Below, piece after piece: positions 1 through 64,000 of a stretch of DNA of 64,000 nucleotides. The notes under the pieces were generated by a model. That model was not told where the DNA came from, ran no database searches, and saw nothing but the letters and a program-made list of their open reading frames with translations. Origin of the DNA: Brachionus manjavacas. Its lineage: Eukaryota; Rotifera; Eurotatoria; Ploima; Brachionidae. The number at the start of each line of letters is the position of its first letter. Position 1 is the stretch's first letter. The stretch covers positions 5,456,001 through 5,520,000 of the forward strand of contig JAHQIY010000003.1 in assembly GCA_019054805.1 (NCBI GenBank), written 5' to 3'. The translations under genes were made by a program, and so were the position numbers.

Positions 1-2950
1 AACATTTTCAAAGTTTTTTTAGATAAATTGATTGATTAGTGATTTTTATATTTAAAATTGTTTGAATGTGAATATTCTCTGGAAAAAAGCTAAGTATTTT
101 ATATAGTTTTGGCAAGCATATATTTTATGCTTCAAATCACATGGATCGATTTATTGGATGGTTTTTCAAATTACAAATTTTTTTTTCAACTAGTTTCACA
201 TGTTTGGGACAATTTGGAATGTTTGTATCATTCAAATCGTGAAAGATTCTCGTTTATCAAGCATAAGAGCAAACATATACTATGCTTATTTTGTAATCAT
301 TTCTTTTTCTTATTGAATTAAATTGGAATTTTGTTTTTTTTTTGCATTTTTTCATCAAATTAAAATTGCAATCCGATTATTATCATTAAGGTAGAACAAT
401 CAGAGAGAATAAATTTAAATTTTTCTCTTACTATCAATCATCTTACAAATAAGTTATGGATAATTATGTATTTTTGCATAGCTTAATAGCAAAAAAAGTA
501 AATAAAAATCAAAATTTTTTCTCAGCAAAGGTTTTATGATTTTAAAAAAATTGCTAAAATTTCCAATAGTGATCAATGAGCCAACAATTTTAATCTGCAC
601 CTTTTTATTTTTATTGACTCCAATCCTTGATAAAAGAAAATCGCAGATTTACTTTTTTAAAAATTAGCAATAGCCAATTTTTGTTGTTAAGATTTAAAAT
701 TAAAACTGTATAAAAAAAATCCAATAATTCAGATCGAATAATTTATGATAGTTTAAAAGAGGGATCAGTTGATTTTTACCCAAGTTAAGACTAATAATTG
801 CATTATTTTATTATTTAAAGAAAATTGTGGAAAATTTAAATTTTATTTGAAGAAAATTATTAATTTTTTTTTGCATTTTTAATTATCATTCTTTTTTGAG
901 TAAAACAGTTTACATTTATTTTTATTACGAAAATAAAAGCTTAAAAATTTCACAATTTTTATTTGGGTCTTTTTTCGAATTTATTTTTGATTAAAATAAA
1001 TCTTAAATAAATAGTTCAAAAACAATGAAACTGAAATTAGAATATGCTTTAAGTTTTTGATTAGCTTTTCTTTTTTAAATGACATTTTCATTAGATCGAT
1101 ATGTTTGCTAATGATATTGCTCTTAGTCACTTAAAAAATGATTTTGAAATTTTTATAAAATTTATATTTTTATTAATTAATACTTTTTGCTTGATCTTTG
1201 GAAAAAAAGAGAACTTAAAATCCAAAAAGAATTGAGATTTAATTGCAATAAAAGAGATTAGATTTTTGGTTTTATGATAGATAAGAAACTAAGCTTTTTA
1301 AATCTTAAAAAAAGTTTATAATAATTTTTGATATTGTTAACCAAAAATCTCTTCTCTTGCTAATTCAGTAAGAGTTCAGTTTTTCGAAACCTTTAATTTG
1401 CCAAATTTTGAATATTACTCTTTTCAATTTATAAATTAGCATCTTGTTATTTTTTCTTTTTTTCAAGCTTTGAAATTTTAAATTTGAAACATAAAATTTA
1501 AATGATATCAATAAACTATTAGAAAAGTAAGGTCTTTTTGCTAAATTTTTGAAAGAATTATTGCATTCTCTTTTTTTTAACTATACTACATAATAGCTCA
1601 CCTCTAAATATAATTATTTTAAAAATCTAGTCAAGTAATATATATATATAAAAATATTTTTTACAATAATTTTGGCCAGTAATCTTAAAAGTATATAAAA
1701 TATTTCTGTTTAGTCAATAATCTTCTAAGTCTATCAAACTCACGCCTAACTGTCGTCATTATATAAATCTCTTAAGGAGCTAAAAATTTTAGTTTTTTGC
1801 AGTCCATTTGCCACCTCTTCTCAATTTAAAACAAAATGTCACAAAATAAAATTATTTTAATCCTCTTTGGGATCGAGCCTCTTAACTTTTTCTCCAAAAA
1901 TTTATTTATTTAGCCAAAGCTTTGGAAGGAAAACTTAAAAGGTTCATTTTTATCTTTTACATAGATTATGACTCAATTGATACAGGTATTTGTTTTTTAC
2001 TTCAAGTTTAGATCCTCAGTAAGGAGATGCTTTATTAATCCAAAATTCACTATTTTTTTTGGTACAAAAAAATAAATGAACAAATAAAAAATATTTATCT
2101 ATTCTTATAAAGTCAGAACTAATTGCTCTAAAGATAACAGATCGAAAATGGTATTAAACGTGAATTCCAAATGAATTAGAAAATTTTGTTAATGGCTTAT
2201 AAAAGAAAAAAAAAAATTTTTTTGATTATTGAATATTTTTGAAAACAAATTTGAACAGTAATTAAATTAAAAAATTCAAGGCAAAGTTTTCTTATGTCTT
2301 TATTGCATAAAATTAAATGGCTAAACATTTTTACATTAATTTTCATATTCTAAATAATAAATTGAGTTTATGTAATTTAAAGCGATTATTTGGCTCTTAA
2401 TTTTTCAAGAAAGATTCTTTGCTTCATTGAATTTAATTTACGAATACTTCAATTCAATGTTTATAAAACTTGAATTTAATTTAGCTATCAAAGAGATCGA
2501 TTTTAATTACAATATTAATGCTTTGTTTCAAAAAAAAAAGAATTCTAATTTAGGAAATTCTTTGTATTCTTGAAGCTTGTTACAAAAAATTCATTGTTTA
2601 GCAACCTTAAACAGAAGACAAAATTAACTTTTGTTTACCTTTAAAAAAAATAAAAAAGATTCCAAAAAATTACCGTTTTACGTAAAATATGGTTACTTAA
2701 CTGTACCATTGGTCACGTAAATAAAATCAAAAACCTAAAAAAGGTAAAATATTGCTAAATTCAGAATTCTTTTCAAAATTTTTTTAAAATAGCTAAGGAT
2801 ATTCTTAATGAATAAAAATTAAATATTAATTAGTCAAAAATAAATGTCGATTAAAAGTATTAATTGTCATTTGATTTTGTGAGTAATTAGTTATCACAGA
2901 ATAAAATTAAATATCATATTATAAAAAAATAACACAAAAAATTTTCAATT
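1..2950. other. AT-rich stretch with no supported gene
   Basis: Homopolymer-rich A/T sequence. The only open frame of note (109-321, +, 70 codons) is rich in Phe, His and Leu, has no recognisable motif and looks like chance. I found no splice-consistent exon chain, RNA gene or repeat family member here. Confidence 0.6.
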
Positions 2951-2959
2951 ATTGCATTT

Positions 2960-4135
2960 CTAATGCTTTTGACTATTTTTTGGTCGGCCTTCTCCTCTTA
3001 TTTTTCCTTAAAGGTATTTCGCAAGCTTCAGCTGGAAACGACTCGAATATTCCTTGACTATATGCAGCACCAATTATACACTTGCACATCTAATGTTTGT
3101 ACCAAGACGATCAAGTTCATGTGCTTAGTTTCCACTCATTTTCATTTAGACTAACAGCTTTTAATTCATAGAATGATTATAATTAATTTTAGTTTGCTAT
3201 AGTTCTTTTAATAGTTTTTTTTCTGAAAGACTTTGATTTTCAGGTAAGAAGTTCTTTATTTTTCGACCTCTTGTCACTTAACTATGCGAAGCAGTCGGTG
3301 GTTCAAACATTTTAATTTTGTGTAGCATTTATTGTTTAAAAGGGGAGTTTTGGGTGCTTGCCAGTCAAAAAGTTGGATATTTACATGGAGATCTGTGAAA
3401 AAAATAGAATTTTGATCCGATTTAGTTTATCTTTTTCAATTATTAAATTATACAATCGCCAAAGAAAGGCTCGATTTCAATGGTCTTAATTAAAATCAGG
3501 ATAATGAGCGAATATTTTATAACTATAGCTAGAACTATAGTTATAACTTTTGAGGGTTTAGTGACCATCGGTTGAATATTCTATCCAATACTCTGAAAAA
3601 TTTTCCAGAAAAAGTTCGCTACATAAGTCTTTTAACTGATTATTATAAGTTACCATTTTGGTGGCTGATGTTTGATTTTCCCATTTTTTGATCAATAAAT
3701 TTGAAGCCTGAGTAAAAAATTTTCACATGTACTTGATTGTAATTGATGAATGTCTTTATTAAAATTTTCGAAAGGTTCATCATTTTTAAATTTTTGAATT
3801 AAATTTCGTATTATAAGCCCAATACATTACTCTTGATTTCAAATCAAACACAGAAGTAAATCGATTGTGGATAACAGATGGACCGTCAACAACCAGAATT
3901 GTAGGTTCGATTTCAATATTAAAAGACAATGTACCTATTCTTTTGAATATTTAATTAAAAATTGTTAATCTTCTTTTTTCTCTCCAGCTGTGATTGCAAT
4001 GCCAAACGAATAAAAAGCTTTGTTCCTGTGACATTCATCTACCATTAATACTGAATGCATTTGCCAAATGCATTTATGAGTACCATCGTTTGCAGACAGC
4101 GTTTGCACTAAAGAAAGAAAGAAATTTTTGAAGAT
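2960..4135 (-). mobile_element. Decayed Mutator-like (MULE) transposase, core to C-terminus
   Basis: Read on the minus strand, this is a broken transposase in the usual MULE order. At about 4130-4010 is a core segment reading LMVDECHRNKAFYSFGIAIT, equivalent to the DGTY...FHPI.lt.sE region. At about 3860-3830 is RVMYWAYNTKF, which fits the 'MCWaHv.rN' block. At 3150-2965 is a SWIM-type zinc finger tail, CTCS-like then MCKCIIGAAYSQGIF, followed by the basic KNKRRRPTKK that ends many members. Several stops and frameshifts interrupt it, and the SWIM histidine position appears as Cys (CKC for CKH). Family knowledge: MULE transposases move DNA transposons with long terminal inverted repeats. I could not find its ends. 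Confidence 0.65.
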
Positions 4136-4158
4136 ATTCAGATGTCGTAACAGAATAC

Positions 4159-4600
4159 CAGAGTTGTTTAAAAGTCACAAGCCTCAAGTCAAAGTCCAAG
4201 TCCGGACTTATTTTTTTCTTCAAAAGTCCGAGTCAAAGTCTTTTATCTATTTTTATCACGATGAATATATTGACTAGAAAAATTCTTTAAGTATTTTAAA
4301 ATAATAAATTGTCTTAATCTTGATGACTCGACGTTCCGAGAAACCAAAGTCAATTTTTTCTTCGGTTTTAAAAATTATTCAAATAAATCTTCCTATATTC
4401 CATAAAGAGTAATTATTCAGGAATTTTTCACGTTCAATGAATGTGATGGAACAAATGAAATTTCTTCTGTACCAGGAAATGATAATTTTGCGGTCCCAAT
4501 TGGTTATTATGGAAGCCAAGTGCTGGACTTTTTTAAAAAAAAATAAAATAAAAGTCTTTGACTTGAACTTTTAAAAATAAAAATTAAAAAAATTCCAGAC
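4159..4600 (+). mobile_element. hAT-family end with AAGTCC subterminal repeats, incomplete
   Basis: The left terminus is seen directly: CAGAGTTGTTTAAAAGTC, then repeated AAGTC/CAAGTCC motifs on both strands to about 4260. This is the same terminus as the complete element at 44425-45262. Matching inverted subterminal motifs (AAAGTCTTTGACTTG) occur near 4545-4600, but the terminal right TIR is missing; a LINE fragment begins at about 4607. Probably a truncated non-autonomous hAT copy. Confidence 0.55.
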
Positions 4601-4606
4601 TAGGAC

Positions 4607-5260
4607 TTATCCATTATTTGTTTTGTTTCTTTTGGGGATTTCATTAATATATATACTAAATAAAAGAGGAATAATTACTAAGCCTTGGAGGATACTTGCA
4701 GTTATTTGGTGTTCTTCACTCAGGTGGTCATTCACATTCAACTTAAATGTCCTAGAGCTTAAAAAGGATCTAATCAAGTTAGTCAAGTAATGAATAATCA
4801 AAAAACAGGCCGCAAACTTTTTTTTTCCTGGATAAGAAGTGAATCCAAAAAATTAAAAATTCTCGTATAGACTATTCGTATAGAACTTTGGGACCAGTCA
4901 AATTTCTAACTAACTTATCTGATTCTTTCTGAAGGGAATTTTTTACTCGTTTTACACCATTTTTAACTGGACTATCTTTGGACGTTTCTTTTGAAATTTG
5001 TTCTATGAGACCATTGATTTTAACAGCATCAAAAAGTCTCGAAGTAATTTCTCTAGGAAATCTTCTAGGAAAGTTGAGATCTTCTAGGAGTTAGTGAAAT
5101 CTAAATTTCGAATACCTTTTTGTCTCTGGCAATTAGTTGGCATCTTCAAGCTTGAAAAAGTCACAATTTATTTCGATTGAACGTTCTAAGACTTTCGATA
5201 GGTAAAGGCGTGTTGGAACTTAACAATCCATATTTTGTTTGAAGAGAAATTGTAAATAGC
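4607..5260 (-). mobile_element. Degenerate LINE reverse transcriptase fragment
   Basis: Frame 4607-4801 (-) reads LIRSFLSSRTFKLNVN followed by ILQGLVIIPLLFSIYINEIP. This is the reverse transcriptase thumb-side block normally written 'vPQGSvLsPLLFnlYINDIP', with the PQG altered to LQG. Further upstream on the same strand (about 5230-5140) KVLERSIEINCDFFK resembles the 'SKVLERvI...L..FL' block. Between them (4872-5081) is an uninterrupted 69-codon frame that I do not recognise. Catalytic YADD is not present. Clearly non-functional. Confidence 0.55.
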
Positions 5261-5261
5261 T

Positions 5262-6582
5262 GTAATTTCTTTAAATTGTAATTTCTTTAAATGGACATTT
5301 GAGTTGCTTAAAGATTGTTTTTTGTGATTTACAGGTCTCCGTATCTCTAATTTTCTAAGATTGAGTTTGACTGAATTTGTCGTAGAATTTCGCTTGGGCT
5401 CGCTTGTTAACTTTCCATTTGAAATTTAGCTTTTAAATCACGTGATGACGCTATGAATTAAGATCAAGATTGTTTAGCCAAAAATCGAATCTTTATTAGC
5501 AATTATATTTTTTAATAGCAGATTATTAAAAAGATAAATTAATTTATTTACAAAAGTTTTTAATTTTGTTTTATAATTAGGAAAAATTTGAGACGTAAAA
5601 ACTAATCAACAACTTAATAAATGATTAATTAAAACATGAGTTCAGATGAGTTCTGATAAGGAATATAATATGATTGAACGATAATATTTATTATTGAATC
5701 AATGAACAATTATATCAAAGAAAAAGCGACATAAAGAGATCGACTACCATAAGTTTCGTCAGAAAAATTTAATTTCGAGGTATCAGAAGAGAATTTTTGT
5801 TCGTTTCTGAATAAGGATAGTTATTATTATAATTTTAATTTTAATTGATTTAAGCCTCATAGACAGATTAAAAAAAATAGTGATTATACTTTCCTTAAAT
5901 TCAACTAAATTAGTTGAAATGAGAGGCAGTCTAAGTAAGACTGATGGAAAAAAGCTGATTAATTATTATCTTTCCCTTTTTAGTAAACACTCTTTTTATT
6001 ATTTTTCACAATGCTTAAAAAAATAAATAATTTTGCTCTTATTTGATTTAAAATTTTCAACTTTTTTTTTGCTACCAAAAATATAATTGCTACAACAATA
6101 ATCATATATATCATAAATTTTAAAACAAACTAGATGACCCCCTTTATGGTAACCTTTTTTTTCTTTCAAAAATTTATTTCATTAGATGTGTAAGATTGAA
6201 ATATAATATTTTAAAATTATTAAGTTGATTTAGAAACTTTATTAATGAAAAATTGAAAAATGAAATTTGAGGATATGAAATACAATTACCTTAAAAAAAT
6301 TTTAAGAACATACCGGCTTTTTTAGTTCTTGGGATTTAAAAAAAAAATTAGAATCATTTTTTAATTGATACAGTATGATGGAAAACACTTTAAATGAGAA
6401 ATCGAGAAGCAAGTCCATTTTCTCTAAAATTCCAAGATGAAAGAGAACGATTTTTTGCATTTTTTTTTAAATTAAATTTTTCCTTTTTTTCTTTATTTTC
6501 TTTTTTTTTTAGAAAGAAATGTTGAATTTTTAAATGTTTTATGTTTAAATATTTTATATTTAAATGTTTAATTTTGTTTTGT
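5262..6582. other. AT-rich stretch, nothing recognised
   Basis: No frame longer than chance and no splice-consistent exon chain. Palindromic AT tracts are present but no element boundary is visible. Confidence 0.5.
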
Positions 6583-7300
6583 TCAATGTTTATTTGAATA
6601 TTTGAATATTTGTTCTTCGCTAGAAGTTAACCCGACAACAATTGGATAAAGTTTCCTGTTTGGATTCGATCTACCAAAAATTAACATCGGAAAACCTTCT
6701 TTGGTAATCTTATATGTTCCATCTACATGAAACAAAGTAACTCCATTCTGAATCATTGTGTTACAATTCATTTGCAATAGTTTTATCGTTGTACAATAAA
6801 CATATAATCGAATTGTCTTTGTGCCGTTACCAATCACAGGGATGCATTGTTCGTTAATATTAAGTCGAAATAAAATGGCTGGTTAACATCGATCGTTTCA
6901 TAATAGTAATGGTCACCCGAATAATTCTCAACGGTTTGTACTCGGTTATACAATGGGTTAATTTTACATTTTTGCCAATTAACAAACCCAATGATTTAGA
7001 GTCCAATCGATCACTATCATCTAATCCAAGTTCAACACCTTTCGTGTGTAGATGTAATCTAATTTGACGAGGATAAAGTTTTGCATTCGTCTCCAACAGT
7101 TTAATAATGATATTTTTGACTTTTTGTGACAAACCGTTAACATTATCATGTGAACGGTCTTCAGTATCGTGATCATGTTGACTTTTTTGGCTAATGGAAA
7201 CGATATTTTGCAACTTGCGGTACTTAACACAATATTTTACATTACACAATTTACATTTTCGTAACTTCTCCTTCACTTGGTGTCTTTCTAAAGCGTTCGT
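6583..7300 (-). mobile_element. MULE transposase remnant, FLYWCH to core
   Basis: Two overlapping minus-strand frames (6860-7276 and 6583-6837) make one broken protein. The first has a Cys/His-rich N-terminus (KCKLCNVKYC ... HDHD) typical of a FLYWCH zinc finger, then a helical region. After a frameshift near 6840, the second has GNGTKTIRLYVYCT, then the MULE core FHVDGTYKITKEGFPMLIFG and NRKLYPIVVGLTSSEEQ, including the catalytic-type Asp of the DGTY block. It stops abruptly at 6583. Its core overlaps in content with that of the 2960-4135 remnant, so the two are separate copies rather than halves of one element. Confidence 0.7.
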
Positions 7301-8810
7301 ACAAAAGAGACAGTAAGTTGAGTGATATGTTTGAAATTTTTATTTAGAAAAAAACAAAACTGTTTGTAAAAGTTTTTTTTTATTTAAAGAGAAAATTATT
7401 TTATTTAGGAATGGCAAAAGTTGTTTGAGAAAAAAATTATTTTATTTAAAATAGAATTAAATTGTTTTGATTAAGTAATTTTTTTTATATAAAAAAATTA
7501 TATCTATTTAGGAAAAAAGTATTTTTATTTAAGATAATTACACTGCCATTTAATCTGTTCTTTCAGTCAAAACGTTTTTAGAGATTTTTTTTAGTTTCTT
7601 TCCAGATTCTTTAAAAATTCTTTTGTGAAAAAATTATTATTTTAAGTTTATTATTTTATTTTTTTTTATAAAAATATCACCTCAGTTATTTTTTTCTATG
7701 ATTTAAAAATACTTTTATTTATTTTTTATTATTCTATTTGTTTATTTTTTATGTGCCGAAAAATGAAAATCATCAATATATCTCCAATTTTAAGAAATAT
7801 TTTATAAAAAAAAATTAATGCACTAACATTTTTGATATATATTTGAATATTTGCACCAAGGTTCTGAGAAAAATTTGTATGTTTAATTTCATTAAGTTTA
7901 TTTTAAAGCTTTTTAATTAGTTAATTTTCTTAATTGTAAAAAAATAATTAGAAATAATAATAAGATAAAATTCATTTATTCTAAATACTTTCTAATTTTT
8001 TAAAATTTTTTGCTTATTTTCATTAGGAAAAACGCTATCTAAACCAAATAGTAAATTTTAATACTTTTTTCTTTAAAAAATATAAAATCTGTTTTTACAT
8101 AGTATGAATGAAAATAAAAAAATTCTTTTACAATAAAATATTTTACTTTAACCTCCACACAGCTTCATAATTGAGTAAAAAAATCTCATTGTTTAATAAG
8201 AATGGGTCAAAAATCCCCAATGAAAAGAAAAACTTTTCAATAATAATAAAAGATAAATAAAATTTTCAATTAATATTATTTATTATATTTTATTATTCTT
8301 TGTTTGTTTATCTGCCCGAGCTTAATTTCCTTCTGATTAAAATTTTAAATAAAAAAATTCAATAAAATTAAATTTAAAAAAGGAAGGAAAAATTAAGAAT
8401 TCAAAGTTTCAGTAAAGATAGAATAGATAGAAAAGCTAAATTTTATCCCTTTATTTTTTGATAAGTGCGAGAATATTTTTTCTTTCATGTTTAAATTTTC
8501 GGTTAAGATTTTCCCACGCTTATTATAATCATCAAAGATTTTCTCACGCTTATTATCTTCATCTAAGATTTTCCCACCCCAATTATTTTTAGCTAAGATT
8601 TTAACACATTTGATTTTTAAATAGTAAGATAAAAAATAAAATTGATATAATATTTATTTTTTAACTTTATCAACTTCTCATTATCACCATTATCAACTTT
8701 GTTTAGATAATATTAAATAAGACCGCAATGCAAAATTCAATTCACTATTTCAAATATTCAGATCTATTTTAAATGATTTTTAAACTTCATTTTTATTTTT
8801 TTAAATTTAT
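7301..8810. other. AT-rich stretch, no gene; one dispersed motif copy
   Basis: Contains a minus-orientation copy of the GAGCT-hairpin motif at about 8301-8335 (see that repeat entry) and a weaker one at 7738-7765. Between 8500 and 8600 the phrase AAGATTTTCCCAC recurs three times at roughly 35-bp spacing, a short decayed tandem array. No coding sequence is supported. Confidence 0.5.
8301..8335 (-). repeat. Dispersed retroelement-like 3' terminus (GAGCT hairpin family)
   Basis: One of at least six short copies in the window of a motif that reads, in plus orientation, CTGAAGGAGCTTTAGCTCG, then a few bases, then AGATAAACAAA. Other copies: 8811-8835 (+), 16951-16990 (-), 23577-23612 (+), 41358-41395 (-), 42354-42390 (+); a poorer one lies at 58732-58775 (+). 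The GAGCT/AGCTC core is self-complementary. Several copies run straight into A/T simple repeat on the same side, as expected of retroelement 3' tails. Confidence 0.55.
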
Positions 8811-8861
8811 TCTGAAGGAGCTCTAGCTCGGTATAGAAAACAAATAATAATAATAATAATA

Positions 8862-8892
<31 letters not shown>

Positions 8893-8895
8893 GGA
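8811..8895 (+). repeat. GAGCT-hairpin motif followed by (AAT)n/(TTA)n palindrome
   Basis: The motif TCTGAAGGAGCTCTAGCTCG at 8811-8830 is followed by about eight AAT units, a short AAGTA junction and about eight ATT units, forming a near-perfect microsatellite palindrome (about 8847-8892). The (AAT)n is probably the tail of the retroelement 3' end. The opposing (ATT)n may be the tail of a second insertion in the other orientation. Confidence 0.6.
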
Positions 8896-9049
8896 AGCCG
8901 ACTAGGTGAGTCGTCTTTTTTTGTTTTAGAAGAAGGAATTAATTTTAACTTTTGTAAATGATTTGTAATTAGTTGATCCATAATAAAAAAAAATAAATAG
9001 GGAACACAACAATTAAGATGTTTTATACTCTTTTCCAATTTTGCTTAGT

Positions 9050-11112
9050 AATTAAAAAAATAATTCTGTCATGAATGTAGTAGTAGTAGTAGTAGTTTTG
9101 ACTGTAGCTGGCTAGCCAGCGAGTGTGCTGATAAGGCACACTATGACAGCTGATGTGATTGATTGCTGCTCATCCAGCAATCAATGCCTGCTTTAAAGCT
9201 GTTAACATTAGGGGCTTCAACTAATTGATTTGGCAGTGAGTTCCATGTGTTAGCGGTTCTGTTAAGAAAAGTTATCTCTATGTTGGAGCCTCGAAATTTC
9301 TTTGTGATATTTGAAGCAGTGACCTCTTCCTTGGATTTTGGTGACATTAAAATTGTTGCTTTTTTCAACCAATTCTATTCCATGCATGAACTTGTATAAT
9401 TGAATTAGATCACCTCTTTTTCTTCTTTCCACCAGATTTGGAATGTTTAAAGCCTTCAATCTGCTTTCATACGGTTTGTTTCTAATTGAAGAAACAAATT
9501 TCGTAGCTCTGCGTTGAATCCTCTCAAGATTCTCACAATCCGACTTAAGAAATGGAGACCATACAGGCACAGCAAATTCCAAAAGAGGACGAACAAAAGT
9601 TAAATACAATGATCTAAATAACTTACAATCAAAACGAGCGAATGATTTCCTGATGCGACCCAACATTTGATTTGCTTTGTTTGTAGCCTCTATCACTTGA
9701 TTTTTCCATTTGAGATTTGTATTGAAGATAACTCCAAGATCTCTTTCGGTTTCAGACGTTGATAACTGTTTACCATTAATAAAATAAGTGAATTTTTTGT
9801 TTTTATGACCGTAATGCATAACCACACATTTTGATGTGTTGAAGAGAAGAAGCCAATCTTGAGTCCACTTGAAAATTAAATCTAAATCTGATTGAAGTTT
9901 CACTGCGCTTATTTCTGATACCGTTTGCGAGAATATTTTTGTATCATCTGCATACATTTTGACAATATTCTCTATTCCTTTTGGTAGATCATTGATATAC
10001 AAAACGAACAAAAGTGGACCAATCACTGATCCTTGTGGTACACCGCTAAAAATCTCAACCCAATCCGACAAAATTTCACCTTGAACAACTCGTTGTCTTC
10101 TATTTTTCAAGAAAGCTTCAATCCATTTTAGTGTCAGACCATCAAAGCCATACGCTTTCAATTTAGCTATTAGTCGTCTGTGCGGAACAGTATCAAATGC
10201 TTTGGCAAAATCTAGCAGAATTACATCAACAGGAATACTTTTGTCTAGACTCATTGAGATGAAATCTAGAGTTTCCATAAGATTAGATGTACATGACTTT
10301 TTCCTGACAAATCCATGCTGTTCTTTAGATATAATATTGTTCTTATAAAGATAGTCTTCCATTTTAGTTCTTATTATGCTTTCCATTATTTTGCACGGAA
10401 TTGAAGTTAAAGACACGGGACGATAATTGCTGGCCGTTGATTTATCACCTTTTTTAAACAATGGAGTAATATTTGCTGATCTGAATTGTATTGGAAGCTG
10501 ACTATTAGATAAAGACTTTCTGAAAATTAAAGTTAAAGGAACAGTAAAGGCTTCTGCACATTTTTTTAGCAATAGCGGATGAAGCTTGTCTACACCACAT
10601 GATTTATTTTGATTAAGGTCTTGTAATTTTTTATAAACCAATTCATAACTAATATCATTTGGTTCAATGTCAACATATTCTGAACAGTTTTCATTTAGTT
10701 CAGCTACAAAAGGTGGAAGCTCCCCATCTTGTTCAATAACAAAAACATCTTGAAAACATTTATTTAGTAGATTTGATATCTCTTTCGGTTCTTGCGTTAA
10801 TTCATTGTTTGACTTCTTTAATACTTTGATTGATTCTCTGATTACTTGTTGATCATTTAGATATTTGTATAATAATTTTGGATTCTTCTTAGCTTTATCC
10901 ACTAAATTTTGTTCATAAGTTAGTCTGGCTCTTTTTATTTCCGAAGAAACTAATTTACAGATACTTTTGTAATCATTATAAAGATTCATATCCTTCCAGT
11001 TACATGAACAGTTCCTGTATCTAAGATTTTTCTTATTCCTAATTAAGATTTTGAGATCATCTTTTATCCAAGGTTTTGAGATACTTTTCTTTTCTCTGTA
11101 TATTTCCACCTT
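9050..11112 (-). mobile_element. 5'-truncated LINE with nearly intact reverse transcriptase
   Basis: Frame 9262-11109 (-) encodes 615 residues of a jockey/CR1-superfamily non-LTR reverse transcriptase. Landmarks in order: FRSANITPLFKKGDK, NYRPVSLTSIPCKIME, QHGFVRKKSCTSNL, LLDFAKAFDTVPH (motif A), SGVPQGSVIGPLLFVLYIND (motif B), KMYADDTKIF (catalytic YADD), then the C-terminal FVRPLLEFAVPVWSPF and QRRATKFV blocks. One frameshift near 9290-9345 separates the usual ending NRTANTWNSLPNQLVEAPNV, found in frame 9141-9368. The apurinic endonuclease domain is absent upstream of 11110, the normal 5' truncation of retrotransposition. The 3' UTR carries hairpins (GTGTGC...GCACAC; CTGGCTAGCCAG) and ends in a (TAC)n tail at 9079-9096. 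Confidence 0.9.
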
Positions 11113-12186
11113 GAAATTTTTGGTAGTTTAAAAATTTATCTTTAAAAAAATTAAAATACTAAATTCCTTACAACTAAGACATCTTTTTCAATGATATGAG
11201 AATTCAAGAAATTTAAGAAAAATTTTGTGCTTAGATTCTTTTTTATAATATATAAATAACTAATGTATTGTTAATTTAAATTTTTTAACTTATCAAAAAA
11301 TAGTTTATTAGTTAAAATTTCTTTTAAGCAAATTGGTAAACTTTGGAGCTATAGACAATTAGCTTATTATTTTTTAATGATGCTTTTGTGTGCTCTATCA
11401 AGGAATCTTTTTTTTACCTAGCATAAAAAGTGTTCTTTTGTGTACTTTTCTTAGTAATTCTTTACATTGTTTCTTTGCTAATAAAAAATATAAAAAAAAA
11501 CTTCTCTTTTATCTAAATTAACAAGATTCTTTAAACCAGGACTCCGCCCCGGACCTCGTCTTTCTATGTCACTTGTTTATTCCAGAAACAACAAAGTCAA
11601 TTCGTCAAATAAATAAAGGATCAAAGGACACAAACGAGCAGAATATTATGCTTACTATTAAATTGCACAAAAGAATTTTTAGTGTTAAAAATAAGCACAT
11701 TGTCAATCCATGAAACAAAATTAAAAAAAAAAAACTCAAGGTATCTTTATTGATAAAAAGAAAATTGAGTGATCTATTTAAAATTTAACCAGGGAAAAAT
11801 TTGATACAAATCTCGTACTCCTCTTTATGTGAATTTTCGTAAATTAACAGTAATGTACTTTGGTATTTTGGTAAATTTACGTAATAAATGGTAAATTTCA
11901 AATATCAAATCACCACTGTAAATTAAATCTTAGTTCTAAAGATTTGATCAATCACTTGTCTTTTTAGTCACCAATCCTTTTTTGTTACTTTAAATTTGTT
12001 TATCTTTAATTGTTCTTCACATTTCAGTTTTTTTCTAGATAAATCAAAAACGAAGAGGCTATTTATGGAACATTACCTTTATAGTATTGAAGGCCCTTAG
12101 GTACATCACTAGATGAATTAAACGTTTGAGTTTTAGCAAGCCTAAAGTTTTTCTAAAATTTTCAGAGTACTATATTTCTTGTTTAA
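11113..12186. other. Gene-free AT-rich stretch
   Basis: No coding frame or repeat family member is supported. The segment around 11530-11640 is somewhat less AT-rich but has no open frame. Confidence 0.5.
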
Positions 12187-12187
12187 A

Positions 12188-12500
12188 GCCCGGATAGCCG
12201 AATGGTTTGCGTGTTAGTCATGCAAGCAGAGGATCGAGGGTTCGAAACCCGCTGGGTGAAAAATTTTCAAAATATCTCTGCAATACGGGGCGAATGTTTG
12301 AACCTCTTTCATCATAAAAATATGGGGGACCAGTTTCGACTGGGTAATAATTGCGGTGCAGATGATCAACTCGATGCAGTAACCTCTGGGTCAGATCGAA
12401 GCCGTTGCTCAAAAAGGTACTTGAAAAGGAAAAGAGCGCCACCACATTATCCACTAGGATAGAAAAGGGACAATTATTATTATTTTTATTTTTATTAGTA
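12188..12500 (+). mobile_element. tRNA-derived SINE, full-length copy
   Basis: The head at 12188-12260 looks like a tRNA. It has a perfect internal RNA polymerase III A box (TAGCCGAATGG, fitting TRGYNNARNGG) and B box (GGTTCGAAACC), and GCCCGG at the start can pair with CTGGGT after the T arm using G-U pairs. It is not a plausible functional tRNA because the anticodon and acceptor stems are imperfect. A body of about 200 bp follows (landmarks GGGGGACCAG, TGCAGATGATCAAC, CTCTGGGTCAGATCG, CCGTTGCTCAAAAAGG, ATTATCCACTAGGATAG), then an ATTATTATTTTT tail. Other copies: 34560-35050 (-), 36275-36385 (+) and 42485-42640 (+). Confidence 0.8.
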
Positions 12501-12900
12501 GATTGAATATGCTTTAAAAACTTTTCTTTAAAATGTCTGTTACTATGATCTACGATTCTCAAATTCAATAACTTATCAAGTTAATTATCTTGATGTTTTA
12601 ATTAAATTAAATTAATAAAAAGTGTCATCGTTATCGCAATGACCATTGTCTACTATCTTTCTTACTTTTAATATTTTATTATCTTGATTTGTGATTGATG
12701 TTTTTTATTTCTTCTAATATAAAAATGTAAAACTTTATTTCATTTATTCGTCTTATTCGAATATTTCCACAAACAATATAAAACATTTAACTAGGCCTTT
12801 TGTCGTAATTGTCGTAAGTGTTATTTTATCATTTAATAAAATAAAATTTAAAAAAACAACTAAACGAAATTTTATTAACTTAACCTTATCCGAGGATTAA
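12501..12900. other. Intergenic AT-rich stretch
   Basis: No gene recognised between the SINE and the duplicated segment that begins at about 12905. Confidence 0.5.
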
Positions 12901-12902
12901 CA

Positions 12903-13165
12903 TGTCAATTACTCACATCTTATATTTTTCACTTTTGAGCAATTTTTTGGTATTTTTATTTATGGCAAGATATAAAAATCCAACAAAATATATATATTGA
13001 AACAATAATATATACTTTTATCTCTATTCTAAAAAGGAGTCTTCAAAAAAATATGAAAAATAACTTTTGTTTCATCCAGCGTCAAATAACTGTTCTTTTT
13101 GTAATTATGACGGTAAAATTTTTATATTAAAACAAAAATTAACTTTCTTTATTTATTAATTTCAA
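12903..13165 (+). repeat. Copy A of a 260-bp direct duplication
   Basis: This segment (from TTACTCACATC to ATTTCAATACAAAAAAA) reappears in the same orientation at 17451-17710 with roughly a dozen substitutions. Copy A lies directly 3' of the Cys-loop receptor gene, copy B directly 3' of the mucin gene, so it could be a duplicated 3' flank. Confidence 0.9.
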
Positions 13166-13326
13166 TACAAAAAAATAAAATAAAATAAATTTAATAAATG
13201 GATAATTCTAGAAAAGAATCCAATGATTTGTACAAAACAAATCATTAAACAAAAATAAAATCAAGCCTCTTGATTTAAATTCAAATTCCTAGCTAAATCT
13301 CAAACTGTTCAAAATCGTTTCAAAAT

Positions 13327-15825
13327 TTAATCAATTAGAGAAACAGTTTTAAACTTGGGCAATATGAAAAAAATAAAAATGGAGCATACAGATAACAGAA
13401 AAAAGACCAACAAACAGCATATTCCGTCGCAAAGACGAGCTTTGCGCTTCCATTCATCCCTCAAAATTCTGTCCCGCATCAAAATCTCTTCAAACTTGAT
13501 CATTTTTTGCATATTAACATTTAGACTTGAAATATCTTGAGAAGAATCTCTCCAAAGCTTGGTCATTGTGTCAAAATGGGAAGTAGTGTTCTCTCTTTCT
13601 TTTGATCTATTGCTATCTCTCAAATTCGACTTAAGCTTAAAAGAAATATTTCTAGTTTGGCTCAAATCATTTAATCTATTTGAATCAGATAAAAAACTCT
13701 GCGGCTCATGAAGCCTTGCCAAGTGGGATGTGTAGTCACATTCGGGTATAACTTGTCTAGTAGACGCCTGGCTGATACAGTACAATTTTTTGTTCTCTTC
13801 GAACAACTTTTGCCTATGCAAATCACTTGGCCTGACATGTTCACAAATGGGCGATGGCGATATTTTGCCTAGGTCAGGCGATCTGGTGCCACAACAGCTT
13901 AAAATCCAGTTTCGGTTGAACCCGTTGTTCATCGAGATCATGAGCTCATTCTTTTCAAAGCTAGTCTGTGATTTTTTGTTTATTTCATTGACAAACTCGT
14001 CTAATGAAACTTTAGGCTCAGGGGTGCTCTTGGTCAGCACTTGATTGGCACAATGGCCATTATTGCAGCAATCAGCATCAGTCTCGTCCACATTGCAGCA
14101 GCATTTTTCCGCATAGGCCCTTGTGTTCGATTCTGATCTGTTAAAAGAAAAACAGTAATTTTCATCATTGACCTCAGTGGTAGAAATTGCATTCATAGCT
14201 TCGTTTTCTGATTCAAATTTAACAGTCGGAGTGCTCAACTTTATGGAATCGTTTCTATTTAGAACAAGGCACTTGTCTGTATTTTCACTGTCCAAATATT
14301 TGCCGCCAGGCTTGTCAAACCGATGGTACTTTGTGTCAGAGAAATTGAAATTTTTCTCATCTATCTCCAGTATTTCCTTGAAAGACTCTTCTACTGGCTG
14401 AGTGAAGCTGTTGTTCAAAATTAAAAATCCATTTTGATGAACACTCTTAACCAAACTGGTATAGGCCAATACGCCAAGTTGAATGACCATTAAGCAATTG
14501 GAGTATTGGAGCAAAAATGGTAGCTGCTGAAAGCCATATGTTTGCATCAAGAGCTTGAATTGGTAAAGATTAAACAATACCAATGAAATGAAATTGAAAA
14601 AAGATATTAGGGATTTTTCGCTACTGTCCGTATTGGGCATAAAAAATATTGTGAACAGCAATAAGGTAAAGAGAATAATTGGTAGAATGTAGATGTAAAC
14701 TTGGGGCTCTCTTTTGCGATAAATCCAAAACTTGAGAGTGATACTAGCTCGTGATGAACTAGAGTCCAACTTTGACACTTTTTCTGTCATGTTTGAAGAA
14801 TTTGATTGAAAAAAATTCGAACTCGAATTAAAGTATTTTATTTGAATTTTTTTAAGGGTCCATTCTTTGCTTATCAAGCTATAGTTGCTGGGCAGCGAAA
14901 TAAGTTTATTGTAGTAGACCAATTCACTGATGTATTCTGGACTTATGGTTCGAGTTTTCTTCAAATTTAGATCTTTTATAGAAAAGAAGTAGTTTGACTC
15001 TGGGTCTTGGCTCATTTTGCTGTAAGCTGTTGGAACTATATCAAAGCTTAATTGACAATTATGAATGTCCATGGGAAAACTAGCCGTATTCAAAATTTTG
15101 TAGTCGTTGCAGAAAAATTTCCAAGTAACGTTTTGTTCAATGTAAGAAAAGGGCAGAAGTATTGGATCACTGACCAAGGCTGACTTTTGTGTCTGAACTG
15201 TTCTATTCAATTTTTGCTTTGATTTCAAGACCATTTTGTAATTGTTTCTAACATGAATTTGGTTGTGAATTTTCGATTCAGAATTTTTACTTTTCAGATT
15301 CAGAGAAGGATATGAGTAATCAGAAAACTTTGAATTTCTTTCTAAATCAAGTTCGTTCCACCATTTGTAGTGTATTTTTGCATTCAATTCCAACAAGCCA
15401 TTTTTTTGCTCAAAATTAACAAAGTCACTTACTTCCAAATCAAAATCAATGAGAGTTTTTGTGTCATCATTGGCTGTATTTGCGTTCAGGACCGTCTTTT
15501 CTTTTAAAATATTTGTTTCCATTGTTGCTTTCGGTGAACTGTCAGATTTCTTTTTCTTGGTGATCAAATTTAAATCAACAATGAGGGTGGGTGGCTGAAA
15601 GGCAGTGGTGGAAGTTGAAATTGTTGTATCGGTAATGTGGTAGATATTTGTAGAATTTGGCATATTGGTCAATTGATTATCTCTTGAGTAAAAACCAGAT
15701 GCTTCGAGCTTGTTTAATTTTTGGATGAATGACCAGTCGATTTTGCCATAGATTTGGCCACACCATGATGTGAAAAAACTGAAAAAAATAATCGATGACC
15801 ATTTCGATTTCATTTTGCGATGCAA
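13327..15825 (-). CDS. Divergent Cys-loop ligand-gated ion channel subunit
   Basis: A single uninterrupted 832-codon frame. Residues 1-27 form a signal peptide (hydrophobic IIFFSFF). The extracellular ligand-binding domain, with many N-glycosylation sites, spans about 125-375 and contains the Cys-loop FCNDYKILNTASFPMDIHNC (C239, C257). Four membrane segments follow: M1 about 376-397 (LPIILFTLLLFTIFF), M2 about 402-424 starting SSEKSLISFF, M3 about 437-460, and M4 about 804-826 near the C-terminus. A long M3-M4 loop of about 340 residues is cytoplasmic. The SEK at the M2 start resembles the GEK of cation-selective nicotinic subunits. Oddities: no introns, 17 rather than 13 residues between the loop cysteines, and no vicinal Cys pair of a nicotinic alpha subunit. 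The partner subunits and the ligand are unknown. Confidence 0.85.
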   Translation of the reverse strand: MHRKMKSKWSSIIFFSFFTSWCGQIYGKIDWSFIQKLNKLEASGFYSRDNQLTNMPNSTNIYHITDTTISTSTTAFQPPTLIVDLNLITKKKKSDSSPKATMETNILKEKTVLNANTANDDTKTLIDFDLEVSDFVNFEQKNGLLELNAKIHYKWWNELDLERNSKFSDYSYPSLNLKSKNSESKIHNQIHVRNNYKMVLKSKQKLNRTVQTQKSALVSDPILLPFSYIEQNVTWKFFCNDYKILNTASFPMDIHNCQLSFDIVPTAYSKMSQDPESNYFFSIKDLNLKKTRTISPEYISELVYYNKLISLPSNYSLISKEWTLKKIQIKYFNSSSNFFQSNSSNMTEKVSKLDSSSSRASITLKFWIYRKREPQVYIYILPIILFTLLLFTIFFMPNTDSSEKSLISFFNFISLVLFNLYQFKLLMQTYGFQQLPFLLQYSNCLMVIQLGVLAYTSLVKSVHQNGFLILNNSFTQPVEESFKEILEIDEKNFNFSDTKYHRFDKPGGKYLDSENTDKCLVLNRNDSIKLSTPTVKFESENEAMNAISTTEVNDENYCFSFNRSESNTRAYAEKCCCNVDETDADCCNNGHCANQVLTKSTPEPKVSLDEFVNEINKKSQTSFEKNELMISMNNGFNRNWILSCCGTRSPDLGKISPSPICEHVRPSDLHRQKLFEENKKLYCISQASTRQVIPECDYTSHLARLHEPQSFLSDSNRLNDLSQTRNISFKLKSNLRDSNRSKERENTTSHFDTMTKLWRDSSQDISSLNVNMQKMIKFEEILMRDRILRDEWKRKARLCDGICCLLVFFLLSVCSIFIFFILPKFKTVSLID

Positions 15826-17450
15826 CTTACGATTTCAACTTCAAATGATTTCAAATGTTTCAAATGATAATTATGACCAGAAATATGCTAAATCTATGAG
15901 TTGGACAAACAAGATTTCAAAAGTCACATGGACATCAAATTAATTGTTTAAATTTCGAGGGACCTTAAACAAAGGTGTGTTCGATAGAAGTCTATGTTAT
16001 GTATGCTAGATGTTTTAGGCCTTTTTTGTTCAAGCTTTTTGGTTATTTGAAGCGGATTATTAAAATCAAATAAAATGTTTACTCGAGAACACTTTTACCA
16101 TTGGTATATTTTCTAAGCCTTGAAACAAACAAATTAATTGACTTACTAATTAACCTAAATTACATATTTTTGCAAATTAGTCAAAAAGATAAAATCTTTT
16201 GATTGATTAAAAAAATGTTCTTAAAATTATTTTCGACCCAGCTTAATTAAATATTTTTGAGCTCAAATTTACTTATAAATACCAAAATATCATAGAAATG
16301 ATTATCTTATATTTAGTTATTGATTTAAAAAAAAAATAAGTCAATAAAGGCCTAAGAATTAGTTATTTGTGGGTAATTATTATTGAAGTTTAAATTAGTT
16401 GTTTATTCAGACAGAATTTGAAAATAATTTTATCAATAATTTTATCATAACATTAATTGATTTTTTTTATTGTAAGATGGGGATGTTTTTTTATGTGTAA
16501 ATCGGGTGACAACTTACGATAAGTGTTTTTTTCCTCTTTAATATTATATGTCTTAAATTTTTTAAAATAATTAAATAAAAGAGGGTACGTAGAAAAAAAA
16601 GCTATTTTTGCTTGATATCTTTTTGATGCTGAAAAATTACTTCAAAAAAATAGTTAGTTTAAGGGGTCAATAGGGTTTCACCCCTTTATTCCGAAAATTC
16701 ACCCTATTAACGCTAAAAATAACCCGTTTAAACGATTTGCACCGATTTTAACTCGTATTAATTTTGTTAAATCAGAGATTTAAGTAAATTTTATTTTTTG
16801 AGAAATTATTCCATTTGTATTTTTAATTTCAAATCTTTATAATTGAAATTAAGCTCTTAAGTAAATCTTGAATGAGTTTAATTTTTACTTAGGAATTTGA
16901 AGAAAATATTGAAAATTCATTTTTAACTTTTGAATAATTAATTGATTTATTTGTTTATATGTACCGAGCTAATGCTCCTTCAGAAAAAAATATGAAAAAA
17001 AAACTTAAATAATTCATTTAGATTTTTAAATTTATTTTCAATAATTGAAAAATTGGGTATTAAGCGAAATATTCTTGTTCTCGGGTTTTGTCAATGTTTT
17101 TGTTTTTCTTTAAATTAGAATAATCTTTCAAAAATTATATTTCAGTTTATTCAAAATTTATTTTTAAAAATTTGTAAAAATTAATTGTAAAGTAGTTAAA
17201 TCCATATCGATTATAGAAAATTTATTGATCAAACCAATTTTTATAAAAACTTAAATTTTCGTGGCAATCGGGTGAAAATCAGGCTAACCGGGTTAATATG
17301 CGGGGCAATCCTACTAAAAAATAGGGCAATTAGGTTAATTAGGTCAAGAATTCGAATTTTTTAATTTTAATTTAAGCAAACTAACGCAACAAGCAGCTGA
17401 TCGAACCATTACACCATCAGCTCGAAAAAAACGAAATCTCTAAAATTGTA
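15826..17450. other. Upstream region of the channel gene; possible degenerate repeat
   Basis: Holds the probable promoter of the channel gene just above 15825 (no clear core motif beyond AT-richness). A GAGCT-hairpin motif lies at 16951-16990 (-). Around 16655-16740 (GGGGTCAATAGGGTTTCACC) and 17275-17345 (GGGTTAATATGCGGGGCAA) there are related G/C-richer phrases in opposite orientation that may be the ends of a decayed DNA transposon. At about 17385-17425 (-) an A-box-like TGGTGTAATGG suggests a second, weak tRNA-like head. Confidence 0.4.
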
Positions 17451-17755
17451 ATTACTCACATCTTATATTTTTCACTTTTGAGCAATTTTTTGGTATTTTT
17501 ATTTATGGCAAGATATAAAAATCCAACAAAATATATATTTTGAAACAATAATGTATACTTTTATTTCTATTCCAAAAAGGAGCCTTCAAAAAAATATGAA
17601 AAATAACTTTTGTTTCATCCAGCGTAAAATAACTGTTCTTTTTTTAATTATGATGATAAAATTTTTATATTAAAACAAAAATTAACTTTCTTTATTTATT
17701 AATTTCAATATAAAAAAAATACTAAATCAAGAGGAAGTAGTGTTCTCTCTGAATT
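17451..17755 (+). repeat. Copy B of the 260-bp duplication plus a fused coding scrap
   Basis: Copy of 12903-13165. Immediately after it, at about 17731-17750, the sequence GGAAGTAGTGTTCTCTCT also occurs inside the channel coding region at about 13581-13598. The duplicated block therefore seems to have started as the 3' flank plus part of the last coding region of the channel gene and then lost about 400 bp in between. Confidence 0.75.
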
Positions 17756-17959
17756 TTGACTTTAGGTTTGTGATATGATAATCCTTAAGATAATATTTGT
17801 AGTTTTAAAAACTATCGCTCTGTTTTCCATTTTTATCAATTGAGTACATTTTCAATATTTTTGTTGAAAATGATAAAAAAAATTAAAAAAATAAAATCAA
17901 CAAATATTTATTAATAATGGTCAATATTTTAGTAAAAAAGAATAAAAAAAATAATTTTT

Positions 17960-20900
17960 TCAATAAACAAAAAATTTTCGAATCTTCCCCAAATAATTAA
18001 AAAAATAATTTTTCACAATAGATTCAGTAAAATCATTTTGCGGGGAAGGTATTTCACTAATGAGAAGATTTGTATCTGATTCATTTGTAATTATATAATT
18101 AACCTCAATCGTGTTATTGAATCTATCAATCGTTTCTATTTGACTGACATTAAAATTTTTAATATTTTCCGAAAAAAAAGCCTGTGTTTCATTTAAATCA
18201 ACATTGAAATAAAAATTCTCTTCGGTTTGGTTTTCTACAGGAGTTAAAAGTTCAAAGGTTAAATTCCCGACAGATAACATAATAGGAGTCGGAGGTTCAC
18301 TAGTTTGAGTCTCTAAAATTGATTCCATGGTGGTAAGAGGTTCTGTAGTCAAAATTTCAGTGGTTTCTGGTTCCATAGTTATTTCTTCAGTAGTCAAAAA
18401 TGCAGTTGATGAATTCTCCAAAATTGATTCCATGGTGGTAAGAGGTTCTGTTGTTAGAATATTATCAGTGGCATCTCCAGTAGTCAAAATTTCAGTGGTT
18501 TCTGGTTCCATAGTTATTTCTTCAGTAGTCAAAAATGCAGTTGATGAATTCTCCAATTTTGATTCCATGGTGGTAAGAGGTTCTGTAGTCAAAATTTCAG
18601 TGGTTTCTGGTTCCATGGTTATTTCTTCAGTAGTCAAAAATGCAGTTGATGAATTCTCCAATTTTGATTCCATGGTGGTAAGAGGTTCTGTAGTCAAAAT
18701 TTCAGTGGTTTCTGGTTCCATGGTTATTTCTTCAGTAGTCAAAAATGCAGTTGATGAATTCTCCAATTTTGATTCCATGGTGGTAAGAGGTTCTGTAGTC
18801 AAAATTTCAGTGGTTTCTGGTTCCATGGTTATTTCTTCAGTAGTCAAAAATGCAGTTGATGAATTCTCCAATTTTGATTCCATGGTGGTAAGAGGTTCTG
18901 TAGTCAAAATTTCAGTGGTTTCTGGTTCCATGGTTATTTCTTCAGTAGTCAAAAATGCAGTTGATGAATTCTCCAATTTTGATTCCATGGTGGTAAGAGG
19001 TTCTGTAGTCAAAATTTCAGTGGTTTCTGGTTCCATGGTTATTTCTTCAGTAGTCAAAAATGCAGTTGATGAATTCTCCAATTTTGATTCCATGGTGGTA
19101 AGAGGTTCTGTAGTCAAAATTTCAGTGGTTTCTGGTTCCATAGTTATTTCTTCAGTAGTCAAAAATGCAGTTGATGAATTCTCCAAAATTGATTCCATGG
19201 TGGTAAGAGGTTCTGTTGTTAGAATATTATCAGTGGCATCTCCAGTAGTCAAAATTTCAGTGGTTTCTGGTTCCATAGTTATTTCTTCAGTAGTCAAAAA
19301 TGCAGTTGATGAATTCTCCAATTTTGATTCCATGGTGGTAAGAGGTTCTTTTGTTAGAATATTATCAGTGGCATCTCCAGTAGTCAAAATTTCAGTGGTT
19401 TCTGGTTCCATAGTTATTTCTTCAGTAGTCAAAAATGCAGTTGATGAACTCTCCAATTTTGATTCCATGGTGGTAAGAGGTTCTGTAGTCAAAATTTCAG
19501 TGGTTTCTGGTTCCATGGTTATTTCTTCAGTAGTCAAAAATGCAGTTGATGAATTCTCCAATTTTGATTCCATGGTGGTAAGAGGTTCTGTTGTTAGAAT
19601 ATTATCAGTGGCATCTCCAGTAGTCAAAATTTCAGTGGTTTCTGGTTCCATAGTTATTTCTTCAGTAGTCAAAAATGCAGTTGATGAATTCTCCAAAATT
19701 GATTCCATGGTGGTAAGAGGTTCTGTAGTCAAAATTTCAGTGGTTTCTGGTTCCATAGTTATTTCTTCAGTAGTCAAAAATGCAGTTGATGAATTCTCCA
19801 AAATTGATTCCATGGTGGTAAGAGGTTCTGTTGTTAGAATATTATCAGTGGCATCTCCAGTAGTCAAAATTTCAGTGGTTTCTGGTTCCATAGTTATTTC
19901 TTCAGTAGTCAAAAATGCAGTTGATGAACTCTCCAATTTTGATTCCATGGTGGTAAGAGGTTCTGTAGTCAAAATTTCAGTGGTTTCTGGTTCCATGGTT
20001 ATTTCTTCAGTAGTCAAAAATGCAGTTGATGAATTCTCCAAAATTGATTCCATGGTGGTAAGAGGTTCTGTTGTTAGAATATTATCAGTGGCATCTCCAG
20101 TAGTCAAAATTTCAGTGGTTTCTGGTTCCATAGTTATTTCTTCAGTAGTCAAAAATGCAGTTGATGAATTCTCCAATTTTGATTCCATGGTGGTAAGAGG
20201 TTCTGTAGTCAAAATTTCAGTGGTTTCTGGTTCCATAGTTATTTCTTCAGTTGTAATTTTTTCTGATTTAGTCGTTTGTTTTGTAGTCATAATTCCCGTC
20301 GAACTCATTAATTCGCTCTCATTTTTTATATCATTATTTGAAGCATTACTTACTGGTTTTTGATTTTGTTCTATTATAATTTGATTTTGGTTTTCAATTT
20401 GATCGTCTGATATAAAAATATAATTGTAAGTAATACAAATTACATTTTGAGCTAAATCACACCCTGTTATCAGATGATTATATAGCATACTCGTTGGACA
20501 CCTAAATTCTTTATTTTCTTGTAAAGTTTTTCCACATTGTATAAATCTGTTACAATCTTCAGTTAAATATTTAAATTAGTTTTCTTTTTTTTTAGTGTTT
20601 ACCTGTCGGATGAGGGAATAAGCATCCAGGAGGACAATATACTTTTTCTTTAATTTAATTTTCTTTTAGATTTTAATACCTTTAATTATTTTTGAAAATA
20701 CCTGGTTCATTTTTTGGAACTGTTTCAATTAAATTTTCATCTCTTGGTACGAAATTATATGTTTGACAAAAAACGTTTTGAGGTCTATCACAATCAAGGA
20801 TTCTTCTGTTAAATAAAGTTGGATATGTACAGTTTAGAACTATGTTTGTTTTATCAGTATAACCACATTTAATAAATTTTCCACAATCTGTTGGATGTGG

Positions 20901-20996
20901 AATTACTTTATTTGGTACGCATGTTATATCATTTTTGATATAGTATGCGTTAAATGTGCTTAAAATGCTGGTTATTGTGAAAATTTCAAAGAACAT
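17960..20996 (-). CDS. Peritrophin/mucin-like protein with two chitin-binding domains
   Basis: Three exons on the minus strand keep frame: 20996-20702, 20641-20603 and 20556-17960, giving 976 residues. A signal peptide (FFEIFTITSILSTFNAYY) is followed by two type-2 chitin-binding (peritrophin-A) domains. The first is at about 25-80 (CVPNKVIPHPTDCGKFIKCG ... C...CQ). The second is at about 99-150, split by two introns (CPPGCLFPHPTD|CNRFIQCGKT...C...C). The remainder is a mucin-like Thr/Ser/Glu-rich region of tandem 35- or 45-residue repeats, then a unique C-terminus with N-glycosylation sites. Such proteins bind chitin in gut lining or cuticle. The two 45-60 bp introns were inferred from GT/AG sites and from the continuity of the second domain. 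No transmembrane segment is visible. Confidence 0.8.
18310..20260 (-). repeat. 105/135-bp tandem coding repeat, 17 units
   Basis: Within the mucin gene, 17 units each encode a core around TTMES(K/I)LE(N/S)SSTAF and TTEEITMEPETTEIL. Six units carry an extra 30 bp encoding TTGDATDNIL. Units differ at only a few positions, and long and short units alternate in an ordered way, implying recent unequal exchange. Because 105 and 135 are multiples of three, the opposite strand is also open for 678 codons. Confidence 0.95.
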
Positions 20997-21944
20997 TTTA
21001 AATTTTGAAAACTCTTTGATTTTTTGTAAGATTTTTTGGATTTTTCAATAGTAATCCGTAGCTTAAATAGTCAGTTTATTAAACTTAATTGTGGGAACAG
21101 AATCAATAAACATTAATGGCATTTAATTTTCAAAAGATTCAAATGACAATTTGAGAAAAGCAAACAAAAAATTGGATTCAGGTGTACAACAAATCAAGTT
21201 AATCATCAAGTCAATGTCAAAATTTACAATCTTAAAAATGATTCAAAATCCTATAACATTTGCCTTGAAGATTTTTAATCTCAAAAAAGTTAAAAATTAT
21301 GATTTTATTTGGATTTAATTTTTATAATACTAAGTTACTAATTTTCATTGATATTTTGGAAGTTTTTCTTGAAGTACCAATGTAATAAAAGGATAAAATT
21401 CTAATTTACATGAAATTTTCTTTAGTGAAACTTAAATAAAATTTAATTGAATTAAAAAACGCATATTCACTTTTTCAAAAGTTCATTTTTTTAATCCTAA
21501 AATAAATATTCATTTTAAATAAATAATTTTTGAGAAAAAAAAGCTGAACTTTTTTGATTTGTTTGTTTTGTATAGATTTTTAATTTAAAAAAAAAACTTT
21601 TTTTATTAACTATTATTTTTCCATAATTTAAAAAAGCTAAGAGAAAATAATTAAACCTAAATAATTTACAGCAAAAACCTTAAAATTGTGATGCAAACAA
21701 GATTTTATGGTATTATCTAATTACAGAAATTTTCATTTTAACAAAATTAACAAAAAAATTAAATTTTTAAAAAATGTAGTGTGTTTTTTCGTTAACTCGA
21801 AGACTGACTTTTGATATCGACCACTTTTGAAAATTCTCAATAATATAGTCTAAGAATGGACTTTGACACTTACTAGGCCTTCACGATTACTACCTAGAAC
21901 GGCAAAAAGATTATTTGACTCTGATTATTACAAATGATAAAAAG

Positions 21945-22150
21945 TGTCGGGATCCGTGACCGTATCCGCATTTGACCTTTTAGCTGGCGATCATACGGGC
22001 GATCAGCCAGGTGGTCTAATATTTGGACCGCGTTAAAAAAAAGGTCCAAAAAAAATACATTAAGTGACCGCCCGCCAAAAATTTGACCGTTTTTTATGGT
22101 GGTCCAAAAAATTTGACCGCCAAAAACCGGTTTGTCTTGACCGTATCAAA
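21945..22150 (+). mobile_element. Non-autonomous DNA element with ACCG subterminal repeats (copy 1)
   Basis: Begins AGTGTCGGGATCCGTGACCG and ends CTTGACCGTATCAAACACT, imperfect terminal inverted repeats, with many GACCG/CGGTC phrases between. It shares its arrangement with 53977-54140 (GGATCCGT, TCCGCATT, AGCTGG, CAGCCAGG/CAACCAGG, GGACCGC/AGACCGCC). The G/C-rich islands stand out from the AT background. Probably a hAT-like MITE; no transposase is present. Confidence 0.55.
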
Positions 22151-22423
22151 CACTATTGATTAACAACTGTGGTTGACCGAAATTATTATTATTTAAGTTT
22201 AAAAAACAAATAAAAATTATCTAGATTTTTTGATATTCAAATTTAATTTGATTTTCTTTAATTTTGGTTTTGATTTTTTTTTTTAATTTTTTTAATTTAA
22301 CTGAGTCAAATAAAGGGCAAATAATAGAATCAGGGGCAAATGAAATTTCTGCCTTTCGAGGTAGTTATTGATGCGTTCAAAATGACATTTTTGCCGTCTC
22401 AGGTAAGACGCCCAATCAAGTGT

Positions 22424-22560
22424 TGGACTTTTTTTTTATGACTTGGACTTCAATTTGGGACAACTCTGGTTTAAAACTCACAAGTCTAAGGCAGGTTCAA
22501 GTACCGACTTTTTTTTTTCAAAAGTTCGAGTCAAAGACTTTTATTTTTTTTATAAAAAAT
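22424..22560 (+). mobile_element. Abutting hAT-family ends
   Basis: GGACTTTTTTTTTATGACTTGGACTT running to GACAACTCTGG looks like a right end of the AAGTCC hAT family. It is joined to TTTAAAACTCACAAGTCTAAGG, which looks like a left end. Two elements meet here or one inserted beside the other. The partner ends were not identified. Confidence 0.5.
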
Positions 22561-24035
22561 CCGGAATGATTTTTTTATTTAGCCGCCACAATAACTATCT
22601 GGAATGCCAAAAAAAAATCCTGTGGCTTTGAAAATAATTTAATTTAATTTGTGTCTTTTTAACAATTATGATTCAAAATATATTTTATACTGATAAATAT
22701 ATTGAAAAAAAAGAAAAACCAATGTGAAAATTTTTAATTTTTTTAAAAAATTGTAGCGAAAGAGCAAAACATCTTGCTCATTGATTAGATTTCTCTGTTT
22801 CTTCACATATTCATCAGAATCAGATAATACTTTCTTTTCCTTAATCAAATTCATCATCACCAACTAAAAACACTCAAAAAGAATATTCTACCTAATGCTA
22901 TTTGCAAATATAATTTAAAAATAAGTCAAAATAATCTTTAGCTGATGGAATAAATTTAAAAATGTATTGATCGATTGAACATTTAGTATTTTAAAATCAA
23001 AAGAAAGAGTCCAAGTCAAATCTGACTTTTTTTTTACTTCTGACCAACTCATATCGAGTGGAAAGTTTACCTCTTTTGATGGTCTCATAAAGCCTTTGAA
23101 AATATTTGAAAGATGGTTTATTCTTTTATCTGCTTCCAAGGATGAAAAATTTTGATTCTTTTTTATAAAAATTGTTTGAATTTTTGTTTGAGTATTGTCC
23201 AAATGTGATCAACTGATCGAAAAAAATGAGAACATTATATTAATGGTGGTTAGGTGAACAATACTGATTGCCAAATTAATGATCGTATAATAGGTGATCA
23301 TATCGATGATCAGAAAATTAGAATATTGATCACTAAAGTAATATTATGATCCCCAGTTTTTAGAAAATATTTCTTAAAAGAATTGAAAACAAAAACAATT
23401 AAAAACAGTGAATCTAAAAGCAACACATAAACCAAATCTGCCAAAAATATTTTTAATTTAAAAAATTCTTAATTATTTTTTGTGTTTTTCATCATTTTAA
23501 ATAAAAAATTTCTTTTTATGCGTATATCACATTTTTAAACATTTTGATCTCTCTTTATATGTTTTTAATCCTTGACCATCTGAAGGAGTCTTAGCTCACA
23601 GATAAACAAAAAAATAAAAAAATTTATTCGGTTTTCAAATATGGTTCTCATGCATTTTCATAAGTAATCTTCAAATATTATTTCTCTTATGAAACTTTTG
23701 CACTAGAAATTTTCATTTAAATTTTTTTTAAATTTTACTGATTTAATACAGATACCCTTGGAAAATATCCATAAAATATCGAAAGATTAATTTTATTGCT
23801 CAAGGTTATCAGGCACTAATTAAAAAATTCAAGTTTTTCAGACATCTACAGATTTTTATTGTTTGTTTAGTTGAAAATTAATGGGAAATAAACTCTGTTT
23901 GAATTTAAATCTTGCGTTTTTATGGAACAAATATTTAATTAGTCAAAAATTTCATGCCAAAATTAAGACGATTAAATCGATAGTTTGTGCATTTGGAAAA
24001 TTTTGAATTGTTGAGTCACATTTTTTCAAAAGAAA

Positions 24036-25690
24036 ATGAACAAAATGGTAATTATTTATTTTAGAAAAAAAAGTTTAAATAATTTTCACAAAGACCGCCA
24101 ATTTTACCAAAGCTCAATTGATCGGTAAATTTACCACCACTTCTGTCGATGTTAATCAATATTTAATTTTAGAATTACAGGAAATATTTGATATTTTTGA
24201 TACTGAAAATTCAGGATTTTTAAATAAAGAAGGTACTTGTTTTTTTTTAAATAAAATTTTCATCTAAATGATTATACTCAAGAAATAATAAATGTTTTGA
24301 CCAAATTAGGTAAATTAATTATTTAGTTTTTAAATACTTTTGTTTAAGCGATTAATTTTCAACATTTAAGGAATAAAATGTGAAAAAGAAGATTTCGATA
24401 AAATATTTTCAGAGATGGACAAAGATTCATCAGGTAAGAAATCATCATGCATTATTTAATTAATGTTTTATTAGATTATTTTACCACGAAAGGAACAATA
24501 GAATGGGAAGAATATCTTGAGATAATGGTTTAAAGAATTTTTTTTTTAGCTCAATATTAATTTTATGTTAGAGCAAGGAGTTCTTTAGAAAATTTACAGA
24601 AAAACAATTGAGACATTGTTTCACAAGATTTGATTTGAATGGTGATGGATTTTTAACGATAAATGAGATTCGCATTGTTTTAGAAAAAATTGGAAAACAA
24701 ATGACACAAAAGCAGCTAGAAGATATGATAAAAACTGGTATAAAATAAAAAAATACTTTCAATTTCTTATCATGATTTCAGATTTAAATAATTAGAATTA
24801 TTGAATAAATTTTAAAAAGTTAATATGAAAAATCTGAAAAGGTGTGTTTACATTTTTAAGCTAAGGCTAAAGCTTTCTAGTTTCACCTAAAAAAAAAAAA
24901 TTTTGAATTTTAGAAAAGTAGCTTTAACTAGATTTTAAAATATTTTGTTCCTGTGACGGTTAATTAAATTTTTTTTCATTTTGGTTTTTTATTCAATAAT
25001 TAATAATGAGGAATGAGAAGTAATTGGGTCTAGATGGTTATGAAAAATTTTTGAAATTTTAGACATCTTAAACTTTCTACAAGTAGTTTCAAAAATATCA
25101 TACACTTTACTGAATTGTTCTTTTAGTAAAAAAATTTTGAAATTTAATGAAACATTTTAAATACAAAAAAACTTTAAACGATGATCACCAGAAAAATTTT
25201 TTATTTTTTATTTTCGATTAATGGAGCTTTTAAAAGTTGAACTTAAAATCAATGATTAAAAAATGAAAAAACAATCAAAATAAAAAAAAAATTTGATATT
25301 AATTAAAAATAATTTTAAAATTAATTTTAAGTTTTAAGCTCTAAAACGATGCTTTTAAATTATTTCTAAGTGCAAAGGCTGTTATTCTATATTGAAAAAA
25401 TAATTTTTTGAAACGGTCAAAAATAAATTAGGCGATCATGAAAAACAGATTTTTATTACAAATATCTAAAAGGAAAAAAATTATTAAAAATTCAATTGAT
25501 TTTCGTTTCAAAACGTAATGCTAGCACACCTCTTCATTTTATATATTATACTATTATATTTAATAACTCATTTTTTTATAACAAGTTAAGAAAGATGTTA
25601 ATGGCTTGACATTTGAAGGTTTGAATTTTTGTTTAGTAAATGTCCTTTTTTAAAAACCTTTTTTAAGAATTCAAAAAACTTATGAATTAA
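24036..25690 (+). CDS. Calmodulin-like EF-hand protein, nine small exons
   Basis: Reconstructed from splice sites; exons 24036-24047, 24094-24124, 24173-24232, 24283-24309, 24371-24433, 24493-24527, 24572-24737, 25586-25618 and 25668-25690 sum to 450 nt, i.e. 149 residues, exactly calmodulin length. Four EF-hands align along the whole protein. Loop 1 is DTENSGFLNKEE, loop 2 DKDSSGTIEWEE and loop 3 DLNGDGFLTINE; all three have acidic residues at positions 1, 3 or 5 and Glu at 12. Loop 4, VKKDVNGLTFEE, lacks Asp at positions 1 and 3, so it should not bind calcium. It is too divergent to be conventional calmodulin; centrin-like or troponin-C-like roles are possible. The only weak exon calls are the first (12 bp) and the eighth, which lies after an 848-bp intron. 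Confidence 0.75.
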
Positions 25691-28600
25691 GAATACACAA
25701 ATCAAATAATTGGTATTATATTTTTTTTATTTATTAATAAATATTTTTGTTAAAAATTTTCGATATTTTTCCTAACATTGAAGTAGCACAATAGGCTTCT
25801 TGAAGTTTATCAAAATTCTACAAAAATTTTATTTGAATGAATTATTTAAAAGCTATTTTAGTCACTTGAATGAAAATTGATAAAAAATTCTATGAGATGT
25901 TGCATTGTGTTACAGTTTTGAGCCATTTTTCAAAAATACGAAAAATTGAAGCCTGGATTTTTGCAGATCATTTATTAAGTTATTAAAAATTATTATTAAG
26001 AAAATTTAACATTTTTTTATTCCAAAATTCACAAATGCCAAAAAATATACATGCTTTTTATTTAACTTATTTGGTGAGAATTTTTCAGGGAAAGCATTTT
26101 AAAATTTTTATTTATTCACATATATTTTAAATCAGTAAAAGAGTTGCCATAAATATTTGGAGCTAGAACTTTGGATGGAAGAAGATAGTAAGGTTATACA
26201 TTTTTTCAAAATTAATGGTAAGTTTAAAAAGTCAATAGTAGCAACAACTTAATGGTTCAAAGTAAAATGATGGTTCAACAGTTGGAAAACATTTTTTTAA
26301 TTATTTTTTCATTCTAATTTTAGTTATATATATTAGCTTTTAAATTAGGCATTTAAAAAATATATTGTGAAAAAAGAACATCTTGCTTCTCGTTTTGTTT
26401 CTCTAAATAAAAATAAAAAATTATCTGTCTTGTGAACGAGAACCAAGATTAAGATTAAACGAATAGTTAAAGATTTATTCAAACAAATTTCTTTTTTTTA
26501 TACAAACATCTAAAAGGATTTTTTAAATAGCTGCTAAACCAGACCAAATTTCATTTCTCTAGACTATGCTTGGGAATATTTGCCTGAGCGAAGAATTTCG
26601 ATTCCTTTTCACATCAAACACTTTAATATTACAATTTTATCTTTATATTCTAAAAATAAAAAGCGAAATACAAAAAAATTTATTAATAACATTTTTTAGT
26701 CGGTTTAAACTGACTGATGAGAAAAATGACGGTCCAACTCATTCACTCAGAAATTACGTGACGATTTTAATAAGCTAAAGATAATGAAATTAAACCTTTT
26801 AATCAAAACTGGTGTTTGATTTGATTACACCTAAAAATCGTTGAATTAATATTTGTCTAAAAATTAAAACAACATTACTATGATTAAGGTAAAATATCAA
26901 ATAAATATTAATGATCGATTGAAACTGTTCACAACAAAAATGACCAAATAATCACCTTTAAAATAATCAAATATTAAAAGCTATAAAAAATGGGTAAAAT
27001 TTTTTTTCAAATATTTATAATCGGAAGCTTTTAAGACCTTTGAACTTTTTTGCTAGAAAATCTATTTAAAAGTCTGACTAGACAAAAAATTAACAAAGAT
27101 TCAAAATGTCATTAATAACTTTTGGTCACGTTTTGAAAATAACTAATTAAAATGCTTTTATTTAAGTGAACAAAAATTAAATTTTAGCTGATTTGAATAC
27201 GTGAGCAAACTTTTAGATAAAAATAAAGATTTTCTCTTAATAAATCACGTTATTCAATTTTTCTCTAAAGCAAATCAAAATTTACGAAAAGAATCAAATA
27301 ATAACTTCAAGGTTTAAAATATAATCTATTTTATATTAGAAAAATATCCGTTTCTCGGACATGCCTCAGCGTTTTGACAATTACTTGACTAATAATCTAA
27401 TTGTCCATTCGAACTAACTTGGGCATGATATTTTTAATTTTCATACGATAGAAAATTTTCATTTTCATCAATTAGACAAAACCAACATTTGTAATCTTTT
27501 CAGTTATTCAGTCAAAAGTTTCTGTTTGTAGGACCACTTTTTTTATTTATTAAGCATTGATATTTTGCTTCAAATTTTCAATTTTTCTAACATTTACAAC
27601 CCGTAAATTAAATAAACCATATAGGTTTTACGATAGCTTATCTATTTGATTACTTTGGTTTATGTGTTTGGTAAATTTTGACCAGTTTTTATTATATAAA
27701 TCCGAGCAACTTGTAATAAATTTTGATTATTATTTTAGAAAAAAATTAGACAACTTTAAGGATCATTCACTCTTGCTGAATTACCTGATTTAAAATGACT
27801 AGGCGCCGATTTAACTAAAAAAAATTTTAATTCTATAAACGAGCATGAACGATTTTTTATTAGAATAGTTTTATTATTTTTTGAGATTTTTTTAACATGA
27901 TTAAAAATTAGTCATAGTTTTTTAAAAGTAACCAAAGTCGGATATAAAGAAATTAAGATACAAATGTTTGTTTAGCCATGTCATTAAAATTTTAAAAAAA
28001 ATTAAAAACAAATTTCACACGAAAAAACATCTTTGGATTTCATATTTTTTTTCGAAAAATCTGTGAAACAACTATTAAGATTTTAAAAATCTTTTTAATT
28101 TTAATTTGCCTGTTTTATAATTAAATTCTAATTATGGTAGGGCTATTTTAACAATTTTTTTTCAGTTTTTAATATCTATGGACATAAGAAGGCTCTAAAA
28201 ATTTTTTAACATTTTTTAATTAATTTTTCAAAAACTAATGCTGTTATTCGAATTTTTAAAAAAAATTGATTAAATTATTTATTAAATTTTTTATTTAATT
28301 ACCAAATTTGTTTTTTTTTAATTATTGAAGTATTCAAAATAGAGTATTTATGGAATTTTATATTTTATTTTAACTCTCTTTCTTGGCATGAGTCTTTTGA
28401 TTCTTCACATGAATATTTTTTGATCAAATGAAGAGAATACAAAATTTTGAAGGGTAAAGGTCTTCTAAATTTTTTATGTGACTTAAGTAAGTTTAATTTT
28501 TAAAATTAAAATTCATTAAACAACAAAAAAAGTCATCTTTGTTTTAATCTGTCGAATTGTTGAATTTCTAAAGTCGAAGATTAATCTCTAAGTTTATTTA

Positions 28601-29484
28601 CCTTATTTTACAAATTTAAAATATACTAAATTTTAAATAAGATAACTGATCTAAATTATGTCAACTAAAAAATCATTTTCCACCTTAGCAGTGCACGTAC
28701 TATTCTATTTTAATTAGTAAATACTATTAAGCTTTGTAGAGGATTAAAATGCAAAAGTACTCCGAGTCTAAATTAAATTTTGTTAATAAGTCTAGGTAAA
28801 CAAATGTATCCATTCCTCTAACTTTATTTCTAGATAGTTTCCGAATTCTAAGGTGCAAACAAGAGCTTTTTAATTTGTCATGTCCCAATATTTGAGAATT
28901 CTGTCCATCTGTTTACTTGACAATATTCAAAATAATTTTATTTATTTAAAATAAATCTTCGAGTGCATAGATAATTACGGCTAAATATTTTGTTTTTCTT
29001 TCTGTCGATAGTAGAACGGAAAATTACTAATTTTAATGAAAGTTTGCTCATTAAATTGATCGTTTCCGCTCTTATTGTTTTATTATGTTTAATAAACCTG
29101 ATTTAGATTCGTGTCGTACCTAGGTTTCTTTACTACAATTAAAGATACTAAGCGAAAATTTAACATTTAAAATCTACATTGATCACAATAGAAATGTTTT
29201 CCTTTTGCTAATTAGGCTTAATTTTCGCCCTCAAAAATATCTTATATATTGTGGACAACTTCACTTGCTTTGTGAGAAGAGTAAAAAAAAATCGTAAAAT
29301 TATACTCGATTTGGAACAGACTTTTTTTAATAGACACCTCCAATGTTTTTAATATCCATTTCAGTTTGTAATCCATATTGAGTAAATATTTGACCAGCGT
29401 CTTTCTGGTAGAGCAAATACCTGCTAAATCCTATTTATATCCAGCAAAAATTCTCATTTAGATTGGAACAAAACTAGTACAAAA
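25691..29484. other. AT-rich intergenic stretch, no supported gene
   Basis: Long runs of A/T with no open frame above chance. The 70-codon frame at 26566-26778 (+) shows no motif. The last 150 bp before 29485 probably hold the promoter of the EGF/CAP gene, but no core element can be picked out from the AT background. Confidence 0.5.
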
Positions 29485-32400
29485 ATGATTAGATCAAACA
29501 AACGCGGCACTCTACTTATTTTGGTTATGTATTTCTTAGCAATAAAAAAAAGTGATACATTTTTTTATTTTTTTTATTTCTCTATTAAACTTTTTTTTTA
29601 AAGTCAAATCCGATACAGATTTCAAATGTGCTACAGATGGCCTATTTGAGGATGAAATGGATTGCGAGGCTTACTATGAGTGCATGTGGATCGGTACTGC
29701 TTTCCAAAAACAAGTGCATAATCATTGCCCACAAAAGCTTATCTACAATCCAAGTAAGCATAGATGCGACACTATTTACGAGTTCGAGGCACAATTTTCC
29801 AAAGGAATTCAATCAGGCGAGGAATTGGTTGAATTTATGCGGTACAGAAACTGCATTGAGTCTAAACACATTGAAAGCAAATTGGCCAATATAACAATCA
29901 ATCAGTCTCTAAATAAAACAGCTCTGGAGTCTAATTTGACCAAAAAAGAAGTCAAAGATTTCGACCTGGATTTGAATGCACCAAATTCTGGCAGTTATAT
30001 AACAGTGGAAATTCTAAGCAAGCCAAGCAATATGACAAAACAAAATGACACCACAGAGAAAATGAGTTCACAGACTAAAAATGTAAATAATAATGGAAAT
30101 GTGAAAAAAAAGGGCACTTTGAACCAACAAGACTGGTCCAAGATGTACCAAGTGCATGTGCGTAAAACAATCTTGGACTCTCATTTGGACGAGCTGAGCT
30201 CTCAAGTTAAAAAAAATGACTCAGCGGTCTATTCCAGGGGGCTTTTGCACCGAAAAAGAAGATTATTGTCTTTGGATAATTTGTTCGAGACTACTGCTTA
30301 TGATGAGGACTTGACTCCGTCTACTTTGATAGAGGACGAAATCGAGTCAACTGATGAAGTGTACCATGACAAAGATGAAATAGTGCACCAATTTACCAAC
30401 AAGGTAATGAGCAATTTGGGCACAAGTTTGGCTCAAGCTCAAAAAAATTCCATCATTGACTCCATTGAAGAAACTTTGAGCAAAAAAATGACCAATACTA
30501 CCAAAGAATATTTTGGCGACAATATAGTTTCATTGAAAACAGACATTTATGAAGATAGTAATTTTTCTTTGCCAACTACTCAACCAAATCCAGTGCTTAA
30601 CACCACAAAAGTAGTCGAAACTTCTCAGTGGACGCCAAAGTCAAATTTTAGCTTTTTTAATCCATTTAAGCGTCCTTTGAAGTTTTTAAAAATGCTACCT
30701 AGACTAAATTATCAAGATGAGCCCAAGTCAAAGGACAAATTGAGTGAAATTTTGAACATTAGCAGTCAGTCTCCTGGCAAGAGTGACAAAAAAAAAACTG
30801 AAGAAGAAGACCATCAGTTGGAATACGAAGAGACTAAAATAGAAGGCTCGAAGGCTCATGTAATTCGCAAAACATCGACAAAGTCACCCATTAACAAAAT
30901 GGAGACTCATTACACAACTTTTTTCCCCCATAAACCAACCACTAGAGTGGCTGCCATTAACATGTCCTCTTTTCTTTCGGTGGACAAGACCAAGCCAGTG
31001 ATGCAAACTTACAAAATCAATCCGAACAAAAAACTTCCCAACCAATTTGCATCTCTAAGACTAAATTATGACCATGACAGCTTGATAACTCGCATTGACG
31101 AAATAGAAAAAGGCGGAAAATTTCAACGTCTAAGACTGGTGCCTGCAGACACTTTAATTGAGTGCAAAGAAAACGATTTTGGTCTTGAGTGCAGCTGTTC
31201 AATCACCCTGAGTCCGCCTAAGTGCAAACAATTGATCAATTCATTTTTGAGCTCATGCCGCATACTAGGATGTAAAAATAATGGAAAATGTATCAACATG
31301 GCTTTCAAGTATCCCATTCCATATGTTTGCTCTTGTCCCAGTGAATTCATGGGTTCTTACTGTGAAATATCGCGCAAAAAAAACATTGAAAATGATTACA
31401 GCTACAATAACAGTTCAAGACCAATGGCTACCACAACTCCTAGGCCAATAATCTCCACTCAAAGCTCTACTGTTGAACAGATGACAACTTTAAGACCGAA
31501 TCAAAAAACCGAAGCTACCTTCACTGAACCCTTATGTAATCCAAATCCTTGCATGAACAATGCCAAGTGCATTGTATCTCACAATAGCTTTTTGTGCTTG
31601 TGTTCCAATAGTTCTTTTACGGGACGATATTGTGAAAGCTTTCACAAAATTGTCGCAGATACTACCAAAATTTTGCCCAAAATGGAAAAGTTCACCAACA
31701 AGTTTATAATTCCGCACACAAAAAAAATAACACCTCTTTATCGAACCACTACTCCGAGAGCCTACATTTGGCAATGTCCGTCCAATTGTTTCTACAATTT
31801 TGGTCGAGGCTACTGTACATTGTCAGCTAGTGGAACACCGCATTGTGTCTGTCGACTTGAATGGACTGGTGTTGATTGTTCTCAAAAAAATTACTGTTTA
31901 ACCCACAAGTGCCAACATAATTCTACATGCTCCAATTATCCAGAAATGAGATCGTATCTGTGCATTTGTCCACAAGGACATTCAGGTAGATTCTGTGAAA
32001 TATCCACAATGGCGCCCATTATTTCCCAAAATTTACCCGTAGCCCAAAAATTACTTTCCAATATTGGGACAAATGTGACCAACAGCAAAGTTCCATCAAT
32101 GAATTTGCCCATAAAAAATCCGTGTGAAGATGGCGGGATTAAGTGCCAAAATAATGGAACGTGTCTAATGAGCTTTTCGCATGCAAACAACAAATTTGGC
32201 TTTGTATGTAAATGTAAACAAGGATACTCAGGCCATTTGTGTGAAATAGAACCAAAAATTACTGATGTTCAACTTGACCAGGTAGTAACATCTAGCCCCA
32301 GATTGCCTGCGCCAACAGCAACCAAAGTGGAGCCGAAAATAATTCATGATTTTTTCAATCCGTGCAAACAGGACCCAAATATATGCAGAAAAAATCCTCT

Positions 32401-33723
32401 TGGAAACGAATCTTACACCTGTGTTAAGAGTTTTTTGACTCAAGATTATACCTTGTGCTTAAGCACTGCTAATATTAATTGCAAGGATTCGAACCCTTGT
32501 CTAAATGGAGGATATTGTGTTCATCAAGTGACTGGACACGAGACAAAAACATCGTGGAAATGCGAGTGCAGCAGTGAGTTTACTGGAAGGCTTTGTGAAT
32601 CAGAAATTTGTAGTGGAATTCATAAGCTATTTAAAAATCATACAATGTGTATGCCTAATTCACCCAATTATTCTTCAGGTGGTATAAATTCGTCAGACAT
32701 TGATCTGATTTTGGACATGCATAACAGTGTCAGAAGTAATGTTGAACCGACAGCTTCTAACATGCAAAAAGTAAAGAAAAAAGAAACCAGAAATTATTTT
32801 ATGAAATATTTTTTTAAATCAAATTTAATAGATGTACTGGGATGTGAGACTTCAACATTTGGCTCAGAAAAGAGCCCAGCTTTGCTCAGTAGAAAATACA
32901 GGAATATTAACCAGACAACAGCCAGGATATGGTAATAGTCTTCAAAATTTAATTGAGCTTATTATTTTTTTTTAAATAGGAGTTGTAATTGGAGAAAATT
33001 TGGCTGCCGGTTATGAGAATTGGACTCACGTTTTGGCATCTTGGACTAAAGAAAAAGACAATTTTCTCTTTAAAAGCTCTTCTTCGAATGGAAATCTTTT
33101 ATCTGGACATTATACTCAAGTATTTGATTTATTAGGTCTTAATTCATGTTTTGAAATAGTCCAAAATTTTAGATGATTTATTCTTCTGCTGCAAGAATTG
33201 GTTGTGGCTATGGTTTTTGTTTTAACTCAACTTATGAGCGCTATTTTGTCTGCTATTATGGAGAAATGTAACAAAAAAATAGATTTTAAATGCACAGAAA
33301 TAATTTTTAAAATTTAGGCAAACTTATCATTCCCGTTATGAGCCTTATCAAGAGGGAAAAAAATGCTCAGGTTGTGAAAATAATTGTGTAAATGGCCTAT
33401 GTGACTGTAAAGGCGTATATTGTTTGAATGGAGGCACAATGGATCTAAATACATGCACTTGTACATGTCCATATTCAACATTTAGTGGAAAATACTGTGA
33501 AAATGGTACGAGTTCATTTTTGATTAATTAAAAATTTAAAATGTTTTTAATTTAAGTTATTTGTCCAAAAGAAGACTCGCCATTTTGTTCACAAGCCATG
33601 TTTGAAGACAAATGCTGGTTATACCCAGTAGTAAGAGCCACTTGTCCATACATGTGTTCAATTTGTACCAAATCAAGCGGCAGACTTTTATCAAACTCAT
33701 CAATTACAATTAATAGTTCTTAA
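29485..33723 (+). CDS. Secreted chitin-binding / EGF / CAP / ShKT multidomain protein
   Basis: Seven exons keep frame: 29485-29551, 29604-32770, 32832-32931, 32980-33119, 33173-33267, 33318-33505 and 33557-33723, encoding 1307 residues. The ATG at 29485 gives a signal peptide (LLILVMYFLAI); a longer frame from 29552 opens only on GTG, so a 52-bp intron is inferred. Domains: one peritrophin-type chitin-binding domain (about 25-90); a long Ser/Thr/Asn-rich linker with a dibasic HRKRR site; about six EGF-like repeats (about 545-1015); a CAP/SCP domain beginning LILDMHNSVRSNVEP, with MYWDVRLQHLAQKRAQLC, IGENLA, GHYTQMIYSSAARIGCGYGF and YFVCYYGE; another EGF; and a six-cysteine ShKT-like C-terminus. 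Probably extracellular matrix or secretory. The order of domains is unusual. Confidence 0.85.
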
Positions 33724-34424
33724 ATTTTTAGATACTAATGCTCATTTTTAAATTTAAAATTTGATCAAAATTGTATATTAGATCATCAAGGAACTAAAAT
33801 TAAATTCTTTAAATTAAGTTTCGTAACTCTGAATGTTGATTTTTTTTGTTATAGCTGACTTGAAGCTGTTGCCTTAATTATTAAGTTATTTTATAAATAA
33901 AAATTAATCAAAATAGAATTAACATTTTTTTTTCCTCCAAACTTAAAATTATATAAAGAGGACGTTCAGAAAAAAATTAGAAGAATGAAAAATTTTTAAG
34001 AATCAAAAAATATTGAAATTAAATTTATCGAAATCTAAAAAAAATATTGACTCCTTATCTCACTGTTTTTGAATGATCAAATTTGCTAGACCGTCTTTTT
34101 AGAGAAACTCGAGGTTTTGGAAAATTATTAAAATTCAAATTTTTGAGTAAAAAATGGAGATTATTTTTTTTCATTTTTATCAATCAAGGCTGCTTTTGTT
34201 GGTGTTTTAAAAAGAGTTAGTTAATTACGTATAATGAATTCATAATTAAAATTTAAAAAGAATCGTACAAAATTTGTTTCTGGAAAAATGAAATTATTCT
34301 ATGATAATGTATTTTCTAAGAAAAGTTAAAGCAGTTTCTTCGATTTTAAATATCTACAATAAACATTTAAAACAAGGCTACACATAAACAGTCGCAATAG
34401 CTCTTTAGCACATCTCCAGATCAA
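33724..34424. other. Intergenic stretch
   Basis: AT-rich, no coding signal. It ends where the LINE ORF1 remnant begins. Confidence 0.5.
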
Positions 34425-34559
34425 TGTTTTAAATGTCAGAAATTCCGGCATTCAGTCGCAAACTGTCAAGAAAAAGAAGAAGTACGTCTCAGCAAAAAAA
34501 CATAATTTCAAACAATGTCCAGAAAAAAACCCAAAAGATTTTTGTTGCAAAAACTGTAA

Positions 34560-35050
34560 CGGAACGAACAACATGCGACATGCTCAAAGATATTTTGAAG
34601 ATTTTTTTCACCCTTAGCGGGTTTTGAACCCTGTGGTGTCTTGACAAAGACAACACAAAAAGTCACCATCTGATTCAATCAGTTTCTTTTTATTGTGACT
34701 GACTAACGCGCATACGCAGATATTGCTGCAACCAAGCAGTTATGTCTGCTATCTCAGTATTTACATTTTTATTCGCATGTGTTAATCAACCACAATATTA
34801 ATTCAATTTTATATCTGATTCGAACCACATTTTGAACACTTTTCTATTTATACGGAATAAACAATTTTATTTACTTGGGCCTAATCTTTTTATTCTAATT
34901 TTAGAACGGCCGTTTTCATACTTTTTTAAAATAAAGAATCTCTTAACAATAAAACCTTTTATTTGTTAACTGATTTATAAACGTGGAACACCACAAATCT
35001 TCGATCCTCTGCTTGCATGACTAACACGCAAACCATTCGGCTATACGGGC
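34560..35050 (-). mobile_element. tRNA-SINE copy split by a solo LTR
   Basis: Minus-strand head GCCCGTATAGCCGAATGG...CAGAGGATCG at 35050-35000 carries the A box. The B-box part GGGTTCAAAACCCGCTAAGG follows on the same strand at 34631-34608, then body sequence to about 34560 that matches 12260-12300. The 364 bp between the two halves is an LTR. Without it the halves join as in the 12188 copy. Confidence 0.75.
34632..34995 (+). mobile_element. Solo LTR nested in the SINE
   Basis: Begins TGTGGTGTCTTGAC and ends GGAACACCACA, the TG...CA form with 8-bp terminal inverted repeats (TGTGGTGT/ACACCACA). It contains a TATTTATACGGAATAAAC stretch that could supply TATA and polyadenylation signals. Flanks AACCC (34627-34631) and AATCT (34996-35000) could be a 5-bp target duplication differing by two C-to-T changes. 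No internal coding region is present, so it is a recombination product. Superfamily undetermined. Confidence 0.65.
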
Positions 35051-36274
35051 TCACTGCAAATAAAATCTTAATCTTAGGCTAAATTAAACTTATAATCAAG
35101 CAATTTAAAAATATCAACCAAATAGCCGCAACTGCGAATGAAGACTCAAGTTCAATTCTAGATATCATTAACCAAAATTAAAACCTATTTATATTTTTGC
35201 ACATTAACTGACAGTCTTTTAAAAATTCACTATAAGAAACTCAAATACAAAATTTAGCTACCGAAAATGATGTAGATCTTAACATCTTAAACGAGACCTA
35301 CTTCAAAAATTCGAAAAATTTAATTAAGATAATTAAACAATTATTAAAGCAGAGAGAAAACAGGTTAAAAAATATTCAAGCCCATACTCCAGACTAAATT
35401 CGATATTCTTTGATTCCTTTTAGGAGATCTGAACGCTAAATGCAAAACGTGGTTTTATAGATACTAACAAAAAATAAGAACAATTTGAAGACTTAATAGA
35501 GAATTCCAATTTTTTTGTACTGAAATTCCAGGTTAGTGGAGACGTTCTAGATCTTTCCATTTGTTCTGCAAATTTGATTAAATTTCCTGGATCTTTGAGT
35601 TCTAGATAATGAAAAAAGCGACCATTTACCAACTTAAACAATATTCAATAGTATTCTGGCAATAAAAAAACAGACTTCTTCTCAAAAAAAATGAAATAAA
35701 TTTCACAAGGCTCTAATTCAGTTTAAATCAATAAAAGAAATGATATTAAATGAAAGAGGCTTAATTCAAAAATCTGTAATAATCACTTCAGATATCACAA
35801 GTGCAATGGACTCAGCAATAATTAACTTTCGAATAATGAACAACAATAACCCGACCATATCCTTTCCAAAAAATATAATAAATCTAATAAAAGAAAAAAG
35901 GAAAATTCGCAAAGTTATTCAAAAAAGCCTATCAGCCATATCCTATAAAAAGAAATCAATCACCGTCTTAAAAAAGACAAATAGTTTTAAATTCACAAAA
36001 AAAGACGCAATTTAAAGAACCCGCCAGCTTCAATCTTTCCTGCAGGGAACATTTTAATAAATTATAATTACTACACGCTTTGTTCATTTACTCAGTTAAT
36101 TTGGTTTTATTACGTTTTATCACGTTAATTTACGTAAAATAATCAAGTCGTAGAAGCACTGTATATTCAATTTGGGACAATTGTTTCTAAAAATTTATCG
36201 GAATTTAAATTTAATTTTATTTCACTAAATTTTACAAATTAAAAAATAATTATACCTCAATTTTTTTTAATTCC

Positions 36275-36385
36275 ATGTGTCAGATCTATGTGTCAGATCG
36301 GAGCCGTTGCTCAAAAAGGTACATGAAAAGGAGATGAGCGCCTCCCCATTATCCACTAGGATAGAATAGGAACAATTATTTTTGT
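36275..36385 (+). mobile_element. 5'-truncated SINE copy (3' body)
   Basis: Matches the 3' part of the 12188 SINE: GTGTCAGATCGGAGCCGTTG, CTCAAAAAGGTACATGAAAA, GATGAGCGCC, CCACTAGGATAGAATAGG and an ATTATTTTTGTATTA tail. A short duplication of the phrase GTGTCAGATC occurs at its start. Confidence 0.8.
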
Positions 36386-36439
36386 ATTATTTATCACTAT
36401 ATTTCATAATTAATTCTGTGAAATTGACATTGCTATGAA

Positions 36440-37230
36440 ATTTGCTTCTTATGAATTTTAAAATAAAATTCAACGCCAGCAAATGTAAATTAATGCTCTT
36501 CAAAAGAAATTAACACAGTTGAACTATCAATGAACAACTTACCAATGAGTCAAACAGGTGTTGAATGAGATCTTGGTATTTATTTGACTGACGACTTAAA
36601 ATGGGCTTACCAAGCGACTCAGACAGCAAATAAAGCAAATGCAATTTTGGGTCAGCTCAAACAAGCCTTCAAGTGTTGAACCATAAATACTTTTAGGCAG
36701 CTGTATGTCTGATTTGTTAGACCACATTTGAAATATGCTGCAGCAGCTTGGAGTCCATGTAACAAAAAGGACTCCAAATTTTTTGAACAAGTGCAAAGAC
36801 GAGCCACGAAATTAGTGTTTAGTTTAAGAAATCTAAATTACGATAAAAGACTTACCATGTTAGGGTTGACAAAACTAAAGACAAGACGGGATCGAGGAGA
36901 CCTAATTTAAACCTCCAAATAATGAATTGTTTCAGCACAGTTGAATGGCAGAATCCATACATTAAAAGCCATGCACTAAATAGCAATGGTCCATCTAGTG
37001 GAAGATTGACCAAACAAATGACTAGGATCAAGATAAGAGAGGATTTTCTAAAAAATCGAGTGGCGAATACGCGGAACGAATTACCTATAGAGGTCGTAAA
37101 TGCAAAATCTAAAAATGAATTTAAAAACAAATTGGATAATTTTTTTTAAATCACATTTAAAATCAGACAGCTAGCATAGCAAGGCTAGATATAGCATTGC
37201 TCCGCAGTTAGTCTGCTGTAGCTTTTTTTT
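36440..37230 (+). mobile_element. LINE reverse transcriptase 3' fragment
   Basis: Encodes the C-terminal third of a non-LTR reverse transcriptase in broken frames: FNASKCKLMLFK, ERDLGIYLTDDLKWAYQ, TANKANAILGQLKQAF, FVRPHLKYAAAAWSP, EQVQRRATKLVFSLR (36728-36910), then after a frameshift NRVANTRNELPIEVVNAKSK to about 37149. It is related to, but clearly different from, the element at 9050-11112. The 3' end beyond 37150 has GCTAG/CTAGC-rich hairpin sequence and a T-rich tail. Confidence 0.85.
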
Positions 37231-37574
37231 TTATAATTATTATTAATCAATGATTTTCTTTATATTTTTTAATATAGTGCCATTATATTAAATAATGAAA
37301 AAAATCCTAAAAAAATTAATCAGTTTATGCAAAATTTTCAAGTTTCAAAACTTGCAAAATTTGCATGTTGCCGGGCATAGGTTTTGCCTGTGCCTGAAAT
37401 TTTTTTATTTTATTTTCACGTAGATATATGATGAGGATTGATTCGAAACAAAATAACAAACAAATTAAATAAAACAATTATTTTAAAAATTTAAAAAATT
37501 TTTAAATTAAATTTGACAAAAAGAAGATAAAAGTCTTTATTTATTGAAACAATTTAAAAAACTAAAATTAGATT

Positions 37575-39039
37575 TTAATTGTGATTATTTCGACTGCCAA
37601 CTCTTCCACCCCTTTGTCCTCGTCCTCTTCCACCATAGCTCGTATTTGAATTGCCCGATCCACCATGGTAGTCTGAGTCTTGAAATCTTTCAAAATCTCC
37701 TTTAGGATGAAAATTTTTTTTCTGGTCTTTCCATTTATTTGAATAATTATCATATCTTCTCTTGTCATTGACACTTTGTTGACGTTGTCCTTGAGGTTCA
37801 GCAGCGTTTTTTCTTTGCATAAAAGCGGGCATTTCTGGAGGTGGTGGCTGAAGTTCTCCTGTTCTGCCACCTCGATCAGGTACTTTCGGGATAATTATTT
37901 TGTGCAATTCACATTTGGCCATCAAACGAGTGCTACATGTTTTTTCTTGGTGTAACAAATCTATAAAATATCTTTAAATAAAATTTTCAACGAACAAATT
38001 AATTTTCTTACCATCTCTTGCAGCTAAAACTAAGAATGGCTTAATTGAGGGTCTGATGGACAAATCTTTTCGTTTTTGTTGGTACAAATTGGTTATTTCT
38101 TGATTATTTTTCTTTAGACGATCAGCCCATTTAAATGATTGTATGGTCACGTCCAAACGAGTTAGCAAAAGCTCACGTCTCATTTGAAAATCGTCAGATA
38201 ATGCTTGATTTACTTCAATTAACTTTTTCCAATGTTCATCGCTCAACATGAAATTCACCAGTGGTCTACCTAAATAATTTTTTGGAAGTCTAGCTAAAAC
38301 TGCTGAACACTTTATTGTAAAAAAAAATAAATTTTTAAACTAAGAATAAAACGATAAAAATACTTTTTTCTCAACTTTGGACCAAATTTCTTTTGCAGAA
38401 ATTGAACTGGGAGGTTTGGGAAATCCGAGTGTGATCAAAATTGTCTTCAGAGCCTTCGATTCTTCGCTCGCATTCTTTAATTATTGAATTTTAAAAAGTT
38501 CTTAAATTATTTAAAACTTTTTGTTTACTGAAAATTGATTAGTAGTAGCTTGGATGGTTTCTGGTTTGTTGGCTGAAATTAATAGGGCTGATTGATATTC
38601 GGATATTAAAAAATCAATTAATTTTAATTTGTTTTCTCTGCTCTTAAATCTGTCATCTAGTGGTCCTTGAGTAAGACATGAATACGGACAACAAATTTCT
38701 TTTAAAAAAGCACATATCTCCAAGCTGAAACTAACAAAATCACTTTCATCTTGACAACAATTATTTAGATAAAATCAAAAATCAAGACAAAATACTTTCA
38801 ATCGGATTGACAAACTCGTCTATTTTTAAAATTTTGCTTAATTCACGTGTAAAATGTGAAACAAGTTTGGAATACTCGATCGAATTTTGGTCAAAAATTT
38901 GGCTAAATGTTTCCTCATTTTCAGTGAAGATTTCTGAATATCTTAACACAAAAATTAGAATGCTTTTTTGGATAATTATTTTGAGTTTTTGGTACCCTAT
39001 GTCGATTAAGGTGTTAAAAAGTAGCTCTACTTGACTCAT
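37575..39039 (-). CDS. FAM98: FAM98 family protein (tRNA ligase complex subunit)
   Basis: Five exons on the minus strand, all in frame: 39039-38796, 38749-38529, 38474-38364, 38309-38012 and 37960-37575, giving 419 residues. The conserved FAM98 blocks are present: LEICAFLKEICCPYSCLTQG, LKLIDFLISEYQSALL, TLGFPKPPSSIS, HWKKLIEVNQALSDDFQMRR, LLLTRLDVTIQSFKWADR, and GGRTGELQPPPPEMP. The C-terminus is Gly/Arg-rich (YGGRGRGQRGGRVGSR), a methylated RNA-binding type tail. In animals FAM98 proteins associate with DDX1 and the RTCB tRNA-splicing ligase; that role is inferred from family. Introns are 46-55 bp. The start codon lies 236 bp from that of the divergent CLPB gene. Confidence 0.9.
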
Positions 39040-39275
39040 ATTTTAGAAGAATAGAAAAATTTAATTTTTTAATTTCAAAACGAACAAATTTTTAAAAAAA
39101 ATAATTAGCTTGTTAATGTGTTAAGTTAAGAGCGCAACTTTTTGCTAAATTTTTCGGGTACACTTGAAATTAAAAATTTCGAATTTTCTACAAACGTCAA
39201 GTTACCGACTTATTTTGCAACATTTCAAAATTTGCTTAAAAAAAAAAAAATTTGACCCTTAAAAATTCTTGAAAA
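39040..39275. promoter_or_regulatory. Shared FAM98/CLPB divergent promoter interval
   Basis: Only 236 bp separate the two start codons, so both promoters must lie here or overlap the transcribed ends. The sequence is AT-rich with CAAGTTACCGACTTATTTTG near 39198; no TATA or initiator can be assigned with confidence. Confidence 0.5.
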
Positions 39276-42200
39276 ATGATTTTGAAAATTTTTAAATTGA
39301 ATAATAAAAACAACATTTTGAAGATCTTTGGTCCAAAAAACCACATTTTCAATCTTTCCACAAGGACAACCGTCAATTTTGCAACTCTAAATGAAACAGA
39401 TAAAATAAATAATTGGAACAAGCCTCTTGTAACTATTCAAAAAATTGAAAACAAAAGTTCCCAAAAGAAGAAAAATTATTTCGGTCTGGGAGCTGCTTGT
39501 GTCATTGCTTTTTTGTCTCTTACTGGAACAGCTTATTGTGAATCAGATCAATACGAGTCGAATAAAAAGCGTAAGATTCTGAATTTTTTTAAATTTTCAC
39601 TAAGTTTAATTTTTATTAATTTAAGAAAAAAGACTTTTTTTGGCTGCAAGAAAAAATTTTATCGAGGAAATAAAAAAGTAAATGAAAAAAAAATATTTCT
39701 TTTTGTTTAACTTTTTATCATTTAAGATTGTGTCGAGATAAAAATTTTGACATTAATCAAAAGCACCCTTTGGGATGGACAGCACTTCACGTTGCAGTTA
39801 TAAACAAAAATTTAGAGTTAGCTTTATTAAAACTAAATAATTTTGAATAAAATTAAATCTTTTAAGTGTCGTTAAAATACTACTGGATAACGGAGCTGAT
39901 CCGAACATAGGCGATGAATTCATAAATGTGAACGCCACCTCTAAAAAGTTATCGATGAATCCTCTTCAAGTATTATATGAGCGAGAGGATGAGTTCTCAG
40001 ACAGATTAAACAGCAGGGCTACTTTCAAAGGCTTTACAGGTCTTCACTACGCCGTTTTGACAGACAATGTTGAATTAATCAAAATTCTTTTGGATGCAGG
40101 TGCTGATCCATTACTTGAAAACGAACTAGGCCATAGACCTTATGAATACTGTGTCAGTGAAAATATAAAAAAACTACTCGAAGGATATGAAAAAATAGTA
40201 ATTTAGAAAAAAACAAAAGAAAACTTAAAATTAAAAATCTATTCTTAAGGCTAAAGATAAAAGAGAAGAAAAACTTCGAGAGGAAAGACGAAAATTTCCT
40301 CTAGAAGAAAGAATTCGTCAACAAATAATTGGCCAAGAGAATGCCATTCAAACAGTTTGTTCAGTAATTAGACGCAAAGAAAATGGATGGATCGATGAAG
40401 AACATCCTTTGGTAATTTTGAAAATTAAAAAAAAAAAAATACAAAAAATTTATTTTACTGAAATAAAGGTGTTTTTATTTTTGGGATCTTCAGGCATCGG
40501 CAAAACTGAATTGGCTAAGCAAATAGCTAAATATTTGCACAGTGATAAATCAAAAACCCATTTTATAAGAATTGACATGTCAGAATATCAGGAAAAGCAC
40601 GAAGTAGCTAAATTTATCGGAGCACCCCCAGGCTATGTTGGTCACCAAGAAGGCGGAATATTGACAGAGGCTTTGACTAAAGCTCCGAATGCAGTTGTTT
40701 TGTTTGATGAGGTCGATAAAGCTCATACAGATGTATTGACAATAATGCTTCAACTTTTTGACGAGGTAATTAAAATATTTAATTTCAAATAGAAAGTCAT
40801 AGATAGAAAATATTATATAAACAATTTAAATATTAATAAATAGGCAATTTAAAACATAAAATTAACTAATACGCAGGCAATTATTTAATATAATGTTATT
40901 TTTTGGTTAAGATTTTTATAACTTGAATTGATGGGTTAAAATAGTCGTACTAGTTAGTCTTTTTTTTATTTTGTTTTTTCTTCAAGCTATTTAGATTTTG
41001 CAACATTGTTTTATAATTTTTTTTTTATAAAATTTAACTAAAATATAGGAAAAAAAATACTAGTTTTTTTTTAATTCTATTAAATCATGTTACTACTTAT
41101 ACGATTATAAAAAAAAATTATAATTTATTCTCTAAAATTATATAAAATTATTTAGAAAGACAAACTTTACTTTAATCATTAAAGTTTGTTTTTTTTTTTT
41201 TTTTTTTTACATCACCCTCGCGGTGTTTACTGAATAAATAATAATAATAGGAAAAAAAATAAAGATAAAAAGAAAAATTGAAATAATCTATGACAAACAG
41301 AAAGAAGCCCCTGTATTTTTTTTATTCTATTAAATAACCCGTTTATTTTTATTTAATTTTTCTGTTTATCTGGGCCGAACTAAAGCTCCTTTGGGCAAAA
41401 AAAAATCAAAATCATAAAATTAAAATGAATCAAGTTAAAAATTTAATAAAAATTGTAAAATATTATATGAATGTAACAAATTCTAATTAAAAAAGTAATT
41501 ATCAATTGAATTAATTAATTACGAATTAATTAATCATTTTATCGAATTGTTTTTTAATCTAGCATTGCTAATTTTTTAACCGTCTTGAATCGTAATTCGA
41601 AAGACATGACATGAGTAATGAACTGAGTCATTCAGTTCCATTTGTTGTAAAATTAGCCCAGGAATTTAAACAGTTTGCGGATAAACTTAATAAAAATATT
41701 ATCAAACAAAATAGGAAACCTCTATAAGTCTTTAAAGCATATCTATAATTGAGCACTCTTTTCCGTGTCTGAATTCATTATCAGAGTCAAAAATTAAAAA
41801 AATTCAAGTCTTACAAAACTCAGTCAAAGTAAAAATTCTTATCAAATTTCATTTTTCAAATTTGCTCAAACTATTTTAAATGCGTAAATTTTCAAAGCTT
41901 TATTTTTTAAATATTTGAAAAAAGATTGTAATTTGTAAATATGCATTGAAATTTAATTCCGCATTTAAAATGTTTTGATAAAGTTTGAAAAATGAAATTT
42001 GATTAAAATTTTTACTTTGCCCAAAATTCAGCAATTCGCTATTTACTTAAACAAAAATATGATACTCTTTCCAATATTAAGTATCATGAGGTCTATAATA
42101 AACCTTAATTATTATCAGTCTCGAGTCGACTTTTCGAATTGAGCGAAAGATATGTGAACTCAATCATTCTGTTCCATTGATTGTCAAACTGTTGGATAAG

Positions 42201-43653
42201 GACTGAAAGTTTAACTTTTTTAACTTTAAATTTTTTCAATTAAACGATTTTTAAAAATTAAATATTTAAAAATTTTTAATATTCTGTTATTTAATTTTGA
42301 AGCGGTTTCATAATCGATCTTTTTTTTTTCTTTTTTTTTCTTGATTATTTTTTAATCTGAAAGAGCTTTAGCTCGCCACAGATATCAATAAAAAATATCA
42401 ATGGAGTGTAAATCACATGTTTTAAAAATTTAAAAAATTTAAATTTAAATCGCATTAGAAGCATATTTAAATCCCTTTTATTAAAAAAGAGGACTTGTTT
42501 CAACTGAGTAACAATTGCGGTGTAGATGATCAAATTGATGCCTCTGGGTCAGATCGGAGCCGTTGCTCAAAAAAAGGTAATGGAAAAGGAGATGAGCGCT
42601 TTCCTATAGGATATAAAAAGGACAATTACATTTGAATGTTATTCTAAATTTTATTTGATTTTTTTTATTTTTATCATATTTGTGTTGAATTTCTTTATTT
42701 TTTAATTGAATTTTACTTTTTCGATTTTTTTTCTAATTTAGTACAGATAAACTAATAGATAAAAGAATAATTTTTTCTTAACAGACAATATATTTTATTG
42801 TTTATTATCGTAATATTTTATGGTCTTTTATTTAGTAAGCTGGATTTAGAGAACATAATCCATTTATCTAGCCAAATATATTTATTTTTTATTAAAAAGG
42901 GACGACTTACTGATGGAAAAGGCAAGACCATCGATTGTAAAGACGCTATTTTTATAATGACTTCAAATTTGGCAAGCGATGAAATAGCTGAGCATGCGGT
43001 GATGTTACGAGATGAAGCTACGGGAGATTGTAAGATTTAAATTTTGAATTTGAAAAGAAAAATAGTTTAAAGACAATTTAGCCCAAGATGAGGAAAAAGA
43101 CAATATTGTGATTTCCAAGCAGTTCAAAAACAATGTGGTTAAACCAATTTTGAAGAGACATTTTAAAAGAGATGAATTTTTGGGCAGAATAAATGAGTTT
43201 GTGTATTTTCTTCCATTCTCTAAATCTGAATTGATACAACTTGTCAAACGTGAGTTGGAATTTTGGGCAAAGAGAGCAAAAGACAAACACGGAATGACCA
43301 TCGAATGGGACAGGAAAGCCCTTGATTTTTTGGTCAATGGTTATGATATAAATTATGGAGCGAGAAGCATCAAATATGAAGTTGAGCGACGTGTCGTCAA
43401 CCAAATAGCGGTTGCGCAAGAATACGGACTAATTGAAAATGGTTCTCATTTACTAATTACTGCTGATTTACCACCTAGTCAACAGGAAGAATTAAATTTG
43501 ATCAAAGATGAAAATCAGTTCGGTCGACAAAAAAATAAAAGCACTTATGACATTAGGTTAAAAAAGCTCACCAAAAATAAAAGTAATAAACAGACTTATG
43601 AGGACATTAATCTAAGTATAAATTCATTTGGAAAATATTTTGTAATTAAATAA
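39276..43653 (+). CDS. CLPB: Mitochondrial AAA+ disaggregase CLPB/SKD3 with ankyrin repeats
   Basis: Eight exons keep frame: 39276-39570, 39626-39677, 39727-39816, 39867-40197, 40250-40411, 40469-40765, 42900-43029 and 43082-43653, encoding 642 residues. The N-terminus is basic, like a mitochondrial presequence, followed by a hydrophobic stretch ([18 protein letters not shown]). Ankyrin repeats lie at about 99-255 ([31 protein letters not shown]). The single AAA+ domain has [16 protein letters not shown], Walker A GSSGIGKT, the pore loop GYVGHQEGG, Walker [12 protein letters not shown], then DAIFIMTSN and the C-terminal D2-small domain with [17 protein letters not shown]. Animal CLPB disaggregates proteins in the intermembrane space. 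Introns are about 50 bp except the sixth, 2134 bp, filled with repeats. Confidence 0.95.
40766..42899 (+). other. Repeat-filled sixth intron of CLPB
   Basis: Interrupts the AAA+ domain between LFDE and GRLTDGKG. It holds a poly-T run and G/C-rich scrap at about 41190-41230, a GAGCT motif copy at 41358-41395 (-), another at 42354-42390 (+) and the SINE at 42485-42640. Its size, about 40 times the other introns, is explained by such insertions. Confidence 0.8.
42485..42640 (+). mobile_element. SINE copy lacking the tRNA head
   Basis: Matches the body of the 12188 SINE: GTTTCAACTGAGTAACAATT, GCGGTGTAGATGATCAAATT, CCTCTGGGTCAGATCGGAGC, CGTTGCTCAAA, GGAGATGAGCGC and AGGACAATTAC. The head and B box are missing, a 5' truncation. 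Confidence 0.85.
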
Positions 43654-44200
43654 ATTATTGTTAAAAAACTTTCTTTGCTTAAATAAGTAAATTTTTTTTT
43701 AAAATATCTAAATTTTAAACAATCAAAGTCACTTAATGTCAAAATTGAAGTTTTAAGATTTTATCTGAATTAAAACAATTTTAAAATAATTATTATTAAA
43801 AAACACAAAATATTTGAGTCCTTTTTGGATGGAGTGTATTAAAACTAAAAAATATAAGTTAGTTGATATCTAAGAAAAATTTTAAATTGTAGTCACGCAT
43901 TGAATAATTCTAAAAAAAATTTAAGTCTTTCAAATGCAAGCAAGCTTCATTTCATCAATCGGAAAAAACTCAGCTTAGCTTGGTGCATTTTGCAGATAAT
44001 TTAGATAATTTAAAAACATAACATATTTTAGTAAAGATATTTTTATTAATTTTATAATAGTTATGATATTTTTTGTCTTTAGACTTAAGACTTGGAAATA
44101 ATGATTTCATATATCGAGTCAATCCATTAACAAACAGTTTTGTTGGTGATTGTTAATATGACAATAAATGAAACTTCATTCTTTTTGTTGTATGGTAGAG
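43654..44200. other. Intergenic stretch 3' of CLPB
   Basis: AT-rich, nothing recognised. Confidence 0.5.
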
Positions 44201-44204
44201 ATAG

Positions 44205-44290
44205 GGTTGGTCGACCGGTTAGGATGTATAACCGGTTATCAAAACCGATTATTAAAACCGGTTAAGATGTATAACCGGCTTTCAAATTAA
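44205..44290 (+). mobile_element. End of another hAT-like element
   Basis: AGGGTTGGTCGACCGGTTAG is followed by repeated AACCGGTTA and a duplicated phrase GGATGTATAACCGG/AGATGTATAACCGG. A terminus with several copies of a short subterminal palindrome is typical of hAT transposons. The other end was not found. Confidence 0.45.
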
Positions 44291-44424
44291 GCCGAATTTT
44301 CTGCTGATATTTTTCTAAATTTTTTTTTCTAAATAAATTATTTTTAAAAATCAAATTTTGAAAATTTTCACTTTACATAAAAAAAAGTCATTTTCAAAAT
44401 AACAATATAATGTTTTCTTTTGAA

Positions 44425-45262
44425 CAGAGTTGTTTAAAAGTCACAAGTCTGAAGTCAAGTCAAAGTCAAGACTTTTTTTTTTTTTTTTCAAAAGTCCCAC
44501 CAAAGACTTTAATTTTTTTTTTCAAAAAAAAAGTCCAAGTCAAAAAAAAGCGGAACATCTCTGTTGATCCAATTTTAAAATTGAAAAAAAAAATCATAAA
44601 TTTTATTTTCTTTAATTTATTTTTGAAAATGGATTAAAAAAACATCCTTGAAAGATTTGAATTAAACTGTTCTTTGAAATGAAATGGTTCAAAGATAAAT
44701 ATTTGAGACTTTGCTTACTTTTTTTAGCAAATTTATAAAAAACTTTATAATTTTTTTATTATTCTTTGTGTTCATCTGAAATTTTTTTGAATTTTAAATC
44801 TTTTTAGTATTACAGCAACAAAAGTAACTTGAGTTTAAGTAATGAAATTAAAAAGTGTCAATTGCTCCCTTCTTACTCCACCAGATATTATAAAATTAAA
44901 TCTAGTCAATATCCAAACTACCGAACAATTGATTAGCCATTCCGACTTAGACTCGTTGAGTCGTCAAACTGGAATTCCGTTTAGGCAACTAAAGATAATA
45001 AAGAAAAATATAATTGGAGAATATTCGCCTTTTCCAGAACCAGCCAACTTTATTTTAGAAAAATATGTCAAAAATTTGTTCATTATTGAAACAGGTTCTT
45101 GCAAAATCGATGATTTAATATTGATTTAATTTTTAATTTTTTAAAAGAAAAAAAAAATTTAAAAGTCCTGACTTGGACTTTGAAAAAAAAAAAAAAAAAG
45201 TCCTGACTTGGACTTTTTTTTTGATGACTTAGACTTTTTTTTGGGACTTTTAAACAACTCTG
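44425..45262. mobile_element. 838-bp non-autonomous hAT carrying a captured gene fragment
   Basis: Left end CAGAGTTGTTTAAAAGTC (44425) and right end GACTTTTAAACAACTCTG (to 45262), each followed inward by AAGTC/GACTT-rich subterminal repeats and long A or T runs. Flanking octamers CTTTTGAA (44417-44424) and CATTTGAA (45263-45270) agree at 7 of 8 positions, the 8-bp target duplication expected for hAT. The interior holds no transposase, only the RAD51D-like frame at 44842-45129. The CAG start and subterminal repeats fit hAT. Confidence 0.8.
44842..45129 (+). pseudogene. RAD51D-like N-terminal fragment inside a hAT element
   Basis: A 95-codon frame from ATG to TAA. LLTPPDIIKLNLVNIQTTEQ with LISHSDLDSLSRQTGIPFRQ fits the N-terminal helical (HhH-like) domain of the RAD51 paralogue RAD51D. 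The linker EYSPFPEPANFILEKYVKN and IIETGSCKIDDLI fit the segment that in RAD51D leads into the ATPase core (...TGIgsLDkLL). The frame then stops in ILI* and the Walker A and B ATPase core is absent. RAD51D acts in homologous recombination. Whether this is expressed is unknown; a GT donor-like site (ACAGGTTC) inside IIETG could allow splicing. Assignment rests on motif resemblance; another RAD51 paralogue is possible. Confidence 0.6.
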
Positions 45263-45521
45263 CATTTGAACATGTGTTTTTTTCTCATAAAAATAATTTC
45301 AAAAAACTAGCTTTCTATTGAATTCAATTTTCTTGAATTAAAAATAAAAAATTCGTGCACCACGAAATTCTAGCACTTTTACGAGCAATAAAATTAAAAA
45401 AAAATTTCTAAGCCTATGAAACTTATATAACATAAATAGATTTAAAATCTTAATTAAACTAAAATTAAAAAATATTGTCATTTTGTATTAAATAAAAGAA
45501 TCTCACTTATTTGAAATTCCG

Positions 45522-45836
45522 ATGTCAAGTAATTTGAATGACTCAAATCCTCAGATGGTTTCTCCTGTCTTGAAAAGGAGAAATGAAAGTTTTGTACGGC
45601 AATATATGAAAAAATATGAGAACAAATTAGTTTGCCAATAAATCAATTGTTCGGCAGAATTCTTTTACAAAACTAGTTCTGGTTCGCTGGCGGTTCATTT
45701 AGCCAGCGTTCATGATATTCATGAAAATGAAATTGAAGATAATTCTGGAGAAACAACTAGTCCTAAGAGTCCAAGAAAATACTTTTGTGATCAAAACAAA
45801 ATTTCTGAGCTCTTTATCAATTTTGTTGTACCGTAG
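45522..45836 (+). pseudogene. BED zinc finger of a hAT transposase, broken by one stop
   Basis: The 104-codon reading SFVRQYMKKYENKLVCQ(stop)INCSAEFFYKTSSGSLAVHLASVH has the BED-finger pattern C-X4-C (one X is the stop) ... H-L-X3-H, with the aromatic SFVRQY at the start. It continues into KYFCDQNKISELFINFVVP, the usual beginning of the hAT catalytic region (helical 'i..li.fi'). TAA at 45639-45641 is the only interruption. The rest of the transposase is missing. Confidence 0.7.
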
Positions 45837-46800
45837 AGATGCTATTCTACCTTTTGAAATTATATTTGGGACAGCAAAAACCAGATTTGTTTAAAAGTTC
45901 CAAATTAAAGTCCAAGTCTGGAATTTTTTTTATAAATATAACTATACTGCCAAAATGGCTAACTGGAACAGTAAAAAAAACGTATGGCCGTGATTCTGAC
46001 TGATGTAACCACAGTTGTCTTAAAGTCCAAAATTAAAGGACTTGGACTTTTTTAAAAAAAATAGAAATAAAAGTCTTAGACTCGGACTTTTGAAAAAAAA
46101 AGTCCGAACTTGGACTTGGCTTGAGACTTGTGACTTTTAAACAACTCTTGCGAAAACTGCATTTCTTGATAATTCCGATGATAAAATAGATTAAATTAAT
46201 TTACTCAATCGTCTGAGAACAAGATACAAGAACATAGAACAACAAGGAGACAATTTATTACTACAAAAAGCAATATGACAAAACACATAGACATGTTGAT
46301 TTTAATATTGGTTCAGATTTAATGGTTACAGGCCTGTTCCTAAACAAGGGATCACCCAGATGTTGTTATCCACTTGGCAGAGACCGTACAAAATAGCTTG
46401 CAATTTAAGTGATTTAACTTATAGGATTGAAAAAGATAACAAAACTCTAGTATTCCATGTTCAAAGTTAAAGAAATTTCATAAAATTTGGTTGAAAGAAA
46501 AGTTAACTAAGTTATTAGTTCAGGTTAAGTTTGGGTAGAAACTTTAATGAAATAAATGGTATTTTTTTGTTACACAGTAGCTCCTATGAAGCATTCGCAT
46601 CCGGTAATGGATCATGAGCAGCTGCTTTCCAGAAGAGAGATCGCCAGACGTCCTATAAAAGACCGGTGACGGAATGTAATACTCCAGTCTTCAAGATTGG
46701 TCTGCATCCATAGTAGATGCAAGCAAAACTGGTTTGGGACTATAAAAATATTGTTCGCGTTGAGGAGATCGCTTTTTAACAGGAGGGAGTATATTATCGG
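45837..46800 (+). mobile_element. Ty3/gypsy integrase C-terminal remnant, split by a hAT MITE
   Basis: ILPFEIIFGTAKT (45843-45881) and, after the MITE, AKTAFLDNSDDK and NRLRTRYKNIEQQGDN form one interrupted stretch of integrase. It continues as YYYKKQYDKTHRHVDFNIGS and WQRPYKIACNLSDLTYRIE (46374-46430), the GPY/F chromodomain-side block, then VFHVQS. Downstream near 46780 the purine-rich AGGAGGGAGTA could be the polypurine tract before a lost LTR. Multiple stops: dead copy. Confidence 0.7.
45882..46149. mobile_element. 268-bp hAT MITE
   Basis: Left CAGATTTGTTTAAAAGTT and right GTGACTTTTAAACAACTCTT, same family as 44425-45262. The target duplication is GCAAAAAC (45874-45881) versus GCGAAAAC (46150-46157), 7 of 8 identical. 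It splits the gypsy integrase frame and contains several AAAGTCCAA/TTGGACTTT motifs. Confidence 0.75.
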
Positions 46801-47450
46801 CATAAAGAACCGGTAAGTTCGTAGCTTACGCTAAAAACAATTTATGTTTTTAATTCAATTTAAACTAAACTTGGTTGATTAACAATTAATTTGACTTTGA
46901 AAAGACTTCGAAATTATTTTTTGCTCAAGAACGGATTTTAAAAGATTTGGACTTTGTGATTCCATGTTTTTATTAAAATGATTTAAAATGGCACTTATGT
47001 TTGAGTTTTAAATAATATGAAAAGATTCGACAATTTTCCAATTATTTGTCTCAAATTAAACTTAATTTAAAAAATTTGAAATGAAAACAATTTAAATTAA
47101 ATTTGCTTAGATTTTTTAGGATTTGAGTTGAAAAAATTTGAAATTTTGTAATTAAAATTTTCAAAATTTTCATTAATTATATATGATATAAGCTTCGAAA
47201 TTTATTTTTGAAAGTATTTTTTAAAGAATTTAATTTCATTTAAAACTCTTATTTATCTTTTAAGTCAAATTTTATGAATATTCATGATTATGATCGGATA
47301 CAATTTATGCAAAGCTTTAAAATTGTAATTGAATTTTATAGAAAATTTTTTTTTTTTTTAATTTTAGTTTTAAAATTTTGATTTGTGGTAATTTAAAAAA
47401 AAAACGATTTTTTTCTGTCAAAATTTCAATTGAAATCATCTTTATCAGTT
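46801..47450. other. AT-rich stretch 3' of the ZIP gene
   Basis: Nothing recognised; probably includes the 3' UTR of the ZIP transporter. Confidence 0.5.
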
Positions 47451-48915
47451 TCAAATTTGTATATGCTCTTCAAATATTGCTAATAAAAACATAAATATAA
47501 ATCCTATAATCATTGCTAAATTGCACAGTGCAAAAACAATCCAATTCCATTTCTTTGAAGTCATTACAGAAGGAAGCTATTACAAGAAATTAATTGAGCC
47601 TATTAATTTAATCTAATTAAAAAAAATTACCAAATCAACTAATGCAATGTACAAAAACATTCCGGCGGTTATGGTGAAAATCCATTTTCTAGCTTCTTCA
47701 TCATCAGACACAGAGACACCAACATAGAATCCAATTAGACAACTCAAGGCAGTTATTAGATTAAAAATCAAGGCTTGCCAAAAGCTAAAACCACTTTTCA
47801 TTAGAACAGCATAAGTTCCTTTTAAGTAATCCCTTGTTAAAAATAAATACAATGCATTTTTAAATTTACCAAGTTCATGAGGAATTTCATGACACACTAC
47901 TGCAATTGAAGTTGATATACCAAGATTTAACGATTTAGCAAAAGATGCTCCAACGGCAAGTCCATCAGCAAAATTGTGTAATCCGTCACCAACAAGCACA
48001 ATCCAGCCTTTAAACCATTTTAATTTATTAATAAACCAAAAATAAAAAATGATTACCTGCTGCTTTAATTCTTTTTAAATTTTCGAAAAATCCTCTTTTA
48101 TTCTTTTCCTTGGTTAATTTTTTATCTGAGTCAGCTCGTTCTAAATCTTGCGAGTCGTAATTTTCTGATCCAATTTTATTTCCTTGTTAGAGAATTTTTA
48201 AAATAATACATTTTCTATTTATATTACCATTTGACATTTCATTATCATCATCTTCAACGCTAATACCGTGGCTATGTCCATGAGAGTTTCCATTAAAGCG
48301 AGATTTACCGGAAAAATGATGAATTAGAATTTCAAATAACCACAAAATATATAAAACTAAATAATAAATTATTATTTCTTTAATTTTTGTGTATCTTTTT
48401 TAAATTAATACCGGCAATTGTAACACACAACTTAATCACATAGTCCTCAACAACAATTTTGCTCTCTCCAACATGATCTTCGTGCTCTTCTTCATCTTCT
48501 CCGTGATTGTGGCCATGCAATCCAACAACCTTAAATTAAAATATGGAAGATCTTTATTTTTGCTTATTAATTTAACTTGGGGAATAATATGCAATAGAGT
48601 ATCACAAAATAAAGTCGAAGCTGCTAATGCGGTAAGGATTGTCAACACATGGTCAAAAATTGATTTTTTAAAGCAAGGTAATATTAGAAAACCAACTAAA
48701 GTTATAAGAGAGACTATGACAATAGCAATAGTACCATATCCATATTCTTTTTGTTTTTAAATAAAATAAAAATGATTTTATGCATTTAATATTATAATTT
48801 TACTCTCAGCCACTGTCGGTTCTTTGGATTCTTCATCTGAATGATCATGCTCTTCTTCGGAATGAATACATTGTATTAAAAACAATATAAGAATGACTGC
48901 GAATAATATTTTCAT
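47451..48915 (-). CDS. ZIP-family (SLC39, LIV-1 subfamily) metal transporter
   Basis: Eight exons on the minus strand keep frame: 48915-48804, 48746-48577, 48529-48412, 48356-48228, 48182-48057, 48007-47870, 47818-47631 and 47576-47451, giving 368 residues. A signal peptide (MKILFAVILILFLIQC) is followed by a short His/Glu segment, then transmembrane helices including GTIAIVIVSLITLVGFLILP, LTALAASTLFCDTLLHIIPQ, and an acidic/His loop (GLHGHNHGEDEEEHEDH; NSHGHSHG). The metal-binding helices IV and V are seen as VGDGLHNFADGLAVGASF and VVCHEIPHELGT. ZIP proteins move zinc or other divalent metals into the cytosol. The HEIPHELG motif and IFTITAGMFLYIALVDLLP place it in LIV-1. The Asp normally closing the HExPHExGD motif is Thr here. 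Introns are about 45-60 bp. Confidence 0.9.
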
Positions 48916-49860
48916 TTTGTTTCTTGGAATTAGAATTAAAATTTCTAATTTTAACTTAGTTTGTTTTTAGATAAAATTAAATTTTAAAAAGTAATGATAT
49001 TTAGCGAATACTTTTATAAAAGAAATAGGAATGATTTTATTTGAAAAATAAAATAAAAAAATCAGAGGGCTTTCTCATTTTTTCGAGGAGTGATTTCACA
49101 TTTTAAAAAATGCGACAGAGTTATTTGTCAAGGTAAGTTAAAGATTTTCAATAATATTTTATTGTTTGATTAAAATTTAAAAACGAAGAATAAAGGTAAT
49201 AAGAAATAAAAAAAGTTTAGTTAAAACGGTTTTTTATTGAAGTTTAATTGTTTCAGACTCGAGAAATTAAAATTTAAAAAAAGCTAAAGCCTCAATTAAT
49301 TGAACCTAAATTTGAAGTTTTTAAACAAAATTTATTCTTAAACATATTGAATAAAAATTTTATGGCGTGATGTGAAAAAAAAAATTTCACAGTTTAATAA
49401 CGGTGAAAAAGATTTTAGATTTTTATTTTCAAGGATTTGAAAAAATGCTAAACCAACGCTTTATAAATGCTGCAAGACATTTTTTGATTATTTAAAAAAA
49501 TTCAAGATATTCATTTCAGTACCGAAAATTTTGAAAATTGAGAAATTTTACTTTTATTTTATTTTAATTTCAAAATTTAAAAATAACAATATTTATTGCA
49601 AAAATATCCATTTAAAAAACTGAAATTTTTTAATTTAAATCTTTTTAAAAAGATAAATAATTTTATTTTTAAATTAAATTGGAGCTACAAGACTAAATAT
49701 TTAACTCGTCTTGAATATTCAAAAATGTTTTAAGAGAACATGTTGTATTTACAAAGGTATTAAAAAGAAAATATTTGGCCTGTTGTTTGAAGGACCGATT
49801 TCTAAATTTTATTTTTTAATAAATTAATACTAAAGTAACTTTTTAATTATAATTTTCATT
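48916..49860. other. Upstream of ZIP; AT-rich
   Basis: Probable promoter of the ZIP gene just above 48915, then featureless sequence. Confidence 0.5.
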
Positions 49861-50640
49861 AACATCATCATCATTGATGATATTTTAGAGCATATATTTT
49901 TTTTTCAGCATATTTTGACAGTCTCTGATCATCAATATAGCTTAATGTCAAATGAAAATATTCAGTCTTTAATAAAGATTGAACTCATTATGATTAGAAA
50001 ACTGTTAAATGTCTCTGCATATGTAGCATTGCATCTAGCTATGATAGATGTCCTCCTAGTAAGACGTCTTCGCAAGCCTGCTTGCCCTAGCTTATTATAA
50101 TTTTTATTAAGATTAAAACTTACAAGAAGATATAAAGTTTAAAAATAAACAAACCAAAATAAATACAAAAATGATACAAAAAAAATCTGAAATAAAATTA
50201 TTACACAAATTAAGATAAATAAAAGTGAAACAAGTCATTTTTTTCACTTTTATTAAAGTTCAATTTTGCATTGAAGAATCTCAAGATATTTGTTAATATT
50301 TGAAAAAAAAAATCTTTAATAAATATATGATTATTTTTGTTAAAATAAAATTTCCAAAAAAAATATTTATAAAAATCAATTAAAGATCATTTGAAAAAAA
50401 AATTTGTATAATTTTAAATATTAAATATTCAATGTTTAAAAAAATACAGTTCTATAAATTTTTGCAGCGACTAAATTCGAGAGATATAAATTTGTTTCAA
50501 CATTTTGACATATTTTTCCGAGCGAGTTTTAGACCTAAATAAAAAGAGTTTGTGTTAAAGCTAGCTTGCGGAGGCGGACTATTAGAAAGTCGCCTATGAT
50601 AGCACATTGCGCTATACAAAATTGTAAAGATAGGATGACG
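49861..50640. repeat. Inverted pair of LINE-like 3' ends
   Basis: About 50025-50100 (+) reads GCATTGCATCTAGCTATGAT, GACGTCTTCGCAAGCCTGC and TAGCTTATTATAA. About 50560-50625, read on the minus strand, has the similar GCGCAATGTGCTATCATAGG, CGACTTTC and CCGCAAGCTAGC. The GCTAGC/TAGCAT phrasing recalls the 3' ends of the LINE fragments at 9050 and 37160. The frame 49915-50100 is not a gene. Confidence 0.4.
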
Positions 50641-50923
50641 TTTAAGTTTTTAGAGTCAAAATGCATTATTTACATGCAGATGTAAATTTTTATTTTTTTA
50701 ATAAACAAAAAGAAGCTATAATAGCTTAAAACAATTATTTGATTAATATACAATAAAATTTCAAGATTTTAAGAAAATTTCATAAATTGAATTTGAAATC
50801 AAACAATTTCTGAATCCAACAAAAATGGTGTTAAATTCTAATCAATAAATATTGGTATCACTCAGAAAAACAAACCGCACCCAAAATTAATTTAAACGGA
50901 TATCTTTATAAAGTAGTTCAAAT

Positions 50924-51625
50924 AAAAACGTAACGCTAAAAAAGCCGCGTCCAAACAACGGGCAGTGCGTGCGGCCGACCGTCCAGGCCTGTTTGCGGCT
51001 CCGATCCGGTCATGCCGGCCGACCCATCCGACCTATCCAGACATGCCGGCCACTAAATTTTTTTAAATTATTTATTTTTAATAAATTAAATTTAATTTTT
51101 AAATATGAAATTTTCAAGATTTATTTTACACAAATTAAATTTTTTTTTATTATTTGCAAAAAAAATTCAAACAACGCTAATTGCTATTTGATGTTTAAAG
51201 AAGCGAGTGCAAAAGTTTTTTAACCTTTTTATCTGCATTTCACACACTACTCGATAAAAATTTCATTTAAATTTTTAAGAAAATAAAAAATTTACATTTT
51301 ATAGAATAAATATTTATTTTTTATGAAAGAAGCTAAATACTTTTTGCACTCGCTTCTTTAAACATCAAATAGCAAGTAGCGCTGTTTGAATTTTTTTGCA
51401 AATAATAAAAAAAAATTTAATTTGTGTAAAATAAATCTTGAAAATTTCATATTTAAAAATTTAATTTAATTTATTAAAAATAAATAATTAAAAAAAAATT
51501 TAGTGGCCGGCATGTCTGGATAGGTCGGATGGGTCAGCCGTGTATGTCGGACTGGTCGGACGTGTAGGGACGCCAAAGTTACCGTTAACCGGTCGGCCGG
51601 ATCGTTGGCGTTACGTTTTTATTAG
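50924..51625. mobile_element. Long foldback (inverted-repeat) element
   Basis: Outer ends AATAAAAACGTAACGC (50924) and GCGTTACGTTTTTATT (to 51625) are perfect 16-bp inverted repeats. Inside, G/C-rich GGCCGACC clusters are followed by about 200-bp arms, 51018-51218 against 51345-51540, almost fully complementary (for example GACCTATCCAGACATGCCGG against CCGGCATGTCTGGATAGGTC). A loop of about 125 bp separates them. There is no convincing coding capacity. No clear target duplication was identified. A foldback-type MITE is the simplest reading. Confidence 0.8.
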
Positions 51626-52043
51626 AATGGCTGTAGATAGATGACAATTGAACTTGAAACCAATTCAATAATATTGATATTGTGTGTACCGATCCAAAAG
51701 GAGACCGAGTTATAAATTGAGAGAATACATTACCACGACGACGTCGTAAAGGGTCTTGATAATGTTAAAATTATGTAAAAACTAAAGTTTGGTAGTAGAA
51801 GCAACTCAAGATTTAAAGAAAAAAAGTTAATGAGAAGAATGGCAAGTCAGTTATCCAATGCCAAAAATATTTTGAGACCAATTTAGTAAATAATAGGGAT
51901 AGTGATAGAGTAAAAAATTCTTTGAAAAAAATTTCACCGTGTCTTACAAAAATCAGAGTTAAAAATCATGAAAAGAACCAGAAAACTATTCAAATTTAGA
52001 ATTAACTGGTGAATATTTTTCAATGTTTGTAAAAGGTTAGCAC

Positions 52044-52558
52044 TGTAATGTTTACATTAGTACCCTTGGGCCCGTCTATCCGATCTTCTCGTAAGACGTA
52101 TTGGAGCAGCTATTTATGCTCCTTGTTAACTTAAACGCTCATGGTTAAGTTAATCAACTTTCCAGTGATATCGACAAAGATGTCGCTATATCACATCTTC
52201 CCCCGCTTTTATAAAGCGAATGCTAGGGAACTGTCGACCATTGTGACCACTGCCGGATCACCAATGACCGGGACCAGCCATAGACTATTATTTTTCCCAG
52301 GTACTAACTAAACCTAGTCAGGTAGCCGTTGCACGCACTATCAGCATTACCGCCACCGAGAAGCACTTTATTAGTCTTCTGGGGGGCTTTTATCCTCGTC
52401 GCCAGATGTAATGTTTACATTAGTACCCTTGGGCCCGTCTATCCGATCTTCTCGTAAGACGTATTGGAGCAGCTATTTATGCTCCTTGTTAACTTAAACG
52501 CTCATGGTTAAGTTAATCAACTTTCCAGTGATATCGACAAAGATGTCGCTATATCACA
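52044..52558. mobile_element. TRIM-like LTR element with identical LTRs
   Basis: Two direct repeats, 52044-52195 and 52407-52558, are each 152 bp and identical base for base as far as I can compare. Each begins TGTAATGTTTACAT and ends GCTATATCACA, the TG...CA form. The element is bracketed by a perfect 5-bp duplication AGCAC (52039-52043 and 52559-52563). The 211-bp internal part, TCTTCCCCCGC to CGTCGCCAGA, has no coding frame. A G run (CTGGGGGGC) lies about 20 bp before the second LTR. Base composition is far richer in G+C than the surroundings. No obvious tRNA primer-binding site follows the first LTR. Confidence 0.85.
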
Positions 52559-52563
52559 AGCAC

Positions 52564-53690
52564 TTTAAAATTTTATTTTTTATTTTTAATTAGCCTAGGG
52601 ATTTTTTATCAAATAAATAAGCGGAATAATCTCGATTACAGTTTAAAGGAAAATAAATAGTCTATTAACAATCGGTACATAATTTTTCAAACAGATTTTT
52701 TTTTATAACTTTAGATTTTTTTTAATTTTTTTAACCGACACTTCGACGTCAAAATGATGCTAAAAGAGCTGCTAGACCTTGAAGAGCAGCTTTGTCTAGA
52801 AAGTGCAGACCTCTGAACTTTATTTCAAGAACTCTAAGTTAGGTACGATAATTACTCAGAGTATAAAATATTTCTTTCATTGAAATGTTTATCTTTTATA
52901 CAAAATTATTTATTCAATTATCTTTCAATTACGAAAATGAAAAAAAGAGAACTTTATTGTAGTGTTGGGGGGCGGCCAACTTTGGCCGGACTTGAACGGC
53001 CGCATTTTTGACCGTCCGTGAATTGGCCGGCCGTCTGTGGACCGTTCTTAAAAAGGCCGACCTTTTCAGGGCCGGCCACCCGGCAGACCGACCGTGAAAT
53101 GGCAGGCCAAATTTTAGAAGACCGTGTGGTGGCCGGCCAACTGAAAGGCCGTTAAACGGCCGACAAAACGGTCCAAAAAAAAAATTTTACGTAGATGATT
53201 AAAAAAATTTAGAGACATTAAAATTTGCATTTATTATTTATCAAATATTCTGAAGAAGGTAATTTTTAATTATTACCTCAAATTTTAAAAAAAATAACTA
53301 AAATTCCGAATTCAAAAATAATATATATAATTTAAGAATTTCTGAAAAATATCGGAAAAATTTGAGGTAATAATTAAAAATTGCCTATTTTTCAAAAAAA
53401 CTCTTTTTGTTTTTTTTTTTTACAGTATTCATTTTACATGATGCTTTTGGAAATTTTTACGGAAAATTATTTAAACTTACGTAAAAAAAGTAGTCATTTA
53501 TGTAATTATACATAAATTTACAAAAGAAAATTTACGAAATTTATTTGAAAAACTTGAAAATTTACAAAAATTACCTAAATTTCGACTATTTAAGCTAATC
53601 GTAAAAGGGCCAAAAATCATCGTTTTATTTTTTTTCGAAGAATTTTGGAATTTTTTCAATTTTGTTCGATAAAAAAAGATAATTTTTTTG
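52564..53690. other. Intergenic with G/C-rich repeat cluster
   Basis: Mostly AT-rich. From 52965 to 53175 there is a dense run of GGCC, CGGCC, GACCG and GGCCGG phrases beginning GTGTTGGGGGGCGGCC, probably one end of a hAT-like or related DNA transposon. No transposase frame is present. Confidence 0.5.
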
Positions 53691-53830
53691 TTAAAAGATT
53701 TTACATATTGCTTTGTAAGTATCTTCTTCGTTATTAATTGCTTTTCTGTCTTAGATCAGCTTTTAACTCATTCAATACCATCTCAATTGGATTTAAATTA
53801 TGAGATTTTGGAGAAGATTTAACCATATAA
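53690..53830 (-). mobile_element. Tc1/mariner transposase C-terminal fragment
   Basis: Minus strand from 53825: SSPKSHNLNPIEMVLNELKA then DLRQK and, one frameshift later, INNEEDTYKAICK. This is the 'SPDLNPIE.vW..lK..lr' block at the end of the DDE domain, with the catalytic Glu of NPIE kept. The N-terminal two-thirds is not recognisable. Confidence 0.65.
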
Positions 53831-53976
53831 TTTAAATTTTACTCTATTTGATACTTTTAAAATTCCTATTTTATTTGTTACAAAGTTTAATTTATCAATT
53901 TAAAATCATTTGAAAAAAATTGTACCAAATAACATTGGTTTTAATTTAGCTTGGTCAAACGTAAAAAATTAATATT

Positions 53977-54140
53977 GGGATCCGTACAAATTTTCAAAAA
54001 CCGTGGCTGTGTCCGCATTAGCTGGATAACCGCGGGCGGCCATTTGTCCGGTCAACCAGGCGCTTAAAATTTTAGACCGCCAAAAAAAAAAGTCAACAAA
54101 AATACGACTTATTGACTCACCGGCCAAATGACCGTCCGTC
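53977..54140 (+). mobile_element. Non-autonomous DNA element, ACCG family (copy 2)
   Basis: Same order of phrases as 21945-22150: GGGATCCGT, TGTCCGCATTAGCTGG, GGGCGGCC, CAACCAGG, AGACCGCC, GACCGTCCG. The minus-strand frame 53969-54178 across it is not a gene. Confidence 0.55.
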
Positions 54141-54542
54141 AAAATGTAATTTTCCGTAAAAATTACAAATAATATCACGTCAAATCAAAACTGTTTGATT
54201 TGTCCTATTTTATAAAATTATTTGGTCGAATATAAATTTTTTTTTTTTATTATTAATAAATATTTTTTTATTAAATTATTCAGAAGTTATATCCAATTGT
54301 CTAAAAAGTGTTTATTGTAATTAGCAGTACCTTTGAATCTCATTTTTTAGATCGAAATTCATTTTTATTTTAAGGCAATTATCATATCTCGAGTACTTAA
54401 TTGATTATTACAATTCTAAACAAATATAAATATTTTACATACAAAAAAATATTTTTTTTAAATTTTATTACATAACTTAAATAAACTAGCTTATTCACAC
54501 CAAAATGTTCAGCAAAAATATCATAAACAATATAATAAACAA

Positions 54543-56756
54543 TTATTTAATAAAACTTAAAAAGAAAAAAAGAAAAAGAATAAAAGCTAATTTAAACTTT
54601 AAAAAACAAATTTCATAATTCGATATGGTCGAGCTCAAGCTTAGCATCTTATCATTTTGATAATTTAAACATTGTTCCAACTGGCCTGCATACTCATGAT
54701 CTGGCTTGACGTAATTATTAAGATAGTCACACATTGGATATCCTGAATTAAACATCTCAAGCTCCTCTTGTTCTGTGAGATTTCGATCCATTGGCCCGAG
54801 CTCGACAAAAAAATCTCTTTTTTGCAGCCGGTCATGCGGAGAGCTCAATTTTCCGGTCCTTGCAAAATTGGTCCAATAGCTCATCATCAAGCGACTAAGC
54901 TCACGGTCATCATTCTCAAAATTATCCTTGTCCGTCCAGGGCATTCCAAATATATACTCAATCTCGTAGCCATGTATGACTCCCATCCATTCTGGCCACG
55001 GGTTCTTTCTGCTTCTCTTGCTGAACCGATAGAAATAAGTATTGCTAGAATTTTCTACATTGTATCTATTGGCAAGCTTTATAGTCGGACAACTGTAGAT
55101 TACATCACTTAATATCTTGCTTAACTTTTTCCAAGCTAACAAAGGCGAATTGGTGCCAGTGGCATCCAGGTCAAACTTAAGAACAGAACCGTCCCAATTT
55201 TGATATTTATTATGCTCATTTGAGTACAAATCAAATACACACTTGGCATATTTGTTATAAAAATGCTCATTGACCAACTGGTTTTGTTTTTTAGAGTAGG
55301 TTATTTGGACAATTGGTTTTTGGTCGAAATTAACTGAGGAAATTTCAAAATGTGGAACTTTCTTAGTCCGCAACGATTCCACTAGCCTCTCTAAAACAAA
55401 CTCATTATCATTTGTCACAGTTGGCTTGAGAAATTTATCAAAATCAAAATAATTTCCGTAATAGTTGTAGAAGGAGAAAAATGTGGACTCGTCGTAGTTG
55501 ATGCCAATCAGAATTTCGTGCTGAACTTTGGCCTTGAGCTTTTCGAATCTAAAATCAAGAGGGTCATCGGCAATGAGCCCATGATAGTCCATGGTGGGCA
55601 AAAACTGCATTTTCAAATGATCATTCACATACTCCACTTCGAATTGTAGCTGAGATAAAATGGAAGAATTTTGCTTCATTAGGCACTTGTGTATTTCTTT
55701 TTGTAATCTACTTAGATCAGCTTGGGATACAGTTGTGTCCAAACGGTTTAAATTCAAAGCTGGTTTATTGGTCGTGTAGCTTTCGTTCATTTCCACACAT
55801 CCCACTTTTTGCGCCAGGTCCAAACTTATTTTGAGCGCATCATGAGGCTTTCTAAAGCCTATGTCCAAGTAAGAAGACAAACTTTGAAGAATGCCTCTGT
55901 TAAAAATATGAGCTTTGTTTGATAGTAAAAGCAAATTGATGCTTATTGAACCAGCGCTTTCGCCAAACAGGCAAATCTGGTCTTTAGATCCGCCAAAATA
56001 GTCCAAGTAATTTTCTTTGTACCATTCCAGTGCCATTACCTGATCGGCTAAGCCAGCATTGCCTGGAGCAGAAGAGCTGTTCAAAAACAAAAAGCCAAAA
56101 GGTCCCACTCGGTAGTTGGAAGTGATCATGATGGCATCTTCAAAAGAACTAATGATGGTTCCGTCGGTAATTCTCAAATTGGATGAGCCAGTGTTGAACG
56201 ATCCGCCATAAATCCAAAATAAAGTTGGTCTAAGTTTTTCTCTGTCGCTTCTAAATGCATTTGGATAATAATTTAATCTTTGGTGATTGCTGTAGAGCAA
56301 GCTGTCTTGTTCTTTGGTTACCGGTATCCACAGGTTGAAGTACAGACAATCTTCACTTACACCGTTGGGTGGATTCCACATTTCGGATCCGCGAAAGCCG
56401 GGAAATGTAGTGTCGTACTCTTGCCAACAGGAAGGACGCGAATAGGTTGCATCGTAAATGTTTTGTGGCAGCACATGAGCTAATTTGTGCGGGAATTGGA
56501 ATCTTTTTTCACCAAATGGAGCCTGGGCAAACGGAATTCCGAGGAATTCGTACACAATTTTTTCCTGAATGGAGAATTTTTTTTCTATCCGAACTACTTT
56601 ACGGTTGCCAATAAGTTGCTGTCCATTTTTCAGCTTGATTCTCACTGGCTCTTTGGAGCGATCCACTCTTACTGTTTCCTGCTCGCACCGAGTCTTATAG
56701 GAGCCAAGCTTTGAAAATATGAGTGCCAAAAATAACAATGCAATTGTGTTGCGCAT
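54543..56756 (-). CDS. Acetylcholinesterase-like cholinesterase
   Basis: An intronless frame of 737 residues. Signal peptide about 1-19. The carboxylesterase fold carries cholinesterase hallmarks: the omega-loop disulfide pair C110...C137 around GSEMWNP (W127, the choline-binding Trp), SEDCLYFNLW, catalytic Ser267 in FGESAG, Glu423 in GINYDES, and His595 in GVIHGYEIEYIFGMPW, then SYWTNFARTG. The hydrophobic C-terminus (CFLKFKLAFILFLFFFLSF) could be a GPI-anchor signal or membrane segment. Members hydrolyse acetylcholine at synapses. Differences: about 130 residues longer than typical because of loops at about 150-172 and 320-385, and the oxyanion-hole glycine triplet reads GGS (Ser186). A neuroligin-like or non-synaptic esterase is excluded by the intact triad and cholinesterase motifs. 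Confidence 0.9.
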   Translation of the reverse strand: MRNTIALLFLALIFSKLGSYKTRCEQETVRVDRSKEPVRIKLKNGQQLIGNRKVVRIEKKFSIQEKIVYEFLGIPFAQAPFGEKRFQFPHKLAHVLPQNIYDATYSRPSCWQEYDTTFPGFRGSEMWNPPNGVSEDCLYFNLWIPVTKEQDSLLYSNHQRLNYYPNAFRSDREKLRPTLFWIYGGSFNTGSSNLRITDGTIISSFEDAIMITSNYRVGPFGFLFLNSSSAPGNAGLADQVMALEWYKENYLDYFGGSKDQICLFGESAGSISINLLLLSNKAHIFNRGILQSLSSYLDIGFRKPHDALKISLDLAQKVGCVEMNESYTTNKPALNLNRLDTTVSQADLSRLQKEIHKCLMKQNSSILSQLQFEVEYVNDHLKMQFLPTMDYHGLIADDPLDFRFEKLKAKVQHEILIGINYDESTFFSFYNYYGNYFDFDKFLKPTVTNDNEFVLERLVESLRTKKVPHFEISSVNFDQKPIVQITYSKKQNQLVNEHFYNKYAKCVFDLYSNEHNKYQNWDGSVLKFDLDATGTNSPLLAWKKLSKILSDVIYSCPTIKLANRYNVENSSNTYFYRFSKRSRKNPWPEWMGVIHGYEIEYIFGMPWTDKDNFENDDRELSRLMMSYWTNFARTGKLSSPHDRLQKRDFFVELGPMDRNLTEQEELEMFNSGYPMCDYLNNYVKPDHEYAGQLEQCLNYQNDKMLSLSSTISNYEICFLKFKLAFILFLFFFLSFIK

Positions 56757-56926
56757 TTTTTTCTTCTTAAAAGTTTAATTCTTTAAAAAAATTCAAAAAA
56801 TTTATTTTATGTAGAAAATTTCAAAAATTAATCGGATTAGATTTAGCTTTAGCTTATCAAAATTATTAAATAAAAATCTATTTTTTGATAAAATGACGTT
56901 CTAGATTGAAAAGTGCTCGAAATAGA
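56757..56926. promoter_or_regulatory. Probable acetylcholinesterase promoter region
   Basis: AT-rich 170 bp above the start codon, shared with a small candidate frame on the opposite strand. No distinct core motif can be assigned. Confidence 0.3.
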
Positions 56927-57073
56927 ATGGTGCTTGTTTTTGTTTTTTTTGCTTTATTTTTGTACCAGCTGGGTGCAAACACGCATTTGTCTAATTGGCT
57001 CTATGAACCAATTGTTCGCCTACAGCCCAAGCCAAATTTAAAAAAAAATCATATTTTGTTAATTAGCTTCTAG
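56927..57073 (+). CDS. Candidate small secreted peptide or first exon
   Basis: A 48-codon frame beginning MVLVFVFFALFLYQLGANTH, a good signal peptide, then LSNWLYEPIVRLQPKPN and a stop. It is clearly less AT-rich than its surroundings and starts 171 bp from the divergent acetylcholinesterase start. It may be a complete short peptide precursor or the first exon of an unrecognised gene; I found no convincing downstream exon. Confidence 0.35.
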   Translation: MVLVFVFFALFLYQLGANTHLSNWLYEPIVRLQPKPNLKKNHILLISF

Positions 57074-60000
57074 TATTTATTAATTATTTTTAAATAATAA
57101 TCTTACGCTTTATCATTGTTGCACGATGATAATATGCCAAGCTTAGAAAAAAAAGTGTTCTATTAGCCAAACGAAACAGGTTTAGATCAGAAACTCATGA
57201 TTGTTTACCTTGAGCATCGTGCCTAGTTCAAGTTAATTATTTTCTCTTAATTTTAAAGATCATATTCTAATCATCGAAATTGATTAACTGCTTCTAGAAA
57301 ATTTTCAAATTTTAAATATTATTCAACTTTTTTAATTAAAAAAATAAAAAAAGTGTCTTCTATCTTTAAACTGTTCTGGTATAAATTTCCGACAAAAAAA
57401 TTTTATCAAGCCATTTAAACTATTTTGTTTTGCTTAATTTAAATAAATGTTATGCAATAAATTGTTTAAATTATTTGCTTGACCTAAAAAATTCGAAATC
57501 AAGAGGTCTGAAAAATGTATTGGAAAGTTTTTCACAAAAAAATGACGAAATTTTCAATCTATCATTAAAAGTGTTAAAATAAAACTAAATAAAGCGATTA
57601 AAAATTTGCTTAAAATTTAAGACAAAGAAAAATTTTTCATCTTCCTTTTTTAAAATCAATATTTGTTTACCTCATTTTAATTTCGAAAAAAAAAGTCAGC
57701 ACTATTTATATCAAAATACCGAAATGGCTTTTATGCCAATCATCTTTATCATAAATCGGATAATAAGCCTTTGCCATTTTTTTAATTTAAAAGTGATGAT
57801 TTTTCTTTGGTTTACTCTGTATAGAGTTGTAATTAGTATCCGAAATAAATGGCGCTAAGTTAAGCAAAAAATACAGATTCACCTTTTGTAAGATTCTAAA
57901 AGAGAGAAGCCTAGATCATTTCCTATATTTTCTTAAAATCTATTCTTTTTATTATCAGATAATATTCAGCATTTTTAGACGTTTGTGTACGACCCAATTT
58001 ATTCACTTTTTTTTTGAATAAAAATAATTAAATTAGACAAAATATTCAATCAAAATTGTATTTTTAGATAAGTAAGGGCTCTCACTAAAAATCAATTCTA
58101 AAATTAAAAATTTAGTTGCCTCTAGTAATCAAGGCAATATCTAGAATCTTAAGAATTTAATTAAGAAAAGTGCTTTTTGATAAAAATAAGCCTTTATTTC
58201 TTTAATTTTTTTAAATATTGTGTAAAACGTTTGATAAATTTAACCTATTGAGAAAAAAAATAAAAAATGCCTATGTCTTTTTTCCTTAATGTCAAATTTA
58301 CTTTCTCTTAAAATTTTTGAAATAATTTTTTGATTCCAATTTAAAATTGAAAATATTGAAACTTTTAATATGTGCTTCTTCATTTAATTCATTTCCTCAA
58401 AAAAATTTTATTTTCTAAGAAAGAACAAGTTTTTCAAGGATATTAGAATATTGAGCAGTATTTTTACTGGAATAACTTTTATTGAATATTGTTATTTGAT
58501 AAATTTTTTAAGAAAATAATTATCAAAAAATTAAAGTAAGATCAGAATATTTGTTTCTTTAAATAATCCATTTTAATTTCTAGAGACTGATAAAAAATAT
58601 CCCTAATTATTGATTCATTAAAGAATTTTTTCAAATTTACAACTGTAATAATTATTTCAAACTATTCTAGAAAAATGAAATATACTTAATGATCTTAAAC
58701 ACTCAGCAAACTTAATTGTGAATTTTTTTTTTCCTGATGGAGCCTTGCTTATTTAGGTTTACAGATAAAATAAGCAAAAATTATCAATTAAATACCGCTT
58801 TAAATAATTGCATTTAGTTTTTTTTACCAGAATGATAAGTTAATTCCTAAAAACTAGAATTTTTGATAAAACTTTTTTAATAAATTTTTTTTTGTCAAAA
58901 TAATTTTCACCCTATTTACATATTAAATAATTACTCTGTCTCAAAACTTACATTTTTGGACTATTTATACTAAATGCATTTATTTTAAAGGAAAATAAAC
59001 ACGATGCCCAAATTTCCTTTGGTTATGATCTTAATTTTATTAAACGCTATTGACATTTGACATTCAGTAAATTATTAAAAATACTTTTTAATAAAAAAAG
59101 ATTTGCAACTACACAATTTTTGTTTATTCAAGACAATTAATTTAAAGATTTAATTAAACAAAATACTCTATGAATCTCGGATCAGATCTAATTTATTTCC
59201 ATTAGCTAGAACCATGCTCACAGTTTTAATTTTAAATATATTGAAGAAATAATCTTCAATAATAGCTTCGATTAGTACCCATTTTGATCAAAGCTTCAAA
59301 AAAGATCTTACAATCAATTTGAAAGCTTAGAATTTTTCGAGTTTGTTTTTTTTTCTCTGGAAAATTATTTTTAATTTTTTAATTGATGAAAAAATTCAAG
59401 CGAGTCAAAATGATAAAGAATATGAATGTTGCGATTAAAGGATCTCTTTTAGAGAAACCAACAACAAAAAAGAAGCTTTGGTGCAATTAGCGATTCGAAT
59501 TGTGTAAACTGCTTGCCTAAATTCATTAACAAATCGATATTCCTGGATGCGACCTGGGAGCTAGAGACCCATGTTGTCGATCAAATTTTTTTTTTTCGTT
59601 TTTGAGATAAATGCATGCTTAAATTAAAAAAGAAATCAGAACGACTTAGTTGTTAATTGAATATTAGACCACATATTCGCTAATTACATTTATTTTAAGA
59701 ACAAATAAACAAAAAAAGGCAAACGAGATTAAATACTTGAAAATTTTAAGATCTTCTCAATTAGGTAAAAATGAGATTTTAAAATCAAGATAAAATCAAA
59801 AATCAAATAAATCAATTTGATCTAAATTTAATTCGCCTTTTAAAAGAACTTTTTGAAAGAACTGCCGATTAATTCAGGGAGCAAATTGTAAATATTTCTT
59901 CTTTTTATTTAGATCGTTCCTTAAGCATTTTTAGGTTTTACATTTTTTTTTATCGATTTAATAAATAATGCTTTTTCTCATAAAAATAAACTAAAAACTT

Positions 60001-62292
60001 GTTTCCTAGAAATATTTGTTTAAATTTTGAAATTTACTCAAAAAATTTCAATTAGAATAAAAAAAATTACTAATAATTTTACAAACATTTACTTAATAAA
60101 ATCATTAGACTAAAATCAATTAATCGTTAGCAATATCAAAACATTAGCTTTACTCATTTTTTTTTGCCAAATTGTCTGGATTTAATTAATTTAAAAATTA
60201 CTTTTTATGAATTTTTATGGGATCGAGTTATACAAACATAATAATAATTTTATTATATTTTAAAAAATATCGAACATTAAAAATCAAATTTTTTGGGCCT
60301 TATTAAAATGTCTTGTTTTTAAAATCACTGATTTCTTTGAATAAATAGTCATAATAAAAAATCTGACCAAATTATCAGTCTATTTTTAATACCGAAAGAT
60401 CTTTAAAAATTATCCAATATTTTGAAATAATTTGATTCTTTAAAATCAAAAAAACAACATTCTAAAATTAACAAAAATTAGATAGACTTGAAAAAAATCT
60501 TAAATCGTATGCAACAGGGTTAATTTAGCTATAAATGATTTAAAGGTCAAAACTTACGCTTAATGCAAAGTTTGGCATCCTAAATTGTAAAATTAAACTT
60601 TAAAAAATTTTTGTTAAAAATAAAGCTTCTTCCGTGTTTGTTGTTTTAATCGGATAGAACTCCATATATTATTTAATGAATTTTTAAAAGTATATTAGAA
60701 TTTTTAAATTTACTTTTTTGCATAAAAATGAATAAATTTTGTTTGCTTTGTCATAAAATTAAAAAATAAGTTATTTTTGTTTATCAAATTACATTTTGAT
60801 TGCGAACTGGTATGATTTAATGAGAAAATTTTTTAAATCTAATATTTTCAAACATTTTTTACTAATCATGTTGATAAAACATTAGACAACTTAAAAAAGA
60901 TGAAGATTCTGTCTTGGCAGCATAAAAATTCCTTTAAATTACATAATTTACTTAGATTCAATATTTTTTTCATTAAAAAATAAAATCATCGCTCTCTCCC
61001 TAACATTTCCAACTAAATCTAATTTTAAATTAAATAAAACGATTTACAAATAAATCAATTTTATGATACATTTATCAATTACCAAATTGAATTAAATTAT
61101 TATCTTGCCACTTAGTTAACTAGCTTTCTGGAAAAGAAACTCATTGTTGGTGATCATTTTAAAATAAAAATGTTTTTTAATCTATTTTGATTTTTTCAAA
61201 CTTCAAAATAGATTAAAAATATTAAAAAACTAAAATTGCCCAAAATTTTCCGAACGAGAAGTTGCACAACTCTTTTAAAAAAAATATTGATTTTTTGGTG
61301 TCGTTTAATATTTACGATCCTTAAATTCAATAAAATAAAATTTTAATGTCAAAGAGAAAAAAATTGACAAGTTATTCAAAAATTTGACAGAATTAACTTT
61401 ATTTATTCAGACGAACATTTTAGAATTGACCCTGTTTCTTTTAATTTGTAAAATTTGCCTATGTGTTTTTGATTGCTGATTCAATTAATTTTAATGAAAT
61501 ATTTAAAATTATTTAATTAGTTTTTAAATCTAGTATTTAGTGCTCAAATACTCTTTCGAGATCAATATCCGATTTCTGAGCCGTAATCTTGAAAATTACT
61601 CCAAGTGGTAATAGTTCTCAAAAATCTAAGGAAGGAAGAAGATTCTCATCAATACCTCGAATTGCTTAGATTATGCTTCAATTATTTGGCCTTAATGAAT
61701 ATAATAGTTGAATTTTCAATATAATTAGTTGAATTTTTTTCTTCTCATAATCACTTGACATTTTTTTTTCAACTAGAAAAATTTTGCCAAAACTTTAATC
61801 CAGGCTTTTGAATGAATAATTAATAATTAAAGTCAAATATTGATTCTAATTTTGAATTTTGTTTATACTCTTTAAATTGATTTAAAAAATCTGTAAAACA
61901 AGTTTAAGACTGAAATTTGAGCATTATTGAAAAATAAAAATCAATTAATTGTAAATTTAAAAGCAAATTTAAATTTAAAAAATCCCAACTAAAACAAATC
62001 AGTCTTAAATAAGGACTGTTTCTTTTTTTTCTGCAGATTTTTTTTGTTAAAATAAATTTAATTCATTACCAATTTTTTTCAATATTTTATTTGAAATATG
62101 CATAGAACATACTTTTCTTGCATTCACAAGTAGCCTAATCCAAAGTGAACTGCTTTGAAATTAAAAAAAACAAAAAATTCTTTGTATCCATGCTGTATCT
62201 TATTTAATAGGGATGATGCGGACTTTCTGCCTGCAAAATATTGACTCATTCAAGACTAAAATTTTTTTACCCAAATTTAGAGGTGAGCAAAG
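57074..62292. other. Large AT-rich gene-free stretch
   Basis: No supportable frame. Two less AT-rich islands were noticed: 57117-57230, with inverted GCACGATG/CATCGTGC about 80 bp apart, and 59430-59590. A poor GAGCT-like motif lies at 58732-58775. The last 100 bp hold the RPS9 5' region. Confidence 0.5.
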
Positions 62293-63363
62293 ATGGTCAG
62301 AGTTCCATTTGTCTACAACAAAACCTACTCTACTCCGCGTCGTCCATTCGAAAAGGAACGCTTGGACCAAGAGTTGAAATTAATCGGCCAGTTCGGTCTT
62401 AGAAACAAACATGAAGTATGGAGAGTGCGCTACACATTGGCAAAAATTAGAAAAGCTGCCAGAGATTTGTTGACTTTGGAAGAAAGAGATCCAAAGCGTC
62501 TCTTCGAAGGTAATGCCTTGCTAAGACGTTTAGTCCGAATCGGAGTGTTGGAAGAGAACAAAATGAAGCTCGATTACGTGTTGGGTCTTAAAGTAGAGGA
62601 CTTTTTGCAAAGACGTCTCCAAACCCAAGTCTTCAATGTCGGTCTTGCCAAATCTATCCATCATGCTCGCGTTTTGATCCGTCAAAGACACATCAGGTAA
62701 AGAACACGACTAAGTCCAGTCTGTTTAGACTAAATTTTGATTAATAGAATCATGACTATTATGGTTAATTTAGTATTAGATTGGATGGGCCACTTGAACA
62801 TTGTTTACAATGTTCTACGTCCATCATGCACAATATTTTCTATTTAACCCTAAGAGGTAATTTATACCCAGATAAGAGGTATTTTTGTCCAATGATGACC
62901 AATAAACGCCGTTTACCTGTATGAAATTTAGTGATTTCAAAAAACTTGTTTAATTTGCTGAGGGCGAAAATCTTTTTAGGCTCTACTTGGCCTTTTTTCA
63001 ATTTTTTAATCATTTTTTTTTAAATAGAGTAAGAAAACAAGTAGTTAACATCCCGTCGTTCATTGTAAGATTAGATTCACAGAAACACATTGAATTTTCA
63101 TTGCAATCACCATTCGGAGGTGGCAGAGCAGGTAATTATTTTTACTTGCTAGATAGACACACGCTTGTCCGATGATGATAGTAAAATCGCCGTTTACCTG
63201 TATGAAATTTTGTGATTTAGAAAAAAGCTATTTTGACTGAGGGCGCGTGTTCCGAAATTTGTTGGTAGAAAAAATGCTAACTTATTTATTTTAAGGCCGT
63301 GTAAAGCGAAGAAATGCCAAGAGAGCTGCTGGCGGTGATGCTGCTGCCGAAGACGAAGAGTAA
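62293..63363 (+). CDS. RPS9: 40S ribosomal protein S9 (uS4)
   Basis: Three exons, 62293-62696, 63028-63131 and 63296-63363, encode 191 residues, close to the usual 194. The sequence is highly conserved: [79 protein letters not shown], the S4 RNA-binding domain with [38 protein letters not shown], and the basic/acidic tail [11 protein letters not shown]...EDEE. It sits in the small ribosomal subunit near the mRNA entry region. Codon use is less AT-biased than its neighbours, as expected of a highly expressed gene. Both introns hold snoRNA candidates. A TTTTTTACCCAAATTTAG acceptor 12 bp before the ATG suggests a 5'-UTR intron or trans-splice site. Confidence 0.98.
62883..62970 (+). ncRNA. Candidate C/D-box snoRNA in RPS9 intron 1
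   Basis: C box ATGATGA (62892-62898), D box CTGA (62958-62961), and a terminal stem formed by TTTTGTCC before C and GGGCGAAAA after D with one bulged G. The guide CGCCGTTTACC (62907-62917) lies just 5' of a D'-like CTGT. It is complementary to GGTAAACGGCG, a phrase I recall as universally conserved in large-subunit rRNA. The same guide occurs in the intron 2 candidate. Confidence 0.75.
63157..63252 (+). ncRNA. Candidate C/D-box snoRNA in RPS9 intron 2
   Basis: C box GATGATGA (63171-63178), D box CTGA (63237-63240). A long terminal stem pairs ACACGC (63159-63164) and GTCC (63167-63170) with GGGC (63241-63244) and GCGTGT (63245-63250), leaving a two-base TT bulge. The guide CGCCGTTTACC (63188-63198) and the following CTGTATGAAATTT are identical to intron 1, while the D-side region differs. 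A paralogous pair from duplication between introns of the host gene. Confidence 0.8.
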
Positions 63364-63790
63364 ACCATTCGATCTTGTCTATTTTGGCTGGTTTTATTTT
63401 AAATTGAAAAATATGTCAGCAAAAATAAATAAAAATAATTATTAAAAATTCTTTTATTTATTAAAAAAGCTGATTAAGGAAAAAATTGTTCGATTTCAAT
63501 TCAAAAGTAAGATGAATATTCATGTATGAATATTGATGTATTTTCATGAAAATAAAGGCGAATATTTTTTTGACACTCCCCATCAAAACGCATTCAAGTT
63601 GATTTACTTTCAAATTTTTTCTAAATAAAGGTATTGAAAATAAGTGCGCAAATAATGCTTTTTTCAAAAGAATTTATATAGGAACTTATATAAATTCAAG
63701 ATATTTTTCTCATTTTAATATGCCATTTTTAGTTTAAAAATCGAGAGAAATTTTTGTTTGAAGTTCTTTTTTACTTGTTAATTTTACAAC
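63364..63790. other. RPS9 3' flank
   Basis: Starts with the 3' UTR and an AATAAA at 63424-63429; otherwise AT-rich with nothing recognised. The minus-strand frame 63461-63667 has no motif. Confidence 0.5.
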
Positions 63791-63794
63791 CATC

Positions 63795-64000
63795 ATGTTC
63801 AAACCAAAGTAAGTCTAAATAATTTCTATCCTAAGTAAATTTAAAAAAAAGAATCTATTAAACCTATGTTTATTAGATTTGAGCGCGTGACATATTTGTC
63901 TTAATAGATCAAAAAACTGAAGCATTGTATCACGTTCATTGTGATATTAATTTAATTAAACTCAAAAGCTAATAGAACTTTTTAGCTTTGAATATTTATT
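63795..64000 (+). CDS. Possible first exons of a gene running off the right edge
   Basis: ATGTTCAAACCAAA|GTAAGT at 63795-63808 is a good start codon followed at once by a consensus 5' splice site. A TTTATTAG acceptor at 63876 leads to FERVTYLS and a stop, so the continuation is uncertain. Unidentified and partial. Confidence 0.25.

Follow-up and report, generated by a model that had tools for sequence, protein, structure and literature searches.

The RPS9 locus and its two intronic C/D snoRNA genes

The RPS9 host gene is located at positions 62293-63363 on the forward strand of the window, i.e., of the whole 64-kb stretch of Brachionus manjavacas DNA which was analyzed. When joined, its three exons (62293-62696, 63028-63131, and 63296-63363) read through as a single frame, which encodes 191 residues and ends in a stop codon; the protein, which was named by eye, is presumably RPS9. 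Both introns, intron 1 at 62697-63027 and intron 2 at 63132-63295, are of the GT-AG type.

A C/D snoRNA gene was identified in each of the two introns by scanning and folding. The first one (snoRNA 1, intron 1) extends from stem to stem over positions 62881-62971 of the forward strand. The 5′ half of its terminal stem, ATTTTTGTCC (62881-62890), forms ten pairs without interruption with GGGCGAAAAT (62962-62971). An exact C box ATGATGA is located at 62892-62898, and a degenerate C′ box GTGATTT at 62931-62937. The D box CTGA (62958-62961) ends 66 nt before the end of the intron. The second one (snoRNA 2, intron 2) extends over positions 63159-63250 of the same strand. The 5′ half of its stem, ACACGC-TT-GTCC (63159-63170), forms ten pairs with GGGCGCGTGT (63241-63250), whereby the two bases TT are bulged. 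It comprises likewise an exact C box ATGATGA (63172-63178), the same degenerate C′ box GTGATTT (63212-63218), which is thus kept between the copies, and a D box CTGA (63237-63240) ending 55 nt before the end of intron 2. The computed folds contain the same terminal stems.

The sequence checks for C/D snoRNA features, namely RUGAUGA and CUGA boxes, a terminal stem and an rRNA-complementary guide of about 9-20 nt, found all of them in both copies. A sequence-only reading of this DNA had proposed C boxes, D boxes and stem-forming flanks in both introns with a stem of ten pairs in intron 2; exact boxes and ten-pair stems are indeed found in each, that of intron 2 with the additional two-base bulge.

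In AT-rich introns such as these, motifs as short as the C and D boxes might have arisen by chance. A strict scan was applied, which demands RTGATGA, a CTGA starting from 40 to less than 100 nt later, and a stem that scores 7 or more. On both strands of the 64-kb window it returned exactly two matches, which are the two copies in the RPS9 introns, and on 100 dinucleotide-shuffled windows a mean of 0.09 matches per strand. Shuffled versions of intron 1 never passed the scan (0/5000) and those of intron 2 did so four times in 5000, while both introns matched at once in 0 of 5000 paired shuffles. This argues against a chance origin, as does the fact that the guides of both copies match one conserved rRNA site, which leaves such an origin with a practically negligible probability. 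Scan, alignment and stems agree with the earlier proposal of a paralogous C/D snoRNA pair, one per RPS9 intron, with a common guide.

Guide sequences, related families and predicted rRNA target

The word CGCCGTTTACC is present exactly in both copies, at 62907 and at 63188. In the genome assembly, which comprises 114.2 Mb on 61 contigs, the exact guide 11-mer occurs at 8 places and the reversed control word at 15. Only the pair in RPS9 combines the guide with a C box at most 40 bases before and a CTGA at most 69 bases after it.

The complement of the guide, GGTAAACGGCG, was found in a bacterial-type 23S rRNA on a contaminant contig of the assembly as well as in LSU sequences of archaeal type (three) and of eukaryotic type (two), with the types judged by eye. 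The two eukaryotic-type sequences are located in MAGs titled as bacteria. Furthermore, GGTAAACGGCG appears in the 28S sequences printed in the available parts of a vertebrate R2 paper (PMC12180492) and of a stick insect paper (PMC4370867). A yeast 25S probe, which came to light independently of the word search with GGTAAACGGCG, ends in GCGCGGGTAA in the part of the paper available (PMC8044721). The segment occurs in all three domains, but as these are finds of a word search they are no measure of its universality. Of the earlier description of the guide as complementary to a near-universal LSU segment, the LSU segment and its presence in three domains hold, and "near-universal" goes beyond what a word search measures.

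For the species' own rRNA, a search with the 5.8S family revealed one eukaryotic rDNA unit in the genome, the 28S part of which is represented by N in the assembly. A 28S word had 0 exact matches in this genome with its 28S reading N, and a longer 28S word had 0 matches in viral contigs. Because the 28S reads N, the absence of an exact eukaryotic match for the 28S and guide words says nothing about the 28S of the species. Eukaryotic 5.8S and 5S rRNA genes were located on one contig, L026 (136-289 and 9472-9590), on opposite strands and about 9 kb apart, with a part of the stretch unreadable. In addition, contig C45 carries a bacterial-type 23S rRNA and two matches to the 5.8S model just above the cut-off (43.4 vs. 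42 bits), and contig C43 looks bacterial by eye. Both contigs are probably derived from culture bacteria or symbionts within the rotifer assembly.

The copies were compared with known snoRNA families. At gathering scores, Rfam gave 0 matches within the 64-kb window. The vertebrate SNORD87 model (RF00439) scored the two copies with 18.2 and 17.5 bits and did not reach its gathering score of 50; the sn2343 model (RF01172) of Caenorhabditis elegans scored copy 1 with 18.2 and copy 2 with 21.8 bits and did not reach 60. In a search with 95 bases, sn2343 was the Rfam match of copy 2 with the lowest E-value (0.0023). The family snoR27, which had the top raw score for copy 1 (31.1 bits vs. 41), was rejected as its identity, as the guide differs.

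Of the 34274 candidates of the sn2343 model in the own genome, 58 were scored, which gave three matches at E ≤ 10. One of them is copy 2, and the other two lack the guide words. The RPS9 copies are absent among the six matches listed for the SNORD87 model (E ≤ 10; 55 of 108800 candidates scored). These six, with 21-26 bits, lack guide words up to a distance of 80 bases from the locus center and were taken as chance matches. Moreover, both models also match below the cut-off in 12 and 13 of 14 prokaryote control genomes, so that such scores carry no evidential weight. The covariance scores do not place the copies in either family.

The likeness concerns the guide and its register. In the alignment with copy 2, both models, sn2343 (GCCGUUUACCCGUCUGA) and SNORD87 (GCCGUUUACCCAGCUGA), set their D′ box CUGA opposite to ATGA. 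C. elegans sn2343 shares the guide (GCCGUUUACCnGU), the D′ register and a similar length (78 model positions), but differs by its D′ CUGA instead of AUGA and, in the alignment with copy 2, shows little likeness outside of the boxes and the guide. Vertebrate SNORD87, also called U87, shares the guide (GCCGUUUACC) and, with copy 2, the D′ register, hence also the predicted target base. The host gene of human SNORD87 is SNHG6. According to the parts available of two papers, SNORD87 guides the modification of human 28S G3723 (PMC3349704, PMC10911272), and an antisense oligonucleotide printed in the second one is the complement of UUUUGCCGUUUACCCAGCUG. In the available text on C. elegans, sn2343 serves as a qPCR reference RNA. 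Judged by guide and register, the two rotifer copies probably work like SNORD87 and sn2343 and are their homologues; formal family membership is not claimed, and convergence on the same guide could be an alternative to homology.

The register of the known families bears on the position of the D′ box. In the sequence-only reading this box had been set to CTGT. As both models place D′ CUGA opposite to ATGA, the box of snoRNA 2 was assigned to ATGA (63202-63205), and that of snoRNA 1 to ATGA at 62921-62924, within a block identical to that of the aligned snoRNA 2. This box, which begins four bases further downstream than CTGT, is most likely the true D′ box. It defines the guides as CGCCGTTTACCTGT (62907-62920) in snoRNA 1 and TCGCCGTTTACCTGT (63187-63201) in snoRNA 2. 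With these, copy 1 would form 14 pairs, two of them G-U, with GCGGGTAAACGGCG, and copy 2 would form 15 pairs, three of them G-U, with GCGGGTAAACGGCGG in eukaryotic-type LSU rRNA of other organisms. In the two stray eukaryotic-type rDNAs, the score of copy 1 was reached by 0/300 and 0/300 shuffled guides and that of copy 2 by 2/300 and 0/300.

If instead the same snoRNAs use CTGT, ten (copy 1) or eleven (copy 2) pairs result, and the predicted methylated base changes from G to A, the third A of GGUAAAC. This assignment has some merit, as CTGT is one change away from CTGA, just like ATGA, and as its pairing of 10 or 11 bases is matched by only 6, 6, 2, and 1 of 300 shuffled guides. Complementarity by itself favors ATGA only moderately. 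However, the duplex with CTGT is shorter, and it is the register of the two known families with the same guide which decides, so that CTGT appears highly improbable and the earlier assignment was given up.

The methylated base faces the fifth guide base before the D′ box. With D′ at ATGA, this fifth base is C 62916 in copy 1 and C 63197 in copy 2, and it faces the predicted methylated G just before UAAAC. As the spacing between guide and D′ box is equal, the guides of both copies, of SNORD87 and of sn2343 all point at one base. Human G3723 would accordingly be the G just before UAAAC, a position which was deduced from the fifth-base rule and not taken from a printed map.

The copies might have different second targets via their D-box guides and would then not be redundant, a possibility suggested by the stretches before the D boxes, which differ between the copies. 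These D-box guides have no significant match in the two stray eukaryotic-type rDNAs, where shuffles reached the score in 172, 161, 70, and 34 of 300 cases, nor in the own readable 18S-5.8S region, where 44 and 71 of 300 did. Different second targets are therefore regarded as very unlikely.

Divergence of the copies and proposed function

The alignment of copy 1 with copy 2 has 97 columns, 66 of which are identical, and the identity is distributed unevenly. It amounts to 29/30 from the guide through the C′ box, to 11/12 in GTCC and the C box, and to 8/8 in the D box with GGGC (8/9 including the preceding base). The outer stem halves have only 3/9 and 2/8 identical positions, and the spacers 3/9 and 10/20, the latter being the stretch before the D box. 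The guide block had been put forward as the sole conserved part, which does not apply, as GTCC with the C box, the C′ box, and the D box with GGGC are kept as well. Of the ten stem pairs compared, five are the same, one is changed on one side and four are changed on both sides, and all of them pair. Paired changes of this kind form the pattern which selection on structure predicts, here seen from two sequences alone.

Outside of the snoRNAs, the intron flanks have no common word of more than 6 bases, which means that the duplication is old or covered little beyond the snoRNA itself. A DNA search of the genome with copy 1 found no further copies beyond the two in RPS9. One or both copies could also be a decaying or unexpressed paralogue, of which only sequence traces are left; for one of the copies this would overlap with the favored explanation for the other. 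The wide differences in stems and spacers would suit decay. Yet both copies keep every box, the guide and a stem of ten pairs, four of which were changed on both sides, and decay is consequently considered unlikely.

Very probably, both RPS9 introns encode C/D snoRNAs of the SNORD87/sn2343 type, which are old duplicates and redundantly guide a predicted methylation of the G before UAAAC. In the proposed course, a snoRNA gene in one of the two RPS9 introns would long ago have given rise to a second copy in the neighboring one. Afterwards, the stems and spacers would have drifted, whereas the guide and the D′ and C′ boxes were kept, and the two copies would serve as redundant guides for one site. 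After splicing, the intron lariat would be debranched and trimmed to a snoRNP, shielded by the terminal stem and the C/D motif. The D′ guide would form 14-15 base pairs with 5′-GCGGGUAAACGGCG(G)-3′ of the 28S rRNA, and the G directly preceding UAAAC, which corresponds to G3723 of the human 28S rRNA, would be 2′-O-methylated by fibrillarin. For Brachionus, we infer expression of the snoRNAs and this rRNA methylation from the sequence.

A cis-duplication of snoRNAs between adjacent introns of ribosomal protein genes, RPL13A and others, is described for sponges in the available part of a paper, which also cites nematodes and the platypus for this route (PMC3412847). As far as that part goes, the sponge RPL13A case resembles the present one in the duplication within one ribosomal protein host, with functional elements kept and the rest drifting. 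It differs in concerning H/ACA snoRNAs and another host, whereas here C/D snoRNAs in RPS9 of a rotifer are involved (PMC3412847).

The novelty of the pair is therefore limited: an animal guide already known is combined with a duplication route already known, and new is its occurrence in a rotifer. The suggestion that the pair might be undescribed stands insofar as no title on rotifer snoRNAs was found in the literature covered, which leaves out most subscription papers and is no proof of absence; it falls short for the kind of guide and the route of duplication. If the assignment is true, a rotifer joins the vertebrates and the nematode in which this guide is known. This would accord with an early origin, within animals, of the methylation at a G in a core segment of the LSU rRNA. 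The pair also displays which parts of a C/D snoRNA stay after duplication. Furthermore, two well-formed snoRNA genes scoring below every Rfam cut-off suggest that other rotifer snoRNAs are unannotated as well.

An H/ACA-like element in intron 1 and further features of the window

Upstream of the C/D snoRNA, intron 1 contains a region (62715-62836, +) which forms two hairpins in line when folded alone. The fold of 62720-62836 has -30.7 kcal/mol and a z-score of -3.6, and 1/500 shuffles was as low. The second hairpin alone has a z-score of -3.6 (2/500 shuffles as low) and a part of the first hairpin alone one of -1.8 (28/500). As in H/ACA snoRNAs, the upper stem of the second hairpin is followed at a distance of 14 nt by an ACA. 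Several results speak against this identity. The H box ATTAGA deviates from a perfect one, and the second hairpin loses its lower stem when intron 1 is folded as a whole. The Rfam listing has no H/ACA match at the double hairpin, and no second genomic copy of it was found in the assembly.

The two strands of its pocket, CCACUU and UUCUAC, are similar to the complement of GUAGAAUAAGUGG, with a non-canonical geometry. Published sequences of yeast 25S and human 28S rRNA contain GUAGAAUAAGUGG, and as a possible target of the H/ACA-like element this LSU segment is a lead only. On a tentative and rather doubtful reading, RPS9 might be a compact host for two redundant guides of the G3723 type and an undescribed H/ACA RNA (62715-62836), so that one transcript would give rise to the RPS9 mRNA and three rRNA-modifying guides.

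Elsewhere in the window, a 615-residue open frame at 9262-11109 on the reverse strand resembles by eye the reverse transcriptase of a non-LTR retrotransposon. A frame of 842 residues at 17960-20488, also on the reverse strand, consists mostly of tandem Thr/Glu-rich repeats, and a 678-residue open frame (18327-20363) lies on the strand opposite to it. Finally, positions 54543-56756 of the reverse strand encode a cholinesterase-like protein. Among the 120 of its 1582 matches that were listed, it is 93% identical to one of Brachionus plicatilis, in line with a Brachionus rotifer close to that species, followed by unnamed proteins with 80-82% and one of B. calyciflorus with 57%.
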